Assembly: GCA_025350815.1 (NCBI GenBank)
Contig: JANXXE010000014.1
Span: 1 to 64,000, forward strand
Direction of reading: 5' to 3'
Source of the DNA: Myxococcales bacterium
GTDB taxonomy: Bacteria; Myxococcota_A; Polyangia; Fen-1088
Length of the DNA: 64,000 nucleotides
A program made the position numbers and the translations under genes. Under the pieces are notes generated by a model that worked only from the letters and a program-made list of their open reading frames with translations, did no database searches and was not told the origin of the DNA. Numbering within the stretch: the first letter of the stretch is position 1; each line of letters starts with the position of its first letter. Below are positions 1-64,000 of the stretch, piece by piece.

Positions 1-1633
1 TTGCCGCTGCGGCCACCGCCACTATGGTCCGTCTCGAAGCAAAGCCCTCGGCGTCCGCAGTAAGGTCAAGCCAGCCCGGCAGAACGCCCTCGATCCGGTA
101 GCGCCCCTCGCGGTCGGTCGTCTGGGTCGCAGATTTTCCCGGATGTAACCACCATTTTTCGTTCCCGCCTTTGGGGCCCACCCGGGCCCCGGCTATCGGC
201 CGTCCACCTTCCCCGAGAACTCGGCCGCTGACGGTTGCCCCCCTCTCGTCGAGAGCGACATCCAACACTCCCTCTGTGTTCCGAGGTACCCACATGGCGT
301 GCCGAGCCGCGAGGGCACCTTGGCGAACATAGATACCGTAGACATCGGCGAACAGGCGAGGCAGGTTCTCGAATCGATACTGCCCGTCCCGATTCGTCAC
401 CGTGGAGTCGAGCGGAATAGACACATCCGTGAGCAGGTCGACGGAGGCCCCTACCACGGGCCGACCGGTCCTCGGGTCGACCACGCGCCCGCGCAGCACG
501 CCGGACGCAGCCTCAGTGGGCACACGGTCGCGATGCGTGATCATCTTGGCCGGCACCTCAGGGGTTCGAAACCGCGCCGCCGCAAGCGTCGTCGAAGAGC
601 CAGTCGTGGCGAGCAACGCCACCAGACATCCGCAACCAAAAACAGCCATCGCGATCGCAGGGCGTGATGGGACCCCATGTCGGGTCTTGTCGTCGAGGAG
701 GGCTAGCAAACGGGCCTTGAGCCCCTTGCGCGTCAGGATGGGAACGATGGCTCCCGGGACGGCGTACGCACCTGGTCTCGCGGCTAGCGCGACCAGGAAG
801 CTTGCGTAGTCCGAGCTGCGAACTCCGGACCTCAACACGGCGTCGTCCGCGGCGATCTCCCGATCCAGCCGAAGTCGCCTGGCGGCCAGCCAGGCGAGCG
901 GATTCACCCAGTACAAGGCACACACGAGATCGACGAGTGCTTGGCGAGCGGTATCTCGTCGGTCCACGTGGGCAAGCTCATGGCTTACGGCCGCCACGCG
1001 CGCCTCGGCCGGCCAGGCAACGGTCCACTCGTTGGAGCCATCGCTCAAGGGGACGACGACCACTGGCCGAAAGACTCCTGCCGTGATGGGCGCGGCGATC
1101 TCATGGCTGGCCCGGATATCGCTGCCCGCATGTTGGCCCCAAAGGCTCGGGTCAGCGAGAGCGGCCCTGCCCACCAGGCGCGCCGCCCGGATGCGAACCA
1201 CCACGAAACGCAGCAGCAACAGGGCAACACCCACGATCCATAGCAGGTTGGCATAGCGCTGAAGGTCTCGGCGCGCCTGCTCGCCTGTACGTCCGGCACT
1301 CAAATTCGTCGACGTTGGAGTCGCGGATGCGCGCACGTCGTCCGCGGTCGGAAAGGCGGGGCGCGCAGGTAGCGGCCAGGGAGGGGGCAGCGGCGTCGGC
1401 GCGAGTACCAGCGCACGAGCCCGAGGCGGCACCGGTACCAAAGGCGCCGCTGGCATGACGAACAGGAGCGCAGGCAGTAGCGACAGGGCGACGAACGTCA
1501 GGGTCCACGCCCATGAACGCGCCGAGGCGCTGCGCCTGGCCAGGACTGCAACCGCGAGAAATCCAGTTGCCAGGACTGCCGTTCCCTTGACGGCAAGCTC
1601 GGCGAGAACCGCGAACAGCGACGACGACGTCAT
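1..1633 (-). CDS. M56 family (BlaR1-like) membrane metallopeptidase with two C-terminal carboxypeptidase-regulatory-like domains, truncated by window edge
   Basis: ATG at 1633(-), 2 nt after the BlaI stop. Reads MTSSSLFAVLAELAVKGTAVLATGFLAVAVL (TM helices). HEXXH motif VSHELAHVDRRD at 968-982 and YWVNPLAWLAARRLRLDREIAAD. Then GRVVDPRTGRPVVGASVDLL...TNRDGQYRFENLP and SGRVLGEGGRPIAGARV...TTDREGRYRIEGVLPG. No stop before position 1, so it is absent from the ORF track. Confidence 0.88.
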   Translation of the reverse strand, partial: MTSSSLFAVLAELAVKGTAVLATGFLAVAVLARRSASARSWAWTLTFVALSLLPALLFVMPAAPLVPVPPRARALVLAPTPLPPPWPLPARPAFPTADDVRASATPTSTNLSAGRTGEQARRDLQRYANLLWIVGVALLLLRFVVVRIRAARLVGRAALADPSLWGQHAGSDIRASHEIAAPITAGVFRPVVVVPLSDGSNEWTVAWPAEARVAAVSHELAHVDRRDTARQALVDLVCALYWVNPLAWLAARRLRLDREIAADDAVLRSGVRSSDYASFLVALAARPGAYAVPGAIVPILTRKGLKARLLALLDDKTRHGVPSRPAIAMAVFGCGCLVALLATTGSSTTLAAARFRTPEVPAKMITHRDRVPTEAASGVLRGRVVDPRTGRPVVGASVDLLTDVSIPLDSTVTNRDGQYRFENLPRLFADVYGIYVRQGALAARHAMWVPRNTEGVLDVALDERGATVSGRVLGEGGRPIAGARVGPKGGNEKWWLHPGKSATQTTDREGRYRIEGVLPGWLDLTADAEGFASRRTIVAVAAAA

Positions 1634-1635
1634 GT

Positions 1636-2022
1636 CTACCGCCCCTTCTTCCGAGCTTCCGAGATCAACCGCGCAATTCGGTCCAGGTCTTCTGCAGTGA
1701 GCTGCCCCTGTGCCTCATCGAACAAAGCCGCCACCGCCTCGCCAGGTGAGCCGTCGAAGAAGGTGCTCAGCATATTCCGCAGGGCCGAACGTTGCGCTCG
1801 CTCCCTCTTCACCGTGGGGAGGTATACGTAGCGCGGTCCATCCTGCTCATGCCGCAGGTGTCCTTTGTCCTCCAGGATTCGCAATGTCGTGCGCACCGCA
1901 GAATCGCTCGGGGGATCTGGCAGGTTCGCAGCCACGTCCGCGGCTGTCGCTTTACCCACCTTGTAGATGACGTCCATCATCTGCCGTTCGCGGCGGCTGA
2001 GAAGGGGGATCGTGTTTGACAT
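1636..2022 (-). CDS. BlaI/MecI family transcriptional repressor
   Basis: ORF MSNTIPLLSRRERQMMDVIYKVGKATAADVAANLPDPPSDSAVRTTLRILEDKGHLRHEQDGPRYVYLP: typical BlaI winged helix; adjacent to M56 sensor. Confidence 0.93.
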   Translation of the reverse strand: MSNTIPLLSRRERQMMDVIYKVGKATAADVAANLPDPPSDSAVRTTLRILEDKGHLRHEQDGPRYVYLPTVKRERAQRSALRNMLSTFFDGSPGEAVAALFDEAQGQLTAEDLDRIARLISEARKKGR

Positions 2023-2056
2023 GTTAAAAAATTAACATGTCGCTAAAAAATTAACA
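2019..2056. promoter_or_regulatory. Putative BlaI operator: perfect 9-bp inverted repeat plus 13-bp direct repeat
   Basis: ACATGTTAA-AAAA-TTAACATGT at 2019-2040 overlapping the blaI start codon; TAAAAAATTAACA at 2025-2037 repeated at 2044-2056. Confidence 0.7.
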
Positions 2057-2085
2057 ATTAGCAATGAAGGGCGGCACGATGACCT

Positions 2086-2982
2086 CTACCTCCAGCTCCA
2101 GGTCGCCGGGTTCCAGTCGGCATCGAGGCCCCCAGCGAGTACGGGGTCGACGAAGGCTCGGGCCGCAGCGGTGACCTCGGCGAGCGTCGGCCACGCCAGC
2201 TGGTCTTCACGCGCCATCGCAGCGTAAGGGGCGGCCCACGCTGGCGCGGGCGCTGGCAGCGTCTCGGGGAGATCATGCGTTCGCCGAAAGCCAAAGGTTT
2301 GTTCGAACGCCGCGCGGACTCGCCCGGCCTCAACTCGCTGTGCGGTGGCGAGCAGCGCCAGGTCCGGCAGATCCTTCACGCGCGAGTTCGGGCGTGAGCG
2401 AGGCATCGTGTACGCGTGGAGCTTCTCCGCGATGTGCGTCTCAATTGGGTAGAGACGCAGGGTCGGCGGAGCGATGCCGGCGAAGCCCAGCACGTCATCT
2501 GCGATCACGACGTCTGGCTCTCCGAGGATCGGATCCCCGAACGCGACGTCGACGCCGAAGGGCTGCCCGAAGGGCTTCCCCGCGAGGTGGCACTCGGCGC
2601 GAAAGCGAAGACCTTCGTAGAGCATGCCGTCGTTCTGGATCGCAGGATGATCCTCGTCGGGGCCGATCTCGAAGGTGAGGAAGTCCTTGAGATCACGGCG
2701 TGCCGCTTCCTGGAGCTTCGCCAGCACGCCGTCGGGGGAGCAAATGAGGCGAAGGTCTATGTCCTTCGTGGTGCGTGCCCGCTCGAGCCGGAGCTCGAGC
2801 ACGAGGCCTCCCTTGAGGGTCGCGGCGTCGCCGAGCAGCGAGACGATCCGGGCCAGAAGCCGATCGAAGACGAGGAGCTGGCGCTTGCGTGCGAAAGCGG
2901 CGCCGGTCTTGGCGGCGCTGCGGAGACGTTGCTCCAGCGCTTGCTTGAACGCTTCGGGGGATGGGTACGCGCGCGCCGTCAT
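2086..2982 (-). CDS. AbiEii/AbiGii-type nucleotidyltransferase toxin
   Basis: MTARAYPSPEAFKQALEQRL...ATLKGGLVLELRLERARTTKDIDLRL...LYPIETHIAEKLHAYTMPRSRPNSRVKDLPDLALLA: NTase GG(L)...DxD and the EKLHA...R.KD(L)D signature of the AbiEii family. Start overlaps the upstream AbiEi stop (ATGA, 2979-2982). Confidence 0.88.
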   Translation of the reverse strand: MTARAYPSPEAFKQALEQRLRSAAKTGAAFARKRQLLVFDRLLARIVSLLGDAATLKGGLVLELRLERARTTKDIDLRLICSPDGVLAKLQEAARRDLKDFLTFEIGPDEDHPAIQNDGMLYEGLRFRAECHLAGKPFGQPFGVDVAFGDPILGEPDVVIADDVLGFAGIAPPTLRLYPIETHIAEKLHAYTMPRSRPNSRVKDLPDLALLATAQRVEAGRVRAAFEQTFGFRRTHDLPETLPAPAPAWAAPYAAMAREDQLAWPTLAEVTAAARAFVDPVLAGGLDADWNPATWSWR

Positions 2983-3566
2983 GCGGCCAGCCCGCCGAAG
3001 GGCTCGAGCGCCCGCTCGACTTCGCGGAGATCGGCCTTCTTCACAAGGCCGCGTCGCACGGCCTGCTGGGAGGCCTGGCGGAGGAGATCGGGGGCTATCG
3101 ATTCGCGCGCGCAGTCGCTCAGAGTCCGGGCCGGCGAAGTGACCGGCACCGGGCCGAACCAGGCTCGCTCCTTGGTCGGGATGTTCGCGTGATGAAGGAC
3201 GACGCCATCGGGAATCCGAAACCGCCGGTGGCGCCACTCGGTGGGGAGGGTCACGTGAAGTTGATTGGGTAGGGCATCGGACAGGCCGTGAAGGGAAAGC
3301 GCGGTCTGATGCGAGAACACACCAGCGCTCTCGAACCAGAGCCACGCGACCACCAGATCCTCGTGCTCACTCGCGGGATAGTGGACGAGGCGGTAGATCC
3401 CCCGGCGAACGCGGACGATACGCCCGGCGCGGATGTGCTTGATGAGGAGCTGGGGCGAGTAGCCAGCGGCCGCCGCCTGCTGCGTCGTCACGTGGCCGCT
3501 CTGGGCGGCAGCCGTCTCGTAGAGCCGGTCCCAGGTGGGTTTTGCGGCTGGTCGCTTGGTCGCCAC
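2979..3566 (-). CDS. AbiEi-type antitoxin / transcriptional repressor
   Basis: MATKRPAAKPTWDRLYETAAAQSGHVTTQQAAAAGYSPQLLIKHIRAGRIVRVRRGIYRL: N-terminal wHTH typical of AbiEi; coupled to the AbiEii-like toxin. Confidence 0.85.
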   Translation of the reverse strand: MATKRPAAKPTWDRLYETAAAQSGHVTTQQAAAAGYSPQLLIKHIRAGRIVRVRRGIYRLVHYPASEHEDLVVAWLWFESAGVFSHQTALSLHGLSDALPNQLHVTLPTEWRHRRFRIPDGVVLHHANIPTKERAWFGPVPVTSPARTLSDCARESIAPDLLRQASQQAVRRGLVKKADLREVERALEPFGGLAA

Positions 3567-3913
3567 GCTCGAATAGTAACCATGGGTTTATGTTTGTGCA
3601 AACGGAGCCCCGGGGGACGGGATACACGAACCGTCCGGGAGGGCGGAATCGCGGTTCCGAAAAGGAATAGGGAATGACGAATCCTCCTCGTATCGATCGA
3701 GACGGGCATTGCAGAGCCGGAGTTCAAGTCGAGCGTCGCGAACAGTGAGCACGCCGTCGGCTCCCAGACCCAACCCTACCGCAATCCCGATCGACCGAAA
3801 CCATGGCCTCATGCGGTGGCTCTGCCCCTACGCCCGGCTCGGCCTACTCACACTGATTGTCGTTGTCCGGATCGGAGCCGGAACCGATTCCAAGCTATAT
3901 TGGTGCTTGGCCG

Positions 3914-6900
3914 ATGAGCGAGATCCAGCGGATCCACCTCTTCCTGCGCGCCATCCGGCGCCGCGCGCACCTTGAGACATGGCTGCGGGTGGGCGGCATC
4001 ACCCTCAGCGTCGTGCTGGCCTCATTGTTGGTGCTCGCCCTGTGTGCCACCAGCGTCGGACCCGCGCACTTTTGGCCCAGCGTCACCGCAACGGTCCTGC
4101 TGATACTGACTTTGGGCGGTGTTGCCTTTGCCGCGTTCGGCCCGGCGCGCGCCCTGCGTTCGGAACGGCGGCTGGCGCAGCTGGTGGGCAGACGACACCC
4201 TGCCGTGGCCAGCGATCTGCTGTCCGCAGTCGAGCTCGCCAGGGCACGGGCCAGCGTGGAAACCGCTTCGGTGGGCATCACCGAGGCATTCTTCGACTCG
4301 GTTGGAAGGTCGGTCGCGGTGCTGGACGTCCGCAAAATCATTCCCCTGCGAGCCGCCCTGCAGGCGGCAGCGGCAGTGATCGCAATGGCCGCCATCCTCG
4401 TCGGCGGGCTGCTGTGGGCCCCGGGCAGCGTCCGCCATGGACTTGGTCTGCTGCTGCGCCATCCCACCTTGTTCGAGGGTGCCTCACCTTCCGCGCAGCC
4501 CCTGATAGGCGACGTCCGGCTGATCTACACCTACCCTGCGTATACCGGACTGCCGAAGCGCGTGGTCGAAGGTTCGACCGGGGATGTTGTCGCGCTCAAA
4601 GGCACGCAGGTGACGATCGAGACACACATTCTGCGCTCGGCGCGCCAGGCCTCGCTGCTTCTGGGCGATGCGGGCGAGCGCGGCCAGCTGCCCGCGGTCC
4701 TTGATCGGGACAGGCTGACCGCGTCGCTGATGTTGCAGGACAGCGGCAGCTACCGCGTCTGGCTGGCGCCGTTGATAGGGCGGCCGGTGCGCGAACTGAG
4801 GCCGCATCGGATCGTGGCCGAAAGCGATCAGGCGCCCCGCGTAGACATCTTTGGTGCCGCGGATCGCCTGGAACTGGCGTCGCCTCGCCCCGTCGAAGTG
4901 GGATTCTCCGCCACCGACGACTTCGGACTGGGTCCGGTAGACCTGGTCTATCGGGTCGGTGAAGGTCCCGAACAACGCGTGCGCCTGCGCGATCCGGCCG
5001 GGGCGCGCGCCACCCGAGGCTCGACGGTCTTCGAGCCCGCCGTCGCGACACTGGGGCCCGGTGAGATGGTCGCCTACCACATCGAAGCCAAAGATCGCGA
5101 CGACGTATCAGGGGCGAAGGTGGGCTCATCGCGGACGCTGTATCTGGTCATCCAGAACCCGCGCGAGAATCTGGACGAACAGCTGGCACGCGAGCGCGAC
5201 ATCCTGGACCGCCTGATCGGCAATCTGGGCGATCGTCTGGATCTCAGCGATTCGGGCAGCCCCGCGGGAAGTCCCCCACCGCCTGGTACCGCGCCGAACT
5301 CCGAGCCGCTCACGCGCCTGGCCTCGTGGGTGTCCGTCCACGAGGCACAAGAAGCGCACCTTGCCCTGCTGGGGCGCGTGGTCGACGACGAAAGGCGCGC
5401 CGGCAACGCCAGCAAGACGCTGGTCAACGCGCTGGCGGGCGTTGCGGATCGCCTGGGCAAGGTTCTGCGGGAAGAATCGGCCCTGCTGTCCGCCCTGCGC
5501 GGCAAGGCCGATCAGGGGGCGCTGACGGCCACCAACTTCGGCCGCGTGGCGGGCGTGGGCGCCAAGGACATCGATGAGCTGGAGCGTTCGATCCTGCTGC
5601 TCGATGATCTCATTTCGCGTCAGAGGCTGGAGGATCTCGCGGCGGCCGCGCGCGAACTGACCGACGCCTACCGCCAGCTTCAGGATCTCGCGGCCCGCTA
5701 CGCATCCACCCACGACGAGGCCCTGCGCCGAGAGATCGAACGAAAGATCCGCGATCTGCGCGCTCGCATCGACGAACTGGGACAAAAGATCGCCGCGGTG
5801 AAGGCGCGCAACGAGGTGTCGACCGAATGGCAAAACATGCCCGACATGAAGGAGATGGCCGAACAGGCCCAAAAACTGGATTCGCTGCTGGAAAAAGGCG
5901 ACTCGCAGTCGCTGGCGAAGGCCCTGTCGGAGCTGGGGGGCAAGCTCGGATCACTGAAGGACATGCTGGACAAGAACGCGAACGATTTCGAGAGCGAGCG
6001 TTTCCCCCAGGAAAACAAGGCTCTCGGCGAGTTCATGAAGAAGGTCGAAGATCTTGAGGGCGATGAGCGGGCCCTGGCGGGTGATAGCCAGACGCTGGCC
6101 AGCGAGATGGATGAGGAGCTGACACGCAAGCTCAAGGGGCAGCTAGACAAGATGGTGTCGGACACCAATGCGAAAATCGATCGCCTGCGCGACAAGCTGG
6201 CGACGGCGGCGCCCCGCGATCTGGACGAGGAAGCGCAGGACGACCACAAGCGGGCCAAAGAGAGCAGCCGGCAACTCAAACGGCTGGTCAATAGCAAGGA
6301 CTGGGGCGAATCGAAGAAAGAGGCGGAACGCGTCTCGTCGAGCTTGCGGCGGATTCGCCGCGCCCTCGATGAACGCACCCACAAAACGCCGCCACCTCCG
6401 GCGGCCGAAGGGTTCGGCAAGGACATGGGCGAGGCGGGGGCACTGGCGCAGGAGATCAGCGCGGCGCTGGAAAAACTGGTGCCAAACGCCGCCGATCGGA
6501 TGTCGCCCGAACAGGCCGGGCGTGGCAAGAACATGGCCCAGCGGCAAAGTTCGCTGCAGGAGCGATCGGAGGATTTGGCCAAGGAAGCGGCCAAGAAGGC
6601 GGGACAAGTCCCCGGTATGGACAAGGCCGAATCCGACCTTAAGGGCGCGGCCGGACAGATGCAGGAGTCGGGCGCTGACCTTCAGCGCGGCGACGCCAAG
6701 GAGGGGACGGTCAAGGCCCGCGACGCCGCCGATCGCCTGGCCCAACTGCGCGAGGGAATGAAAAAGGGACAACCCATGGGGCGCAGCAACAAGCACCAGG
6801 ATCCCGTGCGCATCCCCGGCGCCGATGACTCAAAGGCCCCGCGCGAATGGCGCCAAGAGCTGATGGACGCCATGAGGGAAAAGGCCCCCGATCGTTTTCG

Positions 6901-6940
6901 GGATGAAGTCCGGCGCTATTACGAGGAACTGGTGAAGTGA
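3914..6940 (+). CDS. DUF4175-like membrane protein with long coiled-coil/charged periplasmic region
   Basis: ORF 3857-6940, likely start MSEIQRIHLFLRAIRRRAHLETWLRVGG at 3914; three N-terminal TM segments, beta-rich middle, very long Asp/Glu/Lys/Arg helical C-terminus. Confidence 0.7.
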   Translation: MSEIQRIHLFLRAIRRRAHLETWLRVGGITLSVVLASLLVLALCATSVGPAHFWPSVTATVLLILTLGGVAFAAFGPARALRSERRLAQLVGRRHPAVASDLLSAVELARARASVETASVGITEAFFDSVGRSVAVLDVRKIIPLRAALQAAAAVIAMAAILVGGLLWAPGSVRHGLGLLLRHPTLFEGASPSAQPLIGDVRLIYTYPAYTGLPKRVVEGSTGDVVALKGTQVTIETHILRSARQASLLLGDAGERGQLPAVLDRDRLTASLMLQDSGSYRVWLAPLIGRPVRELRPHRIVAESDQAPRVDIFGAADRLELASPRPVEVGFSATDDFGLGPVDLVYRVGEGPEQRVRLRDPAGARATRGSTVFEPAVATLGPGEMVAYHIEAKDRDDVSGAKVGSSRTLYLVIQNPRENLDEQLARERDILDRLIGNLGDRLDLSDSGSPAGSPPPPGTAPNSEPLTRLASWVSVHEAQEAHLALLGRVVDDERRAGNASKTLVNALAGVADRLGKVLREESALLSALRGKADQGALTATNFGRVAGVGAKDIDELERSILLLDDLISRQRLEDLAAAARELTDAYRQLQDLAARYASTHDEALRREIERKIRDLRARIDELGQKIAAVKARNEVSTEWQNMPDMKEMAEQAQKLDSLLEKGDSQSLAKALSELGGKLGSLKDMLDKNANDFESERFPQENKALGEFMKKVEDLEGDERALAGDSQTLASEMDEELTRKLKGQLDKMVSDTNAKIDRLRDKLATAAPRDLDEEAQDDHKRAKESSRQLKRLVNSKDWGESKKEAERVSSSLRRIRRALDERTHKTPPPPAAEGFGKDMGEAGALAQEISAALEKLVPNAADRMSPEQAGRGKNMAQRQSSLQERSEDLAKEAAKKAGQVPGMDKAESDLKGAAGQMQESGADLQRGDAKEGTVKARDAADRLAQLREGMKKGQPMGRSNKHQDPVRIPGADDSKAPREWRQELMDAMREKAPDRFRDEVRRYYEELVK

Positions 6941-8604
6941 AAATCGCCGCGTGCTTGCGACCAACAGTTGTCGCCCTTGGCGCGATTTTCGGCATCGCGC
7001 CGATCGCGGGCGCCGCGGGTTCGCCCGCGCGCCGGGACAACGAGCCGCCGCCTGCGCTTGCCCACCCGTCCGCGTCGGGCCATGCTGCCAGCGACGAGGG
7101 GCGACAGATCGAAAGCCTGATGGACGAGTGGCGTTTCACCGAGGGCGAAAAGGCTTTGGGGACTCTGTCGCGCGCGCGGCCGGGGGACGCCGAGGTGCTT
7201 TATCTGGAGGGATACGCGCGCTTCGTCAGCGGTGATTACCCGGCCGCCGTGGCCAAGCTGAACGCGGCCGGCCGACAGGCCCCCGGGGATCTCGAAATCA
7301 AGGAACTGCTGTCGCTGGCCGAAGCGGCCGCCAAGGCCATTGCGGGCCACCGCGAGGCGCGCTCCACGCATTTCATCATGCGCTACCCGCCCGAAGACGC
7401 CGTGCTGGCGGATTTCGCGCTTGAATCATTGGAATCCATGCTGGCGGCGCTGCGCGACGATCTGGGGTTCACGCCCAGCCGCCCCATCATCGTGGACATC
7501 TACCGCAGCCCCAGCGATCTGGCTGCGGTGTCGACGTTGAGCGAGGACGAGGTCAAACGCACCGGAACCATCGCGCTGTGCAAATGGGCGCGACTGATGG
7601 CGACCACCCCGCGGGCCCTGCGTTTCGGGTACCCGTGGCAGGACAGCCTGTCGCACGAGCTGGTTCACTACGTCGTCTCGTCGCTGTCGGCCGATCACAC
7701 GCCGGTGTGGCTACAAGAGGGGCTGGCAAAATTTCTCGAGCGACGCTGGCGGGAACCCGCGGGCGGCGAGTTGCCCCCGTCGATGCAACACCTGCTGGCC
7801 AAGGCCCTGGCGACCGGCAAGCTCATAAGCTTCGAGGCCATGCACCCCTCGATGGCCAAATTGCCCAAGGCCGAGGACGCCACGCTGGCCTTCGCCGAGG
7901 TCGCCACAGCGGTCGCCTCGCTGCACGCGCGCGGGGGCATGCCGGCCCTGCGCGCCGCCATCGGACACGCACGTCAGGGCATGGACGCGCGCATCGCCGT
8001 CGCAATGGCGGCCGGCGGGTCGTGGGCCGAGTTCGAGAAGTCCTGGCGCGCGTACATGACCGCGCAGAAATACCGAACCTTCCCGGGCATGGAGCCCGTC
8101 ACGCGCAAGTTCCGCAAGGCAAGCGCCCTGGCCTCCAGGCGCGGACCCAGCGAGGACGAAGAAACCATGGGGACCGAACCGGCGCAGCGCTTTTTGCGGC
8201 TGGGAAACATGCTGCTGCTGCGACGCCGACTGAAGGCCGCGACGCTAGAGTACGAAAAGGGCGCCAAGATCAACGGCCCTGGACACTGGCTGTTTCCCGT
8301 GAAGCTGGGCCGCGCATACCTGGCGCTGGGCCAACCCGACCGCGCCCTCAAGGCGGTCAATGAGACACAGATCCTGTATCCCGAATTGCCGTGGCCGAAC
8401 CTCATAGCGGGGCAAGCCCTTCTATCCAAGGGCGAGGCTGACAAGGCCATCGGCGCGCTGCAGGCCTCGCTTGCGACCAACCCGTTTGACCCAACCGTCC
8501 ATTGCGCCATGGCCGAGGCCTACCAGAAGCTGCCCGTGACGGCCGCGTGGCCCGCGAACCGCCGTGAACGCGCCGAACGCTTGTGCCGCGAACTGGCACA
8601 GTAA
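6937..8604 (+). CDS. Secreted M1/MA-like gluzincin metallopeptidase with TPR C-terminus
   Basis: GTG start overlapping the upstream stop (6937). HEXXH-type motif SLSHELVHYVVSSLSADHTPVWLQEGLAKFLE; TPR-like repeats EPAQRFLRLGNMLLLRRRLKAATLEYEKGAKINGP. Confidence 0.75.
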   Translation: MKIAACLRPTVVALGAIFGIAPIAGAAGSPARRDNEPPPALAHPSASGHAASDEGRQIESLMDEWRFTEGEKALGTLSRARPGDAEVLYLEGYARFVSGDYPAAVAKLNAAGRQAPGDLEIKELLSLAEAAAKAIAGHREARSTHFIMRYPPEDAVLADFALESLESMLAALRDDLGFTPSRPIIVDIYRSPSDLAAVSTLSEDEVKRTGTIALCKWARLMATTPRALRFGYPWQDSLSHELVHYVVSSLSADHTPVWLQEGLAKFLERRWREPAGGELPPSMQHLLAKALATGKLISFEAMHPSMAKLPKAEDATLAFAEVATAVASLHARGGMPALRAAIGHARQGMDARIAVAMAAGGSWAEFEKSWRAYMTAQKYRTFPGMEPVTRKFRKASALASRRGPSEDEETMGTEPAQRFLRLGNMLLLRRRLKAATLEYEKGAKINGPGHWLFPVKLGRAYLALGQPDRALKAVNETQILYPELPWPNLIAGQALLSKGEADKAIGALQASLATNPFDPTVHCAMAEAYQKLPVTAAWPANRRERAERLCRELAQ

Positions 8605-10538
8605 TCTTGCGGAGATTGGCCTGCATCTGCGCGCTGCTGGCGACGTCGTCGTGCCGCAATCCGCCGATCGCGGCCCCCAGCGCCACGCCCGCCAACCGCC
8701 TGCACGTTCCTGGCCCCTGCTGTCCGGCATCCCCGAACGAATGGGTCGACGTGCGAAATTGCGGCGCCACGGGCAACGGGCACGACGACGACTCGGCGGC
8801 CCTGCGCAAGGCGACCAGTTGCCATGCCGACAGCCGCGTCCGGCGGCTGCTGATTCCGCGAGGCCTCTACCGCATCAATCTTTGTGACCAGGGATCGTTG
8901 CTGGCACCCGTGGCGGGCGCGTCCGTGGTGATCAAGGGCGACGGGCCGGACGCCAGCATCATCGAGGACATGAGCCTGTTCGCGTGCCCCAGGCCGCTCG
9001 GCGGGGGCACCCTGATTACGTTCAAGGAGGGAAGTGACGCGTATCTGGAGGGCGTTGCCTTTCGCACCCTGCGAAACGGCCGACTGCGCAGCCAGTGGGG
9101 CGCCCTCTTGCACTACGGTGGCCCGGGCTCACGTCTGCACCTGAAGAACGTCACCTTCCAAAACTGGATGCGCGGCGTGGACGTCGGTCCGAGCGGCGAA
9201 ATCGCGACACTGATCGAATCCAGCAACTTCATCGAGACGGCAATGGGCTATTTCGCCCAGCCACATCCCAAGACAACGCACGAAATCCGCAACACACGTT
9301 TCGAGCGGACCGGAATTCGGTGCCATCACTACTACGCGATGTACGTGAACCCGCCGTTCCGTTCCTTCGTGATCGAAGATTCGTGGATCGTCGATTCGTT
9401 CGGAGGCGGGATCACCCTGTTCACCGCACACAGTGCCCTCGACGACTGCCCCGGCTGCCAGGTGACCATCAGCCGCAATCACTTCATGAGTCCGACGTAC
9501 TGGCAGGACCCGGACAAGAGGGTGACCTGCGAATGCCTGGAACCCGCGATTGTCGATTGCACCCACCACGACACAGACGCCTGTCGCGGCATCGATGATC
9601 TCGTCTGCCCGCCCCGCGGCTGCCTTTGCCAGCCCGATGGCTTCTGCCTGCACGAAAGAGCCCTGAATTGCCGGTGCGATTGCACCCGTGACGGGCACTG
9701 CAAGAACGACCCGGGCACGAAGTGCCAGTTCGCGAACGGCTTCGAACAAAGTGCCGCTGGCGTTTACGGCAAGCCGTCGGTCGACGTGCAAACCAGAAAG
9801 CTGGATCCCGATAGCACGCGCATCGTTGGCAACGAGTTCCAGGGTCGCGAGGTGATTCGCCTGCAGACGTCGGCCGTGGTCGTCGGCAACCGCGTTTACC
9901 GGCGCCCCGGGCAGGGGGTGAACGCCCTGCGCTGGCTGGGCGACGGCACCAAGCAAGGCAGCGGCTTCGGCAGCATCGTGACCGCGAACTACCTCGCCGG
10001 CCTGGTAATCGTGTACCGCGGAACCGACGCCGTGCGCTTTGAGGGAAATGAGTTTCCCGACGGCGCCGAGCTTGTTATCGAAGGCGACGACGTTCTGTTT
10101 GCGAACAACACCTTCATCAGACAAATGCCCGGCACCGCCGCGCCGATTCGCGTCCTGGGCGCCGGGGCAGTGATCCGCGACAATCGTTTTGCCTTTCGCG
10201 GTCCCGGAATCCTGCTCGGCCCGTCGGCGCGACCGGGCCAGTTACTGGGCAACACCTTTTCCCTACAGCTTGAATCGGGGTCGGGCACGACGGGGGTGCA
10301 GATCCCCGGCGATGCGGGCTGGGAGATCGCCAACAACCATTTTTCGTTGCGCGGGCCCGGCCCTGGCTCGGCGCAAGACATGCGCGCGACGCCACCAACT
10401 GGGGACGGCGCCCGGGGGCACATGATCCCACCCCGGATCCATGACAACACCTTTGCCGCCCCGTCGCAGGCAACGGGATGCGTCGTGACCCGTGCTGCCA
10501 CGCCCCCGATCCACGTGACCTGCCCAGGCAACCCTTGA
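8583..10538 (+). CDS. Pectate-lyase-3-like right-handed beta-helix lipoprotein with Cys-rich insertion
   Basis: N-terminus LRRLACICALLATSSCRN (lipobox-like); WVDVRNCGATGNGHDDDSAALRKATSCHADSRVRRLLIPRGLYRI; repeated IxxNxF coils in the C-terminal half. Confidence 0.75.
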   Translation: MPRTGTVILRRLACICALLATSSCRNPPIAAPSATPANRLHVPGPCCPASPNEWVDVRNCGATGNGHDDDSAALRKATSCHADSRVRRLLIPRGLYRINLCDQGSLLAPVAGASVVIKGDGPDASIIEDMSLFACPRPLGGGTLITFKEGSDAYLEGVAFRTLRNGRLRSQWGALLHYGGPGSRLHLKNVTFQNWMRGVDVGPSGEIATLIESSNFIETAMGYFAQPHPKTTHEIRNTRFERTGIRCHHYYAMYVNPPFRSFVIEDSWIVDSFGGGITLFTAHSALDDCPGCQVTISRNHFMSPTYWQDPDKRVTCECLEPAIVDCTHHDTDACRGIDDLVCPPRGCLCQPDGFCLHERALNCRCDCTRDGHCKNDPGTKCQFANGFEQSAAGVYGKPSVDVQTRKLDPDSTRIVGNEFQGREVIRLQTSAVVVGNRVYRRPGQGVNALRWLGDGTKQGSGFGSIVTANYLAGLVIVYRGTDAVRFEGNEFPDGAELVIEGDDVLFANNTFIRQMPGTAAPIRVLGAGAVIRDNRFAFRGPGILLGPSARPGQLLGNTFSLQLESGSGTTGVQIPGDAGWEIANNHFSLRGPGPGSAQDMRATPPTGDGARGHMIPPRIHDNTFAAPSQATGCVVTRAATPPIHVTCPGNP

Positions 10539-10604
10539 GCCGCCGCGACCCCAACCACACGAGCAACTTTGCTGGGCCCAGCCGCGCGTGGCATTCTGGT
10601 AGCG

Positions 10605-11732
10605 ATGTCTGAGTCAAAGGCGCCGGTACTGCACAGCGGCCCGTGGCGCGAAACGACGGAAGCCCCAACCACTGACGTTGCGGGGGCACCGCCCTTGACT
10701 GACACGGATCGCGACGTGCAAGCCGCTCGGGACATCGCCGAGGCCCGTCGCACGCTTCTGTCCGAAATCGGCAAGCGCATCGTCGGGCAGGAACAGGTCA
10801 TCGATCATCTGCTCATTGCCTTGTTCGCACGCGGGCACTGTCTGTTCGTCGGCGTACCCGGCCTTGCCAAGACCTTGCTGATCCAGACTCTGGCCGACGT
10901 CCTGGACCTGTCGTTCGGGCGGGTTCAGTTCACGCCCGACCTGATGCCGTCTGACATAACGGGCTCGGACGTGCTTGAAGAAGATCGCACCACCGGGCGC
11001 CGCGTGTTCCGTTTCGTCAAGGGGCCCTTGTTCGCCAACGTCATTCTCGCCGACGAGATCAACCGGACACCGCCCAAGACCCAGGCCGCGTTGTTGCAGT
11101 CGATGCAGGAGTACCGCGTCTCGGCGGGCGGCACCACGTATGAGCTTCCCCTGCCCTTCTTGGTGTTCGCCACGCAAAACCCTATCGAGCAGGAGGGTAC
11201 ATACCCGCTGCCCGAGGCCCAGCTTGATAGGTTCATGTTCCAGGTGGACGTCGGTTATCCCAACGAGGAAGAGGAGGTGCGCATCGTCAGCCAGATGACG
11301 ACGGCGTATCGCCCGACATTGCGCAAGGTTCTGTCCCCGGGACGGATCATCGAGTTGCAGGACCTGGTGTTGCGCGTGCCCGTCGCCGACCATGTCCTGC
11401 GCTACGCGGTGGCGTTGTGCCGCGCGACCCGTCCGGTCAAGTCACAGCAGGGCACGCCCCTGCCAACCAGCGCGGCGCCGGGCCCGGCGCTGCCCTACGT
11501 GGAGCAATACGTGTCCTGGGGCGCCGGCCCGCGCGCTTCGCAGAACCTGATCCTCGCCGCAAAGGCACGCGCCATCCTCGACGGGCGTTACGCCGCGTCT
11601 TCGGAAGATGTCGAGGCCCTGGCGATGCCCGTGCTGATCCACCGCGTCGTCCCCAACTTCCACGCCGAAGCCGACGCCGTCACGGCGCGCGCGATCGTCA
11701 CGCACGTGCTAGAAGCCGTGCGCCCCGAGTAG
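10605..11732 (+). CDS. MoxR family AAA+ ATPase
   Basis: IGKRIVGQEQVIDHLLIALFARGHCLFVGVPGLAKTLLIQTLADVLDLSFGRVQFTPDLMPSDITGSDVLEE...GPLFANVILADEINRTPPKTQAALLQSMQE. Confidence 0.96.
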   Translation: MSESKAPVLHSGPWRETTEAPTTDVAGAPPLTDTDRDVQAARDIAEARRTLLSEIGKRIVGQEQVIDHLLIALFARGHCLFVGVPGLAKTLLIQTLADVLDLSFGRVQFTPDLMPSDITGSDVLEEDRTTGRRVFRFVKGPLFANVILADEINRTPPKTQAALLQSMQEYRVSAGGTTYELPLPFLVFATQNPIEQEGTYPLPEAQLDRFMFQVDVGYPNEEEEVRIVSQMTTAYRPTLRKVLSPGRIIELQDLVLRVPVADHVLRYAVALCRATRPVKSQQGTPLPTSAAPGPALPYVEQYVSWGAGPRASQNLILAAKARAILDGRYAASSEDVEALAMPVLIHRVVPNFHAEADAVTARAIVTHVLEAVRPE

Positions 11733-11742
11733 ATCGCGGCCC

Positions 11743-12711
11743 ATGGCGGCTTTCCCGACCACCCCGAAAACCGAGGGCTCGCAGGCGCTCGGTCCGCGTG
11801 AACTCGCGCAACTGGCAACGCTGGCGGTGCGCGCCCGCGTGATCGTGCAGGGCGCATTCGCCGGCATGCACCACAACCTGCACGCCGGCACCTCGATGGA
11901 ATTCACCGAACACAAGGAATACGCGCCCGGCGACGAGATCAGGCACATCGACTGGAAGGCCGCGGGCCGCGTGGATCGCTACTACATCAAACGTTTCGAG
12001 GACGAGACCGAGATGCGGACCTTTCTCTTGGTCGATGCGTCCGCCTCGATGGGTTACAGCCGCCGAGGCGTCTCGAAATTGGTGTACGCCACGTACCTGG
12101 CAGGTGCCCTTGCCTACCTGCTGGCGCAGCAGGGCGATCCTGCGGGGCTGCTGATTTTTGACGAAAACACCCGCCAGCATTTGCCACCCAGCACCCGGGC
12201 CGGGCAGATCCGCGAAATCCTGCGCCTGCTTGAGACCGCCGCGCCCGACGGGCGAACTGATCCGGCGCGCGCCCTCGGCCACGTGGGCGAGCTGGCCGAC
12301 AAGCGCAGCCTCATCATTCTGTTCACCGACTTCCTCGACAGCGAGCCCGCCGCGACCGCGCCCGGGGCCGCGGCTGCCCACGCAAGCGGCCCCCTGGCCG
12401 ATCGGCTGCGACAACTGCGCGCGCGCGGCCATGATGTCGTCGTATTCCACATTCTCGATCCGGACGAGGTCAACCTGCCCTTCGATGACCTGACGCAGTT
12501 CGAGGGCATGGAACCGGGCGACGGGCGCACATTGCTGGCCGAGGCCGCCGATCTGCGCGAGGCTTTTCGCCGAGAATCCTCGAACTTTCGCGAGCGCTGG
12601 CGCCAGACCTGCGTCGAGGGTCGGGTCGAATACCGCTTCGCCACCAGCGATCAGGGTCCGTCGGAGATCCTGCGCGCCTTCGTGGCCGGCCGGCAGCGGG
12701 GGCGTCACTAG
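11743..12711 (+). CDS. DUF58 domain-containing protein
   Basis: VRARVIVQGAFAGMHHNLHAGTSMEFTEHKEYAPGDEIRHIDWKAAGRVDRYYIKRFEDETEMRTFLLVDASASMGY. Confidence 0.95.
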   Translation: MAAFPTTPKTEGSQALGPRELAQLATLAVRARVIVQGAFAGMHHNLHAGTSMEFTEHKEYAPGDEIRHIDWKAAGRVDRYYIKRFEDETEMRTFLLVDASASMGYSRRGVSKLVYATYLAGALAYLLAQQGDPAGLLIFDENTRQHLPPSTRAGQIREILRLLETAAPDGRTDPARALGHVGELADKRSLIILFTDFLDSEPAATAPGAAAAHASGPLADRLRQLRARGHDVVVFHILDPDEVNLPFDDLTQFEGMEPGDGRTLLAEAADLREAFRRESSNFRERWRQTCVEGRVEYRFATSDQGPSEILRAFVAGRQRGRH

Positions 12712-12714
12712 CCC

Positions 12715-14853
12715 ATGGGCTTTTTCGCCCCCGCACTGCTGTTCGGTCTGGTCGCCGCAGTCGTACCGTGGCTGGTCCACCTCATCGGCAAGCGGCGCGC
12801 GGTGCCGGTGCGTTTCGCTGCCATGCAACTTCTGCTGCGCTCAGAAAAGCGCACTTCCGCGCGGCGGCGGTTGCGAGAGATCTTGCTTTTGCTATCGCGC
12901 ACCGCGATTGCCGCCAGCCTGCCGCTCATTTTCGCGCGACCATTCGCCGAGCGGGCCAGCGACGTACCCGGCGCCACCTTGCTACCCCAAAGCGCCGTGA
13001 TCGTTCTCGACGACTCGGCCAGCCTCCAGCGCCGGCGCGGCTCGGGCACCATTTTCGATCAGGCGAAGGCCCGGGCGCGGTCACTGCTGTCGCAATTCCC
13101 GACTGACTCGGATATCGCCCTTGTCCTGACCTCGGCGCACTCGGAGGCACCGGTGGGCGAGCTGTCCACCGAGCACGCCCGCGTGCGCGATGCGCTTGAG
13201 GGGGTCAAGTGCTCGGCGCGCGTGTCGGACTTCACCGAAGCGATGAGACGAGCGGCGCTGATCCTGGCCGCGTCAACCCGCCCCGAACGGCGGATCTTCC
13301 TCCTGACCGATCTGCAGGCGGCCGGCTGGGGCGAGGACACGGGCCTTCCGGATCAAGGCGGACCCGACGTGGCGGTGATCGACGTCGCCGGGGAAAAGCC
13401 CTGGACCAACCGGGCTGTCGTGAGCCTCGTCGCCGAGCCAGCGGCCGAGGCGGGCACGGGCGGCGTCGCTGTTACCGCTGAAATTGCTTCTTTCTCGGCC
13501 CTGCCGGTTAACCAGTTGGGCGTCACGCTGAAGATCGATGGCGCGACAGTGGCAAGACACTTCGTCGATGTGCCGGCCGGTGGGCGCGTACCCAAGCGGA
13601 TTCTGTACAGCCTGCCGGAAGGGACCGGCGGCACGCACGAAGCCGAAATCGAGATCGACCCCGATGATTTTCCCCTCGACGACCGGCGGATCGCGCGCCT
13701 CGAGCTGTCGCGCACGCTGCGCGCCCTCATCATCAACGGGGATGCCCGCACGGTGAAGACCGAGGATGAGGCCGTATTCCTGGAGACCGCCCTCAAGATC
13801 GGGGATCGCACGGCGGTGGTAACGACCCTGATGCCGGACGACGTACCGACAGACAGCCTGGGCAGCTACACGGTGATCTTCGCCGCCAACATCACGGCCC
13901 CCAGTTCCGCCCTGGCGGCGGCCCTGATTCGTTTCGTCGAGGGCGGGGGCGGCCTTTTTGTGTCAGTCGGCAGCCACGTCGACGCGACGTTGTGGAACCA
14001 GCGGATGGGGAAGATCCTGCCGCAACCACTGGGCTTGGCGCGCACGGCGTCTGCAATGCCCGGTCAGGCCGAGGGCGAAACGCTCGACAACCGCCCCGCC
14101 GAACGCCTCGCACCCCTCGATCGCCGTCATCCGTTGCTGGCGCATTTTTCCGCCAGCGGCGAGGGACTGGCGACTGCACGTTTCTTCAAGTTCATGCTGC
14201 TTGAACCAGTGCCCGACAGCATTGAGCACGCGGTCGTTCTGCGCTTCGAAAGTGGTGCCCCCGCCCTGGTGGAACGGCAGGTCGTCAAGGGTCGGGTCCT
14301 TCTGCTGGCGACGACGGTGGACCGCGACTGGACCGACTTGCCGATTCACCCGGGATTCCTACCCCTCATCCAGCAGTCGGCGCGGCGGCTTACCGGCCTG
14401 TCCGAGGACGCCGCGAACCCGTCGCTGCTGGTCGGCCAATCGCGCGAGCTGGAGCTCGGCGCGGATGAACGGCGCATCGAGATCATGAAACCCGACGGCG
14501 TCTTGTGGGTGGCCCACCAAGAGCGTGGAGTGGGCCACAAGACCGTCATCTTCAACGAGACGGACCAGCCCGGTGCGTACCACGTGCGGGCCATCGCCCC
14601 TGACGGGACGGTCGTGCCCCGGCCCGGCGACACCTTCGTCGTGAATCTCGACCCGCGGGAATCGGATCCGGCGCGCCTCGCCGCTGACCGACGGCCCGAT
14701 CGCAAGGGCCGCAAGGCCGGCACGGCGCCCGCAGCACCCAAGCAGCGGGTCGAACTGTGGCACGGCCTGGCGGCTCTGGTGATCCTGGTGGTGCTGTTCG
14801 AATCGCTGCTGACGCTGCGCTGGCGCCGTTCCGTGGTTGCCGAGAACAGATAG
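12715..14853 (+). CDS. BatA-like/VWA-type membrane protein
   Basis: N-terminal MGFFAPALLFGLVAAVVPWLVHLIGKRRAVPVRFAAMQLLLRSEKRTSARRRLREILLLLSR (BatA N-terminal domain); VWA-like VIVLDDSASLQ. Confidence 0.9.
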   Translation: MGFFAPALLFGLVAAVVPWLVHLIGKRRAVPVRFAAMQLLLRSEKRTSARRRLREILLLLSRTAIAASLPLIFARPFAERASDVPGATLLPQSAVIVLDDSASLQRRRGSGTIFDQAKARARSLLSQFPTDSDIALVLTSAHSEAPVGELSTEHARVRDALEGVKCSARVSDFTEAMRRAALILAASTRPERRIFLLTDLQAAGWGEDTGLPDQGGPDVAVIDVAGEKPWTNRAVVSLVAEPAAEAGTGGVAVTAEIASFSALPVNQLGVTLKIDGATVARHFVDVPAGGRVPKRILYSLPEGTGGTHEAEIEIDPDDFPLDDRRIARLELSRTLRALIINGDARTVKTEDEAVFLETALKIGDRTAVVTTLMPDDVPTDSLGSYTVIFAANITAPSSALAAALIRFVEGGGGLFVSVGSHVDATLWNQRMGKILPQPLGLARTASAMPGQAEGETLDNRPAERLAPLDRRHPLLAHFSASGEGLATARFFKFMLLEPVPDSIEHAVVLRFESGAPALVERQVVKGRVLLLATTVDRDWTDLPIHPGFLPLIQQSARRLTGLSEDAANPSLLVGQSRELELGADERRIEIMKPDGVLWVAHQERGVGHKTVIFNETDQPGAYHVRAIAPDGTVVPRPGDTFVVNLDPRESDPARLAADRRPDRKGRKAGTAPAAPKQRVELWHGLAALVILVVLFESLLTLRWRRSVVAENR

Positions 14854-14914
14854 GCACGTCTGGTCGCTGGCCGTTGTCCCAGGGTCTTGTGATAAGAGGA
14901 ACTGAGCGCCGTCT

Positions 14915-15034
14915 ATGACGTTCAACTCTTTTGCGTTCGCAAAATTCTTTATCGTCGTCTACCTGGCGTACCTGCTGCTGCGCAGTCCAGGCGCGGAGGG
15001 TCCTGCGCGAACTCTTCGCGCGCGCGCGTGTTGA
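14915..15034 (+). pseudogene. Truncated 5' end of an MBOAT/AlgI-like O-acyltransferase gene (candidate)
   Basis: ATG at 14915 reads MTFNSFAFAKFFIVVYLAYLLLR, like the N-terminus of MBOAT proteins, then diverges into SPGAEGPARTLRARAC* within 16 codons. Confidence 0.5.
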
Positions 15035-15158
15035 ACAGACGATCGCGGACCGGATAACCGGCGCGCAGCCAGGTATTGTGAACACGCCGCACGTACTTGC
15101 CCAGGCGCGGATGCCATCCGGCCAGTCGCTGAACTATCTCGGGCCGCACAGGGGGCAT
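14983..15158 (-). pseudogene. Truncated N-terminal gene fragment, possibly of a phytanoyl-CoA-dioxygenase-like protein
   Basis: Minus reading MPPVRPEIVQRLAGWHPRLGKYVRRVHNTWLRAGYPVRDRLFNTRAREEFAQDPPRLD looks like genuine protein sequence, ending where the MBOAT-like reading frame on the other strand ends. The family assignment is from memory and weak. Confidence 0.35.
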
Positions 15159-15200
15159 GTAGAAAAAATGCTAGACGAAACGTCTCCCGAAGGAAAGTTC

Positions 15201-15240
15201 AGCGTCGGCAAGTCAAGCGTCGGCAAGTCAAGCGTCGCAG
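15201..15240. repeat. 15-bp tandem repeat (2.6 copies) at the 3' end of the PPTase gene
   Basis: AGCGTCGGCAAGTCA at 15201-15215 and 15216-15230, partial AGCGTCGCAG at 15231-15240; spans the PPTase stop codon. Confidence 0.85.
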
Positions 15241-15929
15241 CCGGCCCGTCGGATCCGGGCGCAGGTCAACAGCCAATCTTCGTGTTGCCGCCAGCTGCAT
15301 TCCACCTCAAACGGCCCCTCGCCCCCTGTAAGCCACAGCCGCACCTGCGCCCCCGATCCCGTCCGGAGGGGACGCGAAAGCTCGACCTCGTGAAAGCCAA
15401 CCCGCCGGCGCACGAAAGGATCGAGTGCCTTGTAGATCGCCTCCTTCATCGAAAAGGCCCACAGCACCTCGGCCGGGCGGTCGCCCTCGGGGACCGTGGC
15501 CAGCCGCGCTCGTTCCCGATCACCAAGCACCCGCGCCGCCAGATCGATCGGGCGGGGCCGCGCCGCCTCCAGATCCACACCGCGGGTCCAGCCATCGGCG
15601 CGGGCCCCCAGGCCCACCGCCAGCGTCACCTTGTGACTGATCGAGCCAGCGATCTCGGAGGGCAGCCGGGGCGCACCACGATCGTCGGCCAGGATGGCGG
15701 GGCACGAAGGGTATATGTCCGCCAGCGCCTGCCGCAGCGCCAGGCGACCCGCCACCCAGGTGGAACGCCGCCCGGTACCAAGGCCCGCTACATGGGCCCG
15801 CTCATCCGGCGCCAACCGCGCCAGCACCGATGGTCCTATCTCCTCAACGGCCTCTGGAATGCTGACGCCCACGACGCGCCCAAACGGAAGGTCGAGGGCA
15901 AAGACGGTCTGGTACCCCGGGTCGTTCAA
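15228..15929 (-). CDS. 4'-phosphopantetheinyl transferase (Sfp/EntD-like)
   Basis: GSISHKVTLAVGLGARADGWTRGVDLEAARPRPIDLAARVL...LWAFSMKEAIYKALDPFVRRRVGFHEVEL: GVDLE and WxxKEAxYK signatures. Confidence 0.93.
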   Translation of the reverse strand: MNDPGYQTVFALDLPFGRVVGVSIPEAVEEIGPSVLARLAPDERAHVAGLGTGRRSTWVAGRLALRQALADIYPSCPAILADDRGAPRLPSEIAGSISHKVTLAVGLGARADGWTRGVDLEAARPRPIDLAARVLGDRERARLATVPEGDRPAEVLWAFSMKEAIYKALDPFVRRRVGFHEVELSRPLRTGSGAQVRLWLTGGEGPFEVECSWRQHEDWLLTCARIRRAGCDA

Positions 15930-15942
15930 GCCCGCGCTCGCG

Positions 15943-17064
15943 TCAAGGCCCCGTCACCGGAGATGAGCCCGCGGCCGACGAGTCCCCCACCCGTTTGAAC
16001 GAAGCCGAGAGTGCCCGGTGCGCGGGCGTCCCGAGCCGCGCCGATAGGTCCACGCCCTCGGCAGGGAGGTGCAGACGAGACAACGCCTTGAAGGTCGCGT
16101 TCCGCGCCGCGCTTTCCTCGACCCGAGCACGCACCGCCGGATCCCGTTCCGCCGCACGCACCAGCGCTTCCCCCGCCGCCACCTGCCGATCCACCGGCCC
16201 GCGGACAAGAAAGTGGTCGATGCCCGCCAGCACCCCGGTGACGACCAGCTCCTCGATGGGGTAGCGATCGGCGACCGCCTTCATCCCCAGATCGTCGCTG
16301 ACCAACAGGCCAGCAAAGCCCAATTGCCCACGCAAGATCTCGGTCAGAATCTTGCGCGACAGGGTCGCGGGACTCTGCGGATCCAGGGCCGGGTACATCA
16401 CGTGGGCGCTCATGATGGCCTCGGCCCCCGCCTGTACCGCGGCGGCGAAGGGGCCAAATTCCGTCGCCCGCAGCCTGCCGATGGGATGACCCACCACGGG
16501 CAGGTCCAAGTGTGAATCCGTGCGCGTGTCCCCGTGCCCCGGGAAGTGCTTGCCACAACCCAGCACCCCCGCCGCGCGCAGGCCCCGCCAGAAAGCGAGA
16601 GCGTGGGTCGCCACCGCTTGCGGCGTGGTGCCGAAGGCCCGCGTACCGATGACCGGATTGGCCGGGTTGGTATGCACGTCCAGCACGGGCGCGAAGTTCC
16701 AGCCGATACCCAGGGCGCCCAGCTCGTCACCCAGCGCACGGCCCACCGCCTCGGTGCGCGCCTCCTCGTCGGCCATCCCCACCGACAGCATGTCTGGCCA
16801 TTCCGTCAGGGGGCTGCGCAGGCGTTGCACCAGGCCCCCTTCTTGATCGACAGCCACAATGATGGGGCCGTCCTCGGGCGCGGCCAAGCGCAGGTCCCGG
16901 ACCAGGGCCGCCACCTGGCCAGGCGACTCGATGTTGGGTCGAAACAGCATGACCGCCCCGACCTCGGACCGGCTGATGCGCCCAAGCAGCTCCGCCGGGG
17001 CCGAGCTACCCTCGAAACCGACGCCCAGCAGCTGACCGCACGACCGGGCGAGGCGACTGGGCAT
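15943..17064 (-). CDS. nagZ: Beta-N-acetylhexosaminidase (glycoside hydrolase family 3)
   Basis: GAVMLFRPNIESPGQVAALVRDLR...VAVDQEGGLVQRLRSPLTEWP...NFAPVLDVHTNPANPVIGTRAFG...GKHFPGHGDTRTDSHLDLP: canonical NagZ motifs. Confidence 0.95.
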   Translation of the reverse strand: MPSRLARSCGQLLGVGFEGSSAPAELLGRISRSEVGAVMLFRPNIESPGQVAALVRDLRLAAPEDGPIIVAVDQEGGLVQRLRSPLTEWPDMLSVGMADEEARTEAVGRALGDELGALGIGWNFAPVLDVHTNPANPVIGTRAFGTTPQAVATHALAFWRGLRAAGVLGCGKHFPGHGDTRTDSHLDLPVVGHPIGRLRATEFGPFAAAVQAGAEAIMSAHVMYPALDPQSPATLSRKILTEILRGQLGFAGLLVSDDLGMKAVADRYPIEELVVTGVLAGIDHFLVRGPVDRQVAAGEALVRAAERDPAVRARVEESAARNATFKALSRLHLPAEGVDLSARLGTPAHRALSASFKRVGDSSAAGSSPVTGP

Positions 17065-17231
17065 GATCCACCCATGATACCCGAATGCTTCCGAATGCTG
17101 AGCCACGATGCCCGACGGCCGCGGGTCCCTTTTCGAGTATTCCGGGGGCCGAGGTGCTGCTATAAGTTGCGGACTTCAGGGTGGCTGCCCGCCCTGATCC
17201 CGTTCACGAATTTCCCGCCGAGCCTCCCACC

Positions 17232-17666
17232 TTGGTCAAGGTCAACCATATCGATCACGTGGCCATCACGGTTACGGACGCGGACGACGCGACAGCCAGC
17301 CTACAGGGCCTGTTCGGCCTGACCGCGGGCGCCCGCGAACACGTGGCGGCACAGAAGACAGACGTGGTCTTCTTGCACGCTGGTTCCTCCGAAACCTCCG
17401 TCGAGCTGATCTGCCCGGCCGGCAACGACGGGCTGAGCCGCTTTCTGGACGACCGGGGACCCGGCCTGCACCACATCTGTTTCGAGGTTTCTGACCTCGT
17501 TGGCGCGCTGGCGGAACTGAAGGCCGCCGGCGTGGCCCTGATAGACGATGCGCCCCGCACGGGCGCCCGCGGACACCTGGTCGCCTTTCTGCACCCCAAA
17601 GCCACGGGTGGCGTCTTGTTTGAACTGTGCCAGAAGCCTGGCGGGACCCCTGGAGGACAGCCTTGA
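17232..17666 (+). CDS. Methylmalonyl-CoA epimerase / VOC family protein
   Basis: VNHIDHVAITVTDADDATASLQGLFGLTAG...GPGLHHICFEVSDLVGALAELKAAGVALIDDAPRTGARGHLVAFLHPKATGGVLFELCQ. Confidence 0.92.
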   Translation: MVKVNHIDHVAITVTDADDATASLQGLFGLTAGAREHVAAQKTDVVFLHAGSSETSVELICPAGNDGLSRFLDDRGPGLHHICFEVSDLVGALAELKAAGVALIDDAPRTGARGHLVAFLHPKATGGVLFELCQKPGGTPGGQP

Positions 17667-19534
17667 TCTCGAAGATTCTTTTCCGCGCCCTCCCGCTTGT
17701 CGGGCTCACCCTTTTGGCCCGCCCTGCGGCCGCCCAGTTCGGCGGGGGCCAGCCGGGGGGCGGGTTCGGCGGCCCGGGCGGTCTTCCCGGCGGCCAGCCG
17801 CCCGTCGGCGACGAGCCGAAGGCCGAAGGCCCCGCAGAAGCCGCCCCGGAGGAGGAAGAGCGACCAAGCGATCTGGAGCCGCTCGGCGGCTATCCCGGCC
17901 AGCAGCGCCGGCACAGCAAGATCGTCGAGGTGGAAGGCTACCTGCGTCTGCGCTCGGATTTCCTGCACAACTTCAACCTGGGCCAGGGCTACGTCCTGAC
18001 TGGCTCCCCGGGTACGCCGCCCTTTCCGACGCCCCTCGAGTGCGGTGTCCGGGAGGGGGAATGCAGCTCCAAGAATATTTCCAGCGGCAACATGCGCTTT
18101 CGCCTGGAACCCACCATCAACGTCACCGACCAGGTGCGCGTGATGAGCCAGATCGACGTGCTCGACAACCTCATCATGGGCTCGACTCCCGACTCGCTGG
18201 TGCGCGCCGGTAGTCCCGAACTGTGGACGAACCGCGCCCCCGCTTCGTCGCTTTACACCACGCAGGAGGCGCCGCAGGCGGGCCGGAACAATCTGTTCTC
18301 CAGCATCGTCGCCAAGCGCGCCTGGGCCGAGGTCGATACGGAATTCGGCTCGCTGCGATTCGGCCGGATGCCCTGGCACTTCGGCCGCGGCATGTATTTC
18401 AACAACGGCGCCTGCCCCGAATGCGACACCGGCACCACGGTCGACCGCCTCATGGCCCTCACCACCGTCTACGGCCACCAACTGGCCCTGGCCTGGGATT
18501 TCGGCGCCCAGGGCTACAACACGGGGCTGACGGATCTGGGTCGGCGCGATCCCGAATCACAGCAGTACGACCTGTCCCAGCAGGATGACGTCCTGCAACT
18601 GACCGCCGCCATTACCCACCTCGATGACGAGCGCCAGCTACAAGAACGGGTCAACCGCGGCGAAGTGGTCTTCAACTACGGCGCGCAGATGGTCTACCGC
18701 CAGCAGAGCCACGAGCTGTTCGATCTGTCGAAGGTTAGCTCGTTCAACAAGGCCGCCACGCAGCCCGGCGATCCGCCCACGCGCGAGAACCTGGCCGAGT
18801 CGCTACAGCTAAACGTCGACGCGCTGGTCATGATTCCGACGCTGTGGATGAAGCTGGCTTGGAAGGCCCTGACCATCGAATTCGAAGGCACGTCCCTGCT
18901 GGGCCGCATCGGCAACGCCGGACCGCTGGCCGAGGATCCGAACGCCAGTGGCAAGCATCTGGGCATCCGGCAGCTGGGCTGGGTGCTGGCCAGCGACCTG
19001 CGCCTGTACGGCAACGCCCTGTTTGTCGGATTCGAGACGGGCGGCGCGACAGGCGATCAGGCCGAGAACCCGCGGACGTATTTGAATTACCGCTGGAAAT
19101 CCGTCGCACAACCCGTCGGCGACACGCGCATCACCGACTTCAAATTCTCGCCCAACTACCACGTCGACGAGATCTTCTTCCGCCGCATCATGGGGACGGT
19201 CACCAACGCCATTTACGTCAAACCGTCTTTGGCCTATTGGCTCAACCTGGCCGAGACACGACAAGTGGGCCTTTCGGGAGCGGTCATCTACAGCGCGGCG
19301 GCGGTGCCCGTGTCCACCCCCGGGAACTCGATCTCATACGGAATCGAGACGAATCTCGGCGTGAACTACCGCAACCCGGCCGATGGCTTCTACGGCGGGC
19401 TGGTGTGGGGCGTCTTGTTCCCCATGGGCGCGCTCGACCGACCCGGGCCCAGCACCGACGGAACCCTGTGGCCGAAGTACGAGGACGCCGGAACCGCCCA
19501 GATCCTTCGTTTGTTCATGGGCGTGAAGTTCTAG
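17664..19534 (+). CDS. TIGR04551-like outer-membrane beta-barrel family protein
   Basis: Signal peptide LISKILFRALPLVGLTLLARPAAAQ, Gly-rich linker, then VEVEGYLRLRSDFLHNFNLGQGY...FRLEPTINVTDQVRVMSQIDVLDNLIMGSTPDS...FGRMPWHFGRGMYFNNG. Confidence 0.8.
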
Positions 19535-20421
19535 GCGTCGTGGCCCGACCCCGCTTCATTTCTTGGTCGAAGTCCGCGCGGCTTCCAGGCTCTTGATGCG
19601 CTCTTCGGCGTCCTTGCGCGCGCAGGATCGTCGCTGGCGCTTGCGGCCAGAAACTTCTTGAACGCACCCAGCGCCTCGTCGGGACGCTTTTGCTGCGAAT
19701 ACAGAATGCCCAGATCGTAGTGCGCGCCCGCCAGATGGGAATCGAGCGCAATGGCCGCTTCGTATTCCTTGATGGCCTCGTCAGGTTGCCGCATCCGACG
19801 GTAAACCGTCGCCAGATTGAAATGTGACTGGGCGTCGTTGGGGGCAAGCTCGATTGCCTTCTTGAACGCCGCGATGGCCCCTTCCTTGTCGTCGGTCTTC
19901 GACCGCGCCACACCCAGATTGGTCCACGCCATGGGGTCGTCTTTTTTCAGGTCCGTGGCCTTCTTGAGATACTCGATGGCCTTGGGGAAGTTTCCCTTCT
20001 GTCGATGCGCGAAACCCAGAGACACCAACGTCTCGTAATCGTCCGCCTTCAACGCCAAGGCCGCGTCCAGCTCGCGTATGCCGTCGTCGACCCGCTTGAG
20101 GCGCAGGTAGACGGAACCCAGGTTGGCGTGCCCGGCGGCATCACCCGGCTGCAGCTTCAGACTTTTTTCCAGGTATGTGGCCGCCCTCGGGTAGTCGCCC
20201 TGGCCCCGCCACAGGTTGCCAAGGGTGAAGTACGCGGCGGCGTAATCCGGGCGTAGCGCGATGGCCTTTTCGACCGCCGCGATGGCTTCGACGTTCTTGC
20301 CCTGCCGTTTGAGCTGCAGGCCCAAGTTGTAGTGCCCGGCCGCTTCGTCCGCCCCCGCCCTGCCTGCAGCGGCCAGAAACCCGAGAAGCCCCAAGATTGC
20401 ACCGACTCGCGTCATCCGCAT
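19531..20421 (-). CDS. Secreted tetratricopeptide-repeat protein with probable C-terminal frameshift
   Basis: MRMTRVGAILGLLGFLAAAGRAGA signal peptide followed by consecutive 34-residue TPRs. The natural C-terminus appears to lie in another frame (see finding at 19556-19640). Confidence 0.9.
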   Translation of the reverse strand: MRMTRVGAILGLLGFLAAAGRAGADEAAGHYNLGLQLKRQGKNVEAIAAVEKAIALRPDYAAAYFTLGNLWRGQGDYPRAATYLEKSLKLQPGDAAGHANLGSVYLRLKRVDDGIRELDAALALKADDYETLVSLGFAHRQKGNFPKAIEYLKKATDLKKDDPMAWTNLGVARSKTDDKEGAIAAFKKAIELAPNDAQSHFNLATVYRRMRQPDEAIKEYEAAIALDSHLAGAHYDLGILYSQQKRPDEALGAFKKFLAASASDDPARARTPKSASRAWKPRGLRPRNEAGSGHDA

Positions 20422-20453
20422 CGTGCCACCAGGATACACCACCAGGCTAATCG

Positions 20454-20476
20454 AAAGCGATTCTCAGAATCGTTTG
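20454..20476. promoter_or_regulatory. Candidate Fur-like operator between tpr and ftr1
   Basis: CGATTCT-C-AGAATCG perfect 7-bp dyad at 20458-20472, in AT-richer context, 21 bp upstream of the FTR1 start at 20494. Confidence 0.5.
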
Positions 20477-20493
20477 TGATACCATCGCTCATC

Positions 20494-21258
20494 ATGTTGT
20501 TGGAAGCGCTGCTGGTGACTTTCCGCGAAGGCCTCGAGGCATTCCTGATCGTCGGTGTGATCATCGCGTACCTGCGCAAGACCGGTCGGGTCGGCCTTGT
20601 ACGCGGCGTACGCATCGGCCTCGTGATCTCGATTTTCACGTGCAGCATCGGCGCCTACCTGTGGACCGAGGTGCCCAACCAGCCGCTGTACGAGGGCTGC
20701 GCAGCCCTGGCGGCGGCCGTTCTGGTCGGGGGCCTGCTGTGGCAGATGACCCGCATGGCAGGCCACCTCAAGGGCGACATCGAGAAGCGCGTCGCCCGCG
20801 CAGCTGGGGATTCTGGCGAGCCCCCTTCCCGACGCGCCGTCTGGGCTGTGGCGCTGATAACCGCCCTGCTGGTGACGCGCGAGGGTCTGGAAGCCGTGCT
20901 GTTTCTGGGCGTGCAGGCGTTCTCGGCCAAGGCGACCACAGTCGCCATCGGGGCCACCGTCGGCTTTGCGGCTGCGGGTGCCCTGGCCTGGTTCTGGAGC
21001 CGCTACAGCAACAGCCTGAACGTCGCCCTCGTGTTGAAAGTGACGGCCATCTTCCTGGCACTGTTCCTGGTTCAACTACTGGTCTACGGCGTCCACGAGC
21101 TGGCCGAAAGCGGCACCATCGAAGGCAGTCAGGCCTTCCATGATGCGACTGAACGCTTTGGCCCTGATGGCGACATCGGCAAGCTCATGGCCTATTCGCT
21201 GTGCGTGGCGCCTTTCCTGTATCTGCTGCTCAACCGCCGGCGCAGCGCGCACGCGTAG
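20494..21258 (+). CDS. FTR1 family high-affinity iron permease
   Basis: MLLEALLVTFREGLEAFLIVGVIIAYLRKTGR...ITALLVTREGLEAVLFLG: two REGLE iron-binding motifs. Confidence 0.96.
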   Translation: MLLEALLVTFREGLEAFLIVGVIIAYLRKTGRVGLVRGVRIGLVISIFTCSIGAYLWTEVPNQPLYEGCAALAAAVLVGGLLWQMTRMAGHLKGDIEKRVARAAGDSGEPPSRRAVWAVALITALLVTREGLEAVLFLGVQAFSAKATTVAIGATVGFAAAGALAWFWSRYSNSLNVALVLKVTAIFLALFLVQLLVYGVHELAESGTIEGSQAFHDATERFGPDGDIGKLMAYSLCVAPFLYLLLNRRRSAHA

Positions 21259-21273
21259 GTAGCGGGGGCTCAG

Positions 21274-21639
21274 TTGAGTCAGGCATGGCTCCGCAGCGCG
21301 GGGATCTTTTGTTTCACTGGGGTTGCCCTGGGGGCTTTCGGCGCCCACGGGCTGCGCGCCCGCATAAGTCCCGAACTGCTTGAGGTCTATCGGACCGGCG
21401 TCCTTTACCATCTGTTGCACGCGCTGGCGCTGCTTGTCGTGGTACTGGCGGCCGAACGCATCCGGACCGCCCGCACCGTTGCCTGGTGTTTCACCCTGGG
21501 CATCGCCATCTTCGGCGGCAGTCTCTACGCCCTGGCGCTGACCGGCGCTCGCTGGCTGGGCGCCATCACGCCCATCGGCGGCACACTGTTCCTTGCAGGC
21601 TGGGTGGCCCTGGCCTGGGGCGCCCGACCCAAGACCTAA
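21274..21639 (+). CDS. DUF423 domain-containing membrane protein
   Basis: GIFCFTGVALGAFGAHGLRARISPELLEVYRTGVLYHLLHALALL...GIAIFGGSLYALALTG...ITPIGGTLFLAGWVALAW. Confidence 0.95.
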   Translation: MSQAWLRSAGIFCFTGVALGAFGAHGLRARISPELLEVYRTGVLYHLLHALALLVVVLAAERIRTARTVAWCFTLGIAIFGGSLYALALTGARWLGAITPIGGTLFLAGWVALAWGARPKT

Positions 21640-21645
21640 GGTCGA

Positions 21646-22050
21646 CTAAGGGTGCTCGGGCGAGGCCGCGGGGCCTTCGTGTCCGGCGCCCCCGTGCATT
21701 TCGACGGGCGCGACCGGACCGCCGTTCGGCAGGCTGACCGGCAGGCGCGCCATGAGATCGCCAAACACGCCCGCCAGCAGCACCAAAACGAACAGCACCG
21801 ACACAACGAACACCAACCGATTGACGCCGCCGGCGTCGTAAAGGTGCATGAAGAACAAGACAACAAGCGTCGCCTTGGTCGTGGCGATGGCAAGGGCGAT
21901 GATGATGTTCGCCTCGCCGAGATCCATGCGGCCCGTGACGACGGTCAGAACGGTTCCAGCCAGCAGGGCCAGCCACACGAAGACATAGCGCTTGAGCCCG
22001 TGCACCGCGTGCGCGGCGGGGTTGTTGGTGCCTAGTTCAATATCAGCCAC
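21646..22050 (-). CDS. Cytochrome c oxidase subunit IV-like (caa3 type)
   Basis: GTG start reads VADIELGTNNPAAHAVHGLKRYVFVWLALLAGTVLTVVTGRMDLGEANIIIALAIATTKATLVVLFFMHLYDAGG. Confidence 0.9.
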   Translation of the reverse strand: MADIELGTNNPAAHAVHGLKRYVFVWLALLAGTVLTVVTGRMDLGEANIIIALAIATTKATLVVLFFMHLYDAGGVNRLVFVVSVLFVLVLLAGVFGDLMARLPVSLPNGGPVAPVEMHGGAGHEGPAASPEHP

Positions 22051-22066
22051 GCGCCATCTCCCGAAA

Positions 22067-22718
22067 TCAAATGAGGTACAGCAACGGAAACAGGAAGATC
22101 CAGATGAGATCGACCAAGTGCCAGTACAGGCCGCCCAGCTCAACCGGTACGTGGTACTCGGCGTTGTACAGGCCCTTCTTCACCCTGAACATGACCCAGG
22201 CCAGGATGCTCATGCCCACGATGACGTGGAACGCGTGCAGGCCCGTCGCCAGGAAGTACACGGCGTAAAAGATGTTCGCGCCGGGAAGCTGCAGGCCCTC
22301 GTAGCTGTAGAACTTACCGGGCAGCATGCCCTCGTGGAATTTGTGACGGTACTCGAAGCTCTTGACCACCAAGAAGCCCAGCGCGCACAGAATGGTCACG
22401 GCCAGCCAGCGCACGCACGCCTTCGAATTGCCCCTCTGGATGGCGTTGTATCCAAGAACAACAGTGAAGCTACTGGTGATCAGGATAACCGTGTTCAGCG
22501 TGCCGAGCGAAAGGTCGAGGTGTCGAGACGCCAGATGGAAAGTCTGCGGGTACAGCCATCTGTAGACCGTGTAGCCCAGGAACAGACCCGCGAACAGCAG
22601 GACTTCGGTTCCCAGGAACAGCCACATGCCCAGGCGGACGGCATGATTCTGGGTCTCGATATTGTCAAAGTGGTGGGCGTGGTACCAGCGCGGCGGGCGG
22701 GCGGCGTGGGCATGGCCT

Positions 22719-22732
<14 letters not shown>
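22067..22732 (-). CDS. Cytochrome c oxidase subunit III
   Basis: LGMWLFLGTEVLLFAGLFLGYTVYRWLYPQTF...HAFHVIVGMSILAWVM...NAEYHVPVELGGLYWHLVDLIWIFLFPLLYL. Confidence 0.96.
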
Positions 22733-24339
<1,607 letters not shown>

Positions 24340-24362
<23 letters not shown>

Positions 24363-25383
24363 AGACTGGTTCCTTCGGTGCTACGTTCTCCAGATTGTCG
24401 CCACGTAGCGATTTGATGAATTCCACCAGGGCGGCCGCCTCGGGGGCGGCCAGCTTCCCACGGAAGCTGGGCATCACCTGCTGATACCCCTTCACCACCT
24501 TGACGTAGGGGTCCATCATCGATTCGGTCAGATAACCTTCGTCGGCGATGATGGTCTCGCCCGACGCCAGCAGCGTCTTGCGCCTGTAAAGGTCCACCCA
24601 GGTCGGCCCAATGTGCGGCGCCCCGTCGAGCGAATGGCACTTGAGACACCCGTAGGCACCGGCCAGGCGCCGGCCATAGGTCGCCAGATCGCCCTTGAAT
24701 TCCTCGCCGCTGCCACTGGAATCCACGCGACCGGCCAGCCCCTGCTTCTGCTTGACCATCCAAGCGTCGAATTCGGGACCCGGCAGCACGACCACCTCGC
24801 CGATCATCTGCGAGTGCCAGGTGCCGCAGAATTCGGCGCAGTAGATGCGGTAACGCCCGGGCTTCGTTGCCTCGAACCAGGTCTCGGTGTAGCGGCCCGG
24901 GATGACGTCCTGCTTGATGCGAAAATCGGGGACGTAGAACGAATGGATGACATCGCGGCTGGTCATCAACAGGCGCACGGGCCGGTTCGCGGGCACGGTC
25001 ACGCTGGCATTGGAATTCGGACCGTCGGGATAGGCGAAGTGCCACATCCACTTCTTGCCGGTGACATAGATGTCCGTCGTGTTCTTGGGCGGCGTGACGT
25101 ACCAGATGTAGTCCTTGAAACCGACCCACACCCAAAGGAAGAAGAAGATGAGGGGAACGGAGATGACCGCCAACTCGAAGCGGTGACTGGCCGAAACGAT
25201 GGGCGTCGAAGCGTTCGGCCGCCTCTCGCGAAAGCGGAAGAAGAACCAGGTCGCAATCAGACCGGTCAGGACAGACGCCACCATCGTCACCGTGACGACG
25301 AAATAGTGAAGCTTGTCCACCTTGACGGCGAAGGTCGAGGCCTGTTCGGGCAGGAACAGAAGCTGCCGCATCAACTCGTTCAT
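24340..25383 (-). CDS. Cytochrome c oxidase subunit II with fused C-terminal cytochrome c domain (caa3)
   Basis: MNELMRQLLFLPEQAS; CuA motif YCAEFCGTWHSQM; C-terminal heme c motif CLKCH with distal MPSF. Confidence 0.97.
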
Positions 25384-26252
25384 GCTGTCCTCCGGCGGCG
25401 CATGACGAATTCTTTCCGCCACAGGACCGCCAGCAGGGTCGCCAGCGCGGCAAAGCAAAGGAACGCGCCGATGCGCACGAAGGCAAACAGATAGGGCGTG
25501 TATCGCTGCGCCATGGGATCGTACTTGAAACAGGTCAGAAGGACGCGATCGAGGGACGTCCCCACACGACCGCCGCCCGCCTCGACCAGGGCAAAGCGCA
25601 GATCACGGGGCGAGAAATCGACCCCGTAGAAGTAGCGCGAGATCTTCCCCTCGGGGGACAGAACGAAGGCCGCGGCCGCGTGCGCGAACTGGCCCACCTT
25701 TTCGTCGTAGACGTAGCGGAAACCGACACTGCCCGCGAGAGCCCGACTGGCGGCCCCGTTCGCGCCCAAGGCGTCCATCAAGAACGGCCAATCCTGGCGC
25801 TGCTCACGCCCGAGGGCCCGCAACAGGCGTCCCTGGTTGGTGTTCGCGGACTTGGGATCCTCCTTCGGGTCGATGCTGATGGCCAGGCCGATGAAGTCCT
25901 TGCCCAGGGTGAGCCCGGCGGCCTTGATCGACTTGGCAAGACCCTCATGGACCAGGTTACAAAGCTGCGGGCAGTTGAAGTAACCCATGGTCAGCAGCAA
26001 AGGCTTCCCGTGGCCGAGAAAGCTGTCGAGCGGCACCTTCTGTCCGGTCGAGTCAGTGAACAGCAACCCAGATGGAATCTGCTGGCCCAAGTTCTCGACG
26101 ATATCGATATTTTGGGCGGCCGCCGGGCCCGTACCACCGACGGCAGGCAAGGGGCCGCGGTGCTTGATGAAGTCATAGGCCCGCACCGGGCTGGACATAG
26201 CGAACAGCAGCGCCATCGGAATCCCCGACGCGACCAGCGACGCGCGGTTCAT
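25380..26252 (-). CDS. SCO1/SenC family copper chaperone with C-terminal TM helix
   Basis: GKPLLLTMGYFNCPQLCNLVHEGLAKSIKAAGL...ISIDPKEDPKSA: CxxxC motif, C-terminal TM FVRIGAFLCFAALATLLAVLW. Confidence 0.92.
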   Translation of the reverse strand: MNRASLVASGIPMALLFAMSSPVRAYDFIKHRGPLPAVGGTGPAAAQNIDIVENLGQQIPSGLLFTDSTGQKVPLDSFLGHGKPLLLTMGYFNCPQLCNLVHEGLAKSIKAAGLTLGKDFIGLAISIDPKEDPKSANTNQGRLLRALGREQRQDWPFLMDALGANGAASRALAGSVGFRYVYDEKVGQFAHAAAAFVLSPEGKISRYFYGVDFSPRDLRFALVEAGGGRVGTSLDRVLLTCFKYDPMAQRYTPYLFAFVRIGAFLCFAALATLLAVLWRKEFVMRRRRTA

Positions 26253-26635
26253 GGCTGCGCGCCTCCGGCCGATCGCTTGATGAACTCGTCCATCGCCTGA
26301 TCGATCGGCACGTGAATCTTCCCCTGGGCGCGATCAACCCACCCGAAACTGGTCAGGTGCTTGTGCTTGGCGGCACGCCAGTCCTCAAGACGGTGGTCGA
26401 TGTCGAACGGCACCTGGTCCACGATCCCGATTTCGGGCTGGCCAATGAGCTTGCCCGGTTTGGCGACGCCGGCGGCCTGCAGCGTGGCGGTGTCGACCTT
26501 CAGGATGTAGTAGGCGATGACCGCCGAGATGAAGAAGATGACCAACGAGATGGCACCGATCATCACGATCTTCTTAATATTCACGTCGTCCTCGTTGGAC
26601 GGCGCGTGGGCGTGGGAATCGTGGGCGTTGCTCAT
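26249..26635 (-). CDS. Small membrane-anchored protein of the ACIII/caa3 operon, function unknown
   Basis: MSNAHDSHAHAPSNEDDVNIKKIVMIGAISLVIFFISAVIAYYILKVDTATLQ...; coupled to both neighbours by 4-nt overlaps. Confidence 0.75.
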   Translation of the reverse strand: MSNAHDSHAHAPSNEDDVNIKKIVMIGAISLVIFFISAVIAYYILKVDTATLQAAGVAKPGKLIGQPEIGIVDQVPFDIDHRLEDWRAAKHKHLTSFGWVDRAQGKIHVPIDQAMDEFIKRSAGGAQP

Positions 26636-27819
26636 GGCTGCCTGTACCGGAGCGAAACGGCCAGAAAGGGATCCTTGACCGGCAGGGTGAAGTGGCCGCG
26701 CATGCGCCAGATGGCGAACGCGACGGACAGGCCCCCGACGCCGAAGAAGGACGTCACCAAGGTCCAGTGGAACAACGGCGCATCAGGGCTGAGCGTCGGC
26801 ATCACCAGCCAGTACAGATCCACGAAGTGCACGAACAACAACCACCCGGCGACCACGGCCAACCGCTTCGGCGTGCGCTTCAGGTTACGCGACAGCAACG
26901 CACCGAACGGGATAAAGAAGTGGCCGAAGATCAGGAAGATACCGACAGGAACCCACGGTCCCCGAAAACGCACCACGTAGAACGGAATTTCCTCCGGCAG
27001 GTTCGCGATCCAGATCAGCAGCAACTGCGAGACGGCGATGTAGCCCCAGAAGCACACGAACGCGAACAGCAGCTTACCCAGGTTGTGGACGTGTTCGACA
27101 CTGACGTGGTCCCCGAACAGATCCTTGCCGCGCGCCTTGTTGGTCAGGATGATCAGAATGGCGATGGTGCTGAGGATGCTGCCTGCAAAGTAATAGACGC
27201 CGAAGATGGTCGAGAACCACAGGGGATTCAGGCTCATCAGCCAGTCGAAAGCGGCAAAGCTAATGACCAGGGCGATAAACGGCAGGCCGCCGGCCCCAAG
27301 GCTGCGCTGGCGCACGGTCAACTGCACGTCGCCGGATTCGTCCTGTCGGGTCGACCAACCGAACAGGCGGTGGGACAGGAAGATGGCTACCAGAAAGTAA
27401 ATCCCCGTCCGGACGACGAAGAAAGGCACATTCAGGTAGGGCTTCTTGTGCGCGAGCAACTTCAGCGCCTCGGCCCCCATGTCCGCCGCGGGCGAGACCC
27501 AAGAATACAGATGCGACATACCCATCACGATTGGGATGAATAGCAACACGAACAGGACCACCGTCGCGGCCATCACCTCAAGCGGGCGACGGATGACGAC
27601 CATCCACTTCGCGCGGAAGGCATGGAAGATCATCAGGAGAATCAGCGACGCGAATGCGATGCCCGCCCAGTAGCTGAAGGCCACAAGGTACGAGAACAAC
27701 GCCTTCTGCGTGTCCATGGCGATGCCGGCCAGGCTGGCGCCAAGACCCACGACGCCCAGCGCACCGGCCTTCGTCATCCAGCCGCCGCCGCCCTGAAATT
27801 TTTGTACGTCGACGGTCAC
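26632..27819 (-). CDS. actF: Alternative Complex III membrane subunit ActF
   Basis: GTG start at 27819. Polytopic protein with FSYLVAFSYWAGIAFASLILLMIFHAFRAKWMVVIRRPLEVMAA...VISFAAFDWLMSLNPLWFSTIFGVYYFAGS. Confidence 0.92.
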   Translation of the reverse strand: MTVDVQKFQGGGGWMTKAGALGVVGLGASLAGIAMDTQKALFSYLVAFSYWAGIAFASLILLMIFHAFRAKWMVVIRRPLEVMAATVVLFVLLFIPIVMGMSHLYSWVSPAADMGAEALKLLAHKKPYLNVPFFVVRTGIYFLVAIFLSHRLFGWSTRQDESGDVQLTVRQRSLGAGGLPFIALVISFAAFDWLMSLNPLWFSTIFGVYYFAGSILSTIAILIILTNKARGKDLFGDHVSVEHVHNLGKLLFAFVCFWGYIAVSQLLLIWIANLPEEIPFYVVRFRGPWVPVGIFLIFGHFFIPFGALLSRNLKRTPKRLAVVAGWLLFVHFVDLYWLVMPTLSPDAPLFHWTLVTSFFGVGGLSVAFAIWRMRGHFTLPVKDPFLAVSLRYRQP

Positions 27820-28433
27820 GGGCCTACCTTCTCTTTCTCCAGCCTTGCGCGCTCCTCGGGCGGCGCCTTGTCCAGGGTGCTCGCCTGGCTCAGTTGCAGG
27901 GCCCGCACGTAGGCCACGACAGCCCACCGGTCGCGCACCGGCAACTCGGCGGCGTACGAGGCCATCATGCCAAAGCCGTTGGTGACGACCTCGAAGATGT
28001 AGCCCGGCTCGCGTTGGCTGTACTTGTGCAGCGACGGCGGCGGACGTAGGGACATCTGGCTGCCCACGATGCTGTCGCCGTCACCGACGGGGCCGTGACA
28101 GGTCGCGCAGGTGATGCTGAAGCGCTTCTGCCCAAGCTCCAGCAGGGGCCGATCGACCTTGACCGGTATCGACGTCAGGTAGATGTCCCCGGTGGGCCCC
28201 GCGACCTTGCCGGTGGTCAGGCCCGGATTCATCACCAGGCGTTCCCGTGGGACGCTGCCGGCCGGCGGCTCGCGCATGGACAAACCGTCGGAATAGAAGT
28301 CGCTTTCACCGTAGTTCTGCACCCTCGGCTGGCGCGCGGCCATCGGGTTCAGCATGTCCTCATCGCAACCGGCGGCGGAAAGAACCCCGACACCCAGCAA
28401 GGCCGCCAGCAGCATGTCCGTTCGGCGTCTCAT
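27816..28433 (-). CDS. actE: Alternative Complex III lipoprotein monoheme cytochrome c ActE
   Basis: Lipobox GVLSAAGC; RFSITCATCHGPVGDGDSIVG heme c motif; position between actD and actF. Confidence 0.92.
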   Translation of the reverse strand: MRRRTDMLLAALLGVGVLSAAGCDEDMLNPMAARQPRVQNYGESDFYSDGLSMREPPAGSVPRERLVMNPGLTTGKVAGPTGDIYLTSIPVKVDRPLLELGQKRFSITCATCHGPVGDGDSIVGSQMSLRPPPSLHKYSQREPGYIFEVVTNGFGMMASYAAELPVRDRWAVVAYVRALQLSQASTLDKAPPEERARLEKEKVGP

Positions 28434-29004
28434 CGCTCGGATTCCTCGACCGCTTCGACATTCAGGGCGCCGACCTGGCGGGCGTCAGCAATTACGCCGT
28501 CCTGATTGCCACCCTGGGGCACCTCGATCGACAGGAAGAATCCGTCGATCGCGGCTTTCTTGAAGGAATCCAGCTCGAACAGCGGGTGGTAGGGTTCGGG
28601 AAAGCCCAGCAGGCCAATCAGCAGACCGAAGAAGGACGAGCTGCCGCCCAGAAGAACAGCCAATTCGAAGGTGATCGGGATGAACGCCGGCATCGAATGC
28701 CCCGGGCGGTTCGCGACATTGATGGGGAAGTCGACGACGTTCATGTAGTACATCATCGAATAGGCCGCGCAGACCCCCGCTATGGCGCCCATCAGGACAA
28801 TGGCCGGAATCTTGGGCCGACCAAGGCCGAGCGCTTCTTCCAGACCGTGGATCGGATACGGCGAGTGCGTATCGATCTTCTTGTGGCCCTTTTCGCGGAT
28901 CCGCCGCGTGCCTTCGAGCAAGGCATCGGAAGTCCCGAACTGCGCCAGGACAAAACGCCGCGGGACGAAGTCCGAACCGTGGCCGTGATCGGCGCCAGCA
29001 CTCA

Positions 29005-29005
<1 letters not shown>
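28430..29005 (-). CDS. actD: Alternative Complex III subunit ActD (DUF3341)
   Basis: VLAQFGTSDALLEGTRRIREKGHKKIDTHSPYPIHGLEEALGLGRPKIP...FPINVANRPGHSMPAFIPITFELAVL. Confidence 0.95.
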
Positions 29006-30444
<1,439 letters not shown>

Positions 30445-30445
30445 G

Positions 30446-33400
30446 TTACGCAAGGTCCGGGTTGGGGTTTCTGACGCGGGCAAGATAGATGGTGCGGGGC
30501 CGCGTGCCCAGCTCGCCAAGCAGATCGTAGCGGCGCGCGTCCTGGTGTTGCCTGGACACCTGCGAGCCCGGATCGTTGAGCGACCCGAAGACGATGGCCT
30601 GCGAGGGGCAGCCCTGCTGACAGGCCGTCAGGATTTCGCCGTCGCGAATCTTGCGCCCCTCGACGCGGGCGTCGATGCGCGTGCGCTCGATGCGCTGTAC
30701 GCAGTAGGTGCACTTCTCCATGATGCCGCGGCTGCGCACGGTGACATCCGGATTGGTCGCCATCTTGCGCGTGCTGGGAACGTCCTCGTGATAGTCGAGG
30801 AAGTTGAATCGCCGCGCCTTGTACGGACAGTTGTTGCTGCAGTAACGGGTGCCGATGCAGCGGTTGTAGACCATCTCGTTGAGGCCCTCGTCGCTGTGCA
30901 CGGTGGCGTTGACGGGGCAGACGTACTCGCAAGGCGCCGTCTCGCAATGGACGCAGGCGACCGGCTGATGGATGACTTCCGGATCCTCGATCTCGCCGCT
31001 GTAGTAGCGATCCAGGCGGATCCACTGCATTTCGCGGCCGATGCGGACATTGTCACGGCCGACAACCGGGATATTGTTTTCCGACTGACAGGCGACGACG
31101 CAGGCGTTGCAGCCCGTGCACTTGTTCAGATCGATGGACATCGCCCATTTGTAGGGCTGCGTGCTGTAGTCAACGGGCGTGTGGATGGTGGCGACCGGGG
31201 CGCGGCGCCCTTCGACGCGCTCGTGGAACTCCGATCCCTCCTTCATGAATTCGGCGAGGTGCGTTTCCATCGCTGGCTCGCGGCCCTCCATCGACCAGTG
31301 GTCCTGGGTGATGCCGAACTTCTTGTGCCCCGACGTCTTGGTCAGGGTGACGCCGCGGTCGAACCAGGGCGCCCTGCTGCTGCGCAGGGCCCCGACGTTG
31401 AAGCCGACGTCGCGCGCGAATTCCTCGCTGCCCGAGCGCCCGTAACCCAGCGCCACGGTGATGGTGTCGTCCGCGTGGCCCGGCTGCATATAAACCGGCC
31501 CCGTGACCTGCGCGCCCCCCGCCATTTCGATGCGCGCGAAATCACCCGTCTCCAGGCCCAGACGCGTCGCCGTCGTCTTCGAAATCAGGATGGCGTTGTC
31601 CCAGGTGATCTTGGTGATCGGGTGGGGCAGCTCCTGCAGCCAGGTGTTGTTGCCAAAGCGTCCGTCGAAAACCTTTTGGTCGACCGTAAAGGCCAGTTCG
31701 AGGCCCTCGCCCTTCGGCGCTTGCGCCAGCAGCGGCTGCAGCGTTCCCGCCAACAGCGCGGGGTTCGTGGCGACGCTCGTGTCGGGCATCTCCGCCGTCT
31801 TGTCGATGACGCCCTTGGCAAGCCAGCTTTCCCACAATCCGTCGAAACTGGCGCCAACGTTCCAGCCGCTGGACACGGCGCGCTTGCGCCAGAATTCCTT
31901 CACCAGTTGGTGCGAACCGAGGTCGCCCTCGCCCAGCAGGCTCGCCAGGACGTCCGCGTCCGTCAAACCGCTCCACAAAGGAGAAATCAGCGGCTGGACC
32001 AACGATGCGCGACCGCCGAGCCCACGCACATCACCCCAGGATTCGAGCGGATGCGCGGCGGGGATAAAGGTCGTCACGACCTGCGCGGTCTCATCTTCGT
32101 AAAGACCCCAGTAAAGGGTGTTGGGTATACGCGCCAGCAGCTTGTCGAGCTTGAAGTCGGCGGGCGCGGTGTAGACCGGGTTGCTGGCCGTAATGATCAG
32201 CGTTTCGACCGAGCCGGCGGCGATGTCTTCGACCAGGCCACGCAGGGACTCGATACCGTTCGACGTGTCGTGCAGCACGGGCGCCCAGTAAGTGACGGTT
32301 GTCCCGACATTGCCGAGGGCCACGTTGACGGCGTTGACCAGAGCGTGAACCGCCGCGGGCTGGCGGCGGCCAGCGATGAGCAGGCCTTTGCCACGCGCCC
32401 GGGCCAGATCCTTGGCGACCGCGGCCACCCACTTGGCGTCCGGGCCCGCGGGACTCTTGGGCAGGGCCGCCAGCGGGGCCAGCGACTCGGCACCCGGCAG
32501 TTTGGACAGCTCGGCGACCAGCGCCTGGGCCAGCCCCGTGATTTCCGAGCCGCGCACCCGTAGACGGTGGTCGGCCATACCGCCCGTCACCGTCAGGCAA
32601 GGCTCGGCCACATACAGCCGATTCATGTTGGCGCCCGGGGTCCGGGCTGCCGCGAACTGGCGGGCCAATCGAATCTGCTCGGGCCCGTCGACCAGGAAGT
32701 CGGCGTCCAGCGAAACGATCACCGCCGCCTGACTGAGATCGTTGCGGACCTCCAGGGGGCGGCCAAACGCCAGTCGCGCACCCTCGGACTGCCCCTCGGC
32801 GGCCACGGATGAATACGAAACGAATTTAGCCTTCGGGTAGCGCAGCAGGATGCGCGCGCGCAGATCGGCCAGAAGCGGCGAGGCGCTCGGCTCGACAAGG
32901 AAACGCAGCTTGGCGCCACCGTCCGCCGCCAGCGTCTGCGAACGGGTCGCAAGCTCAGCCAGTAGCGACTTCCATGCTGCAGGCTCGCCCTTGTGACGAA
33001 TCTGCCGTGCGCGGTTGTGGTCGTAAAGATTCAGAATCAGCGCCTGTTCGATCGAGTTCGTCGCGCCCGCGGTGTCGGGGTGATCGGGATTGCCCTCGAT
33101 CTTTGTCGGCCGTCCCGAGTGACTCTCGACGACCAGGCCCGAGCCGAAGCCTTCCAGCGAATACGCGGTCGCAAAATGCAGCGGGTTGCCGGGGGTCACC
33201 TCGGGCGGGCGACGCACGAAGGGAACGATCTTGTGATTGGGGCGCTGGCAGGCCACGCCGCCCGCAAGGGCCGCCGAGGCGCTGAGAAGCTGGACAAAGC
33301 TGCGGCGGGAAACCCCGTCCAGCTCGGATGCGCCCGGCGGAAATTCGCGCTGGGCCGCCTTCAGGATGTCAGGCGAGCCACTGCGTTCTTCAACACTGCG

Positions 33401-33514
33401 CCAGTATTTGCGGCCCGCCGCGACGGCCGGGGTCTCGTCGCCCGCCGCAACAATCGCCAGCGAGCCCGAACGCTTGCCCGGGGGTTTGGCCGTATCGTGA
33501 TCGTGGCAGCTCAT
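30446..33514 (-). CDS. actB: Alternative Complex III large iron-sulfur subunit ActB (molybdopterin-oxidoreductase-like fused to FeS ferredoxin domain)
   Basis: MSCHDHDTAKPPGKR start; TAT motif SRRSFVQLL; FeS motifs KCTGCNACVVACQSENN, CVHCETAPCEYVCPVNAT, CIGTRYCSNNCPYKARRFN, CTYCVQRI...CQQGCP. Confidence 0.95.
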   Translation of the reverse strand: MSCHDHDTAKPPGKRSGSLAIVAAGDETPAVAAGRKYWRSVEERSGSPDILKAAQREFPPGASELDGVSRRSFVQLLSASAALAGGVACQRPNHKIVPFVRRPPEVTPGNPLHFATAYSLEGFGSGLVVESHSGRPTKIEGNPDHPDTAGATNSIEQALILNLYDHNRARQIRHKGEPAAWKSLLAELATRSQTLAADGGAKLRFLVEPSASPLLADLRARILLRYPKAKFVSYSSVAAEGQSEGARLAFGRPLEVRNDLSQAAVIVSLDADFLVDGPEQIRLARQFAAARTPGANMNRLYVAEPCLTVTGGMADHRLRVRGSEITGLAQALVAELSKLPGAESLAPLAALPKSPAGPDAKWVAAVAKDLARARGKGLLIAGRRQPAAVHALVNAVNVALGNVGTTVTYWAPVLHDTSNGIESLRGLVEDIAAGSVETLIITASNPVYTAPADFKLDKLLARIPNTLYWGLYEDETAQVVTTFIPAAHPLESWGDVRGLGGRASLVQPLISPLWSGLTDADVLASLLGEGDLGSHQLVKEFWRKRAVSSGWNVGASFDGLWESWLAKGVIDKTAEMPDTSVATNPALLAGTLQPLLAQAPKGEGLELAFTVDQKVFDGRFGNNTWLQELPHPITKITWDNAILISKTTATRLGLETGDFARIEMAGGAQVTGPVYMQPGHADDTITVALGYGRSGSEEFARDVGFNVGALRSSRAPWFDRGVTLTKTSGHKKFGITQDHWSMEGREPAMETHLAEFMKEGSEFHERVEGRRAPVATIHTPVDYSTQPYKWAMSIDLNKCTGCNACVVACQSENNIPVVGRDNVRIGREMQWIRLDRYYSGEIEDPEVIHQPVACVHCETAPCEYVCPVNATVHSDEGLNEMVYNRCIGTRYCSNNCPYKARRFNFLDYHEDVPSTRKMATNPDVTVRSRGIMEKCTYCVQRIERTRIDARVEGRKIRDGEILTACQQGCPSQAIVFGSLNDPGSQVSRQHQDARRYDLLGELGTRPRTIYLARVRNPNPDLA

Positions 33515-34203
33515 CGGTGGCACGTGGAGCAGCTGGTGCGCGTGTGAATGTCGTTGCGCTGGGCAAGGACGCGGCCCGCCTCGATTGGGTCGCCTTCGGG
33601 CTTCCAGTCCATGTTGGTGACCTCTTCCACCGGCCGCAGATTGGGCTCGGGATTCCGGTGACAGGACAAGCACCAGCTCATCGTCATGGGCTGCATCTTC
33701 TCAACGGCGGCCATCTTGTCGACGCGGCCGTGGCAGGTCACGCAGCCCACGCCCTTGGCGACATGGATCGAATGGTTGAAATAGACAAAATCAGGAACGT
33801 CGTTGACCTTCTTCCAGGTCAGAGGCTTGCCTTCGAAAAAACTGCGCCGAACGGGTTCCAGCAACGGGCTCTGGTTCCAGATCTGGGAATGGCAGTTGAG
33901 ACAGAGTTGCGTCGCGGGAATCCCGGCGTGCGGCGAGCTGTCCACGGTGTTGTGACAGAAGCGACAATCGATGCCTTCGTCGCGCGTGTGGTGGCGGTGG
34001 TCGAACTGGATGGGCTGCTCGATCGGGTCCTGCATGCCGCGCGCAAGCGGGCTACGGACGTAGAACAGCAGACCACCAACGCCGCCCCCGCCGCCGACGG
34101 CCAGAACCAACAACGAAATACGCGCCAGCGTGTTGTGCCTAGGGCGGAAAAGAGATGCCATACCGGCTGGCTGCATATAGTCCGAGCTTCGAATCCGGGT
34201 CAA
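33511..34203 (-). CDS. actA: Alternative Complex III pentaheme cytochrome c ActA
   Basis: Five CxxCH motifs (CRFCH, CLNCH, CVTCH, CLSCH, CSTCH); N-terminal membrane anchor ISLLVLAVGGGGGVGGLLFYV. Confidence 0.95.
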   Translation of the reverse strand: MTRIRSSDYMQPAGMASLFRPRHNTLARISLLVLAVGGGGGVGGLLFYVRSPLARGMQDPIEQPIQFDHRHHTRDEGIDCRFCHNTVDSSPHAGIPATQLCLNCHSQIWNQSPLLEPVRRSFFEGKPLTWKKVNDVPDFVYFNHSIHVAKGVGCVTCHGRVDKMAAVEKMQPMTMSWCLSCHRNPEPNLRPVEEVTNMDWKPEGDPIEAGRVLAQRNDIHTRTSCSTCHR

Positions 34204-34292
34204 GCGTAATCATCAGAAAACCTTCGAGAATACCGACGACAGGAACCTACACATCGGCGGCATTTTTTGCGCGATTCCGGCGCGCGGGGCTG

Positions 34293-36569
34293 CTACCACT
34301 CGGCGTGGATGCCGATCGACGGTAGGACGACGCGAAAACCCTTCTCGCGGACGTTGCCGCCGATGTCGCGCTTGAGGTCGACGACCTCGCGGGTCAGCGT
34401 GCTGTTCACCAACTCTAGATAGACATCCAGCACGTAGCGATCGAAGACCATCCGCTTATCTACGCGCCAGTCGAGCTGGTAGAAAGCCGGAAGCCTTTGG
34501 TAGTCCACGCGGGCCGCGCGCTCGTCGAAGACAGGATAGTTGCGGCCACTGTTCAAGTGAAACCGCAGCCCGGCCGAGTAGCCGCCGCCGAAGCGCCGGC
34601 CCAGCACGAAATTAAAGATGTGCCGCTGGTCCCAGTCGGAGGGCGCGCGTTCGTGATAGTGCCCGATCAGGCGCTGGCTCCAGGACAAAGTGTAGGTCGC
34701 CCACCCGAAGGTGCGGTGGTGCGCGGGCCGGCGCAGCATCAGCTCGCCGCCGTAGCTCTGCCCGTCGCGCAGTTCGAGCAGATCTTGCTGCGGGTCGAGG
34801 TTGAACATGCTCTTGAGGTCCGTGAGCTTGAGTCGTTGATAAAACGCGGCGGTGTCCAGCGACAGCGCTTCGCCGAGTTGCGCCTCGATGCCGAGCGAGC
34901 CTTGCAGCGATGTCTGGGTGCCATAGGTGGAAAGACCGAAGCCTTCGAACCCGGGCACGCCCACCGGCAGGCTTGCCATCTGGGCGAAACGGCCAAAGCT
35001 GCCCTTGAGCACGGTCGCGCTGCGCACCGGAACGCGAACGACGACGCGCGGCTCGGGCTCGGCCCTGGTCACGCCCTGCTCGTGAAACACGTCGTAGCGC
35101 AGACCGGGCGCCACCGACAGGCCCGATTGCCCACGCATCGTGACACCCGCGTAACCGCCGCTGGACAAGGCCGCCCGATCGTGAAAGGCGTCCTGCTGAC
35201 TGGCCTGCAGCGTTTGCGACTGCGGCCGAAAACGCTGGAATTCAGCGTCGACACCGATCTCGGCGTCCAGCCAGCCGGCCAGGGGACGCGCGTAGGCCAG
35301 GCGCGGCGACGCAATCAGGGTCGTGACACCGATGGGAAGGGGCGCGATGAGCTTGAGGGATGTCGCCGTGGCGTCGCGCCCGACCAGGGCGCTGGCATCG
35401 AGGCGCCCGCCGAGCACGGCCCCCGACCAGCGCAGCGACAAGCGATGAAAACCCAGTGCAGCCGATTCACCCTGCCCCGTCGTGCGGTCCTCGAAGGTGT
35501 CGCCTGCGCCGAAGGCAAATACGGTGGCGCGCCCACTGCCGAGCACATGGTCAGCACGCACCTGGTAGTCCCAGTAGCTCAGTTTGTAGTCGGCGGAAAG
35601 CTGCGACAGCAGGAACCCCGTGTACGAGAAGCGACCGGCCACCGCCACTGAACCCCGGCCGCCGTCCCAGGGCGAGGCCACAATGCCGCCGGCATCGAAA
35701 AGGCGCACGTCGGTCGAGGCGTGCGGCCGATCCGTGGCCGGAGTGGCCGTCTGCGCGGACACGATCCCCGACACGTAGCGACCGAAGCGTACCGGGTACC
35801 CGCCCGGATAGAAGTCCACCTGTTGCAAAAAAAACGGGTGAATCACCGACGGACCAAGCGCGTAGTGAAATAGCGCCGGGACCCGAACGCCGTCGAGGAA
35901 GAAGCCGGTGTTCCCCGGGTTGGCGCCGCGAATCGCGTACATGGCCAGCGGCCACACGACCTGCGAAACGCCCGGCAACGATTCGATGACCCGGAACGGA
36001 TCGCCGAGCGATCCAGGGGTGCGCGTCAGTTCCTCTTCACGCAGAGATGTCCGGTTGCCCTGCTCGTCCACCGGCGTGACCACCGTCTCGTATTTCTCGC
36101 CGGTCAGCCTGGGCATCAGCCGAAACGTGAAATCCCGCGGCTCGTCGTTCGTAGCCGCCGTCACCGTCTGATCAAGGGGCACGAAACCTGGGTGCTGGAT
36201 CTGCAAACGCCGGTGGCCCGGGGGGACCTCTATGTCGAAGCGGCCGTCGGCATCGGCCTCGGCGACGGGCACGGCATCGACAGAGATCGACGCCCCACCA
36301 AGCGTTTCCCGGGTGCCCTTGGCCAGCACGGTGCCGCGAAACCGAACGCGCGCGGGTGGCGCACGCGAAGGCAAGTCCGTGGCGGGATGTGCGACATCAA
36401 GTGCGACATCAGGGGCGACATCACGGGGTGCGACCGTGTCCCGTGCGCTGGCATCGGCCGGCAGCTCGGGGGCAAAATCCGCAGCGTCGACGGGCCCGGC
36501 ATCCACGGGCGATGGCAGTCCCGAAATGGTGACCAGCGCCCACAGACAGATGGCGTGAAGCAACGGCAA
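34293..36569 (-). CDS. TonB-dependent receptor with N-terminal carboxypeptidase-regulatory-like domain
   Basis: Asp/Ala-rich linker then RFRGTVLAKGTRETLGGASISVDAVP...; plug-like SLGDPFRVIESLPGVSQVVWPLAMYAIRGANPGNTGFFLDGVRVPALFHYALGPSVIHPFFLQQVDFYPGGYPVRFGRYVSGIV; long beta barrel. Confidence 0.9.
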   Translation of the reverse strand: MPLLHAICLWALVTISGLPSPVDAGPVDAADFAPELPADASARDTVAPRDVAPDVALDVAHPATDLPSRAPPARVRFRGTVLAKGTRETLGGASISVDAVPVAEADADGRFDIEVPPGHRRLQIQHPGFVPLDQTVTAATNDEPRDFTFRLMPRLTGEKYETVVTPVDEQGNRTSLREEELTRTPGSLGDPFRVIESLPGVSQVVWPLAMYAIRGANPGNTGFFLDGVRVPALFHYALGPSVIHPFFLQQVDFYPGGYPVRFGRYVSGIVSAQTATPATDRPHASTDVRLFDAGGIVASPWDGGRGSVAVAGRFSYTGFLLSQLSADYKLSYWDYQVRADHVLGSGRATVFAFGAGDTFEDRTTGQGESAALGFHRLSLRWSGAVLGGRLDASALVGRDATATSLKLIAPLPIGVTTLIASPRLAYARPLAGWLDAEIGVDAEFQRFRPQSQTLQASQQDAFHDRAALSSGGYAGVTMRGQSGLSVAPGLRYDVFHEQGVTRAEPEPRVVVRVPVRSATVLKGSFGRFAQMASLPVGVPGFEGFGLSTYGTQTSLQGSLGIEAQLGEALSLDTAAFYQRLKLTDLKSMFNLDPQQDLLELRDGQSYGGELMLRRPAHHRTFGWATYTLSWSQRLIGHYHERAPSDWDQRHIFNFVLGRRFGGGYSAGLRFHLNSGRNYPVFDERAARVDYQRLPAFYQLDWRVDKRMVFDRYVLDVYLELVNSTLTREVVDLKRDIGGNVREKGFRVVLPSIGIHAEW

Positions 36570-36572
36570 ATC

Positions 36573-38186
36573 CTACGGCGGAAGCGTCGTCGCCCACAAT
36601 CCGTCGCGCTTGGATGCGCCCCGTTCGCGCACCACGAAAGCCACGCGCGCGCCCCCAAGGGCGGCATCGAAAGCACCGATGCTGACCTCCGCGACGTTGT
36701 ACTCCAGAACCCTTTCTTCGCCGGTCTGGGCGTCCTTCCTGACCAGATCGCCGACGAGATCCTGCTCGGAGATGTGGATGATGCCCACCACGCGCCGTGG
36801 GGTCACGGTGACCTGCCGAATCGCCCGGGCCACCGCCCGGGCGGTGCCGGCAACCGGATCCGAAAAGTAGAGATCGGATGCGCTCCTGCCGAAGTGGGCC
36901 CAGAACACCAGTGGCTCGGCGCCGCCGATGAAGAAATGATCACCCGGGGACACGCTGCTGCCTTTGGGCGACAGCACGCGAGGCGGCGCCAGGAAGTCCC
37001 CGTCCTGCACCATCAGAGGACCCTCGGGGGTGGCGGCAGTGACGTCGGGGTCGACGTAAATCAGAAACCGACCGTCGCTGGTGAAGGTCGGCGAGGCGGG
37101 TTTCAGATCCAGCAAGCGCGGCGGCGCGCCGGTCGTGGCGTCGAACAGGGCGATGCGCCCCTTGCCGTCGACCAGCAAGGTGCTGGTGCTGTGTGGACGT
37201 CCCAGGGTCGTGCTGACCTCGGACAGCCCAGCGGGCAAGGTCAGAATTTGATCCTCGCCCGTCGCCAGGTTGAAGGAATGCACCTTGCCCGGGACTTCTC
37301 CGTGGGCGCTTTCCGAGTAGCTGAAGATCCATTGCGACGGCGCAGGCGGCGTGCCCCGCAGCTCGCTCAGATTCAGCCAGCAGCATGGCTGCCCCGGGAT
37401 CTTGAGCTCGGCCTTGGTCTCCATATTGAACGCCAGGGTCAGCGGACGTCCCGCGTCGACCACGCCCAGGACCGCGTAGCGCTCGTCGAGGCTGAGGCTG
37501 ACCCGCTGAACGTGCGCACGCAAGGGCTCGATGGTGCCGTCGGTTGTCGACAGACGGGACAGCGTCCTTTCATCGCCAAGAACGGCGTAAAACGTGCCAC
37601 GTCCACCGAACTGCGAAACGCCCGAACTGCGCCCCACCAGACGATCCACGCCCCCGGCGTCGCGAAGATGAAGCTCGGGAAAAGCCGAGCCCGGAGCCAC
37701 CTTGCGGTAAAGCAGGGTATCCCCGATGACCGAAAAGGCCGTGACGTCCGCGAAACTGACGTCGGCCTGACCGGACACCAGACTGACACGGGACAAAGTG
37801 GCCACCGCAGCCGCGACGCCCCCGGGGCTGCCGTCTTCCACCAGTCTTTCGTCGTGCATGATGTAACGCAAGCCCTGGTCGTCGGCACCCACGCTCCACC
37901 TATCCGCCTTGTTCGCCATCATCAGCCGCGCGACGCCGTCATCCCAGCCAACCGTCCACAGGCTGGCGGCCCCTGATTTGCCCGCCGCCGGGTAGGCTGT
38001 CCTTTGCTCGAAAATCACGGTCGCCCGGCCGTCCACCGTCAGAAAAGCCGGCTTCTCGATCTGCCTGCCCGCGACCAGCAGACGCCCGTCGACGGATGTC
38101 TCGGCCGGCAGGCAACCGGCCATCAGCGCCGCGGACCCGCAGGCGGCGACCAGGCTGCGCGCAAGCTGGCGATGCGGCGGGGTCAT
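36573..38186 (-). CDS. Beta-propeller-like lipoprotein, function unknown
   Basis: MTPPHRQLARSLVAACGSAALMAGCLPAETS (lipobox LMAGC); repeated beta-rich blade-like segments. Confidence 0.6.
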   Translation of the reverse strand: MTPPHRQLARSLVAACGSAALMAGCLPAETSVDGRLLVAGRQIEKPAFLTVDGRATVIFEQRTAYPAAGKSGAASLWTVGWDDGVARLMMANKADRWSVGADDQGLRYIMHDERLVEDGSPGGVAAAVATLSRVSLVSGQADVSFADVTAFSVIGDTLLYRKVAPGSAFPELHLRDAGGVDRLVGRSSGVSQFGGRGTFYAVLGDERTLSRLSTTDGTIEPLRAHVQRVSLSLDERYAVLGVVDAGRPLTLAFNMETKAELKIPGQPCCWLNLSELRGTPPAPSQWIFSYSESAHGEVPGKVHSFNLATGEDQILTLPAGLSEVSTTLGRPHSTSTLLVDGKGRIALFDATTGAPPRLLDLKPASPTFTSDGRFLIYVDPDVTAATPEGPLMVQDGDFLAPPRVLSPKGSSVSPGDHFFIGGAEPLVFWAHFGRSASDLYFSDPVAGTARAVARAIRQVTVTPRRVVGIIHISEQDLVGDLVRKDAQTGEERVLEYNVAEVSIGAFDAALGGARVAFVVRERGASKRDGLWATTLPP

Positions 38187-38208
38187 CCGGAAGGCAGTCT
38201 ACATCGTC

Positions 38209-39978
38209 TCAGGCCGCAGGCTTGTCGTCGTCGGCATCGGTCAGATCCAGGGGGAATCGACCCCGCATCTTGCCGAGCACCACCTCCTCGACCTCGGACT
38301 CCGTTCGCAGTTCCATGATCTGCCTGACCAGCGCCTGCGCCTCGCCGAGATCGGTTGCGCGGACCACCGACTTGACCACCGGTATCTGTCGAGGCGCCAT
38401 CGAAAAATCGCGCAATCCCAGGCCCAGCAGCACCCACGTGAACAGGGGATCGCCCGCCATGTCCCCGCACATCGCCAGCGGCTTTCCCGCCCGAGCCGCC
38501 GACGCGACGATGTGGCGAATCGCGCGCAAGATCCCCGGGTGCAGCGGGTGATACAGGTAACCCACGTGCTCGTCCTGTCGATCGGCAGCCAGCAAATACT
38601 GGATCAGATCGTTGGTGCCGATGGTGAGAAAATCGCATTCTTCGGCCAGCATGTCGGCGATGAAGGCCGCGCTGGGTGTCTCGATCATGACCCCGAGTGG
38701 CACGGTCCCGTTGAAGGGCACCCCTTCTTGGTCGAGTTCGGCGCAAACCTCTGTGCAGATCTCCCGGGCGGCGCGCAGTTCGGCCACCCCCGAAATCATC
38801 GGGAACAAGATTCTCAATGGCGCCACCTTGGCGGCCCGATACAGCGCCCGCAGTTGGGCCTTGAAGACCCCCCGCTGTGACAGGGAATAACGTATCGACC
38901 GCAGCCCCAGCGCCGGGTTGCTGCCCGCCGGCATGCGGACGGACGCGGGTAGTTTGTCGCCGCCCAGATCCAGCGTACGGAAGGTGGGCACCCGGCCGCC
39001 GAGCATTGTGAGCGCCGACACCAGATGGGCGTACTGTTCTTCTTCGCTCGGTAAATCGGCACGCTCGAGATACAGAAATTCGGTGCGGAACAGGCCGATT
39101 GATTCAGCCCCCACCTCGGCCGCCACGGGCGCCTCTTCCAGTAGTTCGAGATTGGCGGCCAGGTGCACCCGCAGACCGTCGACGGTCTGCGCGGGGGCCT
39201 CACCCACGGCAGCCAGACGGTGCGCGCGCGCCAGTTCCCGCACGGCGCGTCCGGCATAAAGCGCCCGGGCCGCATCGTCGGGATCCAGGATCAATTCACC
39301 GCGCCCACCGTCGACGATGACGCTCATCCCGGGCAGAATGTGCTGCACGAAATCCTGGACGCCGACAACGAACGGCAACCCCAGCGCGCGGGCCACGACA
39401 ACGGTGTGCGATGTCTTGCCCCCGCCTTCAGTGAAGAAACCACTAACGCCGGCGCGCCCAAGCTGCGTGACATCCGCCGGGGAAAGGTCGTGCGCAAACA
39501 CCACGGCGCCGCGCGGAACCGTGTCGTGGGCCGACGCGACGACGCCGACCAGGTTGCGCAGGATCTGTTCGCCCACCATATCGATGTCGCTGCGCCGATC
39601 GCGAAAGTAAGGGTTCTCGATGCGGTCGAACACCGCCTGGATCTGATCCAGGGCGCGCCGGACGGCCCATTCGGCCGAGGCCAGTTCCTCGCGAATGATC
39701 CTCCGCGTCTCCTCGACCAGATGGACGTCCGTCAGCATCAGGCGATGGGCCTCCAGAATGCGGTACTGGTGTCCGTCGCCTTCCTTGGCCGCGATCTGCT
39801 GCTGGATTCGTTCGAGCTCGGCGTCACTGCGCACGAGCGCGTCCGCAAAACGCCGCTGCTCCGCCTCGACCTGGTGCGGAACAATTCGCCGCTCGTGCAC
39901 CTGCACGCGGCCGCCCAGAAAGTGCGCCACACCCATGGCGATGCCGGGTGAAGCCGAAACCCCCATCAGCTTACGCAT
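38209..39978 (-). CDS. ptsI: PTS enzyme I (phosphoenolpyruvate-protein phosphotransferase)
   Basis: MRKLMGVSASPGIAMGVAHF; active-site FTEGGGKTSHTVVVARALGLPFVVG; GLFRTEFLYLERADLPSEEEQ; CGDMAGDPLFTWVLLGLGLRDFSM. Confidence 0.97.
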   Translation of the reverse strand: MRKLMGVSASPGIAMGVAHFLGGRVQVHERRIVPHQVEAEQRRFADALVRSDAELERIQQQIAAKEGDGHQYRILEAHRLMLTDVHLVEETRRIIREELASAEWAVRRALDQIQAVFDRIENPYFRDRRSDIDMVGEQILRNLVGVVASAHDTVPRGAVVFAHDLSPADVTQLGRAGVSGFFTEGGGKTSHTVVVARALGLPFVVGVQDFVQHILPGMSVIVDGGRGELILDPDDAARALYAGRAVRELARAHRLAAVGEAPAQTVDGLRVHLAANLELLEEAPVAAEVGAESIGLFRTEFLYLERADLPSEEEQYAHLVSALTMLGGRVPTFRTLDLGGDKLPASVRMPAGSNPALGLRSIRYSLSQRGVFKAQLRALYRAAKVAPLRILFPMISGVAELRAAREICTEVCAELDQEGVPFNGTVPLGVMIETPSAAFIADMLAEECDFLTIGTNDLIQYLLAADRQDEHVGYLYHPLHPGILRAIRHIVASAARAGKPLAMCGDMAGDPLFTWVLLGLGLRDFSMAPRQIPVVKSVVRATDLGEAQALVRQIMELRTESEVEEVVLGKMRGRFPLDLTDADDDKPAA

Positions 39979-40291
39979 CGTCGGGCGCGCCCCCATCAAC
40001 GACGCCTTCGTCGAATCCCCCGTCGACCAGCGACGCCAGCGCCGCAATCATCTGCTCGGCGTCGGGGCCGACTCCGATGATCTCGATCTCCATGCCCAGC
40101 GCCGCCACCAGGGTCAAAAGGCCCATGATGCTCTTGCCGTTGACCTCGGTGCCGTCCTTCGCGACCGTCACCTCCGCCTTGAACTTGGCCGCCAGCTGGA
40201 CGAACTTCACTGCGGCGCGGGCGTGCATCCCCAGTCGATTGCGAATTCGCAGCCGGCGCCGCGCCTCAGGTCCCGCCGCCACCGTCGTCAC
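39971..40291 (-). CDS. ptsH: HPr phosphocarrier protein with acidic C-terminal tail
   Basis: RIRNRLGMHARAAVKFVQLAAKF (catalytic His) and VNGKSIMGLLTLVAALGMEIEI (regulatory Ser); tail GGFDEGVVDGGAPDDA. Confidence 0.95.
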   Translation of the reverse strand: MTTVAAGPEARRRLRIRNRLGMHARAAVKFVQLAAKFKAEVTVAKDGTEVNGKSIMGLLTLVAALGMEIEIIGVGPDAEQMIAALASLVDGGFDEGVVDGGAPDDA

Positions 40292-40292
40292 G

Positions 40293-40745
40293 TTAGCCAG
40301 GCTCCCCGATGGCGACCCGCCCCGTCAATTCCGAACCCAAACGGATGGCGCGCCGCCCGCTATCCCGCAGTTCCTCGGCCAGCGCCACCGGGTGCAACTG
40401 CGTCCTGTCGACAGTGGTCAGCTTGATCAGCATGGGCAGGTTGACACCGCACAACACCTCGGCGGCGCGCGTGCCATCCAGCATCGACATGGCGGCGTTG
40501 AAGGGGGTCGAGCCGTGCAGGTCGACCAGGATCAAGACGCCGGCGCCCTGGTCCAGTTCGTCGCAAGTTTCCGATAGCTTCGCGACGATCTGGGGCATGC
40601 CCTCGCCGATCTTGACCGATACCGCGCCCAGTCCCGGGATACGTCCCAAGATCGAGCGGGCGGCTGCCACCATGGCGTCAGCGGCGCGACCATGGGTCAG
40701 CACGACGACACCAACGGGAGGTTCCTTCACTTTCTTCTTCACCAT
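40293..40745 (-). CDS. PTS mannose-type EIIA domain protein
   Basis: VGVVVLTHGRAADAMVAAARSILG...GVLILVDLHGSTPFNAAMSML...GVNLPMLIKL. Confidence 0.92.
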   Translation of the reverse strand: MVKKKVKEPPVGVVVLTHGRAADAMVAAARSILGRIPGLGAVSVKIGEGMPQIVAKLSETCDELDQGAGVLILVDLHGSTPFNAAMSMLDGTRAAEVLCGVNLPMLIKLTTVDRTQLHPVALAEELRDSGRRAIRLGSELTGRVAIGEPG

Positions 40746-40761
40746 GCGCGCCGGGTTTCTT

Positions 40762-41619
40762 TCAGGCGTTTTCGGGCCGGCCGCGATTGAGATCGCGGTG
40801 GCGAACAGTCACGTTGGAAACACGGGCCAGACGACGGCCAAGTTCGTGGGCTACCACGACGGACCGGTGGCGACCACCCGTGCACCCGATGGCCACGGTG
40901 GCGTACGACTTGCCCTCGCGCTCGAAGGCCGCGATGCAAAGGGCCAGCAGCTCTTCTGCCCTGTCGAGAAAAAGTAGTGTCTCGGGATTCTCCATCACGT
41001 ACCGCATGACGGGCTCGTCCTGCCCCGACAGAGGCGCCAGGCTTTCGATGAAGAATGGGTTGCGCAAGAAACGCACGTCCAACACCATGTCCGCCTCGAC
41101 GGGCAGGCCGTACTTGAAGCCGAACGACAGCATCGACACGGCAAGGCTGGAATCCGGCCGTCCATAACGTTCCAGCACCGCCGCCCGCAGGCCGTGCACC
41201 GTAAGGTCCGCGGTGTCCATCAACGCCGTGGCCTCTTGCCGCAGCGTCGACAACCGGGCACGTTCCGCCAGCAGGCCCGCCCGAATGTCGGTCCCCGACA
41301 GGGGGTGTCTACGGCGCGTCTCCGAGAACCGCCGCAGCAGAATGTCGTCGGGTGCATCCAGATAAAGAACGTCGATCGAATGCCCCGCCGCGCGCAAATC
41401 GGCCAGCACCGGCCGGGTGTCGTCCAGAAAATCGCCGCTGCGCGCGTCCACGACCAGCGCGGCCCGGGCGATCTCCTCGCGCACCGCCAGAAGCTCGATA
41501 AACTTCGGCAGCAACGGCATGGGCAGGTTGTCGGCACAGTAAAAGCCCAGATCCTCCAGCGCGTGCAGCGCCGTGGACTTGCCCGCCCCCGACACACCCG
41601 TGACGACTACCAGCTTCAC
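40762..41619 (-). CDS. rapZ: RNase adapter / nucleotide-binding protein RapZ (YvcJ family)
   Basis: MKLVVVTGVSGAGKSTALHALEDLGFYCADNLPMPLLPKF...TVAIGCTGGRHRSVVVAHELGRRL. Confidence 0.97.
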   Translation of the reverse strand: MKLVVVTGVSGAGKSTALHALEDLGFYCADNLPMPLLPKFIELLAVREEIARAALVVDARSGDFLDDTRPVLADLRAAGHSIDVLYLDAPDDILLRRFSETRRRHPLSGTDIRAGLLAERARLSTLRQEATALMDTADLTVHGLRAAVLERYGRPDSSLAVSMLSFGFKYGLPVEADMVLDVRFLRNPFFIESLAPLSGQDEPVMRYVMENPETLLFLDRAEELLALCIAAFEREGKSYATVAIGCTGGRHRSVVVAHELGRRLARVSNVTVRHRDLNRGRPENA

Positions 41620-41623
41620 GGGG

Positions 41624-42595
41624 CTACTCTACATCCTGGTCGAAACGATGCTGGCGCGCATCGGCGAGGGCTCGGTCCAGGCGTTCCTGGAATTCGCGCG
41701 CCGAATGGTGCCCCCGCACCTGCAACAGGCGGTTGCGCGCCGCCACCTCGATAAGCGAGCTGATGTTGCGCCCCGGACTGACGGGAAGCCGCAACATCGG
41801 CACCGGCACATCGAGAATGGGATAGACCATCTCGTCAAGGCCCAGGCGGTCGGGCGTACCGTTTTCGTCCCAGCGGACAAGTTCAACCACCAACTCCATC
41901 TTCTTTTCGTCCCGTACGGCGGCGACCCCGAACATGTCCTTGATATTGATGATGCCGAGGCCCCGCACCTCCATATGGTGCTTGATCAACTCGGACGCCC
42001 AGCCCACCAGCAGATCGCCCGAAAAACGGCGGACCTCGACCAGGTCGTCGGCCACCAGGCGATGGCCGCGCATGATGAGTTCAAGGGCGGCCTCGGACTT
42101 TCCGATGCCACTTTTTCCCATCAGCAACACCCCGACGCCCAGGACATCCAGCAGCACGCCGTGAATGCTGGCGGTGGGCGCCAGATGCAGCTCGATGAAC
42201 TTCTGGGTGGCTTCAATCGCGACCGGCGAGGCCATCGGGGTGCGCAGCACCGGGATGCCGGCGGCCGCACTGCTGTCCAGCAGATCCTGGGGGACGTCCA
42301 GGTCTTTGGTAACAAGAATGCACGCCGGATCCAGCGCGATCAGCGTCTCGATGCCGTGCCGCGCCTCGGCCGGGGGCAAACTGGCGAGGTACGAAAGTTC
42401 AGTCGCGCCGAGGACGTGGACCTGTTCGGGGTGCGACTGACGAACGTAGCCGGCCAGGGCGAGTCCGGGCTTTTGCACCCGGTGCAGGCTGATGACGCGA
42501 CCAAGGGACTCTTCCCCGACAAGCACCACCAAGCGCAAGCCGGCGTCTTCGCCCAGAAGCGATCGAACGGTGAGGCTGGACCCCCGCGCGCTCAT
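41624..42595 (-). CDS. hprK: HPr kinase/phosphorylase
   Basis: MSARGSSLTVRSLLGEDAGL...SIHGVLLDVLGVGVLLMGKSGIGKSEAALELIMRGHRLVADDLVEV...EVRGLGIINIKDMFGVAAV. Confidence 0.97.
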   Translation of the reverse strand: MSARGSSLTVRSLLGEDAGLRLVVLVGEESLGRVISLHRVQKPGLALAGYVRQSHPEQVHVLGATELSYLASLPPAEARHGIETLIALDPACILVTKDLDVPQDLLDSSAAAGIPVLRTPMASPVAIEATQKFIELHLAPTASIHGVLLDVLGVGVLLMGKSGIGKSEAALELIMRGHRLVADDLVEVRRFSGDLLVGWASELIKHHMEVRGLGIINIKDMFGVAAVRDEKKMELVVELVRWDENGTPDRLGLDEMVYPILDVPVPMLRLPVSPGRNISSLIEVAARNRLLQVRGHHSAREFQERLDRALADARQHRFDQDVE

Positions 42596-42605
42596 GGGTG
42601 CTCGA

Positions 42606-43067
42606 TCAATACTTCGCGTCCTCGTCGCTGATGACCTGGTACATGGCCCCGGCATCTGCCGCGTCCAGCAGGCGCTGTCGGAACAGGGCATCGCGAAACA
42701 ACCGCGACAGGCGGGCCAGCGCCTTCAGATGAATCCCGGTCGAACTGGCGGGCGCCACCAGCATGAACACGAGATGGGTCGGCTTGCCGTCGATCGAATC
42801 AAATTCCAGCCCCTGAACGGAACGGCCGAGAGCCCCGACAAGTTGGCCGACCGACTCTAGCTTGCCGTGAGGGATCGCAATGCCATCGCCGATGGCGGTC
42901 GAGGCCAGCAGCTCACGTTCTTCCAGCACCCGTCGTAGAACAGCCTCGTCCACACCGGCCGCATGCCGGGCCACGGCACCCGCCATCTCGGCCAACACGT
43001 CATTCTTGGAGCTTGAACCCAGATGAGCGATCACAAGCTCGGGGCGGAGGAAGTCGACGACCTTCAT
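42606..43067 (-). CDS. ptsN: PTS IIA-Ntr protein
   Basis: STAIGDGIAIPHGKLESVGQLVGALGRSVQGLEFDSIDGKPTHLVFMLVAPASSTGIHLKALARLSRLFRD. Confidence 0.95.
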   Translation of the reverse strand: MKVVDFLRPELVIAHLGSSSKNDVLAEMAGAVARHAAGVDEAVLRRVLEERELLASTAIGDGIAIPHGKLESVGQLVGALGRSVQGLEFDSIDGKPTHLVFMLVAPASSTGIHLKALARLSRLFRDALFRQRLLDAADAGAMYQVISDEDAKY

Positions 43068-43100
43068 GGGCTAATCTCGCTTGGGGGACTGGCGATCTCA

Positions 43101-43736
43101 TCATTCGTTGGGCATTCGCCCACCGGTTTCTATGAGACCGTAATTACCATCCTTGCGGCGGTATACGACTGAAACCCCGTGGCTGTCTACGTCCGTGAAA
43201 ACGAAAAAGTCGTTTTCCACCAGGTTCATTTGCATGACCGCATCTTCGACCCGCATCGCGCGAATCGTGAAGGTCTGCTCCTTTACAACTCTGATGGCCG
43301 GCGCCTCGGGCCGCGCGGGGGCCGTGCGGCGGGCGGCGTTTTCGGGATGCAGTTCAGGTGCAGGCGCGGTCGGTCCGGGATCCAGGGCTTCCGAATCCAG
43401 CACGCTCTGCCGGATCGAATAGCTCGGACCGCCGTGCGGCTTGTGGTCGCGGATCTTGTCTTTCCACTTGCGCACCTGCCGCTCGATGCGGGACGCGGCA
43501 AGATCAATGGACGAGTACATGTCCTCGGTGGTCTCGCGCGCCTGAAGGACAATGCCGTTCGGTAACTGGATCGAGAATTCCGCCATGTGCTGGTGGTTGC
43601 GCTCGACGGCGAAAACCGCGTGCGCGGACAGCGGCTCGCCCTGGAAATACTTACGGATTCTGTTCAGACGCTCTTCCGCGCATTCGCGCACCGCTTGCGA
43701 TGCATCCATGTGCCGGAAGGTGGTGGATAACTGCAT
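43101..43736 (-). CDS. hpf: Ribosome hibernation-promoting factor, long form
   Basis: MQLSTTFRHMDASQAVRECAEERLNRIRKYF...EDMYSSIDLAASRIERQVRKWKDKIRDHK; C-terminal IRAMRVEDAVMQMNLVENDFFVFTDVDSHGVSVVYRRKDGNYGLIE. Confidence 0.96.
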   Translation of the reverse strand: MQLSTTFRHMDASQAVRECAEERLNRIRKYFQGEPLSAHAVFAVERNHQHMAEFSIQLPNGIVLQARETTEDMYSSIDLAASRIERQVRKWKDKIRDHKPHGGPSYSIRQSVLDSEALDPGPTAPAPELHPENAARRTAPARPEAPAIRVVKEQTFTIRAMRVEDAVMQMNLVENDFFVFTDVDSHGVSVVYRRKDGNYGLIETGGRMPNE

Positions 43737-43796
43737 TCCGGAATGTCCTCCGTGGTGGTTGGGAAGAAAAAAGACCCGCCCGTGACGACCGCTGCG

Positions 43797-45314
43797 TCAG
43801 AAGACTTCGCGGCGCTTGCTGCTAGACAGGATCTTAAGCTGTTCCCTGTACTTGGCAACAGTGCGCCGGGCGATTTCGATGTTCTGATCGGCCAACAGCT
43901 CGACGATCTTTTGATCCGAATGCGGATGTTTGACGTCCTCGGCCGAGATGATCTGCTTGATCTTCAGCTTGACCGCCTCGGACGCCAGATCATCGGCGCC
44001 ATCCATGCGCCCGATCCCTGAATTGAAAAAATACTTCAGCTCGAAAATCCCCTGTGGCGTGTGCACGTACTTGCTGGTCGTCACGCGAGACACCGTCGAT
44101 TCGTGCATCCCGATGTCGTCGGCCACGTCGCGCAGGATCAGAGGACGCAGGTAGGCGGCGCCCTTTTCGAAGAATTCGCGCTGGAAGCGCAGGATCGACT
44201 CGGTGACCCGCACGATGGTGCGCTGCCGCTGCTGGATCGATCGGATCAGCCACTGCGCACTGCGAAGCCTCTCCTGGATGTACTCACGCGCCTTGGTGCC
44301 ACCGGACAGCGCCGTCCGGTAGAAATCCGAGATCTTCAGCCGGGGCAGACCATCGTCGTTGGGTACAACGAAATACTTGTCGCCTATCTTGTGGATAAAA
44401 ACGTCCGGCGAGATGTACGTGGGCTCTTCGTTGGTGTACTCGCGCCCCGGCTTGGGATTGAACCCCATGACCACCTTGGCGGCCTCGTAAATCTCCTCGA
44501 TCGGTTCCTGCAAGTCCTTGGCGATGGCGGCGTAGTTCTTCTTCTCGAGATTGGACAGATGCTTGGTGATGATGCCGATAACCACATCGTCGTCCGCGCC
44601 CACGTGCCGGGCCTGCATCAAAAGGCATTCCTTGAGGTCGCGGGCCGCGACGCCCGGCGGGTCAAACTCCTGCACCCGCTTGATGACGGCCTCCGCGAAC
44701 TCCAGGGAAACGCCGGACTCCTCGGCTATCTCCCCGAGCGGCTGGTCGAGGTAACCATCAGGCGTGATATTGCCGATAATCAGCATCGCGACTGCCTCTT
44801 CCCGGTCGGAAAAGTCGCTCAACTTGAGCTGCCATTCCAGGTGGTCGAAAAGCGAGGCACCACGCGTCAGCGTCGCTTCGAGCGACGGCAGGTCCTCGCT
44901 GCTCGGCTTGTAGGACGGCATCGGGGCCGCGTTGGCCTGACTCTCAAGATAGGTCTCCCAGTCGAATTCGGCGACCGCGTCACCTGATCGGGTGTCGGCC
45001 TTCACCTCGGCCGTCGTGTCGACCCGATCGGCCGCCGGCTGCATCACCGGGGTTTCGGTTTCACCGATGCGTTCCATCTCGGCGTCCGAAGAAACGGAGC
45101 CGTCGGCGGGCACCTCGGCGTTGGCGGACGTCTTGAGCTGCTCGGCCCCCGACTCGACCCCGTCCTCCAGGATGGGGTTTTCCAGCATCTCGTCGCGAAT
45201 CATATCGACCAGTTCGGTGCGCGACAGCTGCAGCAACTTGATTGCCTGCTGTAGCTGGGGCGTCATCACCAGCTGCTGGGAAAGCTTCAGATGCTGCTTT
45301 ATTTCCATCGACAT
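43797..45314 (-). CDS. rpoN: RNA polymerase sigma-54 factor
   Basis: MEIKQHLKLSQQLVMTPQLQQAIKLLQLSRTEL...ENPILE; RpoN box IARRTVAKYREQLKI. Confidence 0.98.
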   Translation of the reverse strand: MSMEIKQHLKLSQQLVMTPQLQQAIKLLQLSRTELVDMIRDEMLENPILEDGVESGAEQLKTSANAEVPADGSVSSDAEMERIGETETPVMQPAADRVDTTAEVKADTRSGDAVAEFDWETYLESQANAAPMPSYKPSSEDLPSLEATLTRGASLFDHLEWQLKLSDFSDREEAVAMLIIGNITPDGYLDQPLGEIAEESGVSLEFAEAVIKRVQEFDPPGVAARDLKECLLMQARHVGADDDVVIGIITKHLSNLEKKNYAAIAKDLQEPIEEIYEAAKVVMGFNPKPGREYTNEEPTYISPDVFIHKIGDKYFVVPNDDGLPRLKISDFYRTALSGGTKAREYIQERLRSAQWLIRSIQQRQRTIVRVTESILRFQREFFEKGAAYLRPLILRDVADDIGMHESTVSRVTTSKYVHTPQGIFELKYFFNSGIGRMDGADDLASEAVKLKIKQIISAEDVKHPHSDQKIVELLADQNIEIARRTVAKYREQLKILSSSKRREVF

Positions 45315-45453
45315 CGTGTCACCCCTGCATCCGGCCGGCGGGCCGCGACCAGCGCACCTGATCCACTATCCTGGCCCCATTCCGCCCTCACTTTTTTACA
45401 CCCCGCAGCGGCGGCCGTAAAGGCGAAACCGGGTCCTGGTACATCTATTGCTT

Positions 45454-45497
45454 AGTGTGCGGATAGCGTGCGGACAGTGTGCGGACAGCGTGCGGAC
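45454..45497. repeat. 11-bp tandem repeat, four copies, upstream of rpoN
   Basis: AGTGTGCGGAT AGCGTGCGGAC AGTGTGCGGAC AGCGTGCGGAC (45454-45464, 45465-45475, 45476-45486, 45487-45497), followed by degenerate AGTCGCAG. Confidence 0.9.
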
Positions 45498-45550
45498 AGT
45501 CGCAGAGTGACCCCTGGCTGCTATTGGCCGTGCTCGGGCCTGCGCGGCCA

Positions 45551-47293
<1,743 letters not shown>

Positions 47294-47346
47294 TCACACA
47301 AAAGCACGCGCCTCAACTCGGACCGGCATTCTTCGCGGCTGAGCGA

Positions 47347-47372
47347 CTGAAGTCAATCACCAACGACTTCAG
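47347..47372. repeat. 8-bp perfect inverted repeat upstream of pyrG
   Basis: CTGAAGTC-AATCACCAAC-GACTTCAG. Confidence 0.6.
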
Positions 47373-47528
47373 CACCAGAGATCTTTCGGGCGGAATAAGA
47401 TTCGCGAGCGCCGTCGACAATTCCGCGAAGGTTGCCTTGACACCACGAGACCGAAAGGACTAAGAAATTAGGATTCGTCCCACAATCCCCTTTATCGGCA
47501 AAGGCCGGGGCAAAGGGGAGAGGAGAGC

Positions 47529-48953
47529 ATGATGAAATCCGCACTCTGGGGTCTGGCTGTGTCGTCCATCTTCGTTCTGTCGGCGACGCATCCGACCACG
47601 GCCTGGGCCCAAAAGGGCCGGCGCGTCGTGATCGAACCGTTCGCGGGACCCAGTGCGGATCGCTTCCAGAAGATGGTAGCGGGCGCCCTTGCGAAGCAAT
47701 CCGGATTCGAGATGGTTCCCGACAAAAGGGTCTCCTCCGTCGAGGCGGACCTTGGCCTTATCCAGATTGCAGATGCGTACCCGGCTGTCGCCAAGGAACT
47801 GAAGGCAACGGCTTTCGTGGGCGGCCGGATCGACGTCGCAAAAAATAAGAAGGCGAAAGGGCGACTGGTCGTGCGGGACGCAGAAGGCGCCGTCGCCGGT
47901 GACGAGAGTTGGTCCGCCGCGACCCTGGCCAAATTGATGTCCGCGCTGGAGCACGACGTGCCCGGAAAGTTGGCCGAGTTGCTGGACCGGGTCAAAGGTG
48001 GCTCGGGTGGCGGCGGCAAGACCGCTGCCGCCAAGGCGGACTCCGCGCCTGCGGCAGAAAGGGCTCCCGTGGCGGCCAAGGACGACGATGAGTTCGCGCC
48101 GAAGAAGAAGAACAAGAAGGCCGACGACGAAGCGCCTGCGGCGGCCGACGCCCCGGCGAGCGCCGAAACGGCGGAAGCCACCGTCCACGGCTCCCCGTCC
48201 GAAGGAGCGGGCGAGGGAGGCTTCGCGGGCCACGGCATCGACCTGGCCGTCGGCAGCCACGTGTACTCGCGAAATTTTACGTACAGCGATCCAGGGCTTG
48301 GGACGCAGCAGAACTACAAGCTGCCGATGGTGCCGGCGCCGAACCTTGCCGTTGAGTTCTACGCGACCCCTGCCGTGGCCCTGATCGGCTCGTTTGAATA
48401 TTCGGTCGCCCTGTTCTCGAAGGACAAGGTGGGCTCGATCTACAAGACAAAGTCCATGGCCTATTCGGTAGGCTTGAAGGGACAGCACGAGCTGTCGGGT
48501 ATCCTGCTGAACGGCTCGCTGGCCTACGGTAGCCACAACTTCGAAGTGGTGCCCGACATAGCGGACACCGACCTCACCCGCCCGCAGGTGGCGGGCGTGA
48601 CTTATGGCCATGTCCGGGCAGGTGCCGGCGCCCGCATACCGACGTCCAACAGCTTCGCGCTCATCGCTGGTCTCGGGTATCTGCACGTTCTATCGGCAGG
48701 CGAGATCATGTCGGACGCGTTCTTTCCCTACGCCAAGGCGAAGGGCGGCGACGGGTTTGTCGGTGTTGCCATCGCGCTGCCCTGGATGAAGGGGCTCGAG
48801 GGGCGCGCGACCCTTGATGTGCGACGCTACGTCTTCGACATGCACTCGACCAAGGACGACCTCAAGCCAAAGGGCAATGGGCGCGTCGCCGGTGGTGCCA
48901 CGGATCAATACATCGGTCTGAATCTGGCGTTTGCCTACCGATCGTTCCCGTAG
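47529..48953 (+). CDS. Secreted protein, predicted outer-membrane beta-barrel with charged linker, function unknown
   Basis: Signal peptide MMKSALWGLAVSSIFVLSATHPTTAWA; N-terminal globular domain, KKKNKKADDEAPAAADAPASAETAE linker, C-terminal beta-rich segment ending YIGLNLAFAYRSF. Confidence 0.6.
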   Translation: MMKSALWGLAVSSIFVLSATHPTTAWAQKGRRVVIEPFAGPSADRFQKMVAGALAKQSGFEMVPDKRVSSVEADLGLIQIADAYPAVAKELKATAFVGGRIDVAKNKKAKGRLVVRDAEGAVAGDESWSAATLAKLMSALEHDVPGKLAELLDRVKGGSGGGGKTAAAKADSAPAAERAPVAAKDDDEFAPKKKNKKADDEAPAAADAPASAETAEATVHGSPSEGAGEGGFAGHGIDLAVGSHVYSRNFTYSDPGLGTQQNYKLPMVPAPNLAVEFYATPAVALIGSFEYSVALFSKDKVGSIYKTKSMAYSVGLKGQHELSGILLNGSLAYGSHNFEVVPDIADTDLTRPQVAGVTYGHVRAGAGARIPTSNSFALIAGLGYLHVLSAGEIMSDAFFPYAKAKGGDGFVGVAIALPWMKGLEGRATLDVRRYVFDMHSTKDDLKPKGNGRVAGGATDQYIGLNLAFAYRSFP

Positions 48954-50059
48954 CCAAACGCCGCGAACAGAAGGAACGTCTGGCGCCGGAAGTCGACCGG
49001 GCCGGCGCGGAATTCATTGGTGTAAAGGGTGTAGCGAACGCCGACGTCCAGCGATTGGCCCAGGGTCCGGACCATTTCGACCCGGAAGACGCTGCGACTT
49101 TCGTCTTCGATGCTGGCCAGTGGCACGCCAGTGATCGTGTTGCGGGCCAGCGGCACGCTGTCCCCGTAGCGTGTCAGCACCAGCTCTGCTCGACCGGTCA
49201 TGGACAGGTGCCACGGCAACAGCGCCACGGCCCGCAGGTGGACCAGCCCGCGGGTAAGGCTTTCGCCGTAGCTATTTGATCGGTTGATGTGCCCCGCGAG
49301 GCCCGCAGCGACCAGCAGATCACCCGTGCGCACAAGCTCGAAGTGGGCGGTCGCAAACCGGTCGATTCGGGGCTCGGTCGTGGACGTCGATGGGGCCGGA
49401 CACTGGGCGGCAGTCGGGCAGCGCCCCGCCGCGTAGCCCCGCCATTCGATGGTGGCGCCAGCGTTCCATTCCCAGTCCGCATCGTCCGACTGTGCCCGGG
49501 AGACCAGCGCCCGCCGGAACAGCAGGAACGCGCTTGGCGCTGCGAAACTGAAATCGGCGGCCGGCTTGTACGTGAACCAGCGATGCCCGCCGCCCGCACT
49601 CAGGGTGCCGCCGAGGATTCCCTGTTCGATCCGCAGCATCGGTGTGACCGAACGAAAATCGCGGGCATCCGAAGTCGGACGCTGGAAGACATCGTAGTAG
49701 CCGCCCAGTAGGGCCACGGTCGTGGTTCTGCCGACGGCCACCGCCCAGGTGCCGCTGGCCTGCGCAACAATGACATCTTCGTTGCGGGCCCCGTCGCGGA
49801 CAAAGCGCTTGCCGGCGGCACCGAAAGTCAGCGCGAGAGTCTGACGTTCCGCGATGGGCACCCATAGATCGGCCGACAGCACCACCCGGCCCAGCGGCGA
49901 GCCCACCATCGGCCCGGCAGGGGCCACGCCCTGGATGATCTCGACGCGGCCGGCGTTGGTGTCGTGTTCGGCGCCGGCTTCGCCGCGCAGGTCGTAACGG
50001 GGCGGATCCGCGCGTGCACCGGGGCCCCGCGTAAGCGCGAGAAGACAGCATGCCGCGAC
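48935..50059 (-). CDS. Predicted outer-membrane beta-barrel protein, function unknown
   Basis: Signal peptide LRAVAACCLLALTRGPGARA; alternating amphipathic beta strands; C-terminal RRQTFLLFAAFGYGNDR. Overlaps the convergent gene tail by 19 bp. Confidence 0.6.
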   Translation of the reverse strand, partial: VAACCLLALTRGPGARADPPRYDLRGEAGAEHDTNAGRVEIIQGVAPAGPMVGSPLGRVVLSADLWVPIAERQTLALTFGAAGKRFVRDGARNEDVIVAQASGTWAVAVGRTTTVALLGGYYDVFQRPTSDARDFRSVTPMLRIEQGILGGTLSAGGGHRWFTYKPAADFSFAAPSAFLLFRRALVSRAQSDDADWEWNAGATIEWRGYAAGRCPTAAQCPAPSTSTTEPRIDRFATAHFELVRTGDLLVAAGLAGHINRSNSYGESLTRGLVHLRAVALLPWHLSMTGRAELVLTRYGDSVPLARNTITGVPLASIEDESRSVFRVEMVRTLGQSLDVGVRYTLYTNEFRAGPVDFRRQTFLLFAAFGYGNDR

Positions 50060-50122
50060 CGCCCGGAGCCGCATCCGTCGGCATAGTACAACGGGGTCGG
50101 AGAACACCTCAGGGTTTCGGCC

Positions 50123-51151
50123 TTAGTGTTTGGCCTGGTCACGCAGGCGCTGGGCCTGGGCCGCGAGGGCCTGGGCACGCTGACCCAGGGCAGCCGCGGT
50201 CTTCTCGAGAGCCTCTGCGCTCGATAGCGACTTGCCCGTCCCTTCGAGGCGGCGAATCTCGGCCAGGGTCTCCTGATCCAGCAGCGTCCGAAACTGCAGG
50301 CTGACACCGGCCGCCGCGGCAGATCCGTTGCCTGATGCCGTCGGCGCCGATACCAACGTTGGGGCAGCCGGCATGGGTGTTGCGGGGGCCGGCGTGTTCG
50401 CGCTGGGGCCTGCCGCCTGGGGTGGTGATGCAGTCGCCTGTCCAGCGGGCTGCGGCGCCGGCGGGGCGGCCCCAGCCCCAGCGGCGGTCGTCGGGCTGGA
50501 CGGCGCCACCGTGTCCCGCGCTGCCTCGCCGGGAAGCGCGGCCCCGCCCGTCCCCTTACTGGCGCTGTCATCAAGCGACGTCTTCGCCTTGCCAGGCACC
50601 GCGAAGACCATGCTGCGCTTCGACGCATCCAGGCCGGCGAACGGATCGCGTTCCATCTGACCTGCGCGGCGACGCAAGATCTGGCGCGTGCGAATCTGGC
50701 CGGCCGCCCGCAGCAGTGACTCTGCCTCGGACGAAAGCTGCCGCGCCTGATCGACCAGAAGATCCGCCTTGGCTTCAAGCTGGATGGGACCGTCCGCCGG
50801 CTCTGCCGCCGGCGCAGGTTCGAGGATCTCGGCCCGGGGACCTACCTGAATCTTTCGGGACCCCTGCGCAGGTCCACGGACCCGGCGCAACTCGGCCTCC
50901 ACATCGGTCAGCTTGCGCGCCAAAGCCTCGGCATCGGCCATCTGCGAGCGCAGTCGGTAGGCGGTACCAACGCCCCGTTCAGAGCGCTTGAGCGTCGCAA
51001 TTTCCGCGTTGGCGCGGTCGAGGTCGACCTTCAGCTGCGCCGCCTGGGCTTCAAGGCGCCCTGCGCCATCAGCCACCGCGTCGGTCGCGCCGAGCGCGAC
51101 AAAGACGGCGATCGCGATGAGCGTTGCGCGAAGACGGGACGAAAGACACAT
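50123..51151 (-). CDS. Secreted coiled-coil protein with Pro/Ala-rich linker, function unknown
   Basis: MCLSSRLRATLIAIAVFVALGATDAVADGAGRLEAQAAQLKVDLDRANAEIATLKRSE; long PAPATPMPAAPT linker; C-terminal helix LEKTAAALGQRAQALAAQAQRLRDQAK. Confidence 0.6.
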   Translation of the reverse strand: MCLSSRLRATLIAIAVFVALGATDAVADGAGRLEAQAAQLKVDLDRANAEIATLKRSERGVGTAYRLRSQMADAEALARKLTDVEAELRRVRGPAQGSRKIQVGPRAEILEPAPAAEPADGPIQLEAKADLLVDQARQLSSEAESLLRAAGQIRTRQILRRRAGQMERDPFAGLDASKRSMVFAVPGKAKTSLDDSASKGTGGAALPGEAARDTVAPSSPTTAAGAGAAPPAPQPAGQATASPPQAAGPSANTPAPATPMPAAPTLVSAPTASGNGSAAAAGVSLQFRTLLDQETLAEIRRLEGTGKSLSSAEALEKTAAALGQRAQALAAQAQRLRDQAKH

Positions 51152-51288
51152 GGCCGCCAAGACCCTGAAGCAATGCGCGCGCCACGCGATGATCCTTCCG
51201 GAAAGGCACCGAGGCGAGCGCATGTCGATGGACTTGGCGAACGCTGGACCTCCCCGAGCCTCAGATTTCTGATGCATGTCATTCTTTT

Positions 51289-51960
51289 GTGGTGACGCGG
51301 AAAGTACGGCATCTTGGAGCCCTCATGACAGGCCTCATGCGGGTTGGCAACGGAGCGCTCGGTCGTTTCACCTTTTGTTTCCTCGCCGGCAACCTGGCAT
51401 GGGCGTGTGCCAGCGCGCCTCCCAAGCCGGCCGCCAGCGCCCCGGCACCGGAAGACGCCGCCGCGTATTACCCGCTGTCGACGGGCTGGAAGTGGGCTTA
51501 CGATCTCGAAAAAGACGGCGACAAGATCCTGGCCATTTACACCGTCCTGGAAAACGGGGCCGACGGAGCCGTGATTCTGGCCGGCGAGGAACACATAAAC
51601 TACGCCCTGACGCCCGAAGGGGTCGCGCGGCGAGAAAATGGCCGCCCGACGGACTTCGTCTTGAAGAACCCGGTCAGGATGGGCGCCGAATGGGTGGTGT
51701 CGGACGGCAAGGCCAAGATCATTGCTGCGGGAGCCGCCGTCACGGTCGCGGCGGGTACTTTCCAGAACTGCGTCACCGTGGAGGAGACGCGGGTGAACCC
51801 ACCCCGGATCGTCCGAACCACGTTCGCGGCGGGGATCGGGCCGGTGACGCTGGAATACCAGCTGCAAGATCCCGCGACGGGTCAGTTCCAGATTGCGATG
51901 CGGGCGAGCCTGCGCGGCGTCACGAAGCCCGGCGAAGATCCGTTGGGCGCGAAGAAATAG
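51289..51960 (+). CDS. Lipoprotein of unknown function
   Basis: LTRF-like signal region RFTFCFLAGNLAWACASAPPKPAASAP; ORF well formed through YYPLSTGWKWAYDLEKDGDKILAIYTVLENG. Confidence 0.6.
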   Translation: MVTRKVRHLGALMTGLMRVGNGALGRFTFCFLAGNLAWACASAPPKPAASAPAPEDAAAYYPLSTGWKWAYDLEKDGDKILAIYTVLENGADGAVILAGEEHINYALTPEGVARRENGRPTDFVLKNPVRMGAEWVVSDGKAKIIAAGAAVTVAAGTFQNCVTVEETRVNPPRIVRTTFAAGIGPVTLEYQLQDPATGQFQIAMRASLRGVTKPGEDPLGAKK

Positions 51961-51977
51961 TCGCCGGCCGGCGCTGG

Positions 51978-52832
51978 TCAGATCGGGGCGACGACGCGCT
52001 GGCGCGATTCGCCGAGTCCTTCGATACCCAGTTCGACGACGTCGCCAGGGACCAGATACTGCGGCGTTGGCTTGGCAAAGGCGCCCACGCCCGGCGGCGT
52101 ACCCGTGCTGATGATGTCGCCCGGCAGCAGGGTCATGAACTGGCTGATGTAGCTGATGGCGGTCGGCACATCGAAGATCATGTCCGAGGTATTGCTCTTC
52201 TGTTTCATGACGCCGTTGACCTTCAACCACATGCCCAGATGCCCGCAGTCGACTTCGTCGGCGGTCGCCATGAAGGGCCCAAACGGCGCGAAGGTGTCGC
52301 AGCCCTTGCCCTTGTCCCACTGGCCGCCGCGTTCCAGCTGAAACTCGCGTTCGGAATAATCGTTGTGCAGGGCAAAACCCGCGACGTGCGCCAGGGCATC
52401 CGCCTTGCTGACATAACTGGCCTTCTTGCCGATGACCACCGCCAGCTCGACCTCCCAGTCGGTCTTCTTCGAGGCGCGCGGGATAATCAGGTCGTCATTC
52501 GGCCCGCAGTACGCCGTCGTCGCCTTCAGGAAGATGACGGGCTCTTTCGGCGGCGCGATGCCCTGTTCGGTGGCGTGCTCGTGGTAGTTGAGACCGACGC
52601 AGACGATCTTGCTGGGCCGGCAGACCGCCGGGCCCAGGCGCAGGCCTGAATCGATCTTCGGCGCGGACGCCCCCTGCTTCTGCAACCAGGCGCCGAGCCG
52701 CGCAAGACCGTCGCCGCCAAAGAAGGCCTCGTTGTAATCTTGTCCGAAACCCGAGACGTCGACACGAGCGCCGTCCTGCGTGATGACACCGGGCTTTTCC
52801 TCACCGGGGCGACCGAAACGAAAGAGCTTCAT
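51978..52832 (-). CDS. Fumarylacetoacetate hydrolase family protein
   Basis: KIVCVGLNYHEHATEQGIAPPKEPVIFLKATTAYCGPNDDLIIPRASKKTDWEVELAVVIGKKA...LLPGDIISTGTPPGVG. Confidence 0.95.
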   Translation of the reverse strand: MKLFRFGRPGEEKPGVITQDGARVDVSGFGQDYNEAFFGGDGLARLGAWLQKQGASAPKIDSGLRLGPAVCRPSKIVCVGLNYHEHATEQGIAPPKEPVIFLKATTAYCGPNDDLIIPRASKKTDWEVELAVVIGKKASYVSKADALAHVAGFALHNDYSEREFQLERGGQWDKGKGCDTFAPFGPFMATADEVDCGHLGMWLKVNGVMKQKSNTSDMIFDVPTAISYISQFMTLLPGDIISTGTPPGVGAFAKPTPQYLVPGDVVELGIEGLGESRQRVVAPI

Positions 52833-52905
52833 GCCCCTGGCTTATGTGAGCGACGCGGCCGAGTCAACAGCGGATCGCAACGCAGCCCCCGTGTTAGCGT
52901 TGGCC

Positions 52906-53946
52906 ATGCGCATCGGGATCATATTGGCGGTGCTGATCGCGCCTGCGACCGTGTCGGCGGCGATCGTGTGGCGGGGTGACTTTGAAACCGGCGACATCAA
53001 ACAGTGGACGAGTTTTTCGTTCCCCAACCACGCCACGGTGATTCAGATGCCGGTCCGCGCCGGCCGCTATGCCGGGCGAACGGAGGTACACAGCGAGGAC
53101 AGGTGGCCGAACGGGCTGCGGCGCGTGGAGGTGGTCTACAACCCGCCCAAAAATACCTTCCAGGATTCCGAGCGTTTCTACGGCTGGAGCATGATGCAGT
53201 CCCCGGACATGCCGCTGTCCCAGGCGCACAGCAACGCCATCGCGTACTGGGAATCGGACCCGCTGTACCAGGTGATCATGGATTTTAGCGTCGACAAGGA
53301 CAAGGTCGCGTTCCGCGCGTCGCTGAACAAGCCCGACGGCAAACCGGCCGGGACCGTGTTCCGCGGGGACTTCGGCCCGGGCCGCTGGCACGACTTCATC
53401 CTGCATGTGAAGTGGTCGCCCGACCCCAACGTGGGCCTTATCGAGTTGTGGTACGACGGCGCCAAGGTGGTGGACAAGCTGACGGTGCAGACCATGCACA
53501 ACGTAAACGGCATGATCTACCCCGCATTCTTCAAGATGGGCCTCATGCATGGGGATTTCGACGCCGACCCCGAAGCGCTGTTCATCGACAGCGCGATCGA
53601 CGCGACGACGTTCGCCGAGGCGAGCCCGGGCGTTTCCGACGGTGGGGTGCCGCCCATGGCCGACGCGGCAAGGGCGACGCCCGATGTCGCGCCGCCGAGG
53701 CTGGACGCCAACGTTCCGCTGGTTGACGCTGGCCCGGTGGTGGATGCAGCCGTGGACGCCAGCGCCGCGCGTGACGACAGTCCGACCCCGCCTGCCGCGG
53801 GCGCCCGAGGCAACGCCGGCTGCGGTTGCCGTGTCGGCCAGCGGTCGTCCGGACGTGGGGCCGCGGGACCTGGGACAGCGGGACTTGGGGCAGCGGGACT
53901 GCTGATACTGGCGCTGGCGATCGCACGCAGGCGACGGCGGCGCTGA
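52906..53946 (+). CDS. Heparin-lyase-like (polysaccharide lyase fold) secreted protein with MYXO-CTERM-like sorting tail
   Basis: MRIGIILAVLIAPATVSAAIVWRGDFETGDIKQW...GRWHDFILHVKWSPDPNVGLIELWYDGAKVVD; Asp/Ala-rich linker; C-terminus GNAGCGCRVGQ...GLLILALAIARRRRRR. Confidence 0.8.
   Translation: MRIGIILAVLIAPATVSAAIVWRGDFETGDIKQWTSFSFPNHATVIQMPVRAGRYAGRTEVHSEDRWPNGLRRVEVVYNPPKNTFQDSERFYGWSMMQSPDMPLSQAHSNAIAYWESDPLYQVIMDFSVDKDKVAFRASLNKPDGKPAGTVFRGDFGPGRWHDFILHVKWSPDPNVGLIELWYDGAKVVDKLTVQTMHNVNGMIYPAFFKMGLMHGDFDADPEALFIDSAIDATTFAEASPGVSDGGVPPMADAARATPDVAPPRLDANVPLVDAGPVVDAAVDASAARDDSPTPPAAGARGNAGCGCRVGQRSSGRGAAGPGTAGLGAAGLLILALAIARRRRRR
53863..53907 (+). repeat. 15-bp degenerate tandem repeat encoding the Gly/Ala-rich segment before the MYXO-CTERM TM
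   Basis: GCGGGACCTGGGACA / GCGGGACTTGGGGCA / GCGGGACTGCTGATA. Confidence 0.6.
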
Positions 53947-53949
53947 CGG

Positions 53950-54471
53950 TCAGTAACGCGCGATTTGCGGAGCGTCCCTGGGGACGCCGTCTATCCAGCC
54001 GGCCTTCGATTCGGGGAAGGCGTCTGCATAGGGAATGTAGGGCTTGATATCGAGGATGGGAGTTCCGTCCAGCAGATCGATGCCCCGCACGTGCAGATCG
54101 CAGCCGTCGATGCGCACCAACCGGACGGCAGACAGGCCGATCGGATTCGGTCGATCGGGCGAGCGGGTCGCGAACAACCCCCGACGCACCCGGGGGCCAC
54201 GCGGCGGCATCACCTGCGGCGACCAGCCGCCACCACGATGAAGCAAGCTGATGATCCACAGGCGCTCAATGCCCTGCAGATCATCCAGGGCGGCGGGCGG
54301 AACGACGGCGGGATCCAGTCTCAACACGGCCTCGGCGTCCGAGCCCGTGGCCGCCGCCTGCTGGGGCGTGCCGAACCGGCGACGGTAGGGTGAATGAACC
54401 CGCCCGATGGGTTGCAGAATGAAGGGGCCAGCCGGATCAATGGGTGCTGGGGACGACGCCATACCGGGCAT
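53950..54471 (-). CDS. trmO: tRNA (N6-threonylcarbamoyladenosine37-N6)-methyltransferase TrmO / TsaA-like
   Basis: FILQPIGRVHSPYRRRFGTPQQ...GLFATRSPDRPNPIGLSAVRLVRIDGCDLHVRGIDLLDGTPILDIKPYIPYAD. Confidence 0.93.
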   Translation of the reverse strand: MPGMASSPAPIDPAGPFILQPIGRVHSPYRRRFGTPQQAAATGSDAEAVLRLDPAVVPPAALDDLQGIERLWIISLLHRGGGWSPQVMPPRGPRVRRGLFATRSPDRPNPIGLSAVRLVRIDGCDLHVRGIDLLDGTPILDIKPYIPYADAFPESKAGWIDGVPRDAPQIARY

Positions 54472-54515
54472 GGTGACATTGACTCGCGTGGCCTGCGCGA
54501 TGAAACATCGCCCCG

Positions 54516-55550
54516 GTGACAGGCGACGGACAACCCACGTTGGATGCCGGGGCGGTGCGTGCCGCCGCGCGCGCATGTCGATTTACGCTGGTGGGGTTTG
54601 CACGACCACAACCGGTGGAGGAAGGACCCATGAAAGCGTGGCTGGCGTCGGGCAACGCCGCCGACATGGACTGGATGCACCGGCGGCTGGAGGAACGCCT
54701 GGATCCCGAGCGCGTGCTGCCCGGCGTTCAGACCGTGATCGCGCTGGGCATTCCTTATCACCGGCCGAAGGATGAAGTGTCACCCGTGGCGAGCTACGCG
54801 CGCGGCCGCGACTACCACTACGCCCATCGGGATCGGATGCGGGCATTGCGCCGGCTGTTGCTTGAACTGGATGCGACCATCGACACCTATGCCTGTGTCG
54901 ATACGGGCGTCGCCATGGAAAAAGTGTGGGCCGAGCGCGCGGGTCTCGGCTGGATCGGCAAGAATGGACTGTTGATCACCCGCGATTTCGGGTCGTGGGT
55001 GACCCTGTCGGTGATGTACATCGACCGGGCGGTGGACGCCTTCGACCGGCCGCACGACTTCCTGTGCGGGGATTGCGTGCGTTGCCTGAAGGCCTGTCCC
55101 ACGAAGGCGTTTCCGGCGCCCGGCGTGGTCGATGCACGTCGCTGTCTGTCCTACCAGTCGATCGAGAACCGCGGCGTCGTGCCCGTGCCGCTGCGCAAAC
55201 GATTTGTCGGCCGCGTTTTTGGGTGCGACACCTGCCAGGACGTCTGCCCGTGGAATCACGATGAGATTCCCGTTGGCGATCGTCGTTTCGAGCCGCGCCC
55301 GCTGTCGGCCTTGTCGGCGCTTGAGCTGGCTGACCTGACGCAGGACCAATTCAAGACGTTGTCGTCGGGGATGGCGGTCGCCCGCGCGCAATACGACGGC
55401 CTTCGGCGAAATGCCCTACTGGCCCTGGGCGGCGCGCGTGACCAGTCGGCGCGGGCCGTGATCGAACGCCGGTGCGAAGACAGCAGCGACATCGTCGCGG
55501 ACGCCGCGCGCTGGGCCCGGACACAACTGCATGGCGACGCCGCGGACTGA
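54516..55550 (+). CDS. queG: Epoxyqueuosine reductase
   Basis: SYARGRDYHYAHRDRMRALRRLL...CVDTGVAMEKVWAERAGLGWIGKNGLLI; FeS motifs CGDCVRCLKACPTKAF and CDTCQDVCPWN. Confidence 0.97.
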   Translation: MTGDGQPTLDAGAVRAAARACRFTLVGFARPQPVEEGPMKAWLASGNAADMDWMHRRLEERLDPERVLPGVQTVIALGIPYHRPKDEVSPVASYARGRDYHYAHRDRMRALRRLLLELDATIDTYACVDTGVAMEKVWAERAGLGWIGKNGLLITRDFGSWVTLSVMYIDRAVDAFDRPHDFLCGDCVRCLKACPTKAFPAPGVVDARRCLSYQSIENRGVVPVPLRKRFVGRVFGCDTCQDVCPWNHDEIPVGDRRFEPRPLSALSALELADLTQDQFKTLSSGMAVARAQYDGLRRNALLALGGARDQSARAVIERRCEDSSDIVADAARWARTQLHGDAAD

Positions 55551-55621
55551 AACCGTTTTTCGCGCACCCGCTTGCGCGCGCTATGGCCTTCCGCCGCGTT
55601 GACCTTCACAATCCTTCACCC

Positions 55622-56464
55622 ATGCCGCCCGCCCTGCTGGTCGCCATCGACATCGACGGCACGCTGATCAAGACCGACGGTTCAATCGCCGCTGTTGATC
55701 GCGGGGCCATTGCCCGTGCGCGCGCCGCGGGCATCATCGTGACCCTGGCAACGGGGCGGCTGAGTCCCGATGTCATCCCGCTGGCTTCCGAACTGGGCCT
55801 CGACCGGCCCCTGATCTGCGCCGACGGCGGCGTCATCGTCGAGCCCGACACATCCGTCGTGCTGAAGGCCTTCCCGCTACCGCCAGATTTCGTCCTGGCG
55901 ACGCTGACGTTCCTGCGCGATCGGGGCCTTGCGCCATTCGTGTTCACACACCAGGCCATCGTCGGCGCCGTCGAGGACGTGCGGCATGCACCCTTTCTGA
56001 GCGACTGGACCGACTGCATCGAAGGCCATCCCGACCTGGATGAATTCCTGGCGTCGGCCAGCGCGCCGGACGCGTTGATCATGTTGGCTGTCGGCGCGGA
56101 GGCGGACGTGCGCGAGGCGCGGCATTCGCTGCCCGACAAGGAAACAGGCGCCCTGGAGGTCGACATCTTTCCGATCCGGTCGACGAAACACTGGGCGTTG
56201 CGCCTGGTAAGCCGCGACTGTACGAAGGGCAACGGCCTTGCCCACCTGGCGACGCAACTGGGACTGGAGCCCGACGATGTTGCGGCCATCGGCGACTGGT
56301 ACAACGACATCAGCATGCTGGACTGGGCGGGGCATTCGTTCGCGATGGGGCACGCACCGGACGACGTCCGGGACGCGGCGGAACACTGCCTGACGGCCAC
56401 CGCCGACACCGGCGGGGGTGTCGCCGAGATGATCGACCACCTACTGGACCCGGAACAAAGCTAG
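55622..56464 (+). CDS. HAD-IIB (Cof-type) hydrolase
   Basis: LLVAIDIDGTLIKTDGSIAAVDRGAIARARAAGIIVTLATGR...VAAIGDWYNDISMLDWAGHSFAMGHAPDDVRDAA. Confidence 0.95.
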   Translation: MPPALLVAIDIDGTLIKTDGSIAAVDRGAIARARAAGIIVTLATGRLSPDVIPLASELGLDRPLICADGGVIVEPDTSVVLKAFPLPPDFVLATLTFLRDRGLAPFVFTHQAIVGAVEDVRHAPFLSDWTDCIEGHPDLDEFLASASAPDALIMLAVGAEADVREARHSLPDKETGALEVDIFPIRSTKHWALRLVSRDCTKGNGLAHLATQLGLEPDDVAAIGDWYNDISMLDWAGHSFAMGHAPDDVRDAAEHCLTATADTGGGVAEMIDHLLDPEQS

Positions 56465-56489
56465 CGCCCGCGCGCACGGTCCGGCTAGG

Positions 56490-57281
56490 ATGCCGGCCAT
56501 GCGTCTGTCCTTGATCATTGCCGTTGCCATCTTCTGCGTCGCAGGCGTGCCATCGATTTCACACGCCGTGGATCCTTTCGAGGTTCAGGTCTACGAAGGC
56601 GACATCAACGATCCGGGCCAGGCGGGCCTGGAACTGCACACGAACTACACGGCATCGGGCCGCAAGGTGGCCGAGTACCCGGGCGAGGCGACCCCACACC
56701 GGTTGTTGCGCACCACAATCGAGCCGTCGTTTGCCCTGACGTCCTGGTGGGAGTTGGGCGCGTACCTGCAATTCGCCACGGCCACGAAAGATGTCGCCGA
56801 GCACTTCGGCGGCTTCAAGCTGCGCAGCAAGTTCATCGCGCCCCGTTCGGTCAGCGAAAGGCTGGGCGGCCTCGTTCTGGGCCTTAATATCGAAGTGGGC
56901 CGCGGCGCCGCCGCCTTCGGCGGAACGGACTGGGACACCGAGATTCGCCCCATCCTGGCCTATGCAACCAAGCGCTGGTTCTTCGCGCTGAACCCGATTT
57001 TGGGCTGGGCGCTGACCGGCGACACACACGCGGCGCCCGCGTTCGAGCCGGCCGGCAAGATCCGCTTCGACACGGGCAAGCGCGTCGGCATCGGCGTCGA
57101 ATACTTCGCGGGACTCGGACGCCTGAACGACGTCGGCCCGTTCCAACATCAGGAACACGTCGTCTACGTCGTCGGCGATCTGCTGGATGGGCCCGTCGAA
57201 CTGAACATCGGCGTGGGCCGCGGCCTGACCGACGCGACAGACGACTGGACCGTGAAGACGATCGTCGGCAAGACCTTCTGA
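56490..57281 (+). CDS. Secreted/outer-membrane protein of unknown function
   Basis: Signal peptide MRLSLIIAVAIFCVAGVPSISHAVDPFEVQVYEGDINDPGQAGLELHTNYTASG; beta-barrel-like strands. Confidence 0.7.
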   Translation: MPAMRLSLIIAVAIFCVAGVPSISHAVDPFEVQVYEGDINDPGQAGLELHTNYTASGRKVAEYPGEATPHRLLRTTIEPSFALTSWWELGAYLQFATATKDVAEHFGGFKLRSKFIAPRSVSERLGGLVLGLNIEVGRGAAAFGGTDWDTEIRPILAYATKRWFFALNPILGWALTGDTHAAPAFEPAGKIRFDTGKRVGIGVEYFAGLGRLNDVGPFQHQEHVVYVVGDLLDGPVELNIGVGRGLTDATDDWTVKTIVGKTF

Positions 57282-57282
57282 A

Positions 57283-59628
57283 CTACGGCTTCGCTGCGAC
57301 GCCGTCCCAATGCCAACCCGTGATTCCGAGCCCCGGGGCGTAGCCCGTCTTGTAGCTGGCCACCTTGCCCAGACCGTCAACCAACACGAAGGTGGGAAAG
57401 CCACTGACGCCGTAACCCAGGAAGGCCTTGCGGCTGTCGTCGAGCGCGACGACGTCGGGGAAGGGGTGGGCGAATTGTTTGAAGAAGGCGTCTACGATTT
57501 CGACCGGCTCGTCGGTGATGGCGATGACGGGCGTCTGGCGCTGACGGGCGAAGGCCATCACCTCGGGCAGCGAGGCCTTGCAGGGGCCACACCATGTGGC
57601 CCAGAACAGCAGTAGGTGGGGACCGGTGCCGACAAGGGTCGCGGGCAGCCTGCCCCGGTACGGCGTGACCTTCAACGCGGGCGCCGCGTCGCCTGCCTTC
57701 GGCGGACCACGCATCTCGGGCAGCACCATCGGGTAGGGCTTGGGTAGAATCGTGACAGTCTTCTTTTCCGTGCCGCGAACCAGCACCATCGGCCGCGGCA
57801 CCCCCACCGTCGACAAGAAAGTCCACGAGCGCACCTGATTGCGTTCCGTGAAGGGCGCATCCGGGGGGCCAAGCAGAATGTCGCCGGTCTCGATGCCCGC
57901 CGCCTCGGCGGCAGAGCCTGGCATCACGCCGACGACGAAGGTCGCTCCTTCGGCGTCACCGAGGGCCAGGGCCTTGCGCGGGCCAGGCGGCACCACGTCA
58001 AATTTGATACCAAGCCACGCCGGCAAAACCCGTTGCGCCAGGCGCATGTCGTCGTCAAACGCCGGAAACGGATCGCCAGCGACGGGCGAAACGACAGGCG
58101 TGGCTGCGGGTGACAGCGCGAAATCCTCGCAGCCGCGTAGCGCCTCGAAACCGGCGCGTTCGGCGGGCGTGCCGCGCGTGCGCAGGTAGGTGCGCCCCGC
58201 AATTTGATCAAGCAGGGCGCGCAGGCGCAGGACGACGGCAAGGCGAACCTCCATCCGGTACGCCACCGCCGCAGAGGTCGTGGCCTTGTCGTGCAGGGTG
58301 CGCAGACGCGTCCAGGTTTCGCTGTTGCCCTGACTGAACTTGCCAAGGTCGGCCAACAACTTTGGCGACATCAGGCGGGCCTCGGAGGCCGGCAACGACT
58401 GAAGCGCCGTCGGCGTCAGGCGATCCTTCCAGTCGGACCGCGCGGCCACAAAGCGCGAAAGCCCGGCGCGGTTGAGATCGCCCAGGGCGTCCTTCCAGGC
58501 CTGAGCGTGTGTCTTCAGGGTGCCCGTCACGTCGGGCAGTCGTTTGGTCTGATCGGCAAGTTCAGCCGCCGAGCGCGGACCAAAAAGACCGAAGGCGCGA
58601 CCGATGCGATCCAGCAAACGCAGTTCGGGCTCCCACGCGGCGCGATCCCGCCAGGCTTCGCCCAGCAGTTCGTCGACCAGCTGGTCCACCGGAATTTTGC
58701 GTGTCTTGGCGACGGCGGCCAGCAGATCGCCCAAATATTTATCGGAGGTTCGCAGCGGCACGTCAGGCGTGGCATCCAGCGCCAGCGTCTCGTCGTGGGA
58801 CGCCGCAAAACGGCGCGACGCCGCCAGCGCGCGCAGAAACACGAATGAATGACCGACGTTGTCGCGTCCCAGATTTTCGGCGTAGCAGCCGTAGGCGGGG
58901 CGATCGGCGGTCGACGAAAAGTATCCACAGAACCCACCGTCCGGCTGGCCGCCCCGGCCGGCGCGCCGGGACAGCAACTGCGCGAAGCCGCCCGAGTAGC
59001 ACTGGGACATGAGGCTGACGACGCGCACTCCGCGGTCCAGGGTCGCAAGCAAGGTCCCCAGTTCCCCGACGGTGAGCGATTCGTCCTTGCCCCACAAGGT
59101 GATCTGGTTGTCGTCCTGGGGATGTTCGCCCTTGCGTCCGTGATCCGTCACGTACAGCAACAGCGTGTCGCCCGGATGCAGCCGCGTGCGCGCCTGGGCA
59201 AACCAGGCACCGATCGACGACTTGGTCGCGGGCTTCAGGGTCAGACCCTCGACGGCGGAATTCTGGTAGGTCACCGGGATTTGCAACGTCTGACCGACAG
59301 GCGTGCCGTCCAGCAGCCAGAACGACGCTTCGCGCTCGCGATCACGTACGGCCAGATCCTGGGCGGGGTCGGCGCCGTCGCCGCTGAATACCGAGATCCG
59401 ATCGTGCGCGATGCCCGCCCCGGTCAATAGCTTGGCCAACTCGCGCACGTGCAACAGGTGGGACTGATAGTTGATGGCGGGCGAGCCACCACCATTGATC
59501 ATCAGAACATGAACGTGCGCCGGCGGCAGCGGCGGCGCCGACGATGAACCGTCGACCTTGGCGAACAAAACGCCCGGTCGCGCAAAAATTGAGACCAGCA
59601 GTGACAGCAAGACAAGCAGGGGACGCAC
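57283..59628 (-). CDS. Secreted clan-CD (caspase/legumain-like) cysteine protease fused to PDZ and TlpA-like thioredoxin domains
   Basis: Signal peptide MRPLLVLLSLLVSIFARPGVLFA; His motif LLLYVTDHGRKG (His codon 59140-59142); Cys motif VVSLMSQCYSGGF (Cys codon 58999-59001); PDZ-like VGVMPGSAAEAAGIETGDILLGPPDAPFTERNQVRSW; thioredoxin HLLLFWATWCGPCKASLPEVMAFARQ (57578-57595). Confidence 0.8.
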   Translation of the reverse strand: MRPLLVLLSLLVSIFARPGVLFAKVDGSSSAPPLPPAHVHVLMINGGGSPAINYQSHLLHVRELAKLLTGAGIAHDRISVFSGDGADPAQDLAVRDREREASFWLLDGTPVGQTLQIPVTYQNSAVEGLTLKPATKSSIGAWFAQARTRLHPGDTLLLYVTDHGRKGEHPQDDNQITLWGKDESLTVGELGTLLATLDRGVRVVSLMSQCYSGGFAQLLSRRAGRGGQPDGGFCGYFSSTADRPAYGCYAENLGRDNVGHSFVFLRALAASRRFAASHDETLALDATPDVPLRTSDKYLGDLLAAVAKTRKIPVDQLVDELLGEAWRDRAAWEPELRLLDRIGRAFGLFGPRSAAELADQTKRLPDVTGTLKTHAQAWKDALGDLNRAGLSRFVAARSDWKDRLTPTALQSLPASEARLMSPKLLADLGKFSQGNSETWTRLRTLHDKATTSAAVAYRMEVRLAVVLRLRALLDQIAGRTYLRTRGTPAERAGFEALRGCEDFALSPAATPVVSPVAGDPFPAFDDDMRLAQRVLPAWLGIKFDVVPPGPRKALALGDAEGATFVVGVMPGSAAEAAGIETGDILLGPPDAPFTERNQVRSWTFLSTVGVPRPMVLVRGTEKKTVTILPKPYPMVLPEMRGPPKAGDAAPALKVTPYRGRLPATLVGTGPHLLLFWATWCGPCKASLPEVMAFARQRQTPVIAITDEPVEIVDAFFKQFAHPFPDVVALDDSRKAFLGYGVSGFPTFVLVDGLGKVASYKTGYAPGLGITGWHWDGVAAKP

Positions 59629-59719
59629 GCCCCCACCCTACCCCTTGCCGCCAGGACACGACAAGAAGCGCGGACCTTCCACAGAGGCAACGCCCGACGC
59701 TTGAACACCGCCGCGCGCC

Positions 59720-62182
59720 GTGCGATATCTCCGTCACTTCATGCAGCAGACTGGCCCGTCACCGCCCGGGCGCCCGCGGCGCCTGCTGAACGCCGCATTA
59801 CTGATCCTCGCAGCGGCACTGGCCTTCCGGGCCGCGCGCGCCAAGGCGGGGTACTGGAATACTGATGACGCGGCCATCACCTATGTGCACGCGTTTGCCC
59901 TGGCCGATCACGGCTCGGCGTCGGCCTATGCGGAAGGGCCCAGCGTCGAGGGCTACAGCAACCCACTGCTTTACGGTCTTGTCGCAGCCCTGCGATTCGT
60001 CCATCTCTTCGATCCGATCAGGACCCACCTCGTTGTCGAAGCAGCGCTATTCGGACTGGCGGTCTTGTGCGTCTTCCTGACCGTGGCGGCGCGGGCCGGA
60101 CAAGGGGCGGCAGGTCTCGCTGCGGCTGCGTTTGTGCTGTCCGAGTTGATGACACCCGCAACCTGGGCCTGGTACGGCTCGGGCCTCGAGAACGCGCTGC
60201 TGACGGCGGGGCTGGCCGCGTTGCTTTGGCGGGCCGACGTGATCCTACGAAACGGCGCCCGTCCCCTGGTGGATGGTTGTCTGGCGTTGGCAGTGGCGCT
60301 GATCCGTCCAGAAGCGGTCTTGTACGCGGCAGCGTTCCATATCTTTCTGTTGGCGACAGTGCTGCTGCGTGGGCGTCGTTCCCAGGCAGGCCACCTCAGA
60401 GGAATCTTCGGCGCGATGTTGGTCTCCTTGCTTCTGGCGGCGACCTTGCTGGCACTGCGATACGCTGTCTACCGAGATCTTCTTCCGAATACCTACTACG
60501 CCAAGATCACCGGCACGGGCTTCATGGCTCACCTGCGCCCGTATGTTTTGCCTCTGATGGGCGGCTACCACTACACCTATGCCTTTGCGGCGTCGACCGT
60601 GGTTCTGTTGCTGCTGCCGGCCTGGCGCGCGCCCGGTTTTCTGCTGTTGTTGCTATGGCTGGGCAGCACCCTGTTGCCGGGTTTCAAGGGTTCCGACTGG
60701 ATGGGCGAGCACCGTTTCGCCACGGCCCTGTTCGCGACCGGCCACATCGCCTTCGGACTTCTGGTGGGCGCCTGCTACTCGTCGGGCGGCACGGCCCACG
60801 CGCGACGGGCGCAGCTGTCAGCCGGCGCGTTGGTCGTCGCCGCGGCCGTCTTGCTGCATCTGCGAGGCAACCCGATCCTGTCGCCGCCCCCCTTGCATCC
60901 GATCACCATCGGCGAAATTGCGTACGAACAAGGCGCCCGCCGCATTGATCACCAACGCCGCCTGGGACTGATAAACCCGACGGTGATTCTGCCAGACGCT
61001 GGCGGCAGTCAGCTTGTCGGTGGCTTTCGGATGCTCGACTCGGGCCGCTTGACGGACTACCAACTGGCGCACCTATGGGGAACGCGCCCGCGCCTGCCCG
61101 AGATCAACCAGTACGAACACCAGGAACAGCGGGCTGACCTGGTAGACGGCAACGCGATCGCGTTCTGGTCCTTCGACCTGGCCCAAATCGGTTGGCATTT
61201 CCTCCGCAACCCGGACCTGAGGATGCTGCCCCGACGCGAACTGGTCGAGGTCGCCGACCTTCCCGCCGGCCTCACCCCCGTCATCGATCAGCCGGACTGT
61301 CGCATTTATGTGTCCGAATCCACCGTCTGGACAGCGGCCCCGTCCGGACTTGTGCGGGTCGAAGTGCTGGTGCAGCGGGCGTCCGCGGTGGGCATCCGGA
61401 ATATTCGGGCCACGGCCCGCCTCGGCGACCACGATACCGACACCGCCCGCCTGGTGCCGTACGGCGACGATCTGGGCCCGGGCATCGAACGACGCGCATT
61501 CTTGCTGGGCGCGCCCGCCGCCGCCGGTCGCTACGACGTCACATTAACTGTGCAACTGCCGGACGGGACGACGCCCCAAACAGTGGCAATCGGTGTCGTC
61601 GAGGTTCTGGCCGATCCGCAGCGACGGGCAGAAGCCATCCGCCAGCGGCTGACACAACCCGGCGTCGACGCCCGCCAGCAAGCGCGCCTTTTGGCGACGT
61701 TCCGTGAGCAGTCCATCGAACGTTTGCGCCACCGGGACTGGGTGGCCCAGGCCGACGGCCTGCACCTGGCCAGCCTGAAACGCAGCGCCGAACAGTCCGT
61801 CTTCCTTGCGCGTCTGACGTGGGACGCGCGCATGGCGTCGCAGCAGGATGTGCCCCACGAACTGGATTCCCTGTCCGCGACTGTCATCGACGCCGTTTTG
61901 CAGGACGCCGGGTGTGAGAAACGCGCGCCTGCGGACACCATACTGTGCCTGGGCCAGACGGTAGACTGGCTGCGCGGCCTCGGCTACTTCGGTGTGGCAG
62001 ACCGTCTTGATGTCCGACAACAGTCTGCTGCGGTCTTTGCGCGCCTGGACGGCGCCGATCTTCCCGTCCGCTACCGCGCGCTGGTCGGACTGACGCTGCT
62101 TTGGCCCGCGGATATGACCCGGCAGAAGGAACTGCTGGCGCTGCGCGAACAATTGTCGCCGCTGCCTGTTCTGCGCCCGTAA
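59720..62182 (+). CDS. GT-C fold integral membrane glycosyltransferase-like protein
   Basis: NTDDAAITYVHAFALADHGSASAYAEGPSVEGYSNPLLYGL, LLPNTYYAKITG, multiple TM helices followed by a soluble C-terminal domain; resembles arabinofuranosyltransferase-type GT-C proteins. Confidence 0.7.
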   Translation: MRYLRHFMQQTGPSPPGRPRRLLNAALLILAAALAFRAARAKAGYWNTDDAAITYVHAFALADHGSASAYAEGPSVEGYSNPLLYGLVAALRFVHLFDPIRTHLVVEAALFGLAVLCVFLTVAARAGQGAAGLAAAAFVLSELMTPATWAWYGSGLENALLTAGLAALLWRADVILRNGARPLVDGCLALAVALIRPEAVLYAAAFHIFLLATVLLRGRRSQAGHLRGIFGAMLVSLLLAATLLALRYAVYRDLLPNTYYAKITGTGFMAHLRPYVLPLMGGYHYTYAFAASTVVLLLLPAWRAPGFLLLLLWLGSTLLPGFKGSDWMGEHRFATALFATGHIAFGLLVGACYSSGGTAHARRAQLSAGALVVAAAVLLHLRGNPILSPPPLHPITIGEIAYEQGARRIDHQRRLGLINPTVILPDAGGSQLVGGFRMLDSGRLTDYQLAHLWGTRPRLPEINQYEHQEQRADLVDGNAIAFWSFDLAQIGWHFLRNPDLRMLPRRELVEVADLPAGLTPVIDQPDCRIYVSESTVWTAAPSGLVRVEVLVQRASAVGIRNIRATARLGDHDTDTARLVPYGDDLGPGIERRAFLLGAPAAAGRYDVTLTVQLPDGTTPQTVAIGVVEVLADPQRRAEAIRQRLTQPGVDARQQARLLATFREQSIERLRHRDWVAQADGLHLASLKRSAEQSVFLARLTWDARMASQQDVPHELDSLSATVIDAVLQDAGCEKRAPADTILCLGQTVDWLRGLGYFGVADRLDVRQQSAAVFARLDGADLPVRYRALVGLTLLWPADMTRQKELLALREQLSPLPVLRP

Positions 62183-62190
62183 GCCTCCCG

Positions 62191-63618
62191 TCAGATCTTG
62201 ACCTGCTTCCAGGTGCCGCGCCGGAACAGCGCCACACTGACCACGGCCAAGGTCGAAAAGGCGATGGCGATCGCCGCGAAGACCCCGGGTGGTCCGAAAC
62301 CCAACGGGCGCGCCAGCAACCACGCCAGCGGGATCTCCCAGCACCAGTGGCAGCCGAGGTTGATCAGCGTCGGCGTGCGCGTGTCCCCGGCGCCGTTGAA
62401 CGCCTGGGTCACGACCATGCCGTAGGCGTAGAACACAAAACCCGCGCTGACGATTCGCAGCGCGTGCGTGCCGTGCGCGAGGACCCCAGCCTCGGTGGTG
62501 AAAAGCCGCACGATGGCCTCGCCGAAGATCACGAACAGCAAGCCCGTGCCTCCCAGAAAAATCAGGTTGTAAAATGCGGCTCGCCAAACGGCCTGTTCGG
62601 CGCGCTGCGGGTTTCCGGCGCCCAGATTCTGACCCACCAGGGTCGCAGCCGCGTTCGCCATGCCCCACGATGGCAAAAGGGCGAACAGCACAACCCGTAC
62701 CGCGATGGTGTACCCCGCCAGGGCGGCGCTGCCAAAGGTGGAAAGGATACGCACCAGGCCCACCCAACTGGTCGTCCCGATTAGCGACTGGAAGACACCG
62801 CTGCGGCAGATGCGCATGATGGTGCGAAGAGATTCGCGGTCGACCCGCAGGTGCGCACGGCGGATCACGAGGTTCCCGCGGCCCGCGGCCAACGCCCGCA
62901 ACTGGTACAGGACACCCGTGCCGCGACCGATTGTCGTCGCGATCGCGGCGCCCACGACCCCCAGTTTCGGGAACGGCCCCCAGCCAAAAACCAAGAAGGG
63001 GCCAAGCGCGATGTTGATGCTGTTCGCCAGCCACAACGTGCGCATGGCGATGGCGGCATCCCCGGCGCCCCGGAAGGCTGCATTGATGAGGAAAAGCAAC
63101 ACCACTGTCACGCTGCCGCCCAGCATGACGCGCGTGAAGCCAGCACCCACCGCCACCACCGCCGGCGACGCACCCATGGCCGCCAGCAACTTCGGCCCAA
63201 GAGCGCCGCCCAGCAGGCCCACCATCACCGACAGGCCGACGCCCAGGAGAATCGCCTGGACTGCCCCGCGTGCGGCGCCGTCGGGATCCTTTTCGCCCGT
63301 GCGTCGGGACACGACGGCAGCCACGCCCATGGAAAGGCCCATGGCCAGCGCATAGATGAGGATCAGCATGGATTCCGTCAGACCGACGGCGGCCACCGCG
63401 TTCGCGCCCAGTTTCGACACCCAGAAAATGTCCACGACGGCAAAGACCGACTCCATGATCATTTCGAGGACCATGGGAATGGCGATCAGCGCGATGGCGC
63501 GCCCTGGCGCTAACCGCGTGAGATCACGACGTGAGCCTCCCAGCGCCTCGCGTACAAGGGACCACAGGGACTGACCTTCGGGGGCTGGGGCCTCGGGTCT
63601 GACCGGCAATGCGCTCAT
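62191..63618 (-). CDS. MATE family efflux transporter
   Basis: IALIAIPMVLEMIMESVFAVVDIFWVSKLGANAVAAVGLTESMLILIYALAMGLSMGVAAVVSRRTGEKDPDGA. Confidence 0.96.
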   Translation of the reverse strand: MSALPVRPEAPAPEGQSLWSLVREALGGSRRDLTRLAPGRAIALIAIPMVLEMIMESVFAVVDIFWVSKLGANAVAAVGLTESMLILIYALAMGLSMGVAAVVSRRTGEKDPDGAARGAVQAILLGVGLSVMVGLLGGALGPKLLAAMGASPAVVAVGAGFTRVMLGGSVTVVLLFLINAAFRGAGDAAIAMRTLWLANSINIALGPFLVFGWGPFPKLGVVGAAIATTIGRGTGVLYQLRALAAGRGNLVIRRAHLRVDRESLRTIMRICRSGVFQSLIGTTSWVGLVRILSTFGSAALAGYTIAVRVVLFALLPSWGMANAAATLVGQNLGAGNPQRAEQAVWRAAFYNLIFLGGTGLLFVIFGEAIVRLFTTEAGVLAHGTHALRIVSAGFVFYAYGMVVTQAFNGAGDTRTPTLINLGCHWCWEIPLAWLLARPLGFGPPGVFAAIAIAFSTLAVVSVALFRRGTWKQVKI

Positions 63619-63727
63619 GGGGGTGGGGAACTGTATCCTCAAGCGGTCGGCGAAAACGCCCGATCCCTGGTCACATCAAAGTCCCGGGCAGTGACGCGCG
63701 GGCCATTGCCACGCCAGCAGGAGAGCC

Positions 63728-64000
63728 ATGACGCGATTGAGCCTTAGCCTGTATTGCCTGTTTGCCGGAAGCGCAGCCCTGGTACTGGGCGGCTGCGGCG
63801 GCGAGAAACAGAACGGATCGCCGGGCGGCGGTGGCCAGGGGGGCGTGGCGGCCAAGGGCGGAACCGACGGCGCCGTGCCGACAACGCGCGCCCTGCGAAT
63901 CGTCTCTGCACCTGTGCAGAACGCCAGCACGGGCGAGCGCACGCGCTACCGCGTGGTCGCGTCCCAAGCAGGCGCCACCTACTCGCTCAAGCGCGCGCCG
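63728..64000 (+). CDS. Lipoprotein, truncated by window edge
   Basis: ATG at 63728 reads MTRLSLSLYCLFAGSAALVLGGCGGEKQNGSPGGGGQGG...; lipobox VLGGC; open to the end of the window. Confidence 0.6.
   Translation, partial: MTRLSLSLYCLFAGSAALVLGGCGGEKQNGSPGGGGQGGVAAKGGTDGAVPTTRALRIVSAPVQNASTGERTRYRVVASQAGATYSLKRAP

Follow-up and report, generated by a model that had tools for sequence, protein, structure and literature searches.

We report a gene from a Myxococcales bacterium whose product joins a cysteine peptidase core of clan CD type, a PDZ domain, and a TlpA-like thioredoxin domain in one predicted exported polypeptide. The fusion is no one-off, as about 80 homologues were found in Myxococcota. 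The protein is quite possibly an envelope protease that both reduces and cuts, with a clan CD peptidase, a PDZ domain for binding, and a thioredoxin domain that would reduce substrate disulfides. More tentatively, the homologues may make up an undescribed family of envelope proteases with a caspase/legumain fold that combines reduction and proteolysis in one chain, the PDZ and thioredoxin domains being split in some lineages between paralogues that possibly cooperate.

The gene and its surroundings

The gene lies in the window, by which we mean the whole 64,000-nucleotide stretch of DNA analyzed. Its features, all on the minus strand, are as follows.

57283..59628, minus strand: whole open reading frame, 781 amino acids plus stop, running from a GTG at 59628 to a stop codon that ends at 57283
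59560..59628, minus strand: predicted signal peptide, residues 1 to 23 (VRPLLVLLSLLVSIFARPGVLFA), read by eye from the translation
58729..59520, minus strand: clan-CD-type protease domain, residues 37 to 300 (Pfam Peptidase_C13, PDB 3bij profile, and, weakly, Foldseek)
59140..59142, minus strand: putative catalytic His163 (VTDHG), in 39/40 TDHG-clade and 34/34 core-clade members
58999..59001, minus strand: putative catalytic Cys210 (SQCYSGG), in 74/74 members
58927..58929, minus strand: invariant noncatalytic Cys234 (CGYF), in 74/74 members
58885..58887, minus strand: invariant noncatalytic Cys248 (YGCY), in 74/74 members
58129..58728, minus strand: helical region, residues 301 to 500, in every full-length core homologue
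58129..58131, minus strand: invariant Cys500 of the CE motif that ends the helical region, in 70/70 members with the position aligned
57727..58029, minus strand: PDZ domain, residues 534 to 634 (Pfam PDZ_6, DegP/DegQ profile, and our own HMM at 123 bits)
57334..57696, minus strand: TlpA/ResA-like thioredoxin domain, residues 645 to 765 (Pfam Redoxin/Thioredoxin and PDB 4nmu)
57580..57591, minus strand: thioredoxin CxxC, C680-G-P-C683 (WCGPC), with CxxC in 27/28 thioredoxin-bearing relatives

An in-frame stop immediately precedes the GTG start, and translation of the same bases on the plus strand meets nine stops. An earlier note on this DNA had given the coordinates of the gene correctly but not its strand, and its positions for the putative catalytic His163 (59140-59142) and Cys210 (58999-59001) were confirmed. 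The signal peptide, protease, PDZ, and thioredoxin domains that it named are likewise supported by conservation across the family. A frameshift or assembly artifact was ruled out by the single open frame and by the identical architecture in the complete genome of Minicystis rosea (L009), where the full set of domains follows a lipobox.

The protease-PDZ-thioredoxin gene stands alone in the window. A gap of 91 bp separates it from the divergent gene upstream, at 59720, and the downstream gene, which ends at 57281, is convergent with it. Across about 27 family loci we found no recurring neighbor gene except for a few pairs, partly from sister species. Since the neighbors are not conserved, they provide neither a substrate hint nor an operon partner for the family. 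The divergent neighbor (59720-62182, plus strand) encodes an 820-amino-acid multispan membrane protein with weak matches only (DUF2339 and an LA3751-type putative glycosyltransferase); it may be a membrane glycosyltransferase. Elsewhere in the window, 52780-53946 (plus strand) encodes an exported protein that contains a PF14099 (polysaccharide lyase) domain and whose C terminus combines a Gly/Ala-rich stretch, a hydrophobic segment, and RRRRR and resembles a surface-sorting tail.

The protease core

Of the 40 TDHG-clade members, 39 retain the TDHG motif and all 40 retain the SxC[YFH]xG motif, each after a hydrophobic strand. This family-wide conservation of the His and Cys motifs rules out a chance motif match. 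The window protein scores 17.1 to 18.6 bits against Pfam Peptidase_C13, below the cutoff of 22.8. The same model is matched by 27 of 48 diverse core members (E ≤ 0.1; best, 5.5e-10), and one relative, L046, passes the cutoff (24.8 versus 22.8 bits). The PDZ domain of the window protein behaves similarly, scoring 24.4 bits against PDZ_6, just under the cutoff of 27, and PDZ_2 is above the Pfam cutoff in L009, L046, and L088. Because the relatives match, we consider both subthreshold calls in the window protein secured.

We searched a profile of the 48 diverse cores against the PDB and recovered the caspase-like protein GSU0716 (3bij; 2.5e-6) in an alignment that matches up the HG and C-SG motifs; metacaspase-4 followed at 0.026 and legumain at 1.1. 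The structure prediction that the earlier note had proposed gave AlphaFold models of low confidence, with a mean pLDDT of 39 for the full-length protein (from two sequences) and 44 for the isolated protease domain (from one sequence). Foldseek searches with the latter nevertheless returned caspase-fold proteins as the best matches, with 3bij at the top and metacaspases, MALT1, and caspases dominating, all at E ≥ 0.02 and hence supportive rather than conclusive. Based on the profile, Pfam, and Foldseek measures, we conclude that the core probably belongs to clan CD, between C13 and C14. Its sequence suggests a likeness to C13-type peptidases, placed outside PF01650 by Pfam's own threshold.

The region that follows the protease domain had been described in the earlier note as a helical spacer, a description that we revise. 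Core-only proteins end within about 4 to 14 residues of the CE motif of this region, and its retention in the core-only clade indicates that it is integral to a protease module of about 465 residues, which occurs alone in the sister clade and ends in the invariant Cys-Glu. By analogy with legumain, in which a regulatory prodomain comes after the protease domain, the helical region is perhaps a regulatory or stabilizing domain.

Cysteines of the core average about 4.0 in every architecture class. C210, C234, C248, and C500 are invariant wherever they are aligned, and no other cysteine in the core is conserved. The mature window protein has six cysteines in total, namely these four and the CxxC pair of the tail. 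The identical four are present in cores with or without an attached thioredoxin domain, the core-only clade included.

The PDZ and thioredoxin tail

Against the window protein, both thioredoxin-fold models exceed their Pfam cutoffs (Redoxin, 34.4 bits versus 26.6; Thioredoxin, 31.3 versus 23.5), and in the PDB the tail matches ResA/TlpA/DsbE proteins (ResA 4nmu, 1.9e-10). A whole-protein profile built with relatives (A1) matched the PDZ domains of DegP/DegQ at 9e-17. In DegP, an envelope protease, the established role of the PDZ domain is substrate binding, and by analogy it is plausible that the PDZ domain here recruits substrates as well.

Two relatives have lost active-site residues in one module. 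In L046 (1171-3687, plus strand), the architecture is complete and the protease dyad is intact, and both CxxC cysteines are gone (WSGKG). In L088 (3997-6411, minus strand), the catalytic HG is changed to QG and the Cys, PDZ domain, and thioredoxin CxxC are kept, so that L088 is probably a pseudo-protease whose redox tail still works.

Reading by eye, we found a signal peptide, an anchor, or a lipobox (such as LAGC in Minicystis) at the N termini of relatives. In the f43 members L051 to L053 and L056, no obvious signal peptide of the classical kind is present, so an envelope location may fail for part of the family. A DsbD_TM protein occurs in 16/16 genomes examined, including that of the window, and DsbD likewise accompanies the family in genomes that yielded thioredoxin-less copies only. 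Its presence makes an electron supply possible but does not discriminate between explanations.

Distribution and phylogeny

Broad scans covered Myxococcota, and beyond the phylum, coverage consisted of a narrow scan of named genomes for six peptides taken exactly from the window protein. Strong core matches were present in roughly 65 of 379 genomes drawn from the phylum, and core homologues are also plentiful in the class to which Minicystis belongs. Identical hit coordinates showed that the genomes of the window's family and class are among those of the Minicystis rosea class, and the placement of the window's genome was read from this membership. We detected no core homologue in scans of viral contigs and of plasmids. 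The search for the fused architecture in relatives, also proposed in the earlier note, was productive. In addition to Minicystis rosea, the full set occurs in G002, a member of the window's family, in which G010 and G013 to G017 have the PDZ domain only. Three genomes of the same family (G004, G006, and G009) each carry one core-plus-PDZ copy and one core-plus-thioredoxin copy. The window's own genome has a second copy (L002; G000:C41:22868-24853) that is 47% identical and consists of core and thioredoxin without PDZ; its thioredoxin motif is WCRPC, and a short Pro/Ala-rich linker takes the place of the PDZ domain.

A maximum-likelihood tree of 74 cores, rooted at the midpoint only, resolved two fully supported clades, one of 34 core-only proteins, whose motifs are mostly of the [AG]HG/TTC type, and one of 40 TDHG/SQC proteins. 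The PDZ and thioredoxin tails are confined to the TDHG/SQC clade, in which more members have the full set than any other combination. Core-only proteins (e.g., L022, L024, L065 to L068, and L086 to L112), which are common in the class of Minicystis, have an [AG]HG motif, TTCFSGGF, and the invariant CE at the end, and among Pfam models they give weak Peptidase_C13 matches only.

The simplest reading, with polarity inferred from the midpoint-rooted tree, is that the ancestor had the full set, that three or more lineages then lost thioredoxin (a nine-member clade of the window's family, L043, and L057), and that PDZ was lost once, in four proteins of the window's family. We found no thioredoxin remnant by tblastn in the flanks of the PDZ-only loci, which rules out an ORF-calling artifact as the source of thioredoxin loss. 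An apparent PDZ loss in L060, L063, and L064, indicated by our own HMM, was rejected based on diverged PDZ domains found with Pfam in L060 and L064 and, by analogy, for L063. Stand-alone exported PDZ-TlpA proteins (L023 and L025), which align with the tail over both domains, occur in the same class, suggesting that the core may have acquired both tail domains together, as a preassembled unit.

Proposed function and alternatives

In the arrangement that we favor, an exported cysteine peptidase of caspase/legumain fold (clan CD) would cut the substrate, the C-terminal PDZ domain would hold substrate tails, the TlpA-like thioredoxin would reduce disulfides of the bound substrate and so enable cleavage by the peptidase, and a membrane reductase of DsbD/CcdA type would recharge the thioredoxin. 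This arrangement builds on the domains, their intact active-site residues, their retention across the family, and the DsbD-family protein in the genome; proteolysis, envelope location, substrate binding by PDZ, electron supply, and the disulfide target are its postulated parts. Supporting it, the dyad is present in all members but one and CxxC in all but one of the thioredoxin-bearing relatives, the thioredoxin is nearest to reductases of the ResA/DsbE type and the PDZ domain to PDZ1 of DegP/DegQ, stand-alone PDZ-TlpA would be a reductase module already equipped to bind substrates, the N termini read as signal peptides, lipoboxes, or anchors, and a DsbD_TM protein accompanies the family in every genome examined. 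The three or more lineages that lack thioredoxin, together with the CxxC-less L046, imply that reduction is not essential everywhere.

The thioredoxin might instead act in cis, either by keeping C210 reduced, as the earlier note had suggested, or by switching a disulfide among C210, C234, C248, and C500 according to the redox state of the envelope. Exactly four cysteines of the core are invariant, an odd number of which, three, are noncatalytic, and the fusion would hold the CxxC permanently near them in a mature protein with just six cysteines. However, thioredoxin-less members and the whole core-only clade keep these four cysteines and the dyad, so thioredoxin is not required for their upkeep and its client more likely lies outside the core. 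L088, which bears a thioredoxin domain, has also lost its catalytic His and yet retains CxxC. We therefore regard action in cis as unlikely, and of the two redox roles raised in the earlier note, reduction of substrate disulfides appears to be the better one, judging from the sequences of the family. The repeated loss of modules and the division of PDZ and thioredoxin between two copies in G004, G006, and G009 could also mean that both domains are interchangeable tethering or targeting modules (e.g., for a protein C terminus or a partner), with redox chemistry secondary. Retention of CxxC in nearly all of the diverged copies would be unexpected if redox chemistry were irrelevant, and we consider this explanation improbable. 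Matches to caspase- and metacaspase-like folds, and a helical region placed after the protease like the regulatory prodomain of legumain, would fit a processing or cell death enzyme, similar to orthocaspases, that is activated by cleavage or release of an inhibitory helical region. Such a role seems very improbable, given the absence of a recurring neighbor gene as a possible partner, the weak match of the core profile to metacaspase-4, and predicted export, which is unusual for orthocaspases.

In an oxidizing envelope, substrate disulfides often block proteolysis. If reduction and cutting by one chain are real, they would be a new answer to this problem, parallel to DegP and with a cysteine nucleophile. 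The family is also a natural experiment, as the core occurs with both tails, with either one, and with none, as well as in CxxC-less (L046) and His-less (L088) forms, and these natural variants allow the contribution of each module to be compared.

Comparison with known systems

The earlier note did not recall this three-part architecture, and we found no paper describing a caspase/legumain-type protease with PDZ and thioredoxin domains in the open-licence literature, an absence that is no proof of novelty. The nearest paper surveys conflict systems with caspases in multicellular bacteria and makes no mention of thioredoxin (PMC7159879).

The best Pfam match of the core is peptidase family C13 (legumain/GPI transamidase, PF01650), with which it shares a hydrophobic strand followed by TDHG and a hydrophobic strand followed by xxCxSG. 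The TDHG sequence of legumain is identical to that of the window core. Unlike C13 peptidases, the core falls below the family threshold (18.6 versus 22.8 bits, with legumain itself at E 1.1), its helical region differs and carries the invariant CE, and the protein is bacterial and has PDZ and thioredoxin tails. GSU0716 (3bij) and the metacaspases (C14-like) include the nearest solved structure by profile and the top Foldseek match, both 3bij, but only about 100 residues align, and those matches give no indication of a helical CE region, PDZ, or thioredoxin. DegP and DegQ are likewise exported proteases with PDZ domains, and the PDZ domain here is of the DegP PDZ1 type; their trypsin-like Ser peptidase, however, is unrelated to the caspase-like Cys core, and they have no thioredoxin. 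TlpA, ResA, and DsbE share the thioredoxin fold with WCxPC, and the stand-alone PDZ-TlpA proteins can be aligned over both domains. Whereas all of these lack a protease, here the same fold forms the tail of one.
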